Assembly: GCF_900094885.1 (NCBI RefSeq)
Contig: NZ_FMBL01000001.1
Span: forward strand, 834,867 to 898,866
Source of the DNA: Bifidobacterium commune
Lineage (GTDB): Bacteria; Actinomycetota; Actinomycetes; Actinomycetales; Bifidobacteriaceae
Length of the DNA: 64,000 bases
Direction of reading: 5' to 3'
Shown: one piece after another, positions 1 to 64,000 of the stretch
Numbering within the stretch: position 1 is the first letter of the stretch
How the letters are laid out: each line of letters opens with the position of its first letter
Notes under the pieces: model-generated
What the model saw: only the letters and a program-made list of their open reading frames with translations
What the model was told of the DNA's origin: nothing
Database searches by the model: none
Program-made: the position numbers and the translations under genes

Positions 1-1717
1 GATCACCGACTTCGGCCACTGCGATGGTGAACGCACCTCGAGCCTTAACCTCCTCGATGGCGGAAATAACCTTGTTATGCAACACATTGCGGCCACGCGA
101 CGAAGGAACGATGACAACAACCGGCTCCCCTTCTTCGACAAGCGCGATAGGACCATGCTTGAGTTCCCCAGCGGCAAAGCCCTCGGTAAAGGTATATGCA
201 ATCTCTTTAAGTTTCAGTGCACCTTCCATTGCCACGGGATACCCCACATGACGCCCAAGGAAGAGGAACGACTTGGCATTGATCATCTTGCTTGCCGCAT
301 CATTGATACTCTCGGCCTCATGATCGAGCACCCATTGGATCTTTTCGGGCATTTGCTTGAGTTGATCAAGAATCTGATGGATTTCATCGCGGTAAAGCGT
401 GCACTTGACCTGGGCAAGATAAAGGCCGAGCAAGTAAGCCGCGACGATTTGGGCGACAAATGCTTTGGTAGAGGCCACGGCGATTTCTGGACCAGCATGA
501 GTGTAGAGCACCGCATCAGATTCTCGTGGAATCGTAGATCCCTGCGTATTGCAGATGGCAAGCACGCGAGAACCCTGCTCACGGGCATGGCGCAAAGCCA
601 TGAGCGTATCCATGGTCTCACCTGATTGCGAGATGGCAACAACAAGCGTACGCGGGGTGAGGATTGGGTCACGATAACGGAATTCGTGTGCAAGTTCGAT
701 CTCGACGGGAATACGAACCCAATGCTCAATGGCATACTTGGCAACCATGCCGGCATAACTAGCTGTTCCGCAGGCAACCACAATGATTTTATCAATCTGG
801 CGGAACGCCTCTGCATCAATGTGCACTTCATCTAGCTTGATTTCGCCGTCTTCATCAAAACGACCAATCAATGTATTGCGCACAGCTGAAGGATCCTCAT
901 GGATTTCCTTGTCCATGAAAGAATCCCAACCGCCTTTATCGGACGCGCTCGCATCCCAATCAATGGTGAATCGCTTGGGATTGTTGACCAAATTGCCATC
1001 GAAATCGGTAACAGTTACGCTATCTCCGGAAATGCAGACAGCCTTATCCTGATCGACTTCCATTGCCTCTTTGGTATACGCGACAAACGCCGCGACGTCT
1101 GAACCAAGGAAGTTTTCGCCATCTCCGAGACCTACGACAAGCGGCGAGTCATGACGCACGCCAACCACTATATCGGGTTGCCGAGCATCGACGGCGAGAA
1201 TGGTGAATGCACCTGTCAACATACGGGCCATGCGGCGCAAAGCCTCGAACAAATCCGGCTTACCGGTCTCGTCAATGACAATATTGGCAATCTTGCCCAG
1301 AAGTTTTGCAGCTACTTCAGTATCAGTCGCGGAAAGGAATGTATAACCTTCCGCTTGTAGATCGAGACGTAGGGTCCCAGCATTCTCGATGATGCCGTTA
1401 TGGATAATGGCAATCTTGCCATCTTCGCTGGTGTGCGGATGCGAGTTTATATCACTCGGTGCGCCATTGGTAGCCCAACGAGTATGACCGATGCCCACGG
1501 TCGCATCTGGCACGGGGATCCGTTTGATATCGGCCGCCAGATTGGACAGACGTCCGGATTTCTTACGTACGGCTACCCTCTGCATGCCCGGAGCCGCCAA
1601 CGCGACACCAGCAGAGTCATACCCTCTATATTCGAGGCGTTTCAGCCCCTGCATGCATACTTCCAGCGGTTTTCCGCAAGCTGTCTTGTTTCCCGCATAT
1701 CCAACAATTCCACACAT
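1..1717 (-). CDS. glmS: Glutamine--fructose-6-phosphate aminotransferase (3' end outside window)
   Basis: Makes glucosamine-6-phosphate from fructose-6-phosphate and glutamine, the first committed step towards UDP-GlcNAc for peptidoglycan. About 572 codons are visible; the C-terminus lies beyond base 1. The protein begins MCGIVGYAGN, so Cys2 becomes the N-terminal nucleophile of a class II glutamine amidotransferase domain. This is followed by the YRGYDSAG and HTRWATNG motifs. Two SIS sugar-isomerase domains follow, with ACGTASYAG and SQSGETMDT visible. The ATG at 1717 is fixed by the need for Cys at position 2. No clear Shine-Dalgarno precedes it, and the start codon lies in one arm of a short hairpin (1715-1733). 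Identity is very secure. Confidence 0.97.
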   Translation of the reverse strand, partial: MCGIVGYAGNKTACGKPLEVCMQGLKRLEYRGYDSAGVALAAPGMQRVAVRKKSGRLSNLAADIKRIPVPDATVGIGHTRWATNGAPSDINSHPHTSEDGKIAIIHNGIIENAGTLRLDLQAEGYTFLSATDTEVAAKLLGKIANIVIDETGKPDLFEALRRMARMLTGAFTILAVDARQPDIVVGVRHDSPLVVGLGDGENFLGSDVAAFVAYTKEAMEVDQDKAVCISGDSVTVTDFDGNLVNNPKRFTIDWDASASDKGGWDSFMDKEIHEDPSAVRNTLIGRFDEDGEIKLDEVHIDAEAFRQIDKIIVVACGTASYAGMVAKYAIEHWVRIPVEIELAHEFRYRDPILTPRTLVVAISQSGETMDTLMALRHAREQGSRVLAICNTQGSTIPRESDAVLYTHAGPEIAVASTKAFVAQIVAAYLLGLYLAQVKCTLYRDEIHQILDQLKQMPEKIQWVLDHEAESINDAASKMINAKSFLFLGRHVGYPVAMEGALKLKEIAYTFTEGFAAGELKHGPIALVEEGEPVVVIVPSSRGRNVLHNKVISAIEEVKARGAFTIAVAEVGD

Positions 1718-1733
1718 AAACTATGAGTTTATG
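1715..1733 (-). promoter_or_regulatory. Hairpin covering the glmS start codon
   Basis: A 7-bp perfect inverted repeat (CATAAAC / GTTTATG, 5-nt loop) ends exactly in the glmS ATG, so the start codon would be paired in the folded mRNA. No ribosome-binding site is evident. A regulatory role is inference. Confidence 0.35.
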
Positions 1734-1792
1734 CGAAACCCCGCCCAGCCCACAACAACCTGACAAAAGTTTCGCTAACTGCCCACATACCA

Positions 1793-2653
1793 CTACAGCA
1801 CGTGGCTCAGGAAGTCTTGGAAACGAGGTTCCTGCGGATGTTCGATGATTTCGGCACCGCCGTGCTCAACAACGACTCCGCCGTCCATAAAGACGATCTG
1901 ATCAGCCACTTCACGGGCGAACCCAATCTCATGGGTCACTACAATCATCGTCATGCCGGCATCTGCCAGCGAGCGCATGACAGCAAGCACTTCCCCCACC
2001 AGTTCCGGATCAAGGGCGGAAGTCGGCTCGTCGAAGAGCATAATCTTCGGTTTCATCGCCAAGGCGCGAGCAATGGCTACCCGCTGCTGCTGCCCGCCTG
2101 AAAGCTGCATGGGATAATAATTCGCTCTGTCACCCATACCAACACGCTCGAGCTCCTTTAAGGCCTCTTCGCGAGCCTGCTTTTTGGGCACTTTGGCGAC
2201 ATGAACCGGCGCTTCCATTACGTTTTGCAAAACAGTACGATGCGGGAAAAGATTGAAACGCTGGAACACCATACCCAGCTTTTCGCGCTGTCGAGCCATT
2301 TCTTTGTCATTCAAGGTTTGCAGCACATCCTCACCTGCCCGGTTGACATGTTTATAGCCGATGAGCTCGCCATCGACCTCGATGCTGCCCCCGGTCAGGG
2401 TCTCAAGTTGGTTGATAAGCCGCAGGAATGTAGATTTGCCGGAACCAGAAGGGCCAAGGATGACGGTGACTGTTCCAGGCATCACCTCCATGTCGATGCC
2501 CTTGAGCACGTGCAAATCGCCGAACGCCTTGTGTACCTGAGTTGCTTTGACAGCTGGTACAGTGTTCGAAACGGGATTCCCGACACTTTTCTGCTTTTCA
2601 CTCGGGGACATGGCTGCAGGTAAATCATTAATCGTGGTGGTGTTCTTTTCCAT
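1793..2653 (-). CDS. Polar amino-acid ABC transporter, ATP-binding protein
   Basis: ATPase of a polar amino-acid (HisP/GlnQ class) importer, 286 aa. An N-terminal extension of about 35 residues precedes the nucleotide-binding domain. Visible motifs are Walker [10 protein letters not shown], the Q-loop in [10 protein letters not shown], signature [10 protein letters not shown], Walker B IMLFDEP and the switch histidine in VVTHEIGFA. The ATG at 2653 follows GAGGG at a suitable distance. It is the last gene of a three-gene minus-strand operon (binding protein, permease, ATPase), 12 bp behind the permease. The substrate cannot be read from sequence; glutamine, glutamate, cystine or arginine are the usual candidates for this class. 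Confidence 0.93.
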
Positions 2654-2665
2654 GTTTCAGCCCTC

Positions 2666-3652
2666 TTATGCGTTGAGTCCAAGAAATGTGGCCTTGACAA
2701 CTTTTGAATCGTTTTTTGCAACGGATTGCCCATCCTCATCGCCATCATCCGCCGGCGCGTGAGCCCCGGAACCTTCGTTAAAGCCCTTACCAAAGTACTT
2801 CTCAAGTCGTGACTGCACAATCATCAACACAGAAGTAATCACCAAATACCAGAAGCATGCCACAATCAGCAACGGAATCGGCTTATAGATGCGACTTGCA
2901 ATCGCATTCGTCGCGAACTGAATCTCAAGGCTGAAGGGCACCGCAGAAACCAACGAGGTAGTTTTGAGCATACTGATAACCTCATTGCCTGTCGGCGGAA
3001 CAATGATGCGCATGGCCTGTGGAAGAATCACACGACGCATAATCAATGTACGAGACATACCAAGCGCTTCAGCCGCCTCACCCTGCCCCGGATCGACAGC
3101 TTCAAGCCCCGCACGTACGATTTCAGCGAGATATGCCGACTCGTTGAACGCCAAGCCGATCATCGCCGCAAGGAAGCCTTGGGCTATCAGTTTATTGAGC
3201 TGTTCGGTGCTCATTTGCCAGAAACTGATGTCGGTAAACGGAATCCCGAGCGAGATCGTCGGTATCAGCACTGAGAAAAGACCCCAGAACACCAGCTGAG
3301 TATATACAGGGGTACCACGGAAAAACCAAATCCAAAACCAGCTAACCCCACGCAGCACAGGATTGACCGATTGACGCATCACTGCCAAAATCACGGCCAG
3401 AACTATGGCGATGAACATGGAGGTAACCGTAAGGATAATCGTCCAGCCGATACCGCTGAGCACATGCTCATTGAAAAGGTATTTCCAAACGGTCGGCCAA
3501 TCGAATTTCTCATTGCTAACCATACCATGCACGAGCATCACTACGAGGAACGCAACGATGATGGCCGCAATAAGCGAGCCCGGACGGCGCACTGGTTTGG
3601 CATGAATCCGATTCGGGATACCAAGCCCATCCGATTGACTGCAGCGTGCCAT
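2666..3652 (-). CDS. Polar amino-acid ABC transporter, permease
   Basis: Integral membrane permease of the HisM/GlnP family, about 328 aa. It has an N-terminal helix near residues 25-50 and further helices after residue 65. The EAA loop carries EAAEALGMS, the contact site for the ATPase. The C-terminal 40 residues are hydrophilic. I chose the ATG at 3652 because AAGG lies 6 nt upstream; an in-frame ATG at 3685 would add 11 residues with no good binding site. It lies between the ATPase gene and the substrate-binding lipoprotein gene and belongs to the same importer. Confidence 0.92.
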   Translation of the reverse strand: MARCSQSDGLGIPNRIHAKPVRRPGSLIAAIIVAFLVVMLVHGMVSNEKFDWPTVWKYLFNEHVLSGIGWTIILTVTSMFIAIVLAVILAVMRQSVNPVLRGVSWFWIWFFRGTPVYTQLVFWGLFSVLIPTISLGIPFTDISFWQMSTEQLNKLIAQGFLAAMIGLAFNESAYLAEIVRAGLEAVDPGQGEAAEALGMSRTLIMRRVILPQAMRIIVPPTGNEVISMLKTTSLVSAVPFSLEIQFATNAIASRIYKPIPLLIVACFWYLVITSVLMIVQSRLEKYFGKGFNEGSGAHAPADDGDEDGQSVAKNDSKVVKATFLGLNA

Positions 3653-3868
3653 AGCGCACCTTTCTTTGCTTCTGAAGCGTGACATATCCGTCTTTTTCTA
3701 TCCGTCAGGTGTATCTCTCAACAGAATTTATTTGTATATTATACTTCAGTGCGCATAATCGCACCTGACATCTCATTCAAGGCCGCACTGCAGTCACCGC
3801 TAGATACACAAGCTAACTGCACAGCACGAGACCTCACAAAACACATAGTGTGACGCAAACAATGAAAA

Positions 3869-3903
3869 GGTCTGGTCGCTGCCCAAACAACACCGACCAG
3901 ACC
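3869..3903 (-). terminator. Intra-operon terminator behind the binding-protein gene
   Basis: A 10-bp perfect stem (GGTCTGGTCG / CGACCAGACC) is followed on the minus strand by TTTTC. It lies 20 bp behind the substrate-binding gene and before the permease, so it probably limits permease/ATPase transcription relative to the binding protein. Confidence 0.8.
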
Positions 3904-3923
3904 TCTGCACTGACCATCACATC

Positions 3924-4859
3924 TTATTTGATGTCGGTATAGTCGTTGATCTTGGCTTGCTTAACAGCGCCAGCTTCGTTACCCCAAGACTTAAGAATCT
4001 TGGCATAGGTGCCGTCATCCATAAGTTTCTGCAGTGCAGCCCGCACAGCCCCGGCCGTCTGCATGTCACCTTTCTGAACCACCACGGCCTCTGGAGTCAT
4101 GTTGAAAGCCTTACCCATAAGCTCCAGCTGATTGCCGTTCTGTTTGACGGCATAACCGGAAACAGTCGAATCAGCGCAGAAGGCATCAGCCTTTCCAGTA
4201 GCGACATTGGTCGCGACCACAGTCTGTTCCTTCATCGGTTGAATTTCGATGGCCTTCTTACCGGCCGCGACACACTGGGAATTTAGATCTTTAACCGTCG
4301 TTTCATGCACGGTACTGGTCTGTACCGCCACGGTATGACCACACAGGTTGTCAACCGTCAACTTCTTCGGGTTGCCCTTCTGAACCACAAAGGACGCCCC
4401 AATGTTGAGGAAGGACACGAACTCAGCGGCATCCTTTCGAGACTGGTTCATGGTGAATCCGGAAATGCCGACATCATACTTCGAACCAATGCCCGGCATG
4501 ATGGAGTCGAAATCAGCAGCGGTCGGGTCGAACTTCAAACCGAAAACGGCCGAGAGGGCCTTGGCGACATCCATGTCATAGCCGATCGGCGTCTTACCGT
4601 CCTTGTCAAGGAACTCAGCAGGAGCGTAATCAGGTGAGACACCGACGGTAAATTTGCCGTCCTTTTTTATAGAATCAGGCAGCATCGCGGCAATCTTGTC
4701 GTCCTTCTTCACGCTATCGACAATCGATGCATTGCCCTTAGGCGATGCACTTTCATCAGTTTCGTCAGTGGTTCCGCAAGCAGACAAGCCCGCAACCATT
4801 GCAGTGGAGCAAACCCCTACCAGAACACTTTTGACCAGTTTTGAAATTCCCAAAGACAT
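3924..4859 (-). CDS. Polar amino-acid ABC transporter, substrate-binding lipoprotein
   Basis: Family 3 extracellular solute-binding protein of 311 aa that delivers an amino acid to the adjacent permease. It has a lipoprotein signal peptide with lipobox LSAC (Cys about residue 28), a short acidic linker, then the bilobed SBP_bac_3 domain, with FTVGVSPDYAP and IGYDMDVAKAL typical of the first strand and helix. The ATG at 4859 is preceded by GGAGAGG. It is first in a minus-strand operon. A 6-bp hairpin lies directly upstream of the ribosome-binding site. Specificity is not determinable by eye. Confidence 0.93.
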   Translation of the reverse strand: MSLGISKLVKSVLVGVCSTAMVAGLSACGTTDETDESASPKGNASIVDSVKKDDKIAAMLPDSIKKDGKFTVGVSPDYAPAEFLDKDGKTPIGYDMDVAKALSAVFGLKFDPTAADFDSIMPGIGSKYDVGISGFTMNQSRKDAAEFVSFLNIGASFVVQKGNPKKLTVDNLCGHTVAVQTSTVHETTVKDLNSQCVAAGKKAIEIQPMKEQTVVATNVATGKADAFCADSTVSGYAVKQNGNQLELMGKAFNMTPEAVVVQKGDMQTAGAVRAALQKLMDDGTYAKILKSWGNEAGAVKQAKINDYTDIK

Positions 4860-4873
4860 TTTTCGTCCTCTCC

Positions 4874-4891
4874 GGAACGACTAACCGTTCC
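4874..4891 (-). promoter_or_regulatory. Leader hairpin abutting the ribosome-binding site
   Basis: GGAACG / CGTTCC with a 6-nt loop, directly followed on the minus strand by the GGAGAGG ribosome-binding site of the binding-protein gene. It may affect translation; no known riboswitch or T-box motif is visible around it. Confidence 0.3.
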
Positions 4892-5213
4892 ATCCGCTAT
4901 TCACATTTTGCATATTATTCCTATTTCTGCATTTATACAATTAGCCGTCTCACTTGCCGGACAACTGACAGTCGAATTACAGCCCAGCCACAAGCATCAT
5001 CGACTTGCCTTTACAAACCACATACCATTCGCACGAAGAAACACGTACCATCAGGACCGTTCATTAAGTTGCGAGAAAAAGCAATCCGACGAATAATTGC
5101 TCAAGCTTTGACAGTTTGGCGGACATTCGACAAGACCCATTCAAGAAACAAACCGGAGTCGGCCCTCAGTAATATATAGCTGTCCGTTGCCAGCCGCGAA
5201 CATATCGGACAAT
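4892..5213. other. Intergenic region, no gene seen
   Basis: About 320 bp, AT-rich near 4900-4940, between smpB and the transporter operon. It must hold the operon promoter. I see no convincing ORF, RNA gene or terminator. Confidence 0.5.
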
Positions 5214-5693
5214 CTAGCGCACAAGCTTGTTTTCATAACGCATAGCGCGAAGAGCTTCGCGCTTATCTTCCGCTTCTCGCAGCGCTTGGCGCTTATCATA
5301 TTCCTTCTTGCCGCGAGCAAGTGCAATCTCGACTTTAACTCGACCATTCTTAAAATAAAGGCTCAGCGGAACGATGGTGTATCCCTTCGCCTCAATCTGC
5401 CGTTCCAGCTTGGCGATTTGAGCAGAGTGGAGCAAGAGCTTTCGTTTACGCTTGGGGGCATGGTTATTCCATGTTCCGTTGAGGTATTCAGGAATGTTTG
5501 CCCCTTCGAGCCACATTTCACCCTTACGATCAATAGAAACGAACGATTCGACAAGCGAGGCACGACCCTCTCGAAGCGATTTGACCTCGGTACCGGTGAG
5601 GACCAATCCCGCCTCATAATGATCTTCGATCGAATAGTTGTGACGCGCTTTACGATTCTGTGCAATAAGTTGCGTACCCTGTTCCTTCGCCAT
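5214..5693 (-). CDS. smpB: SsrA-binding protein SmpB
   Basis: Binds tmRNA and delivers it to stalled ribosomes for trans-translation. It is 159 aa, the usual length. The conserved core [21 protein letters not shown] is near the N-terminus, and a basic tail ([18 protein letters not shown]) ends the protein. The ATG at 5693 follows a GAGGG-type site. It lies downstream of the CHAP hydrolase gene and closes the prfB-ftsE-ftsX block, an arrangement seen in other actinobacteria. Identity is secure. Confidence 0.97.
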
Positions 5694-5736
5694 GCCTGCC
5701 CTCGTTTCCTCAATTCCTAAGATATGCCCGACGATA

Positions 5737-5775
5737 GCATAAACGCGCCACCCAAACGGGAAGGCGCGTTTATGC
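5737..5775 (-). terminator. Strong hairpin between the CHAP gene and smpB
   Basis: A perfect 13-bp inverted repeat (GCATAAACGCGCC / GGCGCGTTTATGC) lies 40 bp behind the CHAP gene. It has no long U-tract, so it may be a partial terminator or an RNA-processing hairpin. Confidence 0.6.
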
Positions 5776-5815
5776 CTGCTTCTATCGACACTGAATCAAA
5801 TCCTGTACCCACATA

Positions 5816-7207
5816 TCAGTAGATATATTCATAAGCGCTCGAAGCTGCGATGACCTCGTAATGCGGAAAATCAGGGAATCCCGTTCCACCTTCGGAAATC
5901 ATCATCGTTCCACCATTAATGGCCTCAACAACAGCTACATGGCCGTATGCTCTGTGAGCATTCCAATGACCGCCGACACTCTGTCCTCGAGCAAACACGA
6001 CAACCGCTCCGACAGCTGGGGTCCTTCCGACCGACCAACCCATGCTCCGCGCAGTATTCGCCCAATCACCACCATTACCCATACGACCAGTCACCGGTTT
6101 GCCGAGTGCGTTCCTGCGCATCCAAGCCCACAAAGTGCATTGTTTGGGAGGATACGGTGCTGCTCCACCACTCGAACCACCGCCACCAGTGGACGGTTTC
6201 GAAGGAGCAGGTGCAGGAGTTGGTGTACCTTTGCCTCCTGAGGAATTCGAGGAAGAACCGTTCGAAGGCTTACTCCACGTCTGCCCGCCGTTGGAATGCG
6301 CATTGTAATTCTTGTTAGCTGCAACAATGGCTGCCTGAGCTTGAGCATCGATTTGCGCCTTGAGCGAGACCATCTGCACGGCCGCCCTTGCAGAATCAGT
6401 CGTCAGCTGACTCTTCTGGCTTTCCAGATAGTTGCGCTGGCTGACACCCTGGTCAAGCAAAGTTTGCAAACTGTTCTGCTTAGCTTGCGCCGTCTGTGCC
6501 GCCTGTTGCGCAGCAGCTGCATTATTGTCAGCCTCGACTTTGAGTTTGGAAATCTGAGCTTCAATGGCTTCCAGCCGCTGCTTACGATTCATTGAAGAGT
6601 TGAGCGTGTTGGCGTCCTCATCCGCAGCATTGACCTCACTGCGTTTGACGGCGGCCTGAGACTGCAACTTATCAACGAAATCCTGGGTTGTGGAAGATTT
6701 GGTAACCACATCCATAACCTGCGTGGCTTGTGTGGCATGGAAACCATCACGGGCTACCTGAGCAACACCGGCCTTAGCATCGTCATAATCCGCACCGGTC
6801 TGCTCAATCTTGGCCTGCAGATCTTGCTTATCTTTTATAGCTGCGTTAAGCCGCTCAGTGGCCGACTGTGCGGCGGTCTGAGCTTGCGTCGCGCTGTCTT
6901 GCGCATCGGATGCGGCTTGCTGAGCCGCGGGAATCTGATTATCAGTCAGATCGTTGAGCTGGATGATTTTATTGGCCAAATCCGCATTTACACCAGCCAA
7001 CTGGTTACGCAAATTATTGGCTTCCTGTTGCTTCTGTCGATAGTCGCCCCATGTAACGGCCTCGGCCTTCTCCGGATTGGTCACAAATACCAGCGCGACA
7101 GAAGTAAACATCACGGAGAATGCAACTACCATGCCCACTACTGTACGTACTCGTTGGGCGACTTTTAACACAACAAAACCTTTCATTAGACGTTGCAATG
7201 GTGTCAT
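5816..7207 (-). CDS. Secreted coiled-coil CHAP-domain peptidoglycan hydrolase
   Basis: Probable septal cell-wall hydrolase controlled by FtsEX, comparable in architecture to PcsB. It is 463 aa. An N-terminal signal/anchor segment (about residues 20-50, AEA at its end) is followed by a long Ala/Gln-rich coiled coil (about 55-290), a Ser/Gly/Pro linker and a C-terminal CHAP domain (about 350-463). Catalytic candidates are Cys in KQCTLWAW (about residue 352) and His in YGHVAVVE (about 422). It lies directly downstream of ftsX, which supports the role. The ATG at 7207 has no good ribosome-binding site; an internal ATG at 7186 is an alternative start. Confidence 0.9.
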   Translation of the reverse strand: MTPLQRLMKGFVVLKVAQRVRTVVGMVVAFSVMFTSVALVFVTNPEKAEAVTWGDYRQKQQEANNLRNQLAGVNADLANKIIQLNDLTDNQIPAAQQAASDAQDSATQAQTAAQSATERLNAAIKDKQDLQAKIEQTGADYDDAKAGVAQVARDGFHATQATQVMDVVTKSSTTQDFVDKLQSQAAVKRSEVNAADEDANTLNSSMNRKQRLEAIEAQISKLKVEADNNAAAAQQAAQTAQAKQNSLQTLLDQGVSQRNYLESQKSQLTTDSARAAVQMVSLKAQIDAQAQAAIVAANKNYNAHSNGGQTWSKPSNGSSSNSSGGKGTPTPAPAPSKPSTGGGGSSGGAAPYPPKQCTLWAWMRRNALGKPVTGRMGNGGDWANTARSMGWSVGRTPAVGAVVVFARGQSVGGHWNAHRAYGHVAVVEAINGGTMMISEGGTGFPDFPHYEVIAASSAYEYIY

Positions 7208-7257
7208 TGTAACAGACTCACATCAAGAGTCCCTGAGAACATCTGAACCCGATAGGT

Positions 7258-8181
7258 TCAAACCTGCAGGTATCTGCGCAGCGAAAGCGTGGAAACGAAT
7301 GCCGAAAGTAGCATGGAACCAGCAACCAACGCCGGAGCCATCAACCACACGGTTTTCTGATTAATGAACGGCATCCATTGCACGGTTTGGGCCAGCCAAT
7401 CGGTTATGAACAGTTTAACGATAGCGCTAAGCGCCGCACACGACAGCAGCGATCCCAGGAATGAAGCCAGCACACCCTCGAGAATGAAGGGCAGACGAAT
7501 CGTCCAGTTGGATGCACCGACGAGGCGCATGATTTCCGTTTCGTTTTTCCTGCTCGCAGCACTCATTCGTATGGTGATACCCGTCAACAGAACAGCAACG
7601 ACGACCATTACCGCAGCCAGCACCAACGTGATGGCTGTTCCTTTATTGAGTATTGCGAACACGGGATCAAAAATCTGACGCTGATCAAGAACCTCTTCAA
7701 CCCCTTGGCTGCCAGTGAGAGTTTCCGATACCTCTTGGTACTTGGTCGGATCTTTGAGTTTCAGTCTCAGCGAATCCTGCATATCAGCAGCCGTCAAAGT
7801 CCGTCCCTGATAAATCCCATTGGGATATTGCTTCAAAAATGTGTTCTTGTAAAAGTCTTCGCGACTCTCGTACGTGATTTTGTCGACCACATTATGAAGA
7901 TTGTCATGAATCTTCTCTTCGAGCTGGACGATTTCCTGCTGAGTCGGAGCCTTGCCGACAGAGCAATTGGCTGCCTGACTTGTACCATCAGGGCAAAGCC
8001 AGACCACAACTTCGACCTCTTTGTACCAATCCCCTTTCGCTTTTGTAATCTGCGCCTGCATCAGACCGGACGCACCGATGAAAAGGAAGGAGATGAAAGT
8101 CACCAGCAACACCGAAAAAATCATCGAGACATTCTGCTTCAAACTCGTCCATGTCTCGGAAAGAATAAACCGCGCTCTCAC
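7258..8181 (-). CDS. ftsX: Cell-division protein FtsX
   Basis: Permease-like partner of FtsE that passes ATPase signals across the membrane to a cell-wall hydrolase. It is 307 aa. There is one N-terminal helix (about 20-45), an extracellular domain with two cysteines ([13 protein letters not shown]), and three C-terminal helices in the FtsX/MacB-type domain, including [20 protein letters not shown]. Its start overlaps the ftsE stop by 4 bp, indicating translational coupling. The CHAP hydrolase follows 50 bp downstream. Confidence 0.95.
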
Positions 8182-9455
8182 TTGCTTTCCCCTTTGGCTT
8201 CTCCGTTATCAGAAGATTGACCATCGGCATTGCGCCGACTACCTCTATTGCTATCACTTGATTGAGTTGCCGTTCTTTTCGGAGGAATCGGCGGTGAAGG
8301 TATATCTGAAACATTGGTCTTTGCAGCGGACTTGCTGTTTATTTCGGGCTTAGCAGCATCCTGATTATGACCATGCTGATCCGTTTTTGATGTTGAGGTC
8401 TTTGGGGACTCTGGTTCAGAGTCATGAGCACTGACCAGCTCTTCATTGGTCAGTCCTTTACCCCAGGTCATCGTGGTTTCGGCAGACTGGAATGCCTCAC
8501 CATACCGCCCTGTTCTCCCTGAATGCACGGCATTGGCCAAGCGGGCGATCCCCTCGTTCTCACCGGTTCCATTGACCACAGCATTCGCAACGGCATCCAT
8601 AGCCCGTTCCACGACAGTGGAACGATTGCTAGTGGGTCGCTTAGGAACATCAGTCGTCTCTGACGGAACAGTCTCGGCATCTTCTTGTGATCGCTTAAAT
8701 TTGCCCTCGTCGGATTCAATGACTTGCTTGGCTTTAGACTCCACTTCGGCATCCGGGAAGTATTTCGACGAATCGTAACTGCCCTTTGCCTCATCACGTA
8801 CGATGTTGCCTGTATGCAGCTCGACCACTCTCTTACGCATGGAATTGACGATTTCTTCGTTGTGTGTCGCCATGAGGATGGTGGTGCCGGTGCGATTGAT
8901 GGCGTCCAAAACTTCCATAATACCTAAGGAAGTGGTCGGATCCAAGTTACCAGTGGGCTCATCTGCCAAAATAATCTGTGGATGGTTCACATATGCACGA
9001 GCAATGGCCACACGCTGGGCCTCACCGCCGGAAAGCTCGTGCGGATAATTATTCTCTTTGCCCGTGAGCCCGACTGTTTCAAGCACTCTGGGCACCAACG
9101 TCTTAATGGTCGAACGTCGGGTTCCGATAACTTCCAAAGCAAAAGCGACATTCTGCCAGACCGTTTTGTTGTTCAACAATTTGTAGTCTTGGAAAATGAA
9201 GCCGATGGAACGCCGATACTGTGGAATTTGACGGGTTGTAAGACGTCGCAGATCGTTACCGGCCACACGGATTTCACCATCGGTGGCCTCCTCTTCACGG
9301 AGGAGCAAGCTCAGCAACGTCGTTTTGCCTGAGCCGGAGGCGCCTACAAGAAACACAAAATCGCCGCGCTCAATATCCAGACTGATGTTGTCAAGAGCCG
9401 GCCGCGTGCCTTTGGGATAGATCTTCGAGACCTCATCCAATGTAATCAACGCCAT
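8178..9455 (-). CDS. ftsE: Cell-division ATP-binding protein FtsE with long C-terminal extension
   Basis: ABC ATPase of the FtsEX divisome complex. The first 230 residues are a complete FtsE: Walker [11 protein letters not shown]-loop FIFQDYKLL, signature [10 protein letters not shown], Walker [12 protein letters not shown], and H-loop MATHNEEIV. FtsE is normally about 220-230 aa; here a further 195 residues follow. They are mostly polar and probably disordered (Ser, Thr, Pro, Lys, Glu rich), with one possible amphipathic helix around [14 protein letters not shown] and a basic end. The gene overlaps ftsX by 4 bp and lies 97 bp behind prfB. The role of the tail is unknown. Confidence 0.95.
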
Positions 9456-9551
9456 ATTGCCGTTTCCTTACTGCTTTCGAGTGTGTTCAAATATATTGAC
9501 ATAGTATCTTTTGCAGTCTGACAAAATGCGAAGGCATTCCACCAAACCTCA

Positions 9552-10694
9552 TCAGCCTTTATCTTCAGCTTGCTCTGCAGCGGCCTCACGCCGTTGCTCA
9601 TGGCGCCAGCGAATGCCCGCGTCAATGAAACCGTTGATATCGCCGTCGAAGACGGCCTGCGTCTGCGAAGTCTCATAACCGGTACGCAAATCCTTGACCA
9701 TCTGGTAAGGATGAAGCACATACGAACGCATCTGATCGCCCCAGCTTGCCTTGATGTCACCGGCAAGTTCCTTTTTCTTCTTAGCCTCTTCCTCGTGGCG
9801 AAGTACCAGAAGCCGGGACTGAAGAACGGCCATCGCCGCGGCACGGTTCTGTATCTGGCTACGTTCGTCCTGCATCGTCACCACAATGTTGGTGGGCAAA
9901 TGGGTGATGCGCACCGCGGAATACGTGGTGTTGACACCTTGTCCTCCCGGGCCCGACGAGCAGTAGGTATCCACACGAATCTCCGAATCGGGAATGTCAA
10001 TGTGATCGGTTGCCTCAACCAACGGTACGACTTCAACCGCAGCGAAACTGGTCTGCCGACGACCCTGGTTGTCAAACGGTGAAATACGCACCAGACGATG
10101 AGTGCCGCCCTCGACGGAAAGGCGACCATAGGCGTAAGGAGCGTCCACTTCAAACGTTACTGACTTGATACCCGCCTCCTCGGCATACGAGGTATCCATA
10201 ACTTTGACCTTGAAGCCGTTGCGTTCAGACCAACGCACATACATGCGCAACAGCATTTGCGCAAAATCAGCCGCATCCACGCCGCCAGCACCGCTTCGGA
10301 TCGTGACCACGGCACTGCGTTCGTCGTATTCGCCATCGAGCAGCGTCTGAATCTCCATCTCATCGAGATCTTTTTGCAGGGCGTCAACGCCGCTGAGAGC
10401 CTCACTCATCGAATTGGAATCATCTTCCTCCTGGCCCAGTTCGTAAAGAGTCTCAAGATCATCGAACCGGTCAGAAAGAGAGGCAAGCTTCTTGATCAAT
10501 CCCTGCTTGCCAGAAAGCTTGCTGGTAATTTTCTGCGCATTCTCAACATTATCCCAAAGATTCGGGTCAGATGCTTCCTCCTCGAGCTGCGCAATCTCAG
10601 ACTTGAGACGATCGACATCCAGCGCTTTCTCAATCGTCTCGTATTTTGCATGCGCTTCACCCAGCGCTTGTGAAAAATCAAACTCTGCCATCAC
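9552..10694 (-). CDS. prfB: Peptide chain release factor 2
   Basis: Releases completed peptides at UGA and UAA stop codons. It is 380 aa in one uninterrupted frame, so the in-frame UGA/+1 frameshift used to autoregulate many bacterial prfB genes is absent. The UGA-recognition tripeptide SPF is in [10 protein letters not shown] and the catalytic GGQ in [10 protein letters not shown]. The N-terminal coiled-coil domain is intact. It is the first gene of the prfB-ftsE-ftsX-CHAP-smpB run. The two adjacent Met codons at the start are equivalent. Confidence 0.97.
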
Positions 10695-10884
10695 ACTCCA
10701 CCTTATGCTTGTTCATCGATAAGTTCCTGACCGTCTTCAACGGGGCAGTTATATTCACGCGATTCCGATTCCGACGATTTCTTCATTCTGTTCACCACTC
10801 AGGCACGCAACATCTCTTCGATAAATCACACGCCCGTGTCATGGATCAGCGTGTTGCCGTCTGCCTTGGCGAGGCACAAAACCT

Positions 10885-11016
10885 TCAAAGACCCGCATAG
10901 ATCGCAGGAATCACCATCGCGAGCAGCATGGCCGCAGCTGCAAGAACGCAAATCGCGCGCACGATATTGCAACGACGTCCTTCCTTGCGTTCACGTTCTT
11001 TCCTGTAATCATTCAC
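10885..11016 (-). CDS. Small single-helix membrane protein (predicted)
   Basis: A 43-codon ORF with a GTG start, translating as a basic N-terminus (VNDYRKERERKEGRR), then a hydrophobic helix of about 23 residues (IVRAICVLAAAAMLLAMVIP) and a stop. This is the positive-inside layout of a small membrane protein. AAGG lies 4 nt before the GTG. It lies between prfB and the divergent dapD, in a gap otherwise empty. I do not recognise a family. It could be chance, but the composition is very protein-like. Confidence 0.5.
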   Translation of the reverse strand: MNDYRKERERKEGRRCNIVRAICVLAAAAMLLAMVIPAIYAGL

Positions 11017-11149
11017 AACGCCTTATTGTATCGACCCTTCAGGATTTAACCTCCATGTCCGTTATGAGGTTCAGCTGCACCAATGATTCCCGCATGCGCT
11101 AGATTAGAGACATCATTCATTTGCATGCAACAGCAAACAAGGAGCGGGT

Positions 11150-12154
11150 ATGGAAAACGAACCAATGGCTTGGGGCTGGGGATTGGCTTCAATCGACGAA
11201 GCGGGCAACACGCTGGACGTGTGGTACCCGACACCGAAAATGGGGCCGGCACCCGATGAAGCGTCACGACCGAACCACGGTTTCGGCGCAATGGCTGACG
11301 AACAACCAGATGCGCGCGGTGTACGGCGTGTCCCAGTGTTCACGGAGTCCTCACTCGATGCCCCCATTGTAGATGCCGCTGACGCTTATCTACGACTGCA
11401 TTTGTTGAGCTTGTGTCTGGTCAAGCCGAACAGTATCAACCTCGATGGAATATTCGGCAAACTCTCCAACGTGGTGTGGACCAATTACGGTCCGTTTGCC
11501 GTTGACAACTTCGCCTTGCGGAAGATGGATGTGATGAACGCCGCCGCGAAATGCCGCAACATGGACGGCGGCATACCCACCACCCTTGTCGATGTCACCG
11601 TCCTCGCCCTCGACAAGTTCCCCCGCATGATTGATTATGTGGTTCCCGAAGGCGTGCGTATCGGGGATGCTGATCGAGTGCGCCTCGGAGCTCACCTGGC
11701 GCCCGGAACCACCGTGATGCACGCCGGATTCGTAAACTTTAACGCCGGAACACTCGGAACCTGCATGATTGAGGGGCGCGTTTCCCAAGGAGTCGTAGTT
11801 GGCAATGGATCGGATGTCGGCGGCGGTGCCTCGATTATGGGCACACTTTCCGGCGGCGGCAAATTGCGCAACTCGATCGGCGAGCACAGTCTGTTGGGAG
11901 CCAACGCTGGCATCGGCATCAGCTTGGGCGACAACTGCGTTGTCGAAGCAGGCCTTTATATCACAGCCGGTACAAAAATCGCAATTCACGACAACGCCAA
12001 GACCGAGGCCGGTGAGCCACTTGACGTGGTCAAAGGCGCTGATTTGTCCGGCAAAGACAACATCCTCTTCATTCGCAATTCAATTAGCGGCGCCATCGAA
12101 GCCCGATACCGCAAGAACGGTATCGCCTTGAATGAGAAGTTGCATAAGAACTGA
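11150..12154 (+). CDS. dapD: 2,3,4,5-tetrahydropyridine-2,6-dicarboxylate N-succinyltransferase
   Basis: Transfers succinyl from succinyl-CoA to tetrahydrodipicolinate in the lysine/diaminopimelate pathway. It is 334 aa, the long actinobacterial DapD type. The N-terminal domain begins [20 protein letters not shown]. The C-terminal left-handed beta-helix shows hexapeptide repeats, for example [20 protein letters not shown] and [20 protein letters not shown]. The ATG at 11150 follows AAGGAG at 5 nt. It stands alone on the plus strand, with a convergent terminator before gltA. Confidence 0.95.
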
Positions 12155-12174
12155 CACGACGTTCGCAAACAAAC

Positions 12175-12233
12175 AGTCCGCTCATCAGACCTGCTGGAAA
12201 CCATATGATTCCCAACTTGTCTCCGAGCGGACT
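12175..12233 (+). terminator. Terminator between convergent dapD and gltA
   Basis: AGTCCGCTC (12175-12183) pairs with GAGCGGACT (12225-12233), followed on the plus strand by TTCTTAT. It lies 21 bp behind dapD and serves dapD, perhaps also the converging gltA. Confidence 0.65.
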
Positions 12234-12274
12234 TTCTTATCTGCACCTATAGATGCATTTACATCACCAGACGC

Positions 12275-13570
12275 TTAGCGCTGATCAATCGGCACATATT
12301 CACGTGCGGCTGGACCAATGTAGACCTGACGAGGGCGGCCGATTTTCGTTTCCGGATCGTCCAGCATCTCACGATATTGGGCAATCCAGCCGGGGATTCG
12401 ACCAAGCGCAAACAATGGGGTGAACATCGCCGCGTCAAAACCGATGATTTGATAGAGCAGACCGGTGTAAAAGTCCACATTCGGGTAAAGATTGCGGGAA
12501 ACGAAATATTCATCATGCAGAGCGATGTCTTCCAGTTCCTTCGCGATAGCGAACAACGCGCGTTCATCAGCCGGCAGGTGGCTGTCGACATCACCGCGAG
12601 CCATAAGCTCTTCCAGATACTGTTTGGCGACCATCGCCCGAGGATCATGACACTTGTAGACACGATGTCCCAAACCCGAAATGCGGACGTTGTTCGCCTT
12701 AGCGTTTTCAACGAATTGACTCACGCTTTCGTCGGAATCACGAATGGCTTCGAGCTGTTTGAGCACGGCTTCGTTGGCACCTCCGTGCCGAGGCCCTGAA
12801 AGCGCATTGATTCCAGCTGCTACCGCGGAATAAAGATTGGCATGAGCGCTGCCTGCAATGCGTACCACGGAAGTTGAACAGTTCTGCTCATGATCCGCGT
12901 GGATAATCAACAAACGACCCAAGGCATGAATCAGAAGTTCATCCGACCGGTAAGGCTCGTAAGGCACAGCAAAGCACATCCGCAAAAAATCATCAATATA
13001 GCCGCGGGCGACATCAGGATAAAGCATCGGCTCATCACGACGACGACGATAGATATAGCTCACTATCGTACGCGCCTTGGCCATAATGATACGAGCCGAC
13101 TCATCCAACTGCTCGGGATCACTGACATCAGTGGTATCAGGGTAGAACGCAGCGAGTGCATTAATCGCCGAAGCAAGCACACTCATCGGTTGCGCGGAAC
13201 GCGGGAATGAAGCCATAAAACTACGAAAGTCTTCCCCCACCATCGTTCGGCGGTTCAAATCAAGGCAGAACTGATCGTATTCAGCCTGGGTCGGTAGCTC
13301 ACCGTACTGCAGCAACCAAGCCACTTCAAGAAAATCAGATTGCTCACACAATTGTTCAATCGGATAACCACGATAACGCAGGATTGAACGCCGACCATCG
13401 ATGAATGTAATTTTGGATTTGCACTGGGCTGTGGTCAGGAAGCCCGGGTCAAGGGTGACGAACCCATCATTCTTGAGAGACGAAACAACGATGCCGTCGG
13501 CTCCCTCCGTGGCCTTAACCACAGGCAGGTTGAATTTGCTGGCATCCACATCAAGTTCTGCCTGCGTCAT
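12275..13570 (-). CDS. gltA: Citrate synthase
   Basis: Condenses acetyl-CoA and oxaloacetate to citrate. It is 431 aa, the hexameric type II family. Active-site stretches are HADHEQNCSTSVVRIAGS (catalytic His), the GPRHGGANEAV loop and GLGHRVYKCHDPRA; the C-terminal IGRPRQVYIG is also typical. No other TCA gene is in the window. In bifidobacteria, which lack a full cycle, the enzyme supplies 2-oxoglutarate for glutamate synthesis (family knowledge). The start at 13570 has AAGGAGGA just upstream. Confidence 0.96.
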   Translation of the reverse strand: MTQAELDVDASKFNLPVVKATEGADGIVVSSLKNDGFVTLDPGFLTTAQCKSKITFIDGRRSILRYRGYPIEQLCEQSDFLEVAWLLQYGELPTQAEYDQFCLDLNRRTMVGEDFRSFMASFPRSAQPMSVLASAINALAAFYPDTTDVSDPEQLDESARIIMAKARTIVSYIYRRRRDEPMLYPDVARGYIDDFLRMCFAVPYEPYRSDELLIHALGRLLIIHADHEQNCSTSVVRIAGSAHANLYSAVAAGINALSGPRHGGANEAVLKQLEAIRDSDESVSQFVENAKANNVRISGLGHRVYKCHDPRAMVAKQYLEELMARGDVDSHLPADERALFAIAKELEDIALHDEYFVSRNLYPNVDFYTGLLYQIIGFDAAMFTPLFALGRIPGWIAQYREMLDDPETKIGRPRQVYIGPAAREYVPIDQR

Positions 13571-13805
13571 GCTTTGTCCTCCTTCAACGCTTCGGCGGCC
13601 ATCGGATTCTCGAGAATCGACCTCCGGAACAAGCCCGAATCAATAAGTGCAATCACTTCGGATTGAACATACCCTATTGCATAAATGGGAATAATGGCAA
13701 ACCATGTCCATGTACTGCACATCTGTACATTTAGAGGCGCTATGAAATTGCCGCACCCCTCCACCACGAAGCGAATGCAGCAATCCAACGAACTAAAAGA
13801 CGCAC

Positions 13806-14582
13806 CTATTCACGAACGGTAAGGATTTCCGGGCCGTTGTCGGTGATCGCGATGGTGTGCTCGCTATGTGCACCGTTGGACCCATCGGAACTGCGCAGAG
13901 TCCAACCGTCACCGGTGTCCTGATAGATTTCATCGGTGGTCTTCATGAACCACGGTTCGATGGCGATGGTAAGACCGGGACGCAACTTATAACCATGATG
14001 TCCCTTACCATCGTTGGGAACGAAGGGATCGCCATGCATCACACGACCGATTCCGTGCCCCCCGAACTCCATGTTGACAGCATATCCATGACCGTGCGCC
14101 ACCTCACCAACAGCTGCGGATATGTCACCCAGACGGTTCCCAGACTGCGCCGCAGCGATACCAGCCGCAAGCGCCTCCTGGGTGCACTTGATAAGCGCAA
14201 CATCCTCTTGATTGGGATTATCTCCGACCACAAAGCTGAGAGCAGAATCTGCACACCATCCGTCGATGCTCAACGCCAAATCAAGGCTGAGTAAATCACC
14301 GTCTTTGAGGGAATAATCATAAGGCACCCCATGAAGCACTGCATCATTAACCGACGTGCAGATGTAGTGACCGAACGGGCCGGTACCAAAATCCGGAGCG
14401 TAATCGACATAGCAGGATTCAGCACCTTTCCGACTTTCTATGCGGCGTCTGACCAGATCATCGATCTCAAGCAGATTGGTGCCGACTTTAGTGGTCTCCT
14501 GCAACTCTTTGAGAATACTTCCGACAAAACGACCAGCCACCTTCATCGCGGCGATTTCCTTTGGTGTTTTCAGTTCAATCAT
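13806..14582 (-). CDS. map: Methionine aminopeptidase, type I
   Basis: Removes initiator Met from nascent proteins. It is 258 aa, normal for type Ia. Metal-site residues are visible: Asp pair in SLDLALSIDGWCADSA, His in GHGIGRVMHGDP, Glu in AIEPWFM, and Glu near the C-terminus in NGAHSEHTIAI. His in DAVLHGVPYDY is the substrate-pocket histidine. The gene lies upstream of gltA on the same strand, with 235 bp between that show no convincing ORF. Confidence 0.96.
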   Translation of the reverse strand: MIELKTPKEIAAMKVAGRFVGSILKELQETTKVGTNLLEIDDLVRRRIESRKGAESCYVDYAPDFGTGPFGHYICTSVNDAVLHGVPYDYSLKDGDLLSLDLALSIDGWCADSALSFVVGDNPNQEDVALIKCTQEALAAGIAAAQSGNRLGDISAAVGEVAHGHGYAVNMEFGGHGIGRVMHGDPFVPNDGKGHHGYKLRPGLTIAIEPWFMKTTDEIYQDTGDGWTLRSSDGSNGAHSEHTIAITDNGPEILTVRE

Positions 14583-14616
14583 GCCTTCACCCTACTTCGT
14601 CAGCCAAACAAAATAC

Positions 14617-14672
14617 CCTTGGACGGCAAGCGCCGGCACGCTTAATGCGATACCGGCGCTACAGCCCCAAGG
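14617..14672 (-). terminator. Terminator behind the DUF308 gene
   Basis: Inner stem AGCGCCGG / CCGGCGCT (14629-14636, 14653-14660) with outer CCTTGG / CCAAGG pairing, followed on the minus strand by a T-rich stretch (TATTTTGTTT). It separates the DUF308 gene from map. Confidence 0.7.
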
Positions 14673-14696
14673 TCTTTAATCCCAACACATCAACAC

Positions 14697-15557
14697 TCAT
14701 GCCTTGCCAAAGCGGAAAGCCCTGATAATCGCTAGCGCGCCCATGATCACCATCGTGCAGCCGGTAAAAATGATCAGAAAAATAACAGAGGTGAATGGGG
14801 AGCAGAGCAACACAATGCCTGCAAAAACAGAAATAACGGAGTAGAAGATGGCCCATCCTGATTTCGGAAGACGCCACGTCTCCACCAATGCCATGATTCC
14901 TTCCATGATCCAACCAATGCCAACGGTAAGAGTGACCAAGATCGTCAGCATTGCGGATGAAAGGATGGTGTTCTTCAGCATGATCACACCACCGATCACC
15001 AAAAGAAGGCCGACCAGGATATCAAGAACGCGCCATCCTCCAGGCAGACCGTTTTCGACGATGGCACCGATAACTCGCATGGCACCGGAAATCAGGAAAT
15101 ATATACCCAGAACAACAGCGAAGACCTCCAGAGTCTTGCCTGGCCATGCCAACAATGCCAGGCCAAGCAGCACAGCAACAACGCCTACCACACCATAGAC
15201 CATACGGATGGTCTTTTTCGCCTGCGTCGGCAGCCATTCCTCCACCAATTTAAAGGGGTTCATTCGCCACCATTCGTCATTGTACAGCCCGTTCAAGCCA
15301 CCGGCCGCTCCGAATGGAACGCCATGGCCATTCTGCGAATCCTGGTACTGACCGTCCTGCGCAGGGCTGGAATAGGCTCCAGCGTTCTGATATCCCTGCG
15401 CATTCTGGTTCGGGTCGTTGACGTACGGACCATACCCACTTGAACCATTGGTACCGTATCCGGTCTGACCTGCACTTCCATTATTGGGTTGACTCTGCCC
15501 GTTCGCATTGCCCGCGTTGACATCTGAACGATTGCCGTACATATCATTATCCTGCAT
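14697..15557 (-). CDS. DUF308 (HdeD-like) membrane protein
   Basis: Predicted inner-membrane protein of 286 aa. The first 85 residues are low-complexity (Asn, Gly, Gln, Tyr, Ser rich). After about residue 105 come six hydrophobic helices in the pattern of DUF308/HdeD proteins, with short signatures such as GIYFLISGAMRVIGAI and GWIMEGIMALVE. HdeD-type proteins are linked to acid stress in enterics, but function in actinobacteria is not established. The gene is divergent from the M13 peptidase, sharing a 164-bp promoter region. Confidence 0.8.
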   Translation of the reverse strand: MQDNDMYGNRSDVNAGNANGQSQPNNGSAGQTGYGTNGSSGYGPYVNDPNQNAQGYQNAGAYSSPAQDGQYQDSQNGHGVPFGAAGGLNGLYNDEWWRMNPFKLVEEWLPTQAKKTIRMVYGVVGVVAVLLGLALLAWPGKTLEVFAVVLGIYFLISGAMRVIGAIVENGLPGGWRVLDILVGLLLVIGGVIMLKNTILSSAMLTILVTLTVGIGWIMEGIMALVETWRLPKSGWAIFYSVISVFAGIVLLCSPFTSVIFLIIFTGCTMVIMGALAIIRAFRFGKA

Positions 15558-15721
15558 AACACTCTCCTAATCACTTGTGTTTCATTTATAACAGGCAAAA
15601 TGTAAAAAGTATTCCGAAACAGCACGGACACGAAATAAAAAATGACCGTTCCAATTTTTTCGCTATCTTTTTCCGTTTCAAAACCCATACGCATGTCAGC
15701 AAACGCCGCTACAGTAGAGCC

Positions 15722-17800
15722 ATGTCTATACCTTTGATTTCCGGCCTTGATACCACTTCTTTCTCTGGGGTCATCAACCCCGGCGATGACCTTTTCCGTT
15801 TCGTTAATGGCCCTTGGATCGATACATACGATCTGCCTGACGATCGATCACGTTATGGCGCCTTTGATAAACTCGCTGAAGATTCAGAACAGCAGGTTCG
15901 AGAGATCCTCGAACGAACGGATTGCCCGGCACACAAGTCACAAAGCCTCTACCAAGCATTCCTCGACACAGACACAATCGAGGCAGCCGGCATAGATCCC
16001 ATCAAGAATGCCCTCAAGCGCATAGACAGCGCCGAAAGCAAAGCCGAACTCACAACCATCCTGGGAGAACTTAGCATCGTCGGAGGGCCCGACTTCTTCG
16101 ATTGTGGAGTCTATGGCGATCCAGAGGACCCAGAACACAACATCCTGCACATTGAGCAAAGCGGCATCGGACTGCCCGATGAAGCCTACTACCGCGATGC
16201 CCATTATGAACCAATTCGCAAGCAGTACGTCCTCATGGTCGCCAAACTGCTGAAACTGGCTGATTATGGCGATAGTGATGAAACAGAGACAAGCGCTAAA
16301 CGTTTCCTACAATTCGAAACCGAACTCGCTTCGAATCACTGGGACAATGTGGCCACGCGAGACTCACAGAAAACAAACAATCCCACGAATTTGGAAACAC
16401 TGGCTTCAACGCTTTCGCATTTTGACATTCGTTCCTGGCTTGGAGCACGGCAGTCCGCCTATGACGCATTGCAGGCTTCAAGGGAGCAACCGTTGAATTT
16501 CACAACGGCATTCGCGCGCACCATCGTCCATGAGCCAAGCTTCCTTTCAGGCTTCGACAGCCTTTGGAACAACAGTGATCTAGATGACTTGAAACTGTGG
16601 GCACGAGTGAGCATGATCTGCGGTTCAGCAAGCATGCTTAGCGACAATTTCAACAAAGCACATTTCGATTTCTACGGCAAAGTTCTTTCAGGAGCCAAGC
16701 AGCAGCGCGATCGTTGGAAACGTGGGGTTTCTCTGGTCAACAGCATCTGCGGAGAAGAGGTCGGCCGCGAATACGTTCGCGTGCACTTCCCCGAAAGTTC
16801 GAAGTCGAGGATGCAGCAGCTCGTCGACAACATCATCGAAGCCTATCGCGTCTCCATTTCCAGCAGTGATTGGCTGAGCGAAGCCACCAAAGCCAAAGCT
16901 CTTGAAAAGCTTTCGAAATTCAGGCCGATGATCGGATACACAAATCACTGGCGCGATTACACGGCTTTGGACATCAGGCCAGAAATGAGCCTAATTGAGG
17001 ACCTTAATGCCGCAGCGGCTTACGAAACCGGTTTCCAGTTTTCCAAGATAGGTCAGATCGCTGACCGTGAGGAATGGCTGATGAATCCGCAGACGGTTAA
17101 CGCATACTATGAACCGTCCATGAATGTCATCGTCTTCCCTGCCGCCATCCTCCAACCTCCGTTCTTCAATCCGAATGCGGATGACGCAGCGAATTATGGC
17201 GCGATAGGGACCGTCATCGGACATGAAATCGGTCACGGTTTTGACGATCAGGGAAGCCAATACGACGGAGACGGAAAGCTCAACGATTGGTGGACTGCCG
17301 AAGACAAGGCGAATTTCGAAACCCTTACCAAGGCCCTTATCGAGCAGTACAATCGCTTCATTCCTGCGCAACTTCAGGAAAAGTACACAGATGACCTGAG
17401 CCAGGCTCCGCACGTCAACGGTGCATTGACCATAGGGGAAAACATTGGTGATCTCAGCGGTGTCAACATCAGCCTGAAAGCCTACGCTTTCGCACTTGAT
17501 GAAGCCTCCGGACATCCCATAGACGGCTCTGCGCAGGCGATTTCCGCTTCACTGGAAAGCGCACCGGAAATCGATGGCTACACCGGACTACAACGTTTCT
17601 TCCTTAGTTACGCCTCAATCTGGCGTACTGTACAGCGAGAAGAACTAACCGAACAGTACTTGCAGATCGATCCGCATTCCCCTGCGGAATTCCGCAGCAA
17701 TGGAATCGCGCGCAATGTTGATCTGTACTACCAAGCGTTCAACGTGACCCCGGAGAACAGACTATGGCTCGATCCAGAGGAGCGCGTCCATATCTGGTAA
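15722..17800 (+). CDS. pepO: M13 family zinc metallopeptidase (PepO-like endopeptidase)
   Basis: Cytoplasmic oligopeptide endopeptidase, 692 aa, of the neprilysin family; no signal peptide or membrane anchor, as in lactic-acid-bacterial PepO. Zinc and catalytic motif HEIGH is near residue 500 (GTVIGHEIGHGFDDQG), with the second zinc ligand Glu in ENIGDLSG and the NAYYEP substrate motif upstream. The frame is open upstream to 15575, but the ATG at 15722 begins the conserved domain (MSIPLISGLD). It is divergent from the DUF308 gene and followed by a strong hairpin. Confidence 0.93.
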   Translation: MSIPLISGLDTTSFSGVINPGDDLFRFVNGPWIDTYDLPDDRSRYGAFDKLAEDSEQQVREILERTDCPAHKSQSLYQAFLDTDTIEAAGIDPIKNALKRIDSAESKAELTTILGELSIVGGPDFFDCGVYGDPEDPEHNILHIEQSGIGLPDEAYYRDAHYEPIRKQYVLMVAKLLKLADYGDSDETETSAKRFLQFETELASNHWDNVATRDSQKTNNPTNLETLASTLSHFDIRSWLGARQSAYDALQASREQPLNFTTAFARTIVHEPSFLSGFDSLWNNSDLDDLKLWARVSMICGSASMLSDNFNKAHFDFYGKVLSGAKQQRDRWKRGVSLVNSICGEEVGREYVRVHFPESSKSRMQQLVDNIIEAYRVSISSSDWLSEATKAKALEKLSKFRPMIGYTNHWRDYTALDIRPEMSLIEDLNAAAAYETGFQFSKIGQIADREEWLMNPQTVNAYYEPSMNVIVFPAAILQPPFFNPNADDAANYGAIGTVIGHEIGHGFDDQGSQYDGDGKLNDWWTAEDKANFETLTKALIEQYNRFIPAQLQEKYTDDLSQAPHVNGALTIGENIGDLSGVNISLKAYAFALDEASGHPIDGSAQAISASLESAPEIDGYTGLQRFFLSYASIWRTVQREELTEQYLQIDPHSPAEFRSNGIARNVDLYYQAFNVTPENRLWLDPEERVHIW

Positions 17801-17860
17801 GACATCGCCAGTTGCTTACCTCGACAAGACCCTTGAATCAAGCCTAAAGCCCATATGCCC

Positions 17861-17898
17861 AGCCGGTCTTTGCAATGAAAATGTTGCAAAGACCGGCT
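17861..17898. terminator. Convergent hairpin between pepO and ssb
   Basis: A perfect 14-bp inverted repeat (AGCCGGTCTTTGCA / TGCAAAGACCGGCT) lies between the two converging genes. It has no U-tract on either strand, but position and stability fit a bidirectional terminator. Confidence 0.65.
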
Positions 17899-17935
17899 GC
17901 ATTGAACAATCATTGCAGATGCTCAATCCGCAACG

Positions 17936-18475
17936 TTACGACTCAGAAGCTGCTGGTTGGCCGGAAACTGTGTCGGGTTGTTCGAACACTACACTCGCAT
18001 CCCAAGGATCGTTATTCTTCCGACGGGATAGAGTTTGCTCATTGTCATTCAGATCACTGTCAACAACCCCATCATCAGGATGCATATCCCCTCCTTCCGG
18101 CTCCCCAAGATTCGGTTTGTCACGTTGAAATACTGAAATGCCGAAGTTCAAATCATGACCCACACTTGTCGCTTCCATCACTATCTTGCTGCGCTTGGTC
18201 CCATCATGTTCCCACTCTTCAGTGGCAAGAGCGCCAGTTACCACTACTGGGTCCCCTTTTCGCAGACTCGACAGAACGTTCTTTGCAAGCGTTCTGAACA
18301 CCTTTACGGTAATCCATGTCGTCGGTCGATCGCGCCATTTGTTGGCTACAGCGTTGAAATACCTGGGCGTACATCCAACCCTGAACGAACATGCTGTAAC
18401 CCCTCCTTCTTTGCCGAAACTTTGCGGATCCGTGCCCATGAATCCCGAAATCGTTGCTACCCCTTGCTGTGCCAT
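17936..18475 (-). CDS. Single-stranded DNA-binding protein, second paralogue
   Basis: OB-fold ssDNA-binding protein of 179 aa. The core shows GVATISGFMGTDP, TTWITVKVF and the VVVTGAL strand. The tail is acidic in its middle but ends SGQPAASES, without the DDDIPF-type tip that recruits repair and replication partners in housekeeping SSB. It is therefore probably a paralogue with a specialised role (such as transformation or repair) rather than the essential SSB. The ATG at 18475 follows GAAGGGG; an upstream ATG at 18496 is less likely. Confidence 0.85.
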   Translation of the reverse strand: MAQQGVATISGFMGTDPQSFGKEGGVTACSFRVGCTPRYFNAVANKWRDRPTTWITVKVFRTLAKNVLSSLRKGDPVVVTGALATEEWEHDGTKRSKIVMEATSVGHDLNFGISVFQRDKPNLGEPEGGDMHPDDGVVDSDLNDNEQTLSRRKNNDPWDASVVFEQPDTVSGQPAASES

Positions 18476-18959
18476 TTCGACCCCTTCCATGTTCACTTTG
18501 CCTTATCAATTTGGACTGCGGGCTTCTTGAAAGCATGCCGCGAATGCAAACGCCTACGCGAATGAATCCCTGCGCTAAAGCGACCCACCAGAGCAAGAAC
18601 CCCGCAGTTCCATCAGTATGCAACAGGAAAGATCACGAACTCAAGGCAAATCAGGCACTGTGGTCGAACGCTCAGACCGCTGGCGCGTCGTGGATACGAT
18701 GTGGACGAATCTAGCGTTATCCACCAATTCCCACACCATAGAGTACTGAGCCGATAGAGCCGCATGCAATTCATAGCTCTGCAGACAGCTCGTGTCGAAC
18801 TTCAGAAACAGATACACAACAACCGGTTTAATAACTTTAATATCTCCGATAATGGAAATAATGCAGGACCCCATCCCGCTTTTCAACAATGAGGAAACCA
18901 GTGCAAAACAATTAATAGCCCACACTTGCGCGAAGGCGAGGCGACTCAATAATAAAACA
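18476..18959. other. Intergenic region, no gene seen
   Basis: About 480 bp between ssb and proS with no convincing ORF on either strand and no tRNA-like cloverleaf. It holds the ssb promoter region. Short open frames here have unconvincing composition. Confidence 0.5.
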
Positions 18960-18989
18960 CGGTCGGTTCGCACAAAGAAGAACCGACCG
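18960..18989 (-). terminator. proS terminator
   Basis: A 10-bp perfect stem (CGGTCGGTTC / GAACCGACCG) is followed on the minus strand by TGTTTTATT, 22 bp behind the proS stop. Confidence 0.85.
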
Positions 18990-19011
18990 CTAAAAATTAA
19001 CAGAACAATGC

Positions 19012-20829
19012 TCAGAGCATATCAGTGTACCGCTTCAAAAGCACCTGCGCCGCAGCGTCTCCATCAACCTTAGCCATGTTGTCCCCGTTGCGGTGGCGAA
19101 TCTCGATGGTTCCATCGTTAAGATAATCACGTCCGACGACCGCGATCAATGGCGCACCAAGCAACTCGGCATCCTTGAACTTCACGCCGGGAGAAACCTT
19201 CTTACGATCGTCGTAGATGACCTCAAGCCCTTCAGACTCAAGCTGTTCAACAAGTTTCTCAGCACCATCGAACACCTCTTCCGTCTTGCCCGTAGCAACG
19301 ACGTGCACAGCCGCCGGAGCGAGGTTGGCAGGCCAAGCGAGACCTTTGTCGTCATGATGGGTTTCAGCAATGCAAGCCAGCACACGAGAAACACCGATGC
19401 CATAGCTACCCATCCATATCGGCACGGTTTTACCGTTCTGGTCAAGAACCTGAAGACCGAGTGCCTGAGAATACTTCAATCCGAGCTGGAAGACCTGACC
19501 GATTTCGACCCCGCGCTCGAAGCTCAGCGGCCCCGAACCATCCGGACTCATATCGCCATCACGAACCTCGGTCGCTTCGACAGTGCCGTCGGCTTTGAAA
19601 TCGCGGCCGTAAACCATATTGAATGCGTCAACACCATCCTTGTCGCCACCGGTAACCCATGAAGAGCCCTGAGCAACATGCGCATCAACAAGATAGCGCA
19701 AGGGATTCTTGATTTCAGATCCTTCCACACGAGCCTGCGGTCCCAGGACGCTTGGTCCGATATATCCTTTGACCAGTTCGGCATGGGCCTTCAAATCAGC
19801 ATCGTTGGCTTCTTCGATCTCTGACGGAGCAAATTGCGCCTCAAGTCGTTTCATGTCGACTTGACGGTCGCCGGGCAGCGCCACAACAACAACCTCACGC
19901 CACGGCTCATCATGCTCTTCGTCTTCGGGATGCTTAACCGCGATGACCACGTTCTTGAGCATATCCGACTGCGTCCACTGGCGACCATCTTCACGCGCAT
20001 AAAGCGCGTTGCACTGATTAACCATTGCATCGACACTCTTGGCATCGGGCAGATCACGCAAGATCATTGCAGGAGTATGAGAGCAATCAATCGCAGACAT
20101 CTCAGGCGTGGTCAGAGCCTCTACGTTCCATGCCTTACCCGAAGGCGCCTGAGCGAACGTATCCTCTCCGATGGCCATCGGAGAGAGGAACTCCTGTGAT
20201 TCAAATCCTCCCATGGGCCCAGAAACCGCGTGAACCATGATGTAGTTCAAATCGAGGCGTTTGAAGATACGCTCATAAGCGTCGCGCTCTTCAACATACG
20301 CTTTTTTCAACCCCTCTTCGTCAAGTGTAAATGAATATGCATCCTCCATAATGAACTCGCGACCACGCACCAAACCCGCACGAGGACGGAACTCGTCACG
20401 GTACTTGGTCTGAATCTGGTACAGCGTCACCGGGAGATCTTTGTATGAGGAATACATGTCCTTGACCAGAAGGGTGAACATCTCTTCGTGGGTCGGGGCA
20501 AGCAGATAATCGGCCTCATGTCGATCTTTGAGACGGAAAATGTTCTCTCCGTATTCTTCCCAACGATGCGTCGCCTCATAGGGCTCTTTCGGAAGCAGTG
20601 CAGGAAAATGAACCTCCTGACCACCGATGCCATTAATTTCCTCGCGAATAACGGACTCGATCTTGTTCAGGACGTTCAGTCCCAACGGTAGCCACGTCCA
20701 GATGCCGGGTGCTGCCTTGCGGATATAACCAGCTCGCTGAAGGAGACGTGCCGAATCAACGTCGGCATCAGCCGGGTCTTCGCGAAGCGTACGCAGAAAC
20801 ATTGTGGACATACGAAGTGCTTTTGTCAT
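19012..20829 (-). CDS. proS: Prolyl-tRNA synthetase
   Basis: Charges tRNA-Pro. It is 605 aa, the bacterial type carrying an editing (INS) domain inserted between motifs 2 and 3. Visible are the N-terminal MSTMFLRTLREDPADAD, motif 1 WTWLPLGLNVLNKIE, motif 2 TKYRDEFRPRAGLVRGREF, motif 3 with GSYGIGVSRVLA, and the C-terminal anticodon-binding domain (DDRKKVSPGVKFKDAEL). The ATG at 20829 has AGGA 4 nt upstream; the frame runs open to 20883 but those residues are not conserved in character. Confidence 0.96.
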   Translation of the reverse strand: MTKALRMSTMFLRTLREDPADADVDSARLLQRAGYIRKAAPGIWTWLPLGLNVLNKIESVIREEINGIGGQEVHFPALLPKEPYEATHRWEEYGENIFRLKDRHEADYLLAPTHEEMFTLLVKDMYSSYKDLPVTLYQIQTKYRDEFRPRAGLVRGREFIMEDAYSFTLDEEGLKKAYVEERDAYERIFKRLDLNYIMVHAVSGPMGGFESQEFLSPMAIGEDTFAQAPSGKAWNVEALTTPEMSAIDCSHTPAMILRDLPDAKSVDAMVNQCNALYAREDGRQWTQSDMLKNVVIAVKHPEDEEHDEPWREVVVVALPGDRQVDMKRLEAQFAPSEIEEANDADLKAHAELVKGYIGPSVLGPQARVEGSEIKNPLRYLVDAHVAQGSSWVTGGDKDGVDAFNMVYGRDFKADGTVEATEVRDGDMSPDGSGPLSFERGVEIGQVFQLGLKYSQALGLQVLDQNGKTVPIWMGSYGIGVSRVLACIAETHHDDKGLAWPANLAPAAVHVVATGKTEEVFDGAEKLVEQLESEGLEVIYDDRKKVSPGVKFKDAELLGAPLIAVVGRDYLNDGTIEIRHRNGDNMAKVDGDAAAQVLLKRYTDML

Positions 20830-21011
20830 AGTCCTAAAATATTCGCGCGAGCAGACATTGCAGCTATAAAGAGCCACAGACACACCGGTCGCACTCCCTC
20901 ACCGCAACCGCCATATCAAAGCTTCGGTGCCCTGTCGGATCCTCTCCTCAATCAATTATTCGAAAGAAAATCAAATAAAGGACAAGGAGTTTCATCCTGT
21001 AAAGTACAGAT

Positions 21012-22412
21012 TCAGAAGAGCCCGTCCTGCGCGAATTCATCTTCTGCACCGGCACCACGCCTGATAAATGCTTCTTGGCCTTCAGTGGCCAAGCTCGTGC
21101 TGGCTGCTTCGGACTCTCTGCGCAGCTCACCGTCCAGAAGAACTGCATCGGGGGAAACAAGGAATGCACGCTCACTGATGCCATCGAGATAAAGACCGTC
21201 AAGATTCTCGACTCGAGAGAGCGCTACATATCCCATACCCGGAGCAAATGAACGCCGCAGATCCATCACAGCCTTGTCCAGCGTCATGCCTTGGGACTTG
21301 TGGATGGTAATGCCCCAGGCGCAACGCAACGGCACTTGCTTGACACTGGCCAAAACTGTCTCCCCGTCCATCATCTCCCATGAAGACGGCCTCATAATCA
21401 CCGTATTACCATTTTCGAAGGTAACGATGGGCCAGCCTCCCTTGGCTTCGGAAGCGAATCCCTCCACAGTGCCGATTGACCCGTTGACATACTGATGGTC
21501 AGCATCATTGCGCAGGGCCATAACCGCGGCACCATTCTTTAAGCCAAGTACTTCAGGAGCCAGCATGCTCTTTTTCAGACTTGCAACAAGATTGGCAGGG
21601 CCCACGGATTGCGCATGGTATTCGTGAATTTGATCGTTAATTTGTGACAATCGCAGATCATTGAGCATATCGGCCTGCCTGTTGACAGGAAACAGATGAA
21701 CCGCCACCTGCCCTAAAGCCGGGGCTTTACCGATGCGTCCGGCGAGTACATCGTGGTCTTCCTGAGTGACGTCACCCTCTCGAATGTCGGTAAGAACTGT
21801 CAGCAGCTGCCCGTCGTCCTGTCGATGCTGACCGGTGAGATAACAGACCACGGGATTCAACTGATTCCACGCCAAGGACTCAGTAACAAAACCACCGGGA
21901 TTTTTGCCGGTATCGGCGTAACGCTGGCGAGATATCTGCAACTCAGAACTGGTCGGCGCATCGTTGTGATGAAACGTCCTGTTGACAGGAGGCAGCTGGA
22001 AAAAATCACCGGAAAGCACGACTTGCAAGCCACCGAACGGCTCTGGGCTGTGCCGTAGTGTTCGACATACGTCATCAACCATATCGAACAGCCATGCAGG
22101 CATCATCGAAACCTCGTCAATAACAAGGATATCCACAGCTTCGATCCTACGTTTTCGACGCGATCGAATGTGCTTCATCAGTGTCTGAGTCATGACTTCG
22201 GCAACGCCGACACCGCTCCAGGAGTGAATGGTCTGTCCATTGATATGAGTTGCCGCGATTCCCGTGGAAGCGGTGACCGCCACGGACGCTCCACGAGCAC
22301 GAGCAGCGCAAATGAATTCGTTGAGAACATAGGTCTTACCGGCACCGGGCGCACCGGTAATGAACGCACTCGCGCCCGTTTCGAGAATCGTCAGAGCCTC
22401 CGACTGTCTCAT
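21012..22412 (-). CDS. Pif1-like superfamily 1 DNA helicase
   Basis: ATP-dependent 5'-3' DNA helicase of the Pif1/RecD-like group, 466 aa. Walker A GAPGAGKT lies at residues 20-27, followed by VTASTGIAATHINGQTIHSW, a Pif1-family hallmark. Walker B is VIDEVSMM, motif III QVVLSGDFFQLPPV, and the C-terminal motif VI GYVALSRVENLDGLYL. The ATG at 22412 follows GGGAGGG. It is about 120 bp behind orn on the same strand. A short tail after the helicase core has no recognisable domain. Pif1 proteins unwind G-quadruplexes and forks in other organisms; the bacterial role here is inferred. Confidence 0.88.
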   Translation of the reverse strand: MRQSEALTILETGASAFITGAPGAGKTYVLNEFICAARARGASVAVTASTGIAATHINGQTIHSWSGVGVAEVMTQTLMKHIRSRRKRRIEAVDILVIDEVSMMPAWLFDMVDDVCRTLRHSPEPFGGLQVVLSGDFFQLPPVNRTFHHNDAPTSSELQISRQRYADTGKNPGGFVTESLAWNQLNPVVCYLTGQHRQDDGQLLTVLTDIREGDVTQEDHDVLAGRIGKAPALGQVAVHLFPVNRQADMLNDLRLSQINDQIHEYHAQSVGPANLVASLKKSMLAPEVLGLKNGAAVMALRNDADHQYVNGSIGTVEGFASEAKGGWPIVTFENGNTVIMRPSSWEMMDGETVLASVKQVPLRCAWGITIHKSQGMTLDKAVMDLRRSFAPGMGYVALSRVENLDGLYLDGISERAFLVSPDAVLLDGELRRESEAASTSLATEGQEAFIRRGAGAEDEFAQDGLF

Positions 22413-22535
22413 GTTTCCCTCCCGATCAGGTTTCGATTCGCTACTAGGCAAGACCCAGGTCGATCCGAAATACCAAAGTCCTTGAGCGCCAAGCACTATG
22501 CGGCACTCCGGATGTCGGTGCCAGAAAACGAGCGA

Positions 22536-23186
22536 CTACTTGTTCAACAGGCTTGTAGCCTCAATGCGAGCCGCTAAGCTCTTGGCCTGATCCCCATCCG
22601 GGCCCGGCGACGGCACCATGAGTGCCTCACGGTAATAGCGCAGCTCATCAAGCGACTCTATGATGTCTGCAAGCGCACGATGCCCGCCGTTCTTGGGAGG
22701 GCGATTCAGATACACCGACGGATACCAACGACGCGCAAGTTCTTTGAACGTGCTGACGTCAATGGTTCGGTAATGCAGATGGCTCATAAAGCCCGGCATG
22801 TAGTGGTCAAGGAACTTCTTATCACTGCCAATGGTGTTGCCGGCAAGCAACGGTTTGACCCCATCCGGAGTGAAGCGCGCGACATACTCGCTGACTTTCT
22901 GCTCCGCGTCGACAAGAGTGAGGCCATTCCCCCATTCGTTGATGAGGCCGGAACGTGTGTGCATCGCACGCACAAAGTCACCCATGTGATCCACGGCTTT
23001 TTGCGAGGGCTTGATAACGTAGTCCACACCTTCATCGAGCACATTAAGTTCAAAATCTGTGGGAACGACCGACACCTCGACCAGCTCATCACCGCCGAAA
23101 ATATCAAGACCGGTCATCTCGCAGTCGATCCAAATCAGCCGCGAATCCTTCGAAGAATATGTCTCATCATCGTCGATATCAACCAT
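22536..23186 (-). CDS. orn: Oligoribonuclease
   Basis: 3'-5' exoribonuclease that degrades 2-5 nt RNAs and pGpG, a DEDDh-family enzyme. It is 216 aa. The catalytic pattern is visible: Exo [13 protein letters not shown], Exo II in [13 protein letters not shown], and Exo III with [18 protein letters not shown]. The N-terminal 13 residues and the C-terminal tail extend a little beyond the usual 180-200 aa. The start at 23186 is the first ATG before the conserved strand. It lies upstream of the Pif1-like helicase gene. Confidence 0.95.
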
Positions 23187-23364
23187 GTTTGCTTCCTTTT
23201 CGATGCCAACTTCAGAACTCTACAGACTATCGCACGCGCCAGACTCTGCGCAATCCATGGCTGACCGTTGTCAACAGCACGATTACCAAATTTCACAATG
23301 CGTCCGATTTATGAGAAGGTACTTCCTCTCGCTAGGCCGCCGTGCCAAATGTCCTTAAAACAAC

Positions 23365-23396
23365 AGAGGGGCCCCGGCCGCCGCCGAGACCCCTCT
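23365..23396 (-). terminator. guaB terminator
   Basis: GC-rich stem AGAGGGG / CCCCTCT extended by G-U pairs, followed on the minus strand by TTGTTTT, about 30 bp behind guaB. Confidence 0.85.
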
Positions 23397-23428
23397 AGCT
23401 ATCGTTAAGAGTACTTCCTAATAAGCAC

Positions 23429-26171
<2,743 letters not shown>

Positions 26172-26175
<4 letters not shown>

Positions 26176-26834
26176 TCTTTCACGCCCCTGTTCTCGGAAT
26201 TCGCCAGAGCTCGAAGAAGACGAGGTTCACTGATAACCCCTTCACGGAGGATACGAATACCATTGGGCTCATTGGCATCCGCCGCAACCACGGTGCTGGC
26301 GACATGGCTGGAAGTCGGACCACCGTCAAGATAAAGATCCACCTCATCACCGAGAGCCGCAACCGCTTCCTCGACAGTTTTAGGGCTTTCTCCCCCGCTG
26401 CGATTCGCGCTCGAACAAGCCAAAGGTCCTGTGACACGCAAAGTTTCCAGACATGTCTGAGAATCGGGAACACGCACCGCCTGGGTACGCTCGGCCTCCT
26501 TTTCTTTGTGCAACGTAACCAAACGAGAGTCCTGCCTTGCGACCGCGATCGGCGAAAACGGACCAGGGAGAAACACCTTTGACAAGCGCGCCAAAGCATC
26601 GGGAAGATAAAGCCCCAGCCCCGCTAAATCATCAACGGAAGAAAGCAATACCTGCAACGCTTTGCTGCGCGGGCGACGCTTTGCTACATAAATCCCGTTC
26701 ACAGCCCCGGCACTGAACGGATTTGCTGCAACTCCGTAGACCGTATCGGTCGGCAATACGACAAGTCCGCCTTCACTGACGATTTTGGCAGCCAACGCCA
26801 ACGAGTCTTCGTCAATTGCGCGTACATCATTCAT
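26172..26834 (-). CDS. L-threonylcarbamoyladenylate synthase (Sua5/YrdC family)
   Basis: Makes threonylcarbamoyl-AMP from Thr, bicarbonate and ATP for the t6A37 modification of ANN-decoding tRNAs. It is 220 aa, the short TsaC/YrdC form without the Sua5 C-terminal domain. Motifs are PTDTVYGVAANPF at the N-terminus, the basic stretch KRRPRSKALQVLL and CSSANRSGGES. It overlaps the downstream WecA-like gene by 4 bp. prmC lies 168 bp upstream on the same strand, a gene order seen widely in bacteria. Confidence 0.95.
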
Positions 26835-27002
26835 ATTGCCTCCAACATCTCAAAGTATGCATTAATTGCACCATTGCACCCCGACTTCACCGACCAAACA
26901 TAACCGATCACAGCACGGCAATTACATCCTCATTACGTCAGCCGCTCGCCCCGCTCATTCGACAGTATCCAAACGCTTTCCAAAGCCACCGAATAAGCCC
27001 AA

Positions 27003-27995
27003 CTAGCTTTTGACGGCAAAAAGATAACGCGATCTTCCTGTGAGATCATTACCCGTTCGCACTTGGCAAAAACCATGTGTCCTGGCGAAATCAGCGAGCG
27101 ACTCGCCTTGTGAGATGTCGTGCTCCATTACCAATGCACCGCCGTGTCGGAGCAAACTGTACGCACGCATTATGATGCGCTCCGGAATGCGTGTACCATC
27201 AGCACTACCGCCATACAACGCCATTTCCGGGTCATAATCACGCACTTCGGGTTGTTCGGGGATTTGCTCGAGCGGAACATACGGCGGATTGGAAACCACT
27301 GCATCAATGCTTCGGTCCAGATGATCCAATGTAGCGGGAATTGTGGCATCGGCCTGAACGAGATGATAGCGGGATTCGACCGACGGCTCCTGCTTAACGA
27401 CTTCTTGATTATTGTGCTTGATCCATTCAAAAGCTTCATCGGACTGCTCAACGGCCCAGACTTCACTATCTTGCACTTCCGTGACCATAGAAAGGCCGAT
27501 TGCCCCGCTGCCAGCACACAAATCGACCAAGCGACTGTTGTCGACATGTTCATGATTTAGCCAATCAATGACTTCCTGAACAACGATCTCCGTTTCCGGT
27601 CGGGGGATAAAAACACCCGGCCCCACAGCCAAATCCAAATAACGAAAAGGAGCGTGCCCAACGATATACTGCAACGGTTCCCGGCTTTTACGCCGTGCCA
27701 GCATTACAGACAACCGTCGAATCGCTAACTCTTCGACATCGTTTTTATCGTCGGCAGCTACAGTTCCCATTGTATTGAAACCACTGGTATCCCGTATGCC
27801 AGCTTCACTCGCTCGATTCAAACTGGCAACTGCATGCAGCGGAGTACCCAGCAAAACGGACTTCTCGACATCGCTCGGCGAAACCCCAAAGGCCTCAGCA
27901 AACAGCAGTTTGGCATCATTGCGCGGGGTATCAATTCCCGCATCTTTCAGCCATCCAGTTGCCTTCTGCAGAATTTCAGATGTCGAGTCCACCAT
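27003..27995 (-). CDS. prmC: Release factor glutamine methyltransferase PrmC
   Basis: Methylates the GGQ glutamine of RF1 and RF2. It is 330 aa versus about 280 for the family. The catalytic NPPY motif is in VVSNPPYVPLEQ, the SAM-binding glycine motif in LVDLCAGSGAIGL, and the fold-defining FIPRPETEIVV is present. The extra length is a polar insertion near residues 60-100 in the N-terminal substrate domain (around NRASEAGIRDTSG to VAADDKNDVEE). I place the start at ATG 27995, 9 nt after GGGGAGG; an upstream GTG at 28013 overlaps that site. It lies 32 bp downstream of its substrate gene prfA. Confidence 0.95.
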   Translation of the reverse strand: MVDSTSEILQKATGWLKDAGIDTPRNDAKLLFAEAFGVSPSDVEKSVLLGTPLHAVASLNRASEAGIRDTSGFNTMGTVAADDKNDVEELAIRRLSVMLARRKSREPLQYIVGHAPFRYLDLAVGPGVFIPRPETEIVVQEVIDWLNHEHVDNSRLVDLCAGSGAIGLSMVTEVQDSEVWAVEQSDEAFEWIKHNNQEVVKQEPSVESRYHLVQADATIPATLDHLDRSIDAVVSNPPYVPLEQIPEQPEVRDYDPEMALYGGSADGTRIPERIIMRAYSLLRHGGALVMEHDISQGESLADFARTHGFCQVRTGNDLTGRSRYLFAVKS

Positions 27996-28027
27996 GTGCC
28001 GATGCCTCCCCACAAACTGTTACCGAA

Positions 28028-29116
28028 TCAGTTGCCTTTGGACATGCGATCGGCCTCATCGGCCTGGATGTCGCTATCGATAACCGCCTGCAAATCGCCG
28101 TCCAGCACCTGATCCAAGTTGTACGCTTTATAATTCGTGCGATGATCGACGATACGGTTTTCTGGGAAATTGTACGTACGAATACGTTCCGACCGATCAA
28201 GCGAACGGACCTGGGAATGCCTCATATCGGCAGCTTCGGCGGCCTCCCGCTCGTGCTTCATCGCCAACAATCGAGATTTCAACACACGAAGCGCGGCAGC
28301 ACGGTTCTGAATCTGCGATTTCTCATCTTGCATATTCACTGTGATGCCCGTGGGGATATGGGTCATACGCACCGCAGAATACGTCGTGTTGACGGACTGT
28401 CCTCCGGGGCCCGAACTCATGAAGATGTCAATCTTGAGATCCTTGGGATCGATCTCAATCTCGTCGTCATCCTCATCGGCTTCAGGAAAAACGATGACAC
28501 CGGCCGCGGAGGTCTGGATGCGCCCCTGCGACTCGGTAACAGGGATACGCTGAACACGATGCACTCCCCCTTCGTACTTGAGGCTCGCCCACACGCCCTC
28601 TTCGGGGGTCGGCGTGCCTTTAGCCCGAATCGCGACCTGCACATCCTTGACACCACCAAGCTCGGTTCCATTTTCGCTCTGAATAGTGGTAGTCCAGCCG
28701 CGCTTTTCAGCATAGCGAGTATACATTCGCAACAAATCTGCGGCAAATAGTGCCGCTTCCTCCCCACCGGTACCGGCCTTAATCTCCATAATCACATCGC
28801 GTACGTCATCCGGGTCGCGAGGAATCAACGCATTGCGCAGCTTTTGTTCTGCCTCGGGAATTTCAGCTTCTAGACGCTTAGCTTCCACAGCAAAATCCGG
28901 ATCTTCACTGGCCATCTCTTTGGCGGCCTGTGCATCGTCCTTTATGCGCTTCCATGCACGATAGGCCTCGACGATGCCACCGAGCTGAGCATGACGTCCA
29001 CCCAACTTGCGAATTGCCTTGGGGTCGGAGGCAATCTCGGGCTGGCTCATTTGGCGCTCAAGATCCTCATACTCCTCCAATGCGCTCTGCGCCGCCGGGA
29101 ATTGATTATCTGCCAT
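28028..29116 (-). CDS. prfA: Peptide chain release factor 1
   Basis: Terminates translation at UAA and UAG. It is 362 aa. The codon-recognition motif is PVT in [10 protein letters not shown] (PxT class) and the catalytic GGQ is in [12 protein letters not shown]. The ATG at 29116 has AAGGA 7 nt upstream. It lies between rpmE and prmC in the common rpmE-prfA-prmC-tsaC order. Confidence 0.97.
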
Positions 29117-29181
29117 GCAAAGTCCTTCATTCTGTGCTCATGATAAGCAACAACGCGAAAGTATGTGTTTGGGTACAAAAA

Positions 29182-29230
29182 ACGCCAGCCATGGTCCGGA
29201 CATAAAAGCCCGAACCAGCATGGCTGGCGT
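29182..29230 (-). terminator. rpmE terminator
   Basis: A 12-bp perfect stem (ACGCCAGCCATG / CATGGCTGGCGT) followed on the minus strand by TTTTTTG, directly behind rpmE. It is a textbook intrinsic terminator, so prfA and following genes need their own promoter or read-through. Confidence 0.92.
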
Positions 29231-29238
29231 AAAGAATG

Positions 29239-29451
29239 CTAGTTGCTCTTCTTGCCGTAACGCTTCTCGAAGCGTGCGACACGGCCACCGGTATCGAGAA
29301 TCTTCTGCTTGCCGGTATAGAACGGATGGCAGTTGGCGCATACATCAACCGTCATGTGATCGCCCGGAGCGGTGGAACGCGTAACGAACGTATTGCCGCA
29401 AGAGCAGGTAACCTGCACTGCGTGATAGTCGGGATGGATACCCTGCTTCAT
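29239..29451 (-). CDS. rpmE: 50S ribosomal protein L31 (zinc-ribbon form)
   Basis: Ribosomal protein of 70 aa at the subunit interface. It keeps the four zinc ligands of the C+ form: Cys-Ser-Cys in VTCSCGN and the CANCHPF pair, so it is the zinc-containing paralogue rather than the zinc-free one. The ATG at 29451 has a GGAGA site 5 nt upstream. It is monocistronic to judge from the terminator behind it. Confidence 0.97.
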
Positions 29452-29906
29452 AATGTCTCCTAAGGAATTCAGGTGACCCGGGTCGCCTAGCCCCGATGGC
29501 CGGACGTGAACCGGAACAGTGAAATTGTACCAACGAGCGTTGACCTCTGTCCCTTACAAAGAGGCGACCAAAATGAGCCGCTTCCACTTTCGCAGATCGA
29601 ACAACAGCTCTCGCTGTGATAACCGCAAGAATGGTCAAATCATACCCGAATTATTCCGTGAGCCGATTCGATTGCGAGCAGACTGTGCAACATGGAAACA
29701 TCAAAGACACCGGAACTGCGGCATAACCTGGAGCACCAAGGCAGACGCAAATTCCATGACGCAGAGTTCAACATACCGACCAGTTTTTGCCGGCATCGCA
29801 TATTGACGACTCACCTTGTTGCCGACATCCGAAACCCGAAAGACGGGGCACAAACCGATTCTTTAAGCCCATCCAACCCTGCCATGCGCGCAAAAACGGA
29901 AAAATC
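29452..29906. other. Intergenic region, no gene seen
   Basis: About 450 bp between rpmE and the tRNA terminator. It contains the rpmE promoter region. Open frames here on either strand have no convincing start site or protein-like composition. Confidence 0.5.
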
Positions 29907-29929
29907 CCTGCAACCGTTGAGGTTGCAGG
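29907..29929 (-). terminator. Terminator behind the tRNA gene
   Basis: CCTGCAACC / GGTTGCAGG with a 5-nt loop, followed on the minus strand by GATTTTTCC; 12 bp behind the tRNA. Confidence 0.85.
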
Positions 29930-29941
29930 AATTTCATAAAG

Positions 29942-30015
29942 TGGGGCCTCAGGGGCTTGAACCCTGGACCGACGGATTATGAGTCCGCTGCTCTAACCGA
30001 CTGAGCTAAAGCCCC
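29942..30015 (-). tRNA. tRNA with CAU anticodon (elongator Met, or Ile2)
   Basis: A full cloverleaf can be drawn: acceptor GGGGCTT / AGGCCCC (one G-U), D stem GCTC / GAGC, anticodon stem GCGGA / TCCGT (one G-U) with loop CTCATAA, T stem CAGGG / CCCTG with loop TTCAAGC, and discriminator A. CCA is not encoded. The loop gives anticodon CAU. The first acceptor pair is G-C, so it is not initiator tRNA. CAU anticodons serve elongator Met or, after lysidine modification by TilS, Ile; sequence alone does not let me choose firmly. Confidence 0.95.
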
Positions 30016-30102
30016 ACGCTGGCAAAAACCAACGCGGCCAGTTTAGCAAAGGCTCTGACCATCATTCGTTGAGCGTTGTCACAGGGATTGCGAATCGAGA
30101 TA

Positions 30103-30813
30103 TTACTGCCTTCTTACAGCACGGCCCGAAGCAAAGCGGTCAAGCGCACCCGTCCTGGCGATGGCCAAATACAACACCCAACTCATCACGCCGGCGATCA
30201 GCGCGCCACCGATAACCTCACAAACCATGTGCGTGATGCCCCTTGCACTGAGGAATGCCACACCTTGAAATCTGAAAACAAGGACGAAGATACCATATTC
30301 GACAGCCGTCAGAACCCCTGAAACGACAGTCAGCGGAAGATTGAACCGCCGATACCGCTCAATGGTGAAAGGCAGCTCGGCGAATACACCCTGCAACAAA
30401 GCGGAGAGAAATACGAAACCGAACGAATACGAATTGCCGAAAACCATCTCCGCAACACTGCCGACGAAATTCACATAGACTGCTGCCCCGGGTTTGCGAA
30501 TGATGAGCACGGCCAACGGACCGGAAAAATACCAAAAAGCATGCAGGAGACTTGCCACGCCGGGCAACACAGCACCAAGTAGTGGAGAAATCCACGAATA
30601 GGCGAAATTGAACCCCCAGAACACTACACCACAAGCCACACCCAAGGCCGCACCGACTGCAATATCCGCGGCACGCCAACGCAAACGAGATCCCCTGTTC
30701 GCAGGAATCTGCGCTACGGCGTCAGAGGGACGGGATATGGATTCATTCGACTTGACAGAAGACGTTGAAGACAATCGGGATGATTGTTCCGGCTTTGAGA
30801 CATGAGCGGCCAT
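30103..30813 (-). CDS. ECF transporter S component, YkoE type
   Basis: Predicted substrate-binding membrane subunit of an energy-coupling factor importer, 236 aa. After a polar N-terminus of about 50 residues come five or six helices. The core (RWRAADIAVGAALGVACGV, then FWGFNFAY and KPGAAVYVNFVGSVAEM) resembles YkoE, the S-component assigned to thiamine or its hydroxymethylpyrimidine precursor in other bacteria. No ATPase or T-component gene is adjacent and I see no TPP riboswitch upstream, so substrate assignment is by family only. The ATG at 30813 has AAGGA 6 nt upstream; a longer start at 30894 is possible. Confidence 0.75.
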   Translation of the reverse strand: MAAHVSKPEQSSRLSSTSSVKSNESISRPSDAVAQIPANRGSRLRWRAADIAVGAALGVACGVVFWGFNFAYSWISPLLGAVLPGVASLLHAFWYFSGPLAVLIIRKPGAAVYVNFVGSVAEMVFGNSYSFGFVFLSALLQGVFAELPFTIERYRRFNLPLTVVSGVLTAVEYGIFVLVFRFQGVAFLSARGITHMVCEVIGGALIAGVMSWVLYLAIARTGALDRFASGRAVRRQ

Positions 30814-31060
30814 GGTGATTCCTTGAATTTCAAGACCGCGCACAGCAGTTATCCCAACGCCCCTTGACCTGCGCGGCTCGGGCGGAGACGTCATTCGACA
30901 CTCTAGCAGACAAGTGCATGAACCGTTCGTCTAAGACCAATTGCGTTACCAAGGATTTCAGTTTCCAGGTAGCTTATTGAATCACTGGAGTGCATCAAAC
31001 CGTTTAACCATCAAATCAAATGGCCCGTAGAGCGGTAGAAGCGCCATCCTATTCGGAATG

Positions 31061-31699
31061 TCACCAGTTTACATGGTCGACAGGCTCATTGAGCGGCTGA
31101 TGGCGCACATTGGAAAGCATCAGCGCACCAAGCTCTCCGGCAGCACGTCGTTCGCGCTTCTCGAGCTCAGGAGTACCAAAGTCTTCTTTCGTCGCCATTA
31201 GACTCGTGGCGGTCGGCACAGCCCGGAAGAACGCAAAAAGACCGCGCATAACCACATCTGGCACCAATGCATGGCGGTTCGAACCGCCTGTTGCCGCCAA
31301 TACCACAGGCATATTGATGATCGCGTCTCGGGGCACAAGATCCCAGAACGCCTTGAACAAACCGGAATACGAAGCCTTGTAAATCGGAGAGGCAACAACA
31401 AGCCCATCGGCGGCCCCAACTGCGGCAATCGCGGAATCGAGACGCTCACCGTATTTGTCACCTACGGAACCTTTGGCTATATCGTCGGCCAGGTCCCGCA
31501 GCGTGATCATCTCAACCGTTACTTCCTTACCCCGAACTTCGAGGTAAGCCCGAGCCTTTTCGCTGACTTCCTGCGCCAGACGACGCGTACTGGAGGGTTC
31601 CGAGATTCCTGCATTGACAACCGTCAGGTGGCACTGAACCATTTCCGTTTCCGCTTTGGCGGCCAACGTTACGATATCATCCGTCTCTTCAAAACCCAC
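31061..31699 (-). CDS. NAD(P)H-dependent FMN reductase (flavodoxin fold)
   Basis: Predicted cytoplasmic FMN reductase of the NADPH-dependent FMN reductase (CE1759-like) family, about 212 aa. The flavodoxin-like fold shows a phosphate-loop region near LTVVNAGISEPSSTRRLA, ASPIYKASYSGLFKAFWDLV and the VVLAATGGSNRHAL strand. I favour the GTG at 31699 because AGGAGG lies 8 nt upstream; an upstream ATG at 31762 has no such site. It is one of three related reductases within 4 kb. A pair of inverted TCTCACATG boxes lies upstream. Confidence 0.82.
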   Translation of the reverse strand: MGFEETDDIVTLAAKAETEMVQCHLTVVNAGISEPSSTRRLAQEVSEKARAYLEVRGKEVTVEMITLRDLADDIAKGSVGDKYGERLDSAIAAVGAADGLVVASPIYKASYSGLFKAFWDLVPRDAIINMPVVLAATGGSNRHALVPDVVMRGLFAFFRAVPTATSLMATKEDFGTPELEKRERRAAGELGALMLSNVRHQPLNEPVDHVNW

Positions 31700-31907
31700 A
31701 GTGCGCTCCTCCTCGTAAACATGACTTCGTTCCCGATGCCCATTTCTACTCATTACCGACATGCATCATAACGCCCTTCGGCCAAATCCCGCATGCCCAA
31801 TCACCTTGCAAATCTACCACTTTAACGCGCCCGACACGGAAAAATCCCATACCATTAGCACAAAAGAGGTAACTGTATTCACAATAGACACCCTTAATGC
31901 CTTTGTA

Positions 31908-31916
31908 CATGTGAGA
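31908..31916 (-). promoter_or_regulatory. TCTCACATG box, left member of an inverted pair
   Basis: CATGTGAGA on the plus strand, the exact inverse of the box at 31972-31980, 55 bp apart and about 210 bp upstream of the FMN reductase start. It is a candidate operator shared with other genes of this locus. Confidence 0.45.
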
Positions 31917-31971
31917 TTTTTTACCTTTGCCGACATGACGCGACATCACTCGCCGCAGATTTTGACACAAG

Positions 31972-31980
31972 TCTCACATG
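31972..31980 (+). promoter_or_regulatory. TCTCACATG box, right member of an inverted pair
   Basis: TCTCACATG, matching 31908-31916 in reverse. It lies between the two minus-strand reductase genes. Confidence 0.45.
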
Positions 31981-32046
31981 CGAAACAACACATGGACATG
32001 GCTTTTCATCCGGTCGAGCAGACGATTACCGAACAAATGGATAGCC

Positions 32047-32586
32047 TCATTGCCCGTTGTTTTCAACGTGTTTGGCAAACGCCTCGGCAAAACGACGGAG
32101 GAAATCTTCGGAACCTTCAACAACCTTGCCATTCTCATCCAATCCAGTGACCGCATTGAAATAAAGCTCAGGTTGCCCCATAAGACGCATATCGAGGAAG
32201 AGGGCAACGTTACGCAATGCCTGCTGCGCTTGCGTGGTGCCGAGCGCTCCCATCGACGCACCCACAATGGCTGCGGGCTTGCCGCTAAATGAATTTTCTC
32301 CCCATGGACGCGAGGCCCAATCGATGGCGTTCTTCATGACTCCGGAAAAACTGCGGTTGTATTCCGGCGTGACGAAGAGCACACCGTCGGCGGCCTCCAC
32401 TTTACGCTTCATTTCAGTGACGCTGGACGGCAGATCACCATCAAGATCTTGGTTATACAGAGGCAGGTCCATGTCAATGTAGTCGAATTCCACATCCTCG
32501 GGAGAAAGTCGCTCCACATTCTTGGCAAGACTCTTGTTGACGGATTCCCTACGCAACGATCCTACAAAAACGGCGATTTTGACCAT
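32047..32586 (-). CDS. NAD(P)H-dependent FMN/quinone reductase (ChrR/YieF-like)
   Basis: Flavodoxin-fold oxidoreductase of 179 aa that uses FMN and NAD(P)H to reduce quinones or similar acceptors. Family motifs are GSLRRESVNKSLAKN at the N-terminus (phosphate loop), LFVTPEYNRSFSGVMKNAIDW (the PEYN hallmark), and IVGASMGALGTTQAQ. The ATG at 32586 follows AAGGAG at 7 nt. It is divergent from the ATP-grasp gene, with a 326-bp region between that contains an inverted TGTCATAT pair. Physiological substrate unknown. Confidence 0.88.
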   Translation of the reverse strand: MVKIAVFVGSLRRESVNKSLAKNVERLSPEDVEFDYIDMDLPLYNQDLDGDLPSSVTEMKRKVEAADGVLFVTPEYNRSFSGVMKNAIDWASRPWGENSFSGKPAAIVGASMGALGTTQAQQALRNVALFLDMRLMGQPELYFNAVTGLDENGKVVEGSEDFLRRFAEAFAKHVENNGQ

Positions 32587-32912
32587 GACACCACTCCTTG
32601 TTTCTTTCCCTTGTCGGGGTTTATCAGACGGCGTACACTTTGTGCGACATCTTACTTTTGCTCACCTCCGCAAACGATGTTTCTCATTGCAACGTATAAG
32701 CGGATAAGAATGATGCTATGCGACGTCGGCAGAAGTGTCATATTCCGCCATGAGATAACTGGGAATAAATCGGAATCGACCAAATGTCTAATTATTGTAT
32801 TGCTCAGATATGACATGACCCTTCAAAAAGCTCTCATTCCAATGGTTTTGACTATTCAGCACTGCGGTCTAGACTTGGAGACAGCACAAAAGAACTGTCG
32901 AATCGAGACGTT
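32587..32912. promoter_or_regulatory. Divergent promoter region with an inverted TGTCATAT pair
   Basis: 326 bp between a reductase gene (minus) and the ATP-grasp gene (plus). TGTCATAT at 32736-32743 and its exact inverse at 32808-32815 are 64 bp apart. The motif resembles the TCTCACAT boxes of this locus (6 of 8 bases). No ORF of note. Confidence 0.4.
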
Positions 32913-34034
32913 TTGAGCCCCAATTTTCACGTTATCAGCCCACTTTTCTGGATTCAAAGCGCGTTCAGAGACTATTTCGACAAATCTCACATTACAGATA
33001 CCTCACTTCACCGGACCGGTGTCACCAATGATGTTTCGGACTACGCAGTGCGTGGCTGGAACCTTTCCTACAATTACGGCTTTGAACCTGCGCAGGATCT
33101 GGCGGAGGACGAAGCGGTATGGATTACACCCGATCTGCTCATCGCCCTCAACGGATGGCGGAATCGGCACAACATGGAATCGTTGCTCTTTGAAGCCCCT
33201 CCTGCCAACTGGCTTAGTTCTTTGCCGTCAAAACTGACGGGACGTAAAGCTGTCTGCGCGGATGTGGCCCAAATCAGAACGTGGACGACATTTCCGGATG
33301 GACTGGGTGCCCGTCCTTGGTCACAACTCGGCAATGGGAGGGTTCCTGAATTCAGAGCGGCAAGACGGACTCTCCCCCAATTGCAAGATGATTTGCGCAA
33401 TGCACCAAATGATTCGCTGATTTCCGTCAACGCGCACATCCCGACGATCTGCGAGGAATGGGCCGTCATCATCAATCACGGCGCCGCAGTCGCCGCAAGC
33501 GGATATTGCGTTCACACACCCCTTGGAGAGGAGCAGAGCGACAATACAGACGAAAGCCACAATATTCTTACGGTGTTTGACGAAGCGGAATTTCATGATG
33601 CATGCCGACCTGTCGCCGAAGCCATGGCTACCGCAGCAGCGCAGGCAAGTCATCTGAGCAACGTCAGTATCACCGTGGGTTTTCATTCGACTTCGCCAGC
33701 GGGCATGACCGGAAACACAAATCAGGTAGCTGAACGACAACTGTCCGGAGACCGTGCACCGAAAGCCCTGATTACGGACGAAGAAACCACATTCCAGCCC
33801 TCCGCTGTTGTCGTCGAAGCAGCACCAGTCTGGTGCACAACGCCATATCCCTACCGCTCCATCAAAGAGATAACAGGCTTTCTTGAAGCCATAGCCGATT
33901 CTCGCATACGACAGGAACCAAAAAAAGGCGACCAAGAATGCAGACAACTAGGTATTAAAGGCGGCGTAGACGGCATCTACTTGCCGGACCCTTGGATGGT
34001 CCGACGCAACGTACATCGTTACGACAGATTCTGA
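32913..34034 (+). CDS. ATP-grasp domain protein (R2K-type), start uncertain
   Basis: Predicted ATP-dependent ligase-like protein, about 373 aa. The C-terminal half carries a stretch (VVVEAAPVWCTTPYPY) matching the closing motif of small ATP-grasp proteins of the R2K group often found in actinobacteria. The middle contains strands and helices such as RKAVCADVAQIRTWTTFP and WAVIINHGAAVAASGY that fit the ATP-grasp fold. Substrate unknown. The start is weak: the first possible codon is TTG at 32913 with a poor binding site, and a TCTCACAT box lies inside the reading frame at 32985, so the true start may be later, for example GTG near 33048. No ATG occurs in the first 85 codons. Confidence 0.65.
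   Translation: MSPNFHVISPLFWIQSAFRDYFDKSHITDTSLHRTGVTNDVSDYAVRGWNLSYNYGFEPAQDLAEDEAVWITPDLLIALNGWRNRHNMESLLFEAPPANWLSSLPSKLTGRKAVCADVAQIRTWTTFPDGLGARPWSQLGNGRVPEFRAARRTLPQLQDDLRNAPNDSLISVNAHIPTICEEWAVIINHGAAVAASGYCVHTPLGEEQSDNTDESHNILTVFDEAEFHDACRPVAEAMATAAAQASHLSNVSITVGFHSTSPAGMTGNTNQVAERQLSGDRAPKALITDEETTFQPSAVVVEAAPVWCTTPYPYRSIKEITGFLEAIADSRIRQEPKKGDQECRQLGIKGGVDGIYLPDPWMVRRNVHRYDRF
32985..32992 (+). promoter_or_regulatory. TCTCACAT box near the ATP-grasp gene start
   Basis: Same 8-mer as the boxes at 31908 and 31972, preceded by CAAA. It falls inside the 5' end of the open frame as drawn, so either the gene starts further on or this copy is chance. Confidence 0.3.
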
Positions 34035-34217
34035 ATCAGGGCCAGCGTCAACGCTTAAAACCGTAAATCAGTTGACGACTTTCAAGTCCGCTTTCATGAA
34101 ATCCCGAAGCAGTTGAATTCGACCGAACTGTTCGCACGTCGGAGTCTTACCCCGTACAACACCCTGTAGTTTGGGGTTGCCATGCCCATACATGTTTCAG
34201 CCCCTGCCTAGGGTCAT

Positions 34218-34826
34218 TTATGCCATGGAAGCGCCAAGCTTCTTGATGCGCTGGATATGTTCAGAAGCGGCCTCACGTGCAGGCTGCGAGCCATCGCCCA
34301 TATTCAGGTCGTCAACGTACACCAGATCGGCATCATTCACACCGCAATACTGATGGAACATATAGTTGACGACTTGGTTATATAGAGACTCGTGCATACC
34401 GGACTCGCGATACCAGTCCTTCGAGCTGCCGGTAAGTGCAATGAACCGGAACTTCTTGTCGGCAATAGCCGATTTGCTGCCATCGCGGTTGTACCCAAAA
34501 TGACGGCACAGCACACGATCAACAAAGCCTTTCATCATCGCTGGCATGGTGAACCAGTAAATCGGGCAGACCATCGCAATGACGTCGGCATCCGCAATCT
34601 TGCGCTGCATCTGCGCGACATCGTCCGGCATTGGCCCCTCATCAAGATACTGCGTGCGATCGGCAATCGTGTATCTTGGATCAAAACCGACGGCGTGCAG
34701 GTCAACGAACTCAGTGTCCGCGCCTTTGCTTGCGGCGCCCTCAAGAAACGCCTTGCCAATATACTGCGTCAGCGACTCCGGATCCGGATTCGCCGTGATT
34801 GCTAAGAATTTGCTCATGTAGCCCAT
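34218..34826 (-). CDS. NAD(P)H-dependent flavodoxin-fold oxidoreductase (NQO/AzoR/KefF-like)
   Basis: FMN- or FAD-dependent quinone/azo-type reductase of 202 aa. The N-terminal strand and loop LAITANPDPESLTQYIGKAF bind the flavin phosphate; MVCPIYWFTMPAMMKGFVDRV is the family signature around the flavin ring; FIALTGSSKDWYRESG is the third binding loop. Two ATGs (34826 and 34817) are both without a clear ribosome-binding site. TACAAT lies immediately before the first ATG, so a leaderless or very short leader mRNA is possible. A TCTCACAC box is about 10 bp upstream. Confidence 0.85.
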   Translation of the reverse strand: MGYMSKFLAITANPDPESLTQYIGKAFLEGAASKGADTEFVDLHAVGFDPRYTIADRTQYLDEGPMPDDVAQMQRKIADADVIAMVCPIYWFTMPAMMKGFVDRVLCRHFGYNRDGSKSAIADKKFRFIALTGSSKDWYRESGMHESLYNQVVNYMFHQYCGVNDADLVYVDDLNMGDGSQPAREAASEHIQRIKKLGASMA

Positions 34827-34835
34827 TGTACAAAT

Positions 34836-34843
34836 TAAGTGTG
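34836..34843 (-). promoter_or_regulatory. TCTCACAC box upstream of the third reductase
   Basis: On the minus strand TCTCACAC lies about 10 bp before the start of the reductase gene, just upstream of a TACAAT sequence. One base differs from the TCTCACAT boxes elsewhere in this locus. Confidence 0.35.
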
Positions 34844-34993
34844 AGATTCCTCCAACGCTTCATTAAGGACCCAAAGAGCACAATTCCAAACCGCGAATGC
34901 TTATTCCACACAGTAAGACAAAACAAAAGGGAAACCAGCAGGATCTTTAATATTAAACTCACGTAAATTCCTTCATAAGAAAGCAAGGCAGAG

Positions 34994-35635
34994 ATGGCTG
35001 ACTGGATTCAAGCAATAGGTACCATAATCGCAGTGCTGGTAGCGATGGCAGTACCCGTTTGGCAGATGAAAATCGATTCAAAACGCAACAATGAGGCACG
35101 AGTTGAAAATAACTATTACGAACTTCGGCACAACGCTTTTCTTGTTGATTCATGGATAACCAGAAGCCAAGAAGGTTGGAAAATTTGCATCGTCAATGAC
35201 AGTGAAGGTCCCATTCGAAACATACAAGTTCATGCGCAGTGGCCCGAACTTGCCCATCAGCGAAAGCATCTTGACCCCGCAAATTTAACCGTCATCCCAA
35301 AAGCACATAAACCCTGGAGAACATTCTCCCGGGGAAACTGGATCATCTCGCCTAAAAGCGCGACAGAGAATTTACAGTATTCGGCATGGGACTATCCCAT
35401 TTGCAAAAATAGCCGAGAAGAACTGCCAAGTCCCGCATTCTTCGATTCCGATGGCGACAAACATACACTGGCCGCCCTTAGATTTACCGACGTGTACGAC
35501 AACGCTTGGGTTCGCATTTACAGTTGTGCACCGGAGGACTACAACATGAAACCCGGTCTTTACTTGCTTGCAACCTCAGATAAGCGTTTGCAAAAGTATG
35601 TCAAACAAACCCCTTACTTCGCGCCGAATAATTGA
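34994..35635 (+). CDS. Hypothetical protein with N-terminal membrane anchor
   Basis: A 213-aa protein I do not recognise. One helix at residues 4-23 (WIQAIGTIIAVLVAMAVPVW) is followed by a soluble, mainly beta-type domain with WKICIVNDSEGPIRNIQV, WRTFSRGNWIISP and LRFTDVYDNAWVRIYS. The layout resembles small anchored proteins often found in accessory islands. The ATG at 34994 has AAGG upstream. It has no same-strand neighbours. It lies between the reductase cluster and a decaying restriction gene, and is followed by a perfect long palindrome. Confidence 0.75.
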   Translation: MADWIQAIGTIIAVLVAMAVPVWQMKIDSKRNNEARVENNYYELRHNAFLVDSWITRSQEGWKICIVNDSEGPIRNIQVHAQWPELAHQRKHLDPANLTVIPKAHKPWRTFSRGNWIISPKSATENLQYSAWDYPICKNSREELPSPAFFDSDGDKHTLAALRFTDVYDNAWVRIYSCAPEDYNMKPGLYLLATSDKRLQKYVKQTPYFAPNN

Positions 35636-35680
35636 TTATGGGTATATTTTGAAGTAAGGCACGACGAAGCGACCCAGAAA

Positions 35681-35732
35681 GCCTTTTATTCGAAATGCAC
35701 CTCTTTGAAGAGGTGCATTTCGAATAAAAGGC
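35681..35732. repeat. Perfect 52-bp palindrome (25-bp arms)
   Basis: GCCTTTTATTCGAAATGCAC plus CTCTT pairs base for base with the right arm; the axis is TG at 35706-35707. It lies 45 bp behind the orphan gene at 34994 and before the end of the converging restriction pseudogene. It may be a bidirectional terminator, although neither side has a T-run after the stem. No target-site duplication is visible. Confidence 0.8.
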
Positions 35733-35793
35733 CTCATCATGAATACAGATGTCGGATGTCAATGAAGACGGCGACCAGGCGCCAGAAAACCAA

Positions 35794-36462
35794 TCACACG
35801 AACTTGTGTGGCGCATGCCTTCGGGATTGGCATAGCAGGTCGTCTTCGGTCAATTCGAAACAGCTGAGATCGATGGCTTGCTGCGCGAGAACGCTGCCCC
35901 GCACCCGCGTGCACATTTGCACCAACGTGTTGACATCGATCAACTGGATACAGCATTCGCTCGCATAGGCAACGGCTTGTGCCGTATACCTGCGGTGATG
36001 ATGAAAATCAAACCTTGCGCCCACTGCGCCGTACTGGCACCGACAAGCTTGTGCAGCAGGGGCCGCCCGACGCGATGGCTCGAATCATACATTTGCATTC
36101 GGCGATATAGGTGCGCCCATCCTTTTCAATCTTCAAATCGAAATCGTCGTCATTCGCGGGAGGCTTGACGGAAGCCCGATAATCAAACCGCTTGTATAAA
36201 TCAGCACAGAACGGCTCAAAATCGGTAGGATTCGACGAAAACTAGTAACAATTGACTGAACCGACGCGGCACATTGCCGTGCCTTAACTCGTTTCATCAC
36301 CAGTTGCCGCTTATACGACTCCAGCGGGCAGTAGTCAATCGATTGTCCCTCATCGCGCATCAGCAATGTTAGGCCATACAACGTCAACGGGTTCTCGGGT
36401 TTAAATGAAAAACCGGCCACCTCGAGAACGCTTTCGGCTTGATAACTTTATTGCTTGATCAT
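35794..36462 (-). pseudogene. Mrr-like restriction endonuclease, multiply frameshifted
   Basis: Remnant of a PD-(D/E)XK (Mrr catalytic) endonuclease. Reading across frames gives an N-terminal stretch with SYQAESVLEVAGF and IDYCPLESYKRQL, then NPTDFEPFCADLYKRFDY and DDFDLKIEKDGRTYIAECK, where the aspartates and the E-x-K of the nuclease site are visible. This is followed by YDSSHRVGRPLLHKLVGAS and, in another frame, YTAQAVAYASECCIQLID. Breaks lie near 36237, 36090 and 35985, and a TAA at 36448-36450 follows the ATG at 36462 after three codons. The order of motifs matches Mrr-type enzymes closely, so this was one gene. Function is lost. Confidence 0.8.
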
Positions 36463-36558
36463 CACAAATCAGCCGTGCCGTCACTTTTCGGAAATTGCCA
36501 ATAAGGGAACACCAAATCAACGGACCCTATCGCACCGCACCATGCGATCGACTGATTA

Positions 36559-36566
36559 CCCCCCCC
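36559..36566. repeat. C8/G8 homopolymer tract
   Basis: Eight consecutive C on the plus strand, between the restriction pseudogene and the broken small membrane ORF. Such tracts slip easily during replication. Confidence 0.6.
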
Positions 36567-36600
36567 TCAGCACCTCAATAGTGCAAACGGAAAGGACCTG

Positions 36601-36735
36601 TCATGACAGCCGTAGCCGCCTAATCTCGCGATACAGATAAATAAGCAGAATGGCAGCAAGCGACACCTACAGCAAGGGAATGCCATATTGACGCAGTAAC
36701 AGCGTAAACTCACTTTCAAAAGGGAAAATATCCAC
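36601..36735 (-). pseudogene. Small transmembrane ORF with in-frame amber codon
   Basis: From a GTG at 36735, 45 codons end in TGA at 36601, with a TAG at codon 23. Ignoring the TAG, the translation is an amphipathic start (DIFPFESEFTLLLRQYG), a helix (VSLAAILLIYLY) and a basic end (REIRRLRLS), a typical small inner-membrane protein. It may be the N-terminal membrane part of the neighbouring restriction gene or a separate small gene; both are inference. Confidence 0.5.
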
Positions 36736-36840
36736 AACTAAGATACTACCGTGCAATACCACAACGTGAAGGCGCCGGGGATGCCATCCGTACTCTTGGA
36801 TGCACGATCCAAACCCGCTCAACTCACACTCAACTAATCA

Positions 36841-36885
36841 AAATGTCTGATTTGCGCAAGCATGATTGACGCAAACCAGACATTT
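36841..36885 (-). terminator. Terminator of the oligopeptide transporter operon
   Basis: A 16-bp stem (AAATGTCTGATTTGCG / CGCAAACCAGACATTT, one wobble) followed on the minus strand by TTGATT, 34 bp behind the double-ATPase gene. Confidence 0.8.
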
Positions 36886-36918
36886 CAAACTTCAACGAAC
36901 CAGAACCGGGACCGGTCG

Positions 36919-38739
36919 CTACTCCTGACCGGGAATGTGATGGAGTAGGGCACGACGTTCTCGCTGCTGGCGCGGGTCTGGGACCGGGAGCGAGGCCAGG
37001 AGCTTTTGGGTGTAAGCATCCTGGGGGTGTTCGATGATTTGGCTGGCGTCACCGTGCTCGACGATTTGGCCCTTGTGCATCACCATGATGCGGTCGGCGA
37101 GCATGTCGACCACCGCGAGGTCGTGGGTGATGAAGAGGCAGGCGAAGCCAATTTCGACCTGTAAGCGCTTGAACAGCTCAAGGACCTTGGCCTGGACTGA
37201 CACATCCAACGCAGACGTCGGCTCGTCGGCAATCAGCAGCGACGGCTTGAGCGCGAGGGCCCTGGCGAGCGAGGCACGCTGGCGCTGTCCACCGGAGAGC
37301 TCGTGCGGGAAGCGGTCCATGTAGACGCGCGGGAGTTGCACCATTTCCATCAGTTCGCCGACGTAGTTTCTTGCTTCGGCGACCGACGCATACTTCTTGT
37401 GCACAATCAGCGGCTCGGCGACGTTCTGCGCAATGGTCATGAGCGGGTCGAATGAGCTGCCCGGGTCTTGGAAGACGAAACCGATGTCGGCACGCTTGGG
37501 CTTGAAATCACGCTCTTTGACGCCGTTCATCTCAACACCAAAGACCTTCAGCGATCCGTCGCTGATCTTTTGCAGACCGGCGATCGCGCGCCCGGTGGTG
37601 GACTTACCGGAACCGGACTCCCCCACCAAGCCAAGAACCTCAGAACGGCGGATAGTGAAATCAACTTTGTTGACGGCCACAAAATCGGGCTGCATCAGGC
37701 GGCCGGGATAGGTGACGCTCATCCCCTTCGCTTCGACAACCACGGGCTCCTTACGCCAATCGGTCGTGCGGGTGACGACACTGCCGTACCTGTCCTTGAC
37801 GACGAGCTTCTCGCCAATGCGAGGCACCGACGCCAGCAAACGCTGGGTATATGGATCCTGCGGGTGGTAGAAAATCTGTTCCACGTCGCCCTGCTCGACA
37901 ACGTGCCCCTGATACATGACAACCACTTGATCGGCGATGTCAGCGACTACGCCCATATTATGAGTGATGATCAGCACGGAAGCACCGAACTCGTCGCGGG
38001 CCAAACGCAGCAAATCGAGAATCTCCATCTGCACGGTCACGTCAAGCGCCGTAGTGGGCTCGTCCGCAAGAATTAACCCGGGGTTGAGCACCAACGCCAT
38101 AGCGATGACGATACGTTGCTTCTGGCCGCCAGAGAACTGGTGTGGATAGTAATCGATGCGAGTCTCGGCATCGGGGATGCCGACCTTCTGCAAAATCTCG
38201 ATGGCCTTGGCGCGAAGTTCCTTCTTATCCTTCATGCCATGAGCGCGCAGCCCCTCCTCAATCTGCCAGCCGATGGTGAACACGGGGTTCAGCACCGAAT
38301 TGGGCTCCTGGAAGACCATGGCTGCCTCACCGCCACGAAGCTGCTGCAGCTGCTCTCCGGAAAGCTTGAGCACGTCAAGTTCCCCGGTGCCTTCCTTGTT
38401 GGAGATGTAAATCGCGCCGGAAGTCGATGCCGTCTCGGGCAGTAGCTTGATGATTGAGCGGGCAGTGACGGACTTGCCGGAGCCGGATTCTCCGACCACG
38501 CCTACCACAGTCCTGCGCGGGATGGTGAAGGTAATGTCATCGACGGCCTTGATCGGGCCGGCATCCGTGACAAAGGAAATGCCAAGCTTATCGACCGAGG
38601 CCAGCATATCCTTAGAAAGATGCGGCATCACAGCATTTGGAGCAGACTGCCCATATGTGGCACCAGACGTATTGACATCTTTGGCGCCCTCGTTCGGAAA
38701 GACCATGTTAACAGCTTTTGTATTATTCGTTTCGCTCAT
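36919..38739 (-). CDS. Oligopeptide ABC transporter, fused double ATP-binding protein (OppD-OppF type)
   Basis: Two complete ABC ATPases in one 606-aa chain, equivalent to OppD/DppD plus OppF/DppF. First half: Walker A GESGSGKSVT, signature FSGGQKQRIVIA, Walker B ILADEPTTALD. Second half: [34 protein letters not shown]. Each half ends in the peptide-transporter C-terminal domain (YTQRLLASVPRIG and YTQKLLASLPVPDP). I place the start at ATG 38739; a GTG at 38745 overlapping the permease stop is also possible. It is the last gene of the four-gene operon. Peptide chemistry is not determinable by eye. Confidence 0.93.
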   Translation of the reverse strand: MSETNNTKAVNMVFPNEGAKDVNTSGATYGQSAPNAVMPHLSKDMLASVDKLGISFVTDAGPIKAVDDITFTIPRRTVVGVVGESGSGKSVTARSIIKLLPETASTSGAIYISNKEGTGELDVLKLSGEQLQQLRGGEAAMVFQEPNSVLNPVFTIGWQIEEGLRAHGMKDKKELRAKAIEILQKVGIPDAETRIDYYPHQFSGGQKQRIVIAMALVLNPGLILADEPTTALDVTVQMEILDLLRLARDEFGASVLIITHNMGVVADIADQVVVMYQGHVVEQGDVEQIFYHPQDPYTQRLLASVPRIGEKLVVKDRYGSVVTRTTDWRKEPVVVEAKGMSVTYPGRLMQPDFVAVNKVDFTIRRSEVLGLVGESGSGKSTTGRAIAGLQKISDGSLKVFGVEMNGVKERDFKPKRADIGFVFQDPGSSFDPLMTIAQNVAEPLIVHKKYASVAEARNYVGELMEMVQLPRVYMDRFPHELSGGQRQRASLARALALKPSLLIADEPTSALDVSVQAKVLELFKRLQVEIGFACLFITHDLAVVDMLADRIMVMHKGQIVEHGDASQIIEHPQDAYTQKLLASLPVPDPRQQRERRALLHHIPGQE

Positions 38740-38741
38740 TC

Positions 38742-39932
38742 TCACTCATCTCCCTGACGCTGAGCGTCCGAATACTGTTCAGGCTCATCAGAAGAGCCAT
38801 TGACAGTGGGTTTATCAACGACCCCAGTCTCGGTATCCATCGCATCATCCGTCTTCATAGGCTTACCTTCAATCTGCACAGCTACGTCGTCGGCCTTGTT
38901 CGGGTCAACGGACGTATCCTCGATGGAACCTATGACTTCGGCAGCGGACTTGCGGGCGCGCAAACGCGGATCAGCGAGATCGTTCAACGACTCGCCTACG
39001 AGCGTGATACCCAAAACGATCAGCACAATGGCCAGACCCGGGAAGATCGCTGTCCACCAAATACCAGCGGTGACGTCAGCAACCGCACGGTTCAGGTCGT
39101 AGCCCCATTCAGCAGCCGCAGTCGGCTCGATGCCGAAGCCCAGGAAGCCCAGACCTGCAAGGGTTGAAACAGCTTCAGAACAATTCAGAGTCAGGATGAC
39201 CGGCAGTGTACGCGTCGAATTCTTCAGCAGGTGATTGCTCATGATCCTCCACGTGGAGGCACCCACCACGCGAGCGGACTCGATGTAGGCAGATTCCTTG
39301 ATACGCATCACTTCGGCGCGAATGGTACGGAAATACTGCGGGACGTAAACCACGGTAATAGAGATGCCCGAAGCAAAGATACCACCCCACAGGCTGGACT
39401 GACCGCCGGAGATGACGATGGCCATGAGGATGGCAAGCAGCAGCGACGGGAAGGAGTAGAGGGCGTCAGCGATCACCACAAGCACGCGGTCGATCCAGCC
39501 GCCGAAGTAACCGGAGACCAGACCGAGAAGCACGCCGACGAAAATTGAGAGCACAACAGCCACGATAATGGCGATGACCGCAGTGCGCGTACCCCAGATG
39601 GTACGGCTCAACACGTCAAAACCTCCGACCGTCGTACCCCAAGGATGTTTGGCACTCGGCGCGGCCTGCGTCGGGAATGTCTGCCCGTCAGACGTCTTGA
39701 CCTGAGCGAAACCATAAGGCGCGAGCACCGGTGCGAAAATCGCGACAAGCACGAAAAGCGCAGTGATGACCAATCCTGTGACCAACATTCCCCGCTGCCA
39801 ACCGACAGACATGCGCAGTTCGCTCATAAACGGAAGCTTGGAGAACCAAGGCTCTTTCTTTGATTTGAGTTGTTCCAGACGCTCGTCTTCAGAAAGTGCT
39901 GTGGCGGTGGAGGTCGAAATTTCCCTAGACAA
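38742..39932 (-). CDS. Oligopeptide ABC transporter, permease (OppC/DppC type)
   Basis: Membrane permease of 396 aa with an N-terminal cytoplasmic segment, a first helix near residue 55, and the characteristic N-terminal OppC domain, followed by a five-helix permease core; the EAA-loop region carries ESARVVGASTWRIM. A hydrophilic tail of about 70 residues, rich in Asp, Glu and Thr, follows the last helix and is longer than in typical OppC. The start is a TTG at 39932, 1 bp after the oppB-type stop, with GAGG 7 nt upstream, so translation is probably coupled. Confidence 0.92.
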   Translation of the reverse strand: MSREISTSTATALSEDERLEQLKSKKEPWFSKLPFMSELRMSVGWQRGMLVTGLVITALFVLVAIFAPVLAPYGFAQVKTSDGQTFPTQAAPSAKHPWGTTVGGFDVLSRTIWGTRTAVIAIIVAVVLSIFVGVLLGLVSGYFGGWIDRVLVVIADALYSFPSLLLAILMAIVISGGQSSLWGGIFASGISITVVYVPQYFRTIRAEVMRIKESAYIESARVVGASTWRIMSNHLLKNSTRTLPVILTLNCSEAVSTLAGLGFLGFGIEPTAAAEWGYDLNRAVADVTAGIWWTAIFPGLAIVLIVLGITLVGESLNDLADPRLRARKSAAEVIGSIEDTSVDPNKADDVAVQIEGKPMKTDDAMDTETGVVDKPTVNGSSDEPEQYSDAQRQGDE

Positions 39933-39933
39933 T

Positions 39934-41031
39934 TCAGTACCTCACTCTCGGGTCGATCAACGCACAGACCACATCGACGATGAAATTGACGACGGCTACG
40001 ATGACGGCAATCAGGATGACGATGCCCTGGACTGCCACGAAATCGCGTGCTTTCAAATATTGGGAGAGCATGAAACCCAAGCCCTTCCATTCGAATGTGG
40101 TCTCGGTAAGCACCGTACCGGCAAGCATGGTCGCAATCTGCATGCCCATAACCGTGATGATTGGGATAAGTGCGGGACGCCAGGCATGTTTTGAAAGCAG
40201 ACGTTTCTCTGGTACGCCGCGCGAACGCGCAGCCTCGATGTAACCTGAGCTGTAGGTGGAGATGACATTGGTTCTCACCACGCGGATGAACACACCAGCG
40301 GTGAGAAGCCCCAGCGCAACTGCGGGAAGAATTGCATGCACAAGAACATCGCCGAGCACTCTCATGTCACCAAGCTGGAATGCATCAATGATGTAGAAAC
40401 CTGTAGGTGAAATGAGCCTGCCGAACTGCATCTCACTTTCAAGAGAAGACCGTCCGGAACTAGGCAACACACCCATCGACGAAGAGAAAACAAGCTTAAG
40501 AACAAGACCAAGGAAGAACACCGGAGTAGCGTAGCAAAGGATCGCAAAAATCCTGATCGCCGCATCCGAAGGACGATCGCGATGCTTGGCTGCTAAACGA
40601 CCCAACGTAATGCCGACGACAAGCGCGACAACGAGGGCCAGAACAGCCAGCTCGAAGGTCGCCGCACCGTAATGAATCAGAATGGAACTAACAGGCTGGT
40701 TATCGGTCAACGTGGTTCCCAGATCGCCGTGCAACAGCTTAAGCAAGTAGTCACCGTACTGCACAATCAACGGACGGTCATAGCCTGCGGCATGAATACG
40801 CCGCTGGAGCTCATCAGGGCTCAACCTTCCACCCTGAGCAGCCGAAATGGGGTCACCGGTCGCACGCATAACGAAAAACACAACGGTCACCAGAATGAAC
40901 ACCGTTGGAATAATCAACAGGAACCTTGTCAGCACAAAACGGAAAAATCCGCCTGACAGCCTATTCTTCTTAGATTTCTTTGCCTCAGATGGCGCTTTTG
41001 CATCCACCTGACCGACAGTCTCTCCAGACAT
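39934..41031 (-). CDS. Oligopeptide ABC transporter, permease (OppB/DppB type)
   Basis: Membrane permease of 365 aa. It has one N-terminal helix, a periplasmic segment (GDPISAAQGGRLSPDELQRR) and a five-helix permease core. The EAA loop contains EAARSRGVPEKRLLSKHA. It forms the translocation pore with the OppC-type partner 1 bp downstream. It lies 125 bp behind the binding-protein gene, the gap being occupied by a hairpin. Confidence 0.93.
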   Translation of the reverse strand: MSGETVGQVDAKAPSEAKKSKKNRLSGGFFRFVLTRFLLIIPTVFILVTVVFFVMRATGDPISAAQGGRLSPDELQRRIHAAGYDRPLIVQYGDYLLKLLHGDLGTTLTDNQPVSSILIHYGAATFELAVLALVVALVVGITLGRLAAKHRDRPSDAAIRIFAILCYATPVFFLGLVLKLVFSSSMGVLPSSGRSSLESEMQFGRLISPTGFYIIDAFQLGDMRVLGDVLVHAILPAVALGLLTAGVFIRVVRTNVISTYSSGYIEAARSRGVPEKRLLSKHAWRPALIPIITVMGMQIATMLAGTVLTETTFEWKGLGFMLSQYLKARDFVAVQGIVILIAVIVAVVNFIVDVVCALIDPRVRY

Positions 41032-41072
41032 ATCCTACCAATTCTTTGAATTAACAACGTCCAGACAGCATA

Positions 41073-41106
41073 ATACCGGCCCCCACCGAAAAGCGACAGC
41101 CGGTAT
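41073..41106 (-). terminator. Hairpin between the peptide-binding protein and permease genes
   Basis: ATACCGGC / GCCGGTAT with an 18-nt loop and no U-tract on the minus strand; a smaller ATTGCAT / ATGCAAT hairpin lies at 41131-41149. Together they probably stabilise the binding-protein mRNA or partly terminate before the permeases. Confidence 0.5.
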
Positions 41107-41156
41107 CAGCGCAGACACGTCAAATCTTCGATTGCATGATTAATGCAATTACGCCA

Positions 41157-42788
41157 TCAAGACTTAACGATAGGGGCGTAACGGAAGCGGAATGAGCTAT
41201 CCAGCACAACGCCCTTAATGTTTGATGAGGTCACCGCAACCTGGTCACCCTGCAGAAGAGGAATGATGGGAAGATCCTTCGTTGCCATTTCCTGAATCTG
41301 CTTGAGCATTTCGGTTCGCTTGTCCTTGTCCTGCTCACCAGCCTGCTGGGCAATAAGGGCATTCATCGCAACGTCCTTGTAGCCGTTGTTAATGAAGTTG
41401 CCATCACGGAAGAAGGGCGATAGGTAATCGTCGGGATCCGGATAATCCGGGTACCAGCCGAGCTGATAAGCCGGATAGGAGCCATCAGAGTCCTTGGTGA
41501 CGACACGATCCTTGATGTACTGAGTCCACTCGGTCTGCTGCAAATCAACCTTGAACAAACCACCGCTTTCCAGCTGAGACTTAATAGCAGCATATTCATC
41601 TGTCGCGGAGGAGCCGTAATGGTCGGCACTGTACTGCAACTTCAGGTCGACAGGAGTACTCACACCTGCTTCCTCAAGCCTCTTCTTGGCCTTATCAAGA
41701 CTCGGTTTGCCGTTGCCGTCACCGTAGGTCTGCTTCAACGTGTCCTCGTGACCGGTCAAGCCTTTCGGAATGAAGGAATACAACGGTGTATAGGTACCCT
41801 TGTAGACACGCTTTGCAATGGAATCGCGATCAATCAAATCGGCGACCGCACCGCGCACCGCGCTGGCCTTTTTAGGATTCGGATCGGTGCTCTTCTCACC
41901 GTATGGCTGAAGCCTGAAGTTGAAGACGATGAATCGTTCCTCACCACCGGAACCCTTAAGGATATTGATCTTGCCATCCTTCTTCAGATCCTCGATATCA
42001 GTCGGAGAAAACCGACTCGTGACAACGTCAACGCTACCCTGCTGCACTGCCATCTTCAGGTTCGAGTTATCAGCGAAGTACTTGAGCTGTATCGTCTTGT
42101 TCTTCGCAGGAGTCAGACCCTTGTATTCAGGATTCTTGATGAACTGAGCAACTTCGTTCTGCCGGTACTGATCGAGTTTGTATGGTCCGGCGAAGCCTTG
42201 CCCCTTCATGACCTCATCAGTCGTCGCGGGTCTATCGGCCGGGTAGACCGAATGGTCAACGATCGGTGCAGCAGGACTGGCTAAGATCTGCTTGAGCGTC
42301 ACGTCGTTGGGAACCAAGGCCTTGAAAACCACCGTGGTGTCATCGGGTGCTTCGACGGATCCAATGTTGGCGAGCAACGAGGAAGGGCCTTTGGGGTCAT
42401 TGATTTTCTTGACCCTGTCGAATGTGTACTTGACATCCTTGGACGTCAGCGAGTTTCCGTTGGCGAACTTCAAGCCCGGCTTAATTTTAACGGTCAGTTC
42501 CTTCCCATCGGCACTCCATGTGCCATTGTCAGCCGCGATGTCCGGACTGATTTCAGAAGAGTTGTAATCCTGGGAATACAGAAAAGGATAAATCTGGGTT
42601 TGCACGACGAACGAACCATTGTCGAACGAACCGGCAGGATCCACGGTGGTCACCTTGTCGGTGGTGCCGATGGTAATCGTCGACGCGTCCGTAGCGGAAC
42701 CTGAATCACTCTTCACACCGCCGCATGCTGCAAGTGAACCCAACGCCGCAACAGCGCTGAACATGGCCAATATTTTTTTATATCTCAT
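41157..42788 (-). CDS. Oligopeptide ABC transporter, substrate-binding lipoprotein
   Basis: Family 5 extracellular solute-binding protein of 543 aa. Lipoprotein signal with lipobox LAAC (Cys about residue 22), then a domain typical of OppA/DppA: LTVKIKPGLKFANGNSLTSK near residue 100 and YQLGWYPDYPDPDDYLSPFF near the C-terminal third. First gene of the transporter operon. The WYPDYPDPD stretch is common in peptide-binding members, so peptide uptake is likely, but other substrates occur in this family. Confidence 0.93.
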   Translation of the reverse strand: MRYKKILAMFSAVAALGSLAACGGVKSDSGSATDASTITIGTTDKVTTVDPAGSFDNGSFVVQTQIYPFLYSQDYNSSEISPDIAADNGTWSADGKELTVKIKPGLKFANGNSLTSKDVKYTFDRVKKINDPKGPSSLLANIGSVEAPDDTTVVFKALVPNDVTLKQILASPAAPIVDHSVYPADRPATTDEVMKGQGFAGPYKLDQYRQNEVAQFIKNPEYKGLTPAKNKTIQLKYFADNSNLKMAVQQGSVDVVTSRFSPTDIEDLKKDGKINILKGSGGEERFIVFNFRLQPYGEKSTDPNPKKASAVRGAVADLIDRDSIAKRVYKGTYTPLYSFIPKGLTGHEDTLKQTYGDGNGKPSLDKAKKRLEEAGVSTPVDLKLQYSADHYGSSATDEYAAIKSQLESGGLFKVDLQQTEWTQYIKDRVVTKDSDGSYPAYQLGWYPDYPDPDDYLSPFFRDGNFINNGYKDVAMNALIAQQAGEQDKDKRTEMLKQIQEMATKDLPIIPLLQGDQVAVTSSNIKGVVLDSSFRFRYAPIVKS

Positions 42789-43126
42789 ACAATGGGACCC
42801 TCTCTAAATCATCGTCGGAAATATCCGAGTACAAAAACAGACGATATCTATTCACTGTTTCGCAACGGCGAATACCATCAAAATCCAATCCGCACCCAAA
42901 CATTCCCAGTTACCACACTATGAATGAGAACCGAAACAACAGTCATCCTACCCCGTGATCCGGAACCAAACAATTAGAAACAACTCTATAATCATATAAA
43001 CATCTGTTGAATTTGCACAAGCATGTCCATATAAGGGAATGGGACATACAATGCAGATCACATAGCACAACATTCGCCGGATGACCGTTGAGCCCTGTGC
43101 ATGAATACCTCTCATTTCGTCATCGC
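42789..43126. other. Intergenic region, no gene seen
   Basis: About 340 bp, AT-rich, between the SNF2 helicase gene stop and the transporter operon. It should hold the operon promoter. A short ATGTCC / GGACAT repeat near 43024-43048 is too weak to call a terminator. Confidence 0.5.
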
Positions 43127-46100
43127 TCACTCCAGCAGTTGCAAAAGATCGTCCTTGGTAAGGTTCGAGATCCCAGTCGCAGTACCGCTGCCGGCCTTGT
43201 CGACAAAACGGTGAGCCAAGTCGCTTTTAGACTGCTGCATTTTTAAAATTCGCTCTTCGATGGTGTCTTTAGCGACAATTTGGTAGACATTGACATCCTG
43301 GGTCTGACCGATGCGGTGGGCGCGATCGGTGGCCTGCTCCTGCGCCGCCGCGTTCCACCACGGATCGGCATGGACCACCACGCATGCGCCTGTGAGATTC
43401 AGGCCGGTATTGCCGGCTTTCAGTGAAATAAGGAAGACAAGGGTGTCATCGTTGTTGAACTGATCGACCAGTTCAAGCCGCTTGCGTTTGGGGGTCGATC
43501 CGGTAATGACGTTGTATGCGACACCATTCTGGCGCAAACGCTCAGCTATCAGTTCTAAATAGCTGGTAAACTGCGAGAAAATCAGCATTTTACGACCGGC
43601 ATCCTGGCAACTGGACACAAGCTCCTCGATGGCATCGAGTTTGGCCGACGTAATCTTGCGCGGCTTGCCGGCCGCACCCATCTCCCCCAAAATGCCCACA
43701 CTTGAATCCGACGAATCGGCATTGCCCGCAATCATATTCGCCGACGCATCAGCGGTTTCGCTGAACTCATCAATCGGTTGATCGTCTGCACGTTCAATCT
43801 CGCGGCTTGGTGCACCCCAGATATGTTCATTGTTCTTGACGACGTTGCTGCCCACATTGCTGAATAGCAGACGCGGATCACAGCAGACCTGGCGCAGGCG
43901 GGTAAGCTGGGCCAGAATCTGAATTTTACCGGTTTTGTATTCGATGTCGCGCTGCTTGTTCAAAGTGGCCCGCAACTGCTGTTCGAGAGCGGCATACAAC
44001 CTGCGCTGTTCGCCTTCCAACTTGACGGTGATGACGTTTTCGATCTTGTCCGGCAGATCCTTGAGCACCTGCGACTTGAGACGACGAAGAATGAATGGGC
44101 CGACGAACGCTTGCAACTTGGCCTGTGCGTCCTTGTCACCCGAGAGAATCGGCATCTCGAAGCGGTCGCGGAAATGCTTGTATGCCCCCAACATACCCGG
44201 CATAAGGAAATCGAAGATACTCCACAGCTCGGAAAGTCGATTTTCAATCGGGGTGCCGGTCAGGGCAAAGCAATGCCGGGCACTAATCGAACGCACGGCA
44301 TGAGCGGACTTGGTGGCATGGTTCTTGATGTATTGCGCCTCGTCGAGCGTCATGCAATAACATTCAAGGCCTTCATAATCATCGATGTCGCGACGCAACA
44401 GATCGTAGGAGGTGATCAAAACATCAGGTGCATCCCACTTCTCATTTTGATCATCATGAGTTCCGCGATACCACGACTTGGCATTTTTCAGTTCTGCCCG
44501 ACGTTCGGCTTTGGAGCCAGCAAGCACGCTGACATTGAGCTGAGGAGCAAACTTGGCACATTCGCCCGCCCAGTTGTACACGAGCGAAGCCGGGCAAACG
44601 ATAAGACTGGGACCTACCTTGCGCTGCTTCTCGCAACACGACAGCAAATATGAAAGCATCTGCACGGTTTTGCCCAGTCCCATTTCATCGGCGAGAATAC
44701 CTCCGAAACCTTTGTCGGACACAGCATTGAGCCAGCGGAATCCTTCCACCTGATGGGGTCGCAAGACATGTGCGAGCGAATCGGGAACCCGGTAGCTTTT
44801 CGGATTAAGAACCCGCAAATCGTTGATGTAAGAACGGAATTCGTCACTCTTGTCCTGCTCATCGGCTTGATGATCCAGATAATAGGCTTCGTAGCCGGGG
44901 ACGCGGATGGCACCGGAATCAAGTTCTGCCGGTTTCAGACCCAAATCACTGCTGACCTCATCGAGTCTGCTGGTATCGACATCAGCCATATTGACGAAAG
45001 CGCCGCTTCGCAAGCGGTGGAATTTGCGCTTCTTGCGGTAGCTGTTCAATAGCGCCGGCACGTCGGAGGGGTCTATCTCGTCAGCGATCGGCGAGACCTC
45101 GACCAATCCCGATTTGATCGCCAGTCCGACCTTGAAGACGGGATGTGGCGATGACGTGAGTCCGTCAAAACTCGGTGTGGAAAACACTTCCCCGAGGCCT
45201 CGCAATACAGGAAGACCCTCGTTCAATAACCTGTAGATGGCCTTATCATCATCTTCCGCAATGCGAGCAATCGTTCCTTGAGGCATCGGGAAGTACTGAC
45301 GTACCGCCTCCACGGCCAGCCGTTCCGTTTCACGATCCCTGACAACTCGTTCATGCTCTGAAATACCGGAAAACACATGGAAACGTTCATCCCCATAACG
45401 GGCCTGCACATCGCAGGTAATCCCATTTTTATCACGGTCAAGATAGGTTTCGATATGGCACGGAAGACGGCGCATATCGATCAGCTCAGGCGGCAGCTTG
45501 ACTGCAATGCCATGATGTGAAGCCCCACGTGTTGCCAACGTTGCACCAGCGCCCACAGCCGATTTCACGTTGGTCGCTCTGTTCGCACCGTCTTGCACCA
45601 GCCCACTGTGTTCGGCTCCATTGGATGACGCTTCCCGATCCGAACCGTTATCACTCAAACCAGCATCGACAGTTTCAACATTCCCAGCATTATCCGCGTC
45701 TTCCTCGGCGACGATCGGATCAAGCGCAGGAAGCACAGTCCGTGAAAACTCTTCGACATCATTGCCGCTCAAGTACAAATCGCGTTGCCCATCGCCGTCA
45801 CAAAGCACCCGCAGCAAATTACGATTCGCGGTCATAGCACGCGAGCAACGGTGAATTTCCGGAATGCTCACACCCAAGGGGCCGTCACTGTCTACAGAGT
45901 CGACGACTACGAACGATGACCCTCTACCAATGATGAACTTTTCTATGCTGCGCGAATGACGGATACAATAATCGTGCCTTGCCGAAGAATTCTCGTTATC
46001 GACACCCATCGGTTCATCGCCTGAAGAAGGAGTGCCGTCGGCAGTCAGGTTCCCCTCATCGGCTCGAACCACTTCCAAACCTAGCTCAGGGTCATCCTCA

Positions 46101-47188
46101 ACCACCCGAACCGGAACAGCGGAAGCAAAATCGCCGTGGACCGGCACATAATCGAGAGTTACATCGGCATCAACAAACAGATCAAGCAATTCAGCGGTCT
46201 CGTCATCCGATAGGCGTATTTCTTGCGCCTCGATCTTGCTTTTGTAGAACTCGAAATCACCGGAAACGCTTTTGCGAATCTCGATGGCACGACCAAGGAT
46301 GGTCAGAATGGATCGCGAGCGCTCATCAAACGAATCAAGGGAGTGAACGAATGCGAGTTTCTTGCCGTACGTGACGAATTCTCGCTGTTGCACGGCATCA
46401 ACCAAGTCGCGCACATCCTTGACGACATAGGAAATCCCTTTGGAGGGTACGGCAATATGCACGCGAAGATACCATCCCTTTGCCGCACTCTTAAGCAAGG
46501 GACGCAAAACGACCGAACCAATGGGCATGTGACGGCTCAGTGCCACGTTGCTGCTGACATCACCGGCAGCACGACTACTGATTTCCTTAAGAAGGTCCAG
46601 TTGACGGTTCTTGGATTGGACTTCAAGCCTGGAATCCTCCTGCTGCATGTACGAACGCAACATCCGTGAGGTGCGATGAACGACGTTACGTGAACGGTTG
46701 AGACCACCGTTGACGGATGCAACGATGCCGTTGCCGAGCTCTTCGAATTGTTCGGGAGCATCGTTGTATTGCATGATCAGTGCAATGACATGCTTGCAAA
46801 TCGCACCGAACCGCCCGAATGCCGGACAGGTACAGCTCGAGTCCAGAATCTCGCCTTGGTTCTCGTCAATGCGAGCGCTGACCTCATAATCCTGGGCAAA
46901 CTGATCGGCGGGATCGACCGCGGCTTCAAGCAATGTGCCGTGCTCACCCGGCGTACAGATGAGATTGTGCATCCGCCCTGCGGAAATGATTTCGTAGGCG
47001 CGATAGAAACTCTTGCCGCCTCTCTGGCGCAGCACTGCTTCGGGAACAGCCGGTTTGCTGGCACCGAAAGTCACTCCGCCATCGAGGTCGTCAGTCGTAT
47101 CGAACGAATCGTCGTCCAAACCCGAACCGAGGCCAAACCCTCCCGAGTTTCCGGTTCTCGACCCATATACTGACGCACGCCAATCCAA
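43127..47188 (-). CDS. SNF2-family helicase with N-terminal SWIM zinc finger
   Basis: Large DNA/RNA-dependent ATPase of 1353 aa. A SWIM finger (CTCPAFGRFGAICKH, Cys119-His133) lies at the N-terminus, then a bacterial SNF2-associated region of some 650 residues that includes an acidic, low-complexity stretch. The SNF2 motor has motif I DEMGLGKT near residue 836, a DEAQ Walker B (TLDEAQYIKN), LTGTPIENRLSELWSIFDF, and motifs V/VI with QATDRAHRIGQT near 1290. This is the bacterial HepA/SNF2 class of unknown cellular role; remodelling of protein-DNA or polymerase complexes is inferred from the family. The gene stands alone. Confidence 0.9.
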   Translation of the reverse strand: MDWRASVYGSRTGNSGGFGLGSGLDDDSFDTTDDLDGGVTFGASKPAVPEAVLRQRGGKSFYRAYEIISAGRMHNLICTPGEHGTLLEAAVDPADQFAQDYEVSARIDENQGEILDSSCTCPAFGRFGAICKHVIALIMQYNDAPEQFEELGNGIVASVNGGLNRSRNVVHRTSRMLRSYMQQEDSRLEVQSKNRQLDLLKEISSRAAGDVSSNVALSRHMPIGSVVLRPLLKSAAKGWYLRVHIAVPSKGISYVVKDVRDLVDAVQQREFVTYGKKLAFVHSLDSFDERSRSILTILGRAIEIRKSVSGDFEFYKSKIEAQEIRLSDDETAELLDLFVDADVTLDYVPVHGDFASAVPVRVVEDDPELGLEVVRADEGNLTADGTPSSGDEPMGVDNENSSARHDYCIRHSRSIEKFIIGRGSSFVVVDSVDSDGPLGVSIPEIHRCSRAMTANRNLLRVLCDGDGQRDLYLSGNDVEEFSRTVLPALDPIVAEEDADNAGNVETVDAGLSDNGSDREASSNGAEHSGLVQDGANRATNVKSAVGAGATLATRGASHHGIAVKLPPELIDMRRLPCHIETYLDRDKNGITCDVQARYGDERFHVFSGISEHERVVRDRETERLAVEAVRQYFPMPQGTIARIAEDDDKAIYRLLNEGLPVLRGLGEVFSTPSFDGLTSSPHPVFKVGLAIKSGLVEVSPIADEIDPSDVPALLNSYRKKRKFHRLRSGAFVNMADVDTSRLDEVSSDLGLKPAELDSGAIRVPGYEAYYLDHQADEQDKSDEFRSYINDLRVLNPKSYRVPDSLAHVLRPHQVEGFRWLNAVSDKGFGGILADEMGLGKTVQMLSYLLSCCEKQRKVGPSLIVCPASLVYNWAGECAKFAPQLNVSVLAGSKAERRAELKNAKSWYRGTHDDQNEKWDAPDVLITSYDLLRRDIDDYEGLECYCMTLDEAQYIKNHATKSAHAVRSISARHCFALTGTPIENRLSELWSIFDFLMPGMLGAYKHFRDRFEMPILSGDKDAQAKLQAFVGPFILRRLKSQVLKDLPDKIENVITVKLEGEQRRLYAALEQQLRATLNKQRDIEYKTGKIQILAQLTRLRQVCCDPRLLFSNVGSNVVKNNEHIWGAPSREIERADDQPIDEFSETADASANMIAGNADSSDSSVGILGEMGAAGKPRKITSAKLDAIEELVSSCQDAGRKMLIFSQFTSYLELIAERLRQNGVAYNVITGSTPKRKRLELVDQFNNDDTLVFLISLKAGNTGLNLTGACVVVHADPWWNAAAQEQATDRAHRIGQTQDVNVYQIVAKDTIEERILKMQQSKSDLAHRFVDKAGSGTATGISNLTKDDLLQLLE

Positions 47189-47457
47189 ATCGTATCCCCC
47201 GTCCCATAGCAGTCTGCCTGCGGCTTCAAATTGTCACGGTATCGAAAGGCCGCAAACTTTCATTCTACTCCATCCGACCAGCCGCTACCATGTCACCACG
47301 CAGGAAATCGTTGCAAAATCAAGATCAAACGCAATCCATTAAGCCTGAACCGAATAATCTGGTATTTCGCCCAGCTGGACGTCACCAAGCTTCTTCGACC
47401 GGTTCGCGCAAAATCAGCCTTCGAGTGCGCCAACAATCCCAAGTAATTGCGACAGAG
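47189..47457. other. Intergenic region, no gene seen
   Basis: 270 bp between the UvrA-like gene and the SNF2 helicase. No convincing ORF or terminator seen; it must contain the helicase promoter. Confidence 0.45.
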
Positions 47458-50103
47458 CTATCGGCAGCCCTTCTTCTTGCCGGCCATATGCTCGGCAAGA
47501 TAACGTCCGGTGACGCTCTCAGGGTTGGAAGCCACCTCGTCGGGAGTGCCGGTTGCGACCACCGTTCCGCCTTCCTCGCCTCCCCCTGGCCCCATGTCGA
47601 TGACATAGTCGGCGTTGGCGATCATATCAAGGTCATGTTCGATGAAGACCACCGTGGCCCCGCGATCTACGAGTCGTTGCAGTACTTCAATCAGCGTACG
47701 AACATCGAGCGGATGCAGACCGGTCGTCGGCTCGTCCAAGACGAACAGCGAGGTGCGCTGCTGCTTGCCAAGCTCATTGGAAAGCTTGAGACGCTGGGCT
47801 TCACCGCCCGAAAGACTGGGAGTATCCTCGCCAAGTGTGAGGTACCCCAAACCGAGATCATGCAAGGTTTCCAAGGCCTTATGTATCCGTTTGAGAAGAT
47901 TCGGGGCAACCATGCTCTCACCGCCGGTCGATCGCACTGACATTGCTTCATCGGCAGCTTCTTCAGGAGCAAAGACATCGAGGGCGTCATCGACTTCCAA
48001 ATCCAATATCTCAGGCAACGTCAACCCATGCGGATGGCTGGGCGTTGCCAGACGAACTTCGTTGATTTCCGGTCGATATCGGCGACCGTGACAGGATGGA
48101 CAAGCGATAGTGACATCAGGCAGGAACTGAATATCGAGGCTGATTTGACCCGTACCGTCACATTGCGGGCAACGCAGAGAACCTGTGTTGTATGAAAATG
48201 CGGAAACATTAAACTTGCGACTGCGCGCCAATGCTGTGGAGGCAAAAGCCTTTCGCAGCATGTCCATTATGCCGGTGTACGTGACGAGGGTCGAACGCAC
48301 ATTGATGCCGATGGGAGCGGAATCAACCAAACGAACACGGGTGATACCGGCGGTGCCAAGCTCGCGAACATGTGACGGCGGCGGCGTGCCATCCTCCTGT
48401 GCCTGCATAGCAGGAATCAGCGATTCGAGAATCACCGTGGTCTTCCCGGAGCCGGAAACACCGGAAACGGCGGTCATGCGTCCGCGAGGAATGGCAATAC
48501 TCAAAGGATGGACCGTGTGAATCGCCTCAATACTCATCCTGACCCAATCGGTTTTGGAAACAGGCGGCAACGGCAATCGATTTCTGACCACCACAGGCTG
48601 CGAACCATCAAGAAATCCGGCAATAAGGGACTTAGTGTTATGCCGTATTTCAGCAGGCGTTCCCTGTGCAAGCACACGTCCTCCGCGCCCGCCTGCACCC
48701 GGTCCCATTTCAATGAAGCGATCGGCCGCGTTGAGCACGTGAACATCGTGATCGACAAAAACCACCGAATTGCCGGATCCAAGAAGATCGCGCATTACAC
48801 CGATAAGCCCCTCGATGTTTGCCGGATGCAGACCTGTGGAGGGTTCATCAAGCACATACAAGACACCCGTGGTTTCGTTGCGCACCGCCCGAGAAAGCTG
48901 TGCACGCTGACGTTCTCCCGTGGAGAGCGTGGCTGTGGAGCGATCCAAAGTCAGATAACCCAAACCGAGCTCAATAAGTCTGCGTCCCATATCTTCCAGT
49001 GTGTCGACCAGACTCAGTGCCATCTGGCGCATATCCTCCGGCAAATGGTTAGGTACACTCTTGGCCCACAATAATACCTTTCGCAGGGGCCAGGAAGTTA
49101 CCTCGGCCAAGCCATCCTCTCCGATTTTCGGAGCCCGGGCCGCCTCGTTGAGGCGAGAACCTTCACAATCCGGACATGTGCGCTCGACCAAGAATTTCGC
49201 CACCTTGACCATTCGTTTTTCATCGGTGGCACGGTCGAGTTCTTTGGTCACGGTCAACCGCGCGTTACGGAACGTGAAATCAAGATTATGAATGCCTTTG
49301 ACTGAGGTGATGGTGATATGTTTCTTTTCCTCCGGTCCGTTGAAAACAATGTCGCGCTCCCTGTGCGTCAACTCGTGGAACGGTACATCCGTGCGCACTC
49401 CGAACTCCCTAACGATATCAGGCTGGACGTTGAAGCCGAACGTACGCCACGGCACAACAGCACCTTCATCAATGGTGAGATTCTCATCGGGCACCAACGC
49501 GGCATCGTTCACTTCATGGATGATGCCGGTGCCCTGACAAGTCGGGCATGCCCCCGTTGAATTGAAGGCAAGCTGTTCGGCGCTGGGCGGTTCAACGAGC
49601 GCCCCACAGACTGCGCAATGAATCGGCACTTCGGCGGCGACATCGAGCGTCGGCTTTTGATAGTGCCCATTTGGACAGGGGTGAGCAGCTAAGCGTGAGA
49701 ACATCAACCGAACCACATTCAACGTCTCTGTCGACGTGCCGAAAGTAGAACGCATGCCGCCAACGCCCGGTCGTTGGCGCAGCGCCAAAGCCGGAGGAAC
49801 AAAACGGACCGCGTCAACCTGCGGTTTCTCTGCCTGCGTCATTCGCCGGCGGGTATAGGTCGAAAGAGCATCAAGGTAGCGTCGCGAGCCTTCGGCATAC
49901 AGCACCCCCAGTGCCAAAGACGATTTCCCGGATCCTGAGACTCCGGCGATACCCACCAGCTGATTAAGCGGAATTGAAACATCGATGTTCCGCAGATTGT
50001 GGACCCGAGCGCCCCGCACTTCGATGGCTTCTGGCGCCGAGGAAGCCCCACTCTCACGCACTTTACCTAGAGTTACGCCATCACCATTGTTTCTATTGTC
50101 CAT
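47458..50103 (-). CDS. UvrA2-type excinuclease-like ABC ATPase
   Basis: UvrA paralogue of 881 aa with two ABC ATPase modules. Walker A motifs are GVSGSGKSS (residue 54 on) and GVSGSGKTT (about 548); signatures LSTGERQRAQLS and [12 protein letters not shown]; zinc modules CPTCQGTG and CPQCDGTG/CPSCHGRRY. After HPCPNGHYQ only a short linker precedes the first zinc module, so the UvrB-binding domain of true UvrA is missing. That defines class II UvrA (UvrA2), linked elsewhere to tolerance of DNA-damaging drugs (DrrC is a member). It should not replace UvrA in UvrABC repair. No export or antibiotic genes adjoin. Confidence 0.88.
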   Translation of the reverse strand: MDNRNNGDGVTLGKVRESGASSAPEAIEVRGARVHNLRNIDVSIPLNQLVGIAGVSGSGKSSLALGVLYAEGSRRYLDALSTYTRRRMTQAEKPQVDAVRFVPPALALRQRPGVGGMRSTFGTSTETLNVVRLMFSRLAAHPCPNGHYQKPTLDVAAEVPIHCAVCGALVEPPSAEQLAFNSTGACPTCQGTGIIHEVNDAALVPDENLTIDEGAVVPWRTFGFNVQPDIVREFGVRTDVPFHELTHRERDIVFNGPEEKKHITITSVKGIHNLDFTFRNARLTVTKELDRATDEKRMVKVAKFLVERTCPDCEGSRLNEAARAPKIGEDGLAEVTSWPLRKVLLWAKSVPNHLPEDMRQMALSLVDTLEDMGRRLIELGLGYLTLDRSTATLSTGERQRAQLSRAVRNETTGVLYVLDEPSTGLHPANIEGLIGVMRDLLGSGNSVVFVDHDVHVLNAADRFIEMGPGAGGRGGRVLAQGTPAEIRHNTKSLIAGFLDGSQPVVVRNRLPLPPVSKTDWVRMSIEAIHTVHPLSIAIPRGRMTAVSGVSGSGKTTVILESLIPAMQAQEDGTPPPSHVRELGTAGITRVRLVDSAPIGINVRSTLVTYTGIMDMLRKAFASTALARSRKFNVSAFSYNTGSLRCPQCDGTGQISLDIQFLPDVTIACPSCHGRRYRPEINEVRLATPSHPHGLTLPEILDLEVDDALDVFAPEEAADEAMSVRSTGGESMVAPNLLKRIHKALETLHDLGLGYLTLGEDTPSLSGGEAQRLKLSNELGKQQRTSLFVLDEPTTGLHPLDVRTLIEVLQRLVDRGATVVFIEHDLDMIANADYVIDMGPGGGEEGGTVVATGTPDEVASNPESVTGRYLAEHMAGKKKGCR

Positions 50104-50179
50104 TCCACCAACTGTATTCGTTCCTCCTGCCAGATTACGAATTCAGCCCAATATGAGGCCACTGTATAATAACGCAAAA

Positions 50180-50203
50180 GGTGCCGTGGATAGCCACGAC
50201 ACC
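50180..50203 (-). terminator. Terminator of the DEAD-box helicase gene
   Basis: GGTGTCGTGG / CCACGGCACC hairpin with a 4-nt loop, followed on the minus strand by TTTTGCG. Confidence 0.8.
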
Positions 50204-50266
50204 TCCATTAAAACCAAGCGCAAAGCCGGCAAACGGAACTTTCATTCATCAGCATCAGACCTTCAC

Positions 50267-52288
50267 TCAGCGCGCACGACGGAACGGAGTCAATTTACGC
50301 TTGCTGTGCGAACGACGGAAGCCATCTGCCTTACGTGAACGCTGGCCGCCGTCACTCGAACGACCTTCGAACCCTTCATCACGCCCACGACCGTGACCGT
50401 TTGACCGATTCGACCTGCGCGACCCATACGAACCCCCGTAGCCTTCGGAATAACCACCGTTACGTTTTCCCGAACGCTGAGCATCACGGCTTTTGCCACC
50501 TTTTCCTCTGACGCGACCATCATAATCTGAGCGGCGGGAACGCTTCGCGTTGCCTTGGCTGTCGAAGTCACGCGAGCGGCGATTCCCACGAGAAGAACGA
50601 CCCTCGATCGGACCTTGCCCATCGTCATAACGTGGGTTGTGGCGCTCGCTGCGCCCCTCCTGTCGCCTTTCGTTGCCCCGAGAATCATCATGACTAAACG
50701 ATTCACGGAAATCACGCTCTCCACGACGACTCGAATCACGCCTGGACTCACCGGAACCGGCACTCTTGCGATCATCAAACGAACGACGCGCTCCCTCACG
50801 GCGATTCATACGATCACGGCGTCCGCCGCGGTCACGACGGCCATGACCTCGCCCTCTGCCGCAACCGGAACGTCCGGCCTTGCGATCGACAACCGGGACA
50901 GTCAGCGTCCAACCCTCAACGAGCGGTGCATGCTCGCCCACCAACTCCTTGAGCTTGTCCGAACCTGGAACAATCTGTTCGCTCTTTGCCTTGATTCCAG
51001 CACGACGGAGCATTTGACGGGCGTCACGACGCTGTTGCGGAAGAACAAGTGTCACCACATCACCGGATTCACCAGCCCGAGCCGTACGGCCAGAACGATG
51101 TAGGAATGACTTGGGATCCTCCGGAGGTTCGGTCTGCACGACCATCGTCACATCGCTCACATCGATACCACGGGCGGCCACATCGGTGGCCACCAACACG
51201 TTTACATCGTCCGAAGTGAAAGCCGCCAAGTGCCGATCACGCTGATTCTGCGAAAGGTTGCCCTGCAGATCGACGGCGGGAATGCCGGCATGAACCAGCT
51301 TCTCGGCCATTTTCTTGGCCTGGAACTTGGTGCGCGTGAACAGGATGCGCTTGCCTTTGCCACTGGCGAGCTCCCGAATGACCTCATACTTATTGCCTTG
51401 AGAAACCTCGAAAACATGGTGAGTCATGGTATCAACCTGCGCATCGGCCGGCGCAATCTGATGAATCTTCGGTTCATGCAGGAACTGACGCACAACTTTA
51501 TCGACACCATGATCGAGTGTGGCGGAAAACAGCATGCGCTGGCCGTTGCGATCGACCTGTTCAAGCAAACGCTGCACGGCAGGCAGGAAGCCCATGTCAG
51601 CCATCTCGTCAGCCTCGTCAAGCACTGTGATCTCAACTGATTCGACGGAAAGCTCGCCTTGGTGCAAGAGATCCTCAAGACGTCCCGGGCAGGCGAGAAC
51701 AATCTCGGCACCAGCCCGAAGCTGCGCAATCTGACGGCTGTACTTCACGCCACCATATACAGTGACGGTGCGCATGCCATAAGCAGCGGCAAGCGGGGCC
51801 ACAACCTCGTCAATCTGATTGACCAGCTCACGGGTCGGTGCCAGAATCATCGCACGCGGATGCGGCAGACTGTCGTGTCGTTGAGTGTCACGCACGGAGC
51901 CGCCAAGCTGCTCGCCCAGACGTGCCACCAGCGGAATCGAGAAAGCAAGCGTCTTGCCACTTCCCGTTTCACCACGGCCGAGCACATCACGCCCGGCAAG
52001 CGAATCGGTGAGCGTATCGGCCTGAATCGGGAACGCGACGGTTTTTCCGTCCTTTGCCAGCACATGCACCAGAGGCCCAGGGACACCGAGCTGCGCAAAA
52101 GTGCGTTCCGGCTGATCACCAGTCTTGGCATAAGCAGCCGCCCCTTGGGACATTTCCTCGGCATTCTTCAACGGCACCGTTTCAAAGGAATCGTTCACTG
52201 CGTTTCCTGCGTACCGCTCGTCTGAAAAATCAGCGGCATTATTTGAATTTTTATTATCGTTATATTGATGAGAACTACGGTTCGGCAC
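50267..52288 (-). CDS. DEAD-box RNA helicase with Arg/Gly-rich tail
   Basis: ATP-dependent RNA helicase of 673 aa. After a 60-residue polar N-terminus comes the core: Walker A GRGETGSGKT, Ib APTRELVNQID, DEAD in VLDEADEMADMGF, SAT in LFSATLDHG, then RGIDVSDVTMVVQ and HRSGRTARAG. From about residue 460 to the end the protein is dominated by Arg, Gly, Ser and Asp (RGRGHGRRDRGG and related runs), a disordered RGG-like region that binds RNA in other helicases. Likely roles are ribosome assembly or mRNA decay in the cold (RhlE/CsdA group), inferred from family. Confidence 0.93.
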   Translation of the reverse strand: MPNRSSHQYNDNKNSNNAADFSDERYAGNAVNDSFETVPLKNAEEMSQGAAAYAKTGDQPERTFAQLGVPGPLVHVLAKDGKTVAFPIQADTLTDSLAGRDVLGRGETGSGKTLAFSIPLVARLGEQLGGSVRDTQRHDSLPHPRAMILAPTRELVNQIDEVVAPLAAAYGMRTVTVYGGVKYSRQIAQLRAGAEIVLACPGRLEDLLHQGELSVESVEITVLDEADEMADMGFLPAVQRLLEQVDRNGQRMLFSATLDHGVDKVVRQFLHEPKIHQIAPADAQVDTMTHHVFEVSQGNKYEVIRELASGKGKRILFTRTKFQAKKMAEKLVHAGIPAVDLQGNLSQNQRDRHLAAFTSDDVNVLVATDVAARGIDVSDVTMVVQTEPPEDPKSFLHRSGRTARAGESGDVVTLVLPQQRRDARQMLRRAGIKAKSEQIVPGSDKLKELVGEHAPLVEGWTLTVPVVDRKAGRSGCGRGRGHGRRDRGGRRDRMNRREGARRSFDDRKSAGSGESRRDSSRRGERDFRESFSHDDSRGNERRQEGRSERHNPRYDDGQGPIEGRSSRGNRRSRDFDSQGNAKRSRRSDYDGRVRGKGGKSRDAQRSGKRNGGYSEGYGGSYGSRRSNRSNGHGRGRDEGFEGRSSDGGQRSRKADGFRRSHSKRKLTPFRRAR

Positions 52289-52523
52289 AACAGCCTTTCA
52301 CAAAGATTGAAGCCGACCTATTTCTCAAAAAGTATGTAAACCCCGGCTTCTTAATGGACACTTCAGTGTATCAGGGGTCCTACACAACCGCAGAACACGA
52401 AGCTACTACCAAACACCAAATCAAGCATGACACAATCAACGCGCAGTCAAAACCACTAAACGAATTTTGTCGCAACACGCAGTCAGCTCCCTGAACGCAC
52501 AATAACGACAATTCCTTGCTCGT
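52289..52523. other. Intergenic region with a 13-bp direct repeat
   Basis: 235 bp upstream of the DEAD-box gene. CAACGCGCAGTCA at 52437-52449 recurs with one change at 52473-52485. Otherwise nothing recognisable. Confidence 0.45.
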
Positions 52524-53426
52524 TCAGTTTTCCCTTGGTGACGCAACGGTGTCCTCGCTGGGAGGATCTTGCTTCTTGTGGCGAGGACGCGGAGACCTGT
52601 CCGGCGGCACATCTGTATATGGATACCCCATCGAAGCCGTCGATGTATAGAAGCTTTTGGTGACATCACTGAGATTAACGCCGGGAATAGGTGGCGAACT
52701 GACTGCATGGGGTGTCTCATCGGAGTGCGTGGTCTCACCACGACGATAGCGATCCATCATCTGTTTCTGCAACTGGGCAGAACTCGGAGGTGTCCACGAA
52801 AGCGCATTTGCACCAGACGCGATGGTCTCACGAATTGATTCGCCGGAACCTCCGGAACTGGCAACAACGGGAATCTCCGGATACCGGTCCTTGACGCACG
52901 CGACGACTTCCGCGGTATGCTTGCCGGCTGCAACGTTGATGATTTTTGCACCCGCCTCGATTTTGCGTTGCACCATATCATCCCAGTCGACGACTGTGGC
53001 CATCACGGGAACATGAATAGTCATTGCAACCTCACGCACAGTCTCGACCTCGCTGGGCGCGTTCAGCACGACGCCCGCGACTCCTTGCATCTCGGCAAAC
53101 ACCGCAAGCTCAAGCACTCGCGTCCCCGTGGTGGTGCCGCCACCAACTCCGACGAACACAGGTACCTGCGCTACCGAAAGCACAGCCTGATTGATAACCG
53201 GCTGGCCCATGAACGGGTAAACAGCGAGGATCGCATCGGCGTTGGTATTGTGAATCACCGCCACATCCGTGGTATACGCGAAGGAACGCAGACGCCTTCC
53301 CTGCAACAGCAGACCTGAGGAACGCTCAATTTCAGCCGGTACACGCGCGTCAAAAGAACTCAGCGGATTTTCAATAGGCAGCGGGTCAGGCAAATCAGCC
53401 CTCAGACTCATTACACGCTGTTCCAT
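52524..53426 (-). CDS. TIM-barrel protein of unknown function
   Basis: A 300-aa protein with features of a phosphate-binding (beta/alpha) barrel: NTNADAILAVYPFMGQPVINQ, VPVFVGVGGGTTTGTRVLE, AKIINVAAGKHTAEVV and PVVASSGGSGESIRETI. Strands and glycine loops recall nitronate monooxygenase- or HisF-like barrels, but no catalytic set is identifiable. Relatives are sometimes annotated simply as hydrolases. The last 70 residues are Pro/Ser-rich and probably disordered. I place the start at ATG 53426, 7 nt after GGAG; a longer start at 53477 is possible. Confidence 0.7.
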   Translation of the reverse strand: MEQRVMSLRADLPDPLPIENPLSSFDARVPAEIERSSGLLLQGRRLRSFAYTTDVAVIHNTNADAILAVYPFMGQPVINQAVLSVAQVPVFVGVGGGTTTGTRVLELAVFAEMQGVAGVVLNAPSEVETVREVAMTIHVPVMATVVDWDDMVQRKIEAGAKIINVAAGKHTAEVVACVKDRYPEIPVVASSGGSGESIRETIASGANALSWTPPSSAQLQKQMMDRYRRGETTHSDETPHAVSSPPIPGVNLSDVTKSFYTSTASMGYPYTDVPPDRSPRPRHKKQDPPSEDTVASPREN

Positions 53427-53756
53427 CGCATCACTCCGTTCATCGGTTACCGGAAACTTTCGATTCACCAATCGCATCCGTCCTGCGCAGCAATCAGCAT
53501 AGTCCGATCGCGCCGCAACATGCAGAGCGGATCGAGCACATTACAAGACTCAACATATCATTTTTGACTTCTGTTCCCAAGCGTGCTCCATCTCACGTTA
53601 AGAAGGCGAAAAACCAACATCGAACCCCCGGCAAGCCCAGCGCGCAACGTCTACTCAATATGCGAAAATTGGCGTGGACCGCAGGCAAAACACCCATGCG
53701 GAAAACGCTTCACATGCAATGAGATAAAGCACACATCAGAACGAAGGAACGAATAC
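53427..53756. other. Divergent intergenic region, no gene seen
   Basis: About 330 bp between the TIM-barrel gene (minus) and ettA (plus). The ettA frame is open through most of it, but the residues do not resemble the family. Confidence 0.5.
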
Positions 53757-55433
<1,677 letters not shown>

Positions 55434-55779
55434 TCTCCGACGACAACCTGCCGTTTTCACATACTAATGTGGGGAAACGGGATATGCAGCTCAGAACGAT
55501 TTTCAGCTTTTTGACCAAGTCCGAATCCCGAGCGTCGCCTATTCCCGCTTCCCCACTTGGCATTGGTACGGCGAGCGCTAATGTGATATCAATCATTGTC
55601 TGCACGATAGCACGATTTGGCGTTAAGCCCTTGAGTTGGCGAAATTCGTATGACTTACGTACATATACAACTCGATTACGGCACCAATCGCAGCGCCAGA
55701 TACTGGCACAATCCGCGCAAAAGTTCGGCGGCGAGGATTAGACTCGCATAAACGTTATTAAAAAGAAACGAGGACTGAC
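55434..55779. other. Intergenic region, no gene seen
   Basis: About 345 bp between ettA and the thioesterase gene, AT-rich around 55640-55670. It presumably holds the thioesterase promoter. No clear terminator behind ettA. Confidence 0.5.
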
Positions 55780-56691
55780 ATGGCGGAAATGACGACCGGC
55801 AACGCAGCACAGCGGGCGGTTGAGGCACTGGAACTCAAGGCCGGCATCCAGCAGGAAGGGCACACCGTCTTCAACGATGCCACGAACCTCTACTACCCCA
55901 CTGAGCGTATCTATGGGGGGCAGATGACGGCACAGGCCATCATTGCAGCTACCAACACCACAGACGACGACAAGGTGGCCAATTCCATCCACGCCACCTT
56001 CATTAAGGTCGGCAAGCTGGATGAGCCGACCCGTTATGAAGTCGAGTCACTGCGCGATGGTCGGTCGTTCTCCACCCGCCGCGTGGATGCCAAGCAGGCT
56101 GATCAATTGCTGTTCACCGCCACGGTAAGCCTGCAGAAGACCGGTCAGCCCGGAGTACAATTCAGCGACGACATGCCTTCCAATCTGCCGGATCCGGAAA
56201 CCCTTGCCAGTGCCAAGGACCTGATGGAACCGTATGCCGACAAATCGAGTTTCGCCAACTATTACACTTCGCAGTCTCCCTTTGACATCCGACACATCGG
56301 CTCAACCGTCATGCTCGTTCCCGATAAGCACAGCGCAGAAGAGGATTCCGGCAAGCAATTGGTGTGGATGCGCATGTCCGACAAAATCGAGTCCCAGCAA
56401 AGCGTGCATCGTGCCCTGCTGGGACTGGAATGCGATCAGGTGATGATGGAACCCGATCTGCGCCGCGCAGGTCTGAGCATCTCCACACCGGGCATCTTCT
56501 ACGCCTCGATCGATCATTCGATGTGGTGGTACGACAATATCGACATGAACGAATGGCATCTGTATGTGCAGGATGCCCCTGTAGCCGGACACGGCCGCGC
56601 TTTGGGCATCGCCAAGGTCTATTCAGCAGACGGAAAGCTCTTAGCCGCAATGAGTCAGGAAGCCACCATACGCATACCTGAAAGGGATTGA
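55780..56691 (+). CDS. tesB: Acyl-CoA thioesterase II (TesB family)
   Basis: Double hot-dog thioesterase that hydrolyses medium and long acyl-CoAs. It is 303 aa. The first domain has NLYYPTERIYGGQMTAQAI and the DGRSFSTRRVDAKQ motif; the second has DHSMWWYDNIDMNEWHLY and GRALGIAKVYSADGKLLA, both typical of TesB. The ATG at 55780 has GAGGA 5 nt upstream. It is monocistronic, with a strong terminator behind it. Confidence 0.92.
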   Translation: MAEMTTGNAAQRAVEALELKAGIQQEGHTVFNDATNLYYPTERIYGGQMTAQAIIAATNTTDDDKVANSIHATFIKVGKLDEPTRYEVESLRDGRSFSTRRVDAKQADQLLFTATVSLQKTGQPGVQFSDDMPSNLPDPETLASAKDLMEPYADKSSFANYYTSQSPFDIRHIGSTVMLVPDKHSAEEDSGKQLVWMRMSDKIESQQSVHRALLGLECDQVMMEPDLRRAGLSISTPGIFYASIDHSMWWYDNIDMNEWHLYVQDAPVAGHGRALGIAKVYSADGKLLAAMSQEATIRIPERD

Positions 56692-56729
56692 TCTTCAGCA
56701 GAAAATCCTCATGATGCCAAAATCGAATG

Positions 56730-56773
56730 ATTCGGCGGATGGAACGGCTCCTTAGCCAATTCATCCGCCGAAT
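56730..56773 (+). terminator. tesB terminator
   Basis: ATTCGGCGGATG / CATCCGCCGAAT, 12-bp perfect stem, followed on the plus strand by TTCTATA, 39 bp behind tesB. Confidence 0.8.
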
Positions 56774-56881
56774 TTCTATACCTAAACCCGCAAATCCCGC
56801 TTCCGACTACAAAACAACATCAGGAAGCATCAAGTCCTCATCATCGAGAAATGTGTAACCGCAAGCACTTTCTAGCAACTG

Positions 56882-57070
56882 TCAAGCGAACATCATACCT
56901 TTGAGCGTCGACTGGACACCATCAATGCCAGTGATTTCATACGACCATACAGTCTCGCCCTTATGTGTCAACGAAACAGTTGTCCGGTATTCTCCAGTTG
57001 CGGTCTGTTCTGGTTCAGTCAATATCAAATCATACGACTCGCCATTGTTTTCAAATGTCCGTTTCAGCAC
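56882..57070 (-). CDS. Small hypothetical protein (start uncertain)
   Basis: A short ORF whose last 62 codons (from a GTG at 57070) read like a folded beta-rich protein: NNGESYDLILTEPE, TVSLTHKGETVWSYEITGID, then GMMFA. GAAGGA lies 12 nt before the GTG, rather far. The frame is open back to an ATG at 57175, but that would overlap the DUF3180 gene by 83 bp. It lies at the end of the dacB-DUF3180 operon. No family recognised. Confidence 0.45.
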   Translation of the reverse strand: MLKRTFENNGESYDLILTEPEQTATGEYRTTVSLTHKGETVWSYEITGIDGVQSTLKGMMFA

Positions 57071-57092
57071 TTTACTTCGTATTCCTTCTGGA

Positions 57093-57638
57093 TTAACACC
57101 TTCTTTTGTTGACCGAACCGGCAATGGCTTTGCGTCGACGCTCACGTCGCTTGGCAGTCTTGATTTTCGGATCATCCGGGCCTTCGCTCGGCGGCAGCTG
57201 GCACAGCCATTCGCCGATTATGCCGACAATCATGTCGGCGATGCAGATAACAGTGGCAATACCACATTGAATAACCACGCTCTGGTAATACCGGGCACCC
57301 CAATGCGGCAAGCACAGCAATAGCTGGGCGAGATACCATCCAGCCAGCATCGCACCGGCAACGCCCAACGCCTTGGAAAGCATCAGCGTGTACACGGCCT
57401 TAGTCGGATCAACCCAACTTTTGCGCTTGGTCGGATCGGTAATGGCATATTGATGCACTTGAAGCGCCAAAACCAGGACGACAACGCCAAGCAGCACCAG
57501 AACGAACGAAACAAACCACGGAGCACCGATGAGCGAAAGCCTAGTTATCTCATCGGTCTTGAAGAGCATCGCGCCTAGCAGGAGCCCCAGCAACGCCGCA
57601 ATGACGTAATACCACCAAGCCGTTCGCCGTGCACTCAT
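57093..57638 (-). CDS. DUF3180 membrane protein
   Basis: Four-helix membrane protein of 181 aa, found in actinobacteria next to folate and ftsH genes. Helices lie at about residues 8-27, 38-62, 90-115 and 125-150. The end IIGEWLCQLPP corresponds to the conserved family C-terminus (acidic residue, Cys, Pro), followed by a basic tail. The ATG at 57638 overlaps the upstream gene's stop as ATGA and has GGGGGAGA just upstream. Function unknown. Confidence 0.82.
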   Translation of the reverse strand: MSARRTAWWYYVIAALLGLLLGAMLFKTDEITRLSLIGAPWFVSFVLVLLGVVVLVLALQVHQYAITDPTKRKSWVDPTKAVYTLMLSKALGVAGAMLAGWYLAQLLLCLPHWGARYYQSVVIQCGIATVICIADMIVGIIGEWLCQLPPSEGPDDPKIKTAKRRERRRKAIAGSVNKRRC

Positions 57639-58645
57639 TGTGTCTCCCCCAGTATCCATCGGTCGTCGACTTTGCCCACACGCGCAGCATCAGGTGCCAT
57701 TGCCAACAAATAGGAAACAGGGTCGCCGTCGAGGCGCGCCTCGGGATCCATATCAAGCCACGGCGCGAGGATTTCAGCTTGTGCTTTAGCATCCGTCAAC
57801 GGTAATTCGATAGTGTTCGCAACCGCTTCCGATACATCTTGAGCACCACTTTCCGATGCTTGGGCAATATCGGCGACCGCACCAATCGACTCACCCTCAA
57901 TATCAACCAGGCGCAATGCAACGGCGCCTTCGTGCGATGCCGACAATGAATCAAGCAACGTTATGATAGCCTGCGGCTTGAGTTTGGTGATCACCTGGAT
58001 AACAGCGGCACTTGCGTCCGAACTATCAATGCCCATGACACGATAAAGCGGCGAAATACCTTCGACCTGATTGCCGGGCACTGCATCGATCGAAACAATG
58101 GCGGAACGGAAGCGCTTTTCAGCATCAGTCGTTTTGCTGCGCATCGCGATGATTGCTCGCCGAGGAACGGCATAAACATCTTCCATCGTGTCTTGTTGCT
58201 GTACTTTTCGTTTATCAGACTCGTTCTTGCGCATCTGATCGGCGATGGTTGCACCAGCTAGTGAAGCCTTGGTCGGAGCAACATACATACCGCCACCAGT
58301 TACGGCATCACCGCCATACTCGGCACCATCATCAAAGCTCACCGGCACTTCGGCGAACGTTAATTGTTCAATAGCTTGTGGTGCACTGTCTCCACTGTCT
58401 TCGCGACGTCCGAAAAACGGTAAACCATCGTCACTTTCATCGACCAGATGCACCGTAACATCCACACTCGCCCTTCCCTCCCCAACAGCTTCAAGCATCC
58501 GCCTCCATACGGCAGTGCCCGCTGTTACATCCTCGCTCACCGTAGGATCGAACGAAAGTGAGATTCGCGCATGAACGCCGAGGGGCGTGCCATCTGCTGT
58601 CACGCCCCTCGACTCTTTCGAATCATTAATCAATGAATCCGCCAT
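57635..58645 (-). CDS. FolK-like protein, catalytic motifs degenerate
   Basis: A 336-aa protein whose C-terminal part follows the layout of hydroxymethyldihydropterin pyrophosphokinase (FolK): AIIAMRSKTTDAEKRFRSAI in place of the GSN motif, SPLYRVMG, a RLVDIEGES stretch where FolK has its metal-binding DLD, and LPLTDAKAQAEILAPWLDMDPEA matching the C-terminal HPRA..FVL.PW region. The second metal Asp is Glu, and GSN and HPR are lost. The N-terminal 130 residues may derive from FolB. It lies 4 bp behind ftsH, where folE and folP stand in folate producers. Probably a non-enzymatic remnant still under protein-level selection. Confidence 0.6.
   Translation of the reverse strand: MADSLINDSKESRGVTADGTPLGVHARISLSFDPTVSEDVTAGTAVWRRMLEAVGEGRASVDVTVHLVDESDDGLPFFGRREDSGDSAPQAIEQLTFAEVPVSFDDGAEYGGDAVTGGGMYVAPTKASLAGATIADQMRKNESDKRKVQQQDTMEDVYAVPRRAIIAMRSKTTDAEKRFRSAIVSIDAVPGNQVEGISPLYRVMGIDSSDASAAVIQVITKLKPQAIITLLDSLSASHEGAVALRLVDIEGESIGAVADIAQASESGAQDVSEAVANTIELPLTDAKAQAEILAPWLDMDPEARLDGDPVSYLLAMAPDAARVGKVDDRWILGETQ
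58580..58612 (-). promoter_or_regulatory. GC-rich hairpin inside the start of the FolK-like gene
   Basis: CGAGGGGCGTG / CACGCCCCTCG, a perfect 11-bp stem with an 11-nt loop, 37 bp behind the ftsH stop and within codons 12-22 of the FolK-like frame. No U-tract. It may be a former terminator or an mRNA-stability element. Confidence 0.5.
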
Positions 58646-58649
58646 TTGC

Positions 58650-60766
<2,117 letters not shown>

Positions 60767-60770
<4 letters not shown>

Positions 60771-61330
60771 ACTGCTTCTCCTTGGTAGACTTCAGGCTTC
60801 AAGACCGCTATAGAGTCAAGGTTGCGGAAACGCTCTTTATAATCGAGCCCGAACCCCACCACGAATTCATCCGGCACCTCGTATCCCCGATACTTCAAGG
60901 GCACATCAACTTCCCTACGTGAAGGCTTTTCCAGAAGCGCAAAGACTTCAACACTGGCAGCTCCGCGGTTTTTCAATTCTCGGATGAGCCAATCCAGCGT
61001 ATGTCCGGAATCGACGATGTCTTCGACGATCAAGATATCGCGGCCTTTCACGTCGCATGCAAGGTCCTGACGCACCTTGATCGTGCCACTGCTGGATAAT
61101 CCGTCACCGTAGCTCGACAGACTCATGAAATCCATCTGTACGTTGATGCTCAGGGCCTGTGAAAACGCCACCAACGTGTTCATGGCACCTTTGAGCACGG
61201 CAACCAAAAGCAAATCCGTGTCCTTATAGTCTTTGCTCACCTGTGCCGCGACACTGTTGATCTTTTCTTCGATTTGTGTCTTAGATACCAATTCGTGGTC
61301 GATTTGGTCATGTACATCCGCGATTTCCAT
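60767..61330 (-). CDS. hpt: Hypoxanthine phosphoribosyltransferase
   Basis: Salvages hypoxanthine and guanine to IMP and GMP with PRPP. It is 187 aa. The PRPP-binding motif is ILIVEDIVDSGHTLDWL; flexible loop SLSSYGDGLSSSGTIK; the C-terminal base-recognition segment with DEFVVGFGLDYKERFRNL is intact. ATG at 61330, 1 bp after the tilS stop. tilS-hpt-ftsH is a very common bacterial order. Confidence 0.96.
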
Positions 61331-61331
61331 G

Positions 61332-62567
61332 TCACCTATTTTTACACAGGTGAATGACGTCTCGCTGCCTATTTGCTGAATATCCGCTGGGAAGTGAAAC
61401 GAAACCCTGACCATGCCAGTGCGTTACCAGTGTTTCAATGGACAAGACATGCCGAGAAGTAAACGACAGTCCCAGCTGCGCCAATACACGCGCGATGACG
61501 CGACGTCGAATGGCCGAGTGCGCTTGGGCCAGCGGTTTAACACGCAGAATCAAGGTTCGATCAAGATGGGTGTATACCTCAGCATCCGCACGTTCCCCGC
61601 AACCAACTTCTGATTTGCAATCCGATCCAAACGATTGCAAGCCTTGATCACTCATCGACCTTGTATCCGCTGCGACATCAGCGTTCCGGCCCCTCTGATC
61701 ACGAAGGCCTTCAGCTTCATTCCAACAAACGATCTTGCGGTACCAGTCATCCGTTGAGGCCTCAAGAAAATCCCTATCGACGCGGGCGATACCAGCTCCC
61801 TGCGCTAAGTGAGCCGAAAAATCACCGCCGAAGAACGACGACAAATACGGCATAAGTGTGTGGCGCACACGCGAGCGAAGCGGATAGTTTGCGGGCAGTG
61901 ACTGATCCGCAGGTTCCGTATCACCATTGGTCGGGTCATCCCACCAAGCAATCCCCAACTCACGACAGATCGCAGTGGTCTGTGCGCGTGTGAGATCAAG
62001 AAACGGACGATCGAAACATACCCCGCCCTGAACAAACGCGGCCGGCATCCCGCAAAGTGCTTCAATGCCACTGGAACGCATCAAATCCATCGCCACCGTC
62101 TCAGCCTGATCATCACGGGTGTGAGCTAGCAACACGGTAACGTGACCGATCTGACGGGCCACATTAATAATCGCTTCGTATCGTGCCTGTCGCGCCATAT
62201 CTTCAGCGCTATGCCCATCGTGCGCACCTTTGACATCGATACTGCGCACGATAACCGGACCCAGCCCCAGAGCCGTGCAACGATCAGCCGCATCCTTCGA
62301 CACCTGTTCGGAACCATCCTGAAGTCGATGGTCAATAATGACGGCGCCGCAATGGATTCCCAGCATTCCGGAAACGATTTGACTCACGGCCGCGAGAGCC
62401 ATCGAGTCGCGTCCTCCCGAGCATGCCACCAGCACCGTCGGCGCGTTGGCATCGGGAGTATGCACTCCATGTCCGGCAAAACGAGAGTGCTGTCGTACAA
62501 TGCCTATGCCAGCAAGCGAATTGCGAACGTCACCGATCGCCTTCTTCACGGTCGCCGAATACACCAT
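61332..62567 (-). CDS. tilS: tRNA(Ile)-lysidine synthase
   Basis: Modifies C34 of the CAU-anticodon tRNA-Ile to lysidine, changing it to decode AUA. It is 411 aa. The ATP-pyrophosphatase loop SGGRDSMA is near residue 48; further motifs LAHTRDDQAETVAMDLMRSSG and CRELGIAWWDDPTN. A C-terminal substrate-binding portion is present. The ATG at 62567 lies 2 bp after the dacB stop; upstream open frame overlaps dacB and is not used. Confidence 0.95.
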   Translation of the reverse strand: MVYSATVKKAIGDVRNSLAGIGIVRQHSRFAGHGVHTPDANAPTVLVACSGGRDSMALAAVSQIVSGMLGIHCGAVIIDHRLQDGSEQVSKDAADRCTALGLGPVIVRSIDVKGAHDGHSAEDMARQARYEAIINVARQIGHVTVLLAHTRDDQAETVAMDLMRSSGIEALCGMPAAFVQGGVCFDRPFLDLTRAQTTAICRELGIAWWDDPTNGDTEPADQSLPANYPLRSRVRHTLMPYLSSFFGGDFSAHLAQGAGIARVDRDFLEASTDDWYRKIVCWNEAEGLRDQRGRNADVAADTRSMSDQGLQSFGSDCKSEVGCGERADAEVYTHLDRTLILRVKPLAQAHSAIRRRVIARVLAQLGLSFTSRHVLSIETLVTHWHGQGFVSLPSGYSANRQRDVIHLCKNR

Positions 62568-62571
62568 GGTC

Positions 62572-64000
62572 TCAGAGTTCCACCAACGATGACATGAACG
62601 TGTCAATGGCTTCTTTCGCCTCCGCATAATTTTCCGGACTGTTAACCACAACAGCGAAGGAAAGCACGCCGCCACCCTTGCGAGAGACATTGCCGGACAT
62701 CGAAGTAACATGTTCAAGGGAACCGGTTTTAACGCGCAACAACCCGGCCGCACCGGGATCATGCAAACGTGTCTGAGCAGTGCCGACAAGCCCCGGAATG
62801 GACAATCCTTCCCCTGCCGAGGACCCGGGACCGATTTTAAGATTTCGGGACTGAAGTTCAACCAATGTCCTGACCGTAAGAGTTGACCCTGCAGAAAGCC
62901 CGGAACAATCCTGCATCTGCAGGTTCGCCGTGTCAATGCCCATCTTGTTGAGCTGTTGTTTCACGGCTTTCGTCGCCCCTTCAGGGCTGTTTTCACCCCT
63001 CATTTTCAACGATGTAAGCCTGCCGAACTCCTCAATCAAAGTATTGTCGGAATGTCGCATGGTAAACGCCATTACTTCAGCCAAGGTTGCCGAGCTGATT
63101 GTGGCTATGCGTTCCGCATTGCCATGGGATCGACCGGAAGTTACCTCGTCGTCGACGGCAACGCCACGTTGTGACAGAAGCGAAGAGAAAACAAGAGCAG
63201 CATCATGGGCAGGCGTTATCGACAACTCAGGGTACGCGGTGTACTGATCGATGTCGTGATTCTCCCCCTTCCATTGCCTTCCCCCATCAACAGCCATCGA
63301 AGCGATGCCGGTGTAATTGGTGTGGTTGATATTGTTGGAGTCAATATTGGCCGGATATCGGACAGTCCCGAAAAGCTCATCATCGTATTGCAGATGAATG
63401 TGCTCGATACCTCGTTTTTTCAGACTTGCAACAGTCTCGTCGGCCAACGTGGCAAGCCCGGCCCTGCCGTTGATATGATCGGGATCGTTCTGCCCTGCAC
63501 CCAACAACATATCGCCATCAGAAGTAAGTACGAGTTTTGCAGGTTCATCCGCCTCTTGATCGGAGGACTCAAGCAAGGTCTCGGTGCGGAACGTCGACCC
63601 CATATCCAATGTTGAAGAGGCCGCCAGCGCAGTGAGCGTCTTCATGGTCGATGCAGGCTCACGCGGAGTGTCCGGATCACGTGAAGCCACAATAGTGCCG
63701 GAAGCATCGGACACAGCAACGGAGAAATCAGCGCCGACCCCGGGAGTACTGGCAAAGGCCTCAATCAAACCGTTCGCAGCGTTTACGTCAATAGGCTTAT
63801 TAAGATTTACAGGTCCGGCGATGGGTATGTTCTCCCTCATTGCACCGGAAATCCTCGATGAATTCGTGTCGGCAGGAAGAACGGTCAGTGGACCAGGAAC
63901 CAATCCTCGAAAATCGGCGAAGACATACGACGCGCAAAGCAATATTGTAACCAACGCAGAGATGACGATGCGTGAGACACGGTTGCGCTCGGTATAATCC
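62572..64000 (-). CDS. dacB: D-alanyl-D-alanine carboxypeptidase/endopeptidase, S13 (PBP4) family (5' end outside window)
   Basis: Penicillin-binding protein that trims or cleaves peptidoglycan stem peptides outside the membrane. At least 476 codons are visible; the frame stays open to base 64000, with DYTERNRVSRIVISALV leading into a helix that looks like the rest of a signal peptide. Active-site motifs: SxxK in ASTMKTLTALAA, SxN in HSDNTLIEEF, KTG in LLRVKTGSLEHV. It heads the dacB-tilS-hpt-ftsH run. A TTG at 63954 is an in-frame start but would truncate the signal sequence. Confidence 0.92.
   Translation of the reverse strand, partial: DYTERNRVSRIVISALVTILLCASYVFADFRGLVPGPLTVLPADTNSSRISGAMRENIPIAGPVNLNKPIDVNAANGLIEAFASTPGVGADFSVAVSDASGTIVASRDPDTPREPASTMKTLTALAASSTLDMGSTFRTETLLESSDQEADEPAKLVLTSDGDMLLGAGQNDPDHINGRAGLATLADETVASLKKRGIEHIHLQYDDELFGTVRYPANIDSNNINHTNYTGIASMAVDGGRQWKGENHDIDQYTAYPELSITPAHDAALVFSSLLSQRGVAVDDEVTSGRSHGNAERIATISSATLAEVMAFTMRHSDNTLIEEFGRLTSLKMRGENSPEGATKAVKQQLNKMGIDTANLQMQDCSGLSAGSTLTVRTLVELQSRNLKIGPGSSAGEGLSIPGLVGTAQTRLHDPGAAGLLRVKTGSLEHVTSMSGNVSRKGGGVLSFAVVVNSPENYAEAKEAIDTFMSSLVEL

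What the first reader, a model, noticed from the sequence alone, without database searches (positions are those of the whole stretch)
31061..34843. Flavoreductase/ATP-grasp locus sharing a TNTCAYAT-type box
Three flavodoxin-fold reductases and one ATP-grasp gene lie together, and their upstream regions share related 8-9-mers. CATGTGAGA and TCTCACATG form an exact inverted pair (31908, 31972). TGTCATAT/ATATGACA form a second inverted pair (32736, 32808). TCTCACAT is at 32985 and TCTCACAC at 34836. The two inverted pairs have centres 64 and 72 bp apart, as in looping operators. This suggests one regulator, perhaps redox or quinone responsive, and a joint function of the four genes.
Basis: partly seen in the sequence, partly recalled or inferred. 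Interest (0 to 1): 0.6.

Follow-up and report, generated by a model that had tools for sequence, protein, structure and literature searches.

The report
Conserved flavoreductase cluster without shared operator
Some bifidobacteria keep a gene cluster of flavin reductases and an unusual ATP-grasp protein; the repeated DNA 'boxes' seen there are mostly a promoter part or not preserved in relatives, but one sits in a small, strongly preserved DNA element hidden inside a gene.

Summary
The genes are as described: FMN1 (31061-31762), FMN2 (32047-32586) and FLV3 (34218-34826) are flavodoxin-fold reductases; 32913-34034 (ATPG) has an ATP-grasp fold. The neighbourhood is conserved: ATPG is in 25 of 112 genus genomes, all 22 close FMN2 orthologues are among those 25, and FMN2 is divergent to ATPG in 22 of 25 loci. 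A joint role is likely.

The shared-operator claim fails. At the aligned place no relative has the two boxes upstream of FMN1, the half ATATGACA (32808) or the FLV3 box. TGTCATAT (32736) is conserved because it is the -35 region of the FMN2 promoter (14 of 14 near-clade species, 17-bp spacer). Each reductase gene has its own conserved element: FMN1 a GlxR/CRP-type GTGA-N6-TCAC site; FMN2 a TTATTCCCGC element touching its -35; FLV3 a TACAAT -10 just before its ATG.

One box is interesting for another reason. TCTCACAT at 32985 lies inside ATPG, in TATTTCGACAAAnnTCACAT, where synonymous sites are frozen across 14 near-clade species. The element is essentially confined to ATPG and unexplained. Verdict: mostly ordinary regulation of an uncharacterised conserved cluster, plus one unexplained intragenic element.

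The parts
31061..31762 (-). FMN1, CE1759-family FMN reductase
   Evidence: TIGR04037 195.5 bits over cut-off 175.9; PF03358
31811..31819 (-). FMN1 extended -10 (TGGTAGATT), inferred
   Evidence: TGNTANNTT-type in 13 of 13 upstream regions examined, 57-62 bp from the GTGA-N6-TCAC centre (two of the 13 have one more such match nearer the site)
31869..31882 (-). FMN1 GlxR/CRP-type site (GTGAATACAGTTAC)
   Evidence: GTGA-N6-TCAC in 12 of 12 relatives examined, GTGA-N6-TTAC in the window
   Evidence: present; 0 of 12 relatives at the aligned place
   Evidence: present; 0 of 12 relatives at the aligned place
32047..32586 (-). FMN2, NADPH-dependent FMN reductase
   Evidence: PF03358 E 1.9e-40
32713..32718 (-). 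FMN2 -10 (TAGCAT), inferred
32736..32741 (-).
   Evidence: ATGACA/GTGACA/AAGACA with a 17-bp spacer in 14 of 14 near-clade species
32742..32768 (-). conserved element TTATTCCC...GGAAT adjoining the FMN2 -35
   Evidence: TTATTCC in 20 of 22 close FMN2 orthologues; 17 of 20 genus-wide pattern matches at FMN2
32785..32796 (+). TGTCTAATTATT; possible ATPG promoter part
   Evidence: GTCTAATT in 11 of 13 relatives
   Evidence: 0 of 13 relatives
32913..34034 (+). ATPG, ATP-grasp-fold protein; start assigned to TTG (as in 11 of 14 near-clade species)
   Evidence: AlphaFold2 mean pLDDT 83.9; PDB matches LysX/ArgX, Ddl, RimK, Z up to 12.9; starts
32973..32992 (+). intragenic element TATTTCGACAAATCTCACAT with frozen synonymous sites
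34218..34826 (-). FLV3, Flavodoxin_2 oxidoreductase; start more likely at 34817
   Evidence: PF02525 E 1.3e-34; aligned ATG in relatives
34825..34830 (-). FLV3 -10 (TACAAT), 7 nt before ATG 34817; leaderless mRNA inferred
   Evidence: TACAAT in 15 of 15 aligned upstream regions, 14 near-clade and one further species
   Evidence: 0 of 14 relatives

Best explanation
This is a conserved bifidobacterial gene neighbourhood (flavin reductases plus an R2K-like ATP-grasp protein) whose members have separate promoters and no shared operator. FMN1 is probably under the genome's GlxR-type CRP protein, from a site placed like a class I activator site. FLV3 probably has a simple promoter and a leaderless mRNA. 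At the protein level ATPG most likely makes an ATP-dependent amide- or peptide-type bond on an unknown substrate, and the reductases supply reduced flavin or reduce its substrate or product; that last step is inferred from fold and neighbourhood only.
For: Synteny and co-occurrence. FMN2 promoter geometry constant in 14 of 14 near-clade species; upstream element in 20 of 22 close orthologues, and 17 of 20 genus-wide pattern matches lie at FMN2. FMN1 GTGA-N6-T[CT]AC in 13 of 13 at near-constant distance from the -10. One cNMP-binding protein in the genome, matching chains 4byy and 4cyd at E 4e-58 and 7e-58, with an SRETVNKAL recognition helix. TGTGA-N6-TCAC 17 matches in the genome against 6 for the reversed control. 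FLV3 TACAAT next to ATG in 15 of 15. ATP-grasp fold.
Against: No expression or binding data. The window's FMN1 site has TTAC instead of TCAC. Of 8 distinct genomic TGTGA-N6-TCAC sites that my script parsed, only 2 lie outside every ORF of 100 aa or more (7 of the 17 loci were not parsed). The -35 equivalent is weak and the spacer 17-19 in 6 distant FMN2 orthologues. TTATTCC is missing in 2 of 22 close orthologues and in both sister-genus FMN2 loci examined. In the window ATPG has Ala where 20 of 25 relatives have Asp and one Asn in the ExN motif, so catalysis is not assured. FMN1's usual luciferase-like partner family has no match in this genome.
Confidence: 0.6

Rival explanations
1. One reading: one regulator binds TNTCAYAT-type boxes as looping inverted pairs at all four genes.
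For: Boxes exist. Three 13-mers of type AMAARTCTCACAT lie within 1.1 kb; 0 of 100 shuffles of the window reach 3 matches, and the whole genome has only one further match, with 1 mismatch (the pattern was drawn from the three copies). The ATPG copy is constrained in 14 of 14 near-clade species. One relative (ESL0682) has TCTCACAT upstream of FLV3 at another place.
Against: The non-ATPG copies are absent at the aligned place in relatives. Some triple of this quality arises in 10 of 30 order-2 shuffles of the window. TGTCATAT is a -35 region. Conserved elements differ per gene.
Confidence: 0.08
2. GGGAATAA...GTCTAA is a divergent ECF-sigma (RpoE/SigH-like; consensus recalled) promoter for ATPG, and stress control acts through it.
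For: GGGAATAA in 13 of 13 relatives and GTCTAATT in 11 of 13, about 17-18 bp apart in the sequences; PMC9004370 (passages read) speaks of RpoE in all strains it examined.
Against: The conserved block extends towards the FMN2 -35. GTCTAA is missing in L008, L011 and in the distant sequences that still have the GGGAATAA block. A genus-wide search found no wider regulon for the block.
Confidence: 0.15
3. The neighbourhood is conserved only by common descent and slow rearrangement, without joint function.
For: In the family-wide search (189 genomes) carriers fall in 2 of 16 genera; 3 of 5 sister-genus loci examined show no FMN2 within the roughly 1.5 kb of flank held.
Against: Close FMN2 orthologues occur in the genus only where ATPG occurs (22 of 22), and the pair stays divergent although the outer genes change.
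Confidence: 0.2

Closest known systems
R2K-clade ATP-grasp enzymes (CDC123, R2K.2, R2K.3; PMC4431377, passages read, parts of the abstract among them)
   Same: ATP-grasp fold; weak Pfam matches to R2K_2 (3 of 25 members) and R2K_3 (2 of 25); E-x-D/N motif in 21 of 25
   Different: No lysine among invariant or nearly invariant columns of 25 sequences; invariant C199, H201 and C308; third residue of the ExN motif varies; next to flavin reductases, not a context named in the passages read
CE1758/CE1759 luciferase-like monooxygenase plus FMN reductase duo (TIGR04036/TIGR04037)
   Same: FMN1 passes the CE1759 cut-off; relative G080 has a CE1758 match beside FMN1
   Different: No CE1758 match in the window's genome; FMN1 stands beside FMN2 and ATPG
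GlxR/CRP-type activator sites (TGTGA-N6-TCACA; consensus recalled)
   Same: GTGA-N6-TCAC at FMN1, class-I-like spacing, GlxR-like protein encoded in the genome
   Different: One or more outer positions depart from the full palindrome; binding not shown

Membership tests
ATP-grasp superfamily (ATPG) | ATP-grasp fold | tested here: met
   Model mean pLDDT 83.9; the 50 VIA rows shown (Z 11.1-12.9) are ATP-grasp ligases (LysX/ArgX, Ddl and D-Ala-D-Lac ligases, RimK, DcsG)
ATP-grasp superfamily (ATPG) | ExN metal motif | tested here: inconclusive
   E302 invariant in 25 of 25; third residue D in 20, N in 1 (L023), A in the window, G in L013, E in L024, T in L021
R2K clade | two conserved lysines in the RAGNYA domain (PMC4431377) | tested here: not met
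   No lysine among invariant or at-least-90% columns of 25 sequences
R2K clade | Pfam R2K profile match | tested here: inconclusive
   Best E 0.0015 (R2K_3, 2 of 25 members) and 0.0095 (R2K_2, 3 of 25); none for the window protein
CE1759 FMN reductases (FMN1) | TIGR04037 above cut-off | tested here: met
   195.5 against 175.9 bits
CE1758/CE1759 duo | luciferase-like partner CE1758 | tested here: not met
   No TIGR04036 match in the window's genome, 95% complete
GlxR/CRP-regulated promoter (FMN1) | conserved GTGA-N6-TCAC at activator distance | tested here: met
   13 of 13 upstream regions examined with T[CT]AC allowed, 12 with TCAC
GlxR/CRP-regulated promoter (FMN1) | binding and regulation in vivo | not testable with these tools
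   none
single regulon with a shared operator at all four genes | same box conserved upstream of all four genes | tested here: not met

The most novel reading that the evidence does not exclude
TATTTCGACAAAnnTCACAT at codons 21-27 of ATPG is a dedicated intragenic control element: a DNA site for a factor that represses or loops to the divergent FMN2/ATPG promoters, or a site acting in the ATPG mRNA.
Probability: 0.2. Interest if true: 0.55.

Novelty: new variant of a known kind. Interest (0 to 1): 0.38.

Why it matters
It turns a vague shared-box idea into specific promoter and site predictions. It points to an uncharacterised ATP-grasp family with invariant Cys and His residues that travels with flavin reductases in a set of bifidobacteria. 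It also isolates a short intragenic element under strong nucleotide-level constraint that none of the readings tested here explains.

Tried and rejected
RNA structure as the cause of the intragenic constraint: the consensus fold over 12 of the 14 near-clade sequences (L008 and L011 left out) was weak (-6.67 kcal/mol; 1 of 15 pairs with both sides changed). Not supported.

A genome-wide regulon for the FMN2 upstream element: 20 matches in 112 genomes, 17 of them upstream of FMN2, against 4 for the reversed control. Two of the three others are the same place in two very similar genomes. Rejected.

A regulon for the intragenic element: 19 matches in 112 genomes at up to 2 mismatches, 14 in ATPG, against 13 for the reversed control. 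Rejected.

Reading the intragenic element as a GlxR site: it has TGTGA on the minus strand, but the other half is a conserved TCGAA in most species, where the palindrome needs TCACA. Not accepted. Further copies of ACAAANNTCACAT (one mismatch) in the relatives' loci: one upstream of FLV3 in ESL0682 and one distant in L033; about background.

Literature: searches for R2K with ATP-grasp; Bifidobacterium with CRP and GlxR; with bumble bee and FMN reductase; with R2K or ATP-grasp domain-containing; with bumblebee, oxygen and reductase; with cAMP receptor protein and regulon; and 7ETS alone. By titles and abstract beginnings no listed paper treats this cluster. I read passages of PMC4431377, PMC9004370 and PMC3447821 by term; none of these passages describes it.
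Full report
What is there. Pfam and NCBIfam place FMN1 (31061-31762) in the CE1759-family FMN reductases, FMN2 (32047-32586) in the NADPH-dependent FMN reductases and FLV3 (34218-34826) in Flavodoxin_2. ATPG (32913-34034) has no significant Pfam match on its own. Five matches to R2K ATP-grasp models occur among its 25 aligned members, all weak (best E 0.0015). An AlphaFold2 model built on 15 sequences (mean pLDDT 83.9) matches ATP-grasp ligases in the PDB (Foldseek E 4.5e-06; VIA Z up to 12.9, rmsd 4.6 over 246 residues, LysX/ArgX). The R2K hallmark of two conserved lysines is not met. Invariant residues include E181, E182, C199, H201, D223, E302, W307 and C308. The window lies in a genome of 1.63 Mb in 4 contigs; the 15 named relatives found are all Bifidobacterium.

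Conservation of the cluster. ATPG is in 25 of 112 genus genomes (E up to 0.001). With E up to 1e-20, FMN1 is in 26, FMN2 in 24, of which 22 are close and two remote at E about 1e-21, and FLV3 in 35. Counted on those lists, all 22 close FMN2 genomes also hold ATPG, as do 24 of the 26 FMN1 genomes and 24 of the 35 FLV3 genomes. FMN2 is divergent to ATPG in 22 of 25 loci. A family-wide profile search found ATPG in 52 of 189 genomes, in 2 of 16 genera. Of five sister-genus loci examined, two have FMN2 beside ATPG (only about 1.5 kb of flank was held). Common descent explains part of this, but the tight FMN2-ATPG link argues for a joint role.

The boxes. All stated sites exist except that TCTCACAC is read on the minus strand at 34839-34846. 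At the aligned place, with one mismatch allowed, the 8-mers of the two boxes upstream of FMN1 are found in 0 of 12 relatives, ATATGACA in 0 of 13, TCTCACAC in 0 of 14, and TGTCATAT in 12 of 13 (10 exact). Exact inverted pairs of this size are common in the window, 67 of 9 bp and 146 of 8 bp, although shuffles give fewer, 18.8 and 77.6 on average.

What TGTCATAT is. On the FMN2 strand it reads ATATGACA. In 14 of 14 near-clade species (window included) it holds ATGACA, GTGACA or AAGACA, followed after 17 bp by TAGTAT, TAATAT, TAGCAT or TAGTGT, which ends 68-154 bp before the FMN2 start codon (the script chose the best of 5 positions and 4 spacers, and chose the same in all 14). That is a sigma-A promoter. 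The scan had listed the window copy, among promoter-like sites no more numerous than in shuffles (2 against 3.6). Upstream and touching the -35 lies TTATTCCCGCTTNTCT...AG. TTATTCC is present in 20 of 22 close FMN2 orthologues, in both remote homologues, and in neither of two sister-genus loci. The longer pattern with one mismatch gives 20 matches in 112 genomes, 17 at FMN2, with 4 for the reversed control; the window's own copy differs too much to be counted there. I read it as the binding site of an unidentified activator (inference). In 6 distant orthologues the element stays, but the -35 equivalent is weak and the spacer is 17-19.

FMN1 and FLV3. Upstream of FMN1, 13 of 13 sequences examined carry GTGA-N6-T[CT]AC (12 with TCAC; the window has TTAC), its centre 57-62 bp before an extended -10, TGNTANNTT. 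The fourteenth near-clade genome, ESL0682, whose FMN1 is split, also has the site. The window's genome has one cNMP-binding regulator; it matches 7ets (E 3e-105) and the chains 4byy and 4cyd (E 4e-58, 7e-58), and its recognition helix reads SRETVNKAL. That 4byy and 4cyd are GlxR, and the TGTGA-N6-TCACA consensus, are recalled. TGTGA-N6-TCAC occurs 17 times in the genome against 6 for the reversed control (two sites are counted on both strands). Against a clean regulon: of 8 distinct sites that my script parsed, 2 lie outside every ORF of 100 aa or more; 7 of the 17 loci were not parsed. FLV3 has TACAAT 6-7 nt before the aligned ATG in 15 of 15 upstream regions, 14 near-clade and one further species, which suggests a leaderless mRNA and a start at 34817.

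The intragenic element. TCTCACAT at 32985 is codons 25-27 of ATPG. Among the 14 near-clade orthologues (window included) Y21 is TAT in 14 of 14, D23 GAC in 13 of 13, K24 AAA in 14 of 14, H26 CAC in 14 of 14, S31 TCA in 12 of 12, and the third base of codon 25 is T in 14 of 14 although the residue varies. The run of six fully frozen synonymous columns was reached in 1 of 10,000 column shuffles; the longest runs in FMN2, FMN1 and FLV3 are 3, 2 and 3. The motif TATTTCGACAAANNTCACAT with up to two mismatches gives 19 matches in 112 genomes, 14 of them in ATPG, with 13 for the reversed control. It is thus a local element. A conserved RNA fold is not supported. Two further window copies of a 13-mer around TCTCACAT lie in the FMN1/FMN2 gap; 0 of 100 shuffles of the window reach three matches, and the genome holds only one more, with a mismatch. 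But the pattern was drawn from the three copies, and some triple of equal quality appears in 10 of 30 shuffles of the window, so this does not establish a shared factor.

Mechanism and limits. Shown here: gene families, fold, synteny, promoter-like geometry, element conservation. Inferred: activator at FMN2, GlxR control of FMN1, leaderless FLV3, ligase activity of ATPG, and the partnership of reductases and ligase. Against an active ligase: the window protein has EAAP where 20 of 25 sequences have ExD. Redox or quinone control remains possible for the cluster as a whole; nothing here tests it.

Verdict. The cluster is real and conserved, the shared operator is not supported, and the one surprise is the intragenic element.

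Noticed in passing
window 30103-30894 (-): ABC_cobalt (PF09819) membrane protein next to FMN1; a relative lies near the cluster in 5 of the 15 named loci (L031-L034 and L039).
   Followed up: no
window 29474-29520 (-): L31-Actinobacteria ribosomal protein leader (RF03158), above its gathering score.
   Followed up: no
L059 and L074 (G085:C1:708672-709315): FMN1 of Bifidobacterium sp. ESL0682 is split over two frames, while its GTGA-N6-TCAC site is present.
   Followed up: partly
L045; G049:C2:235762-236238: A short second ATPG-like frame covering only the C-terminal half; L045 is from B. mongoliense.
   Followed up: no
G080:C9:62706-68005: A relative has a CE1758 luciferase-like match beside FMN1, near ATPG and FLV3, and no close FMN2 match.
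   Followed up: partly
L031:11445-14844: Type I restriction specificity genes and a phage-type integrase beyond FLV3 in ESL0682.
   Followed up: no
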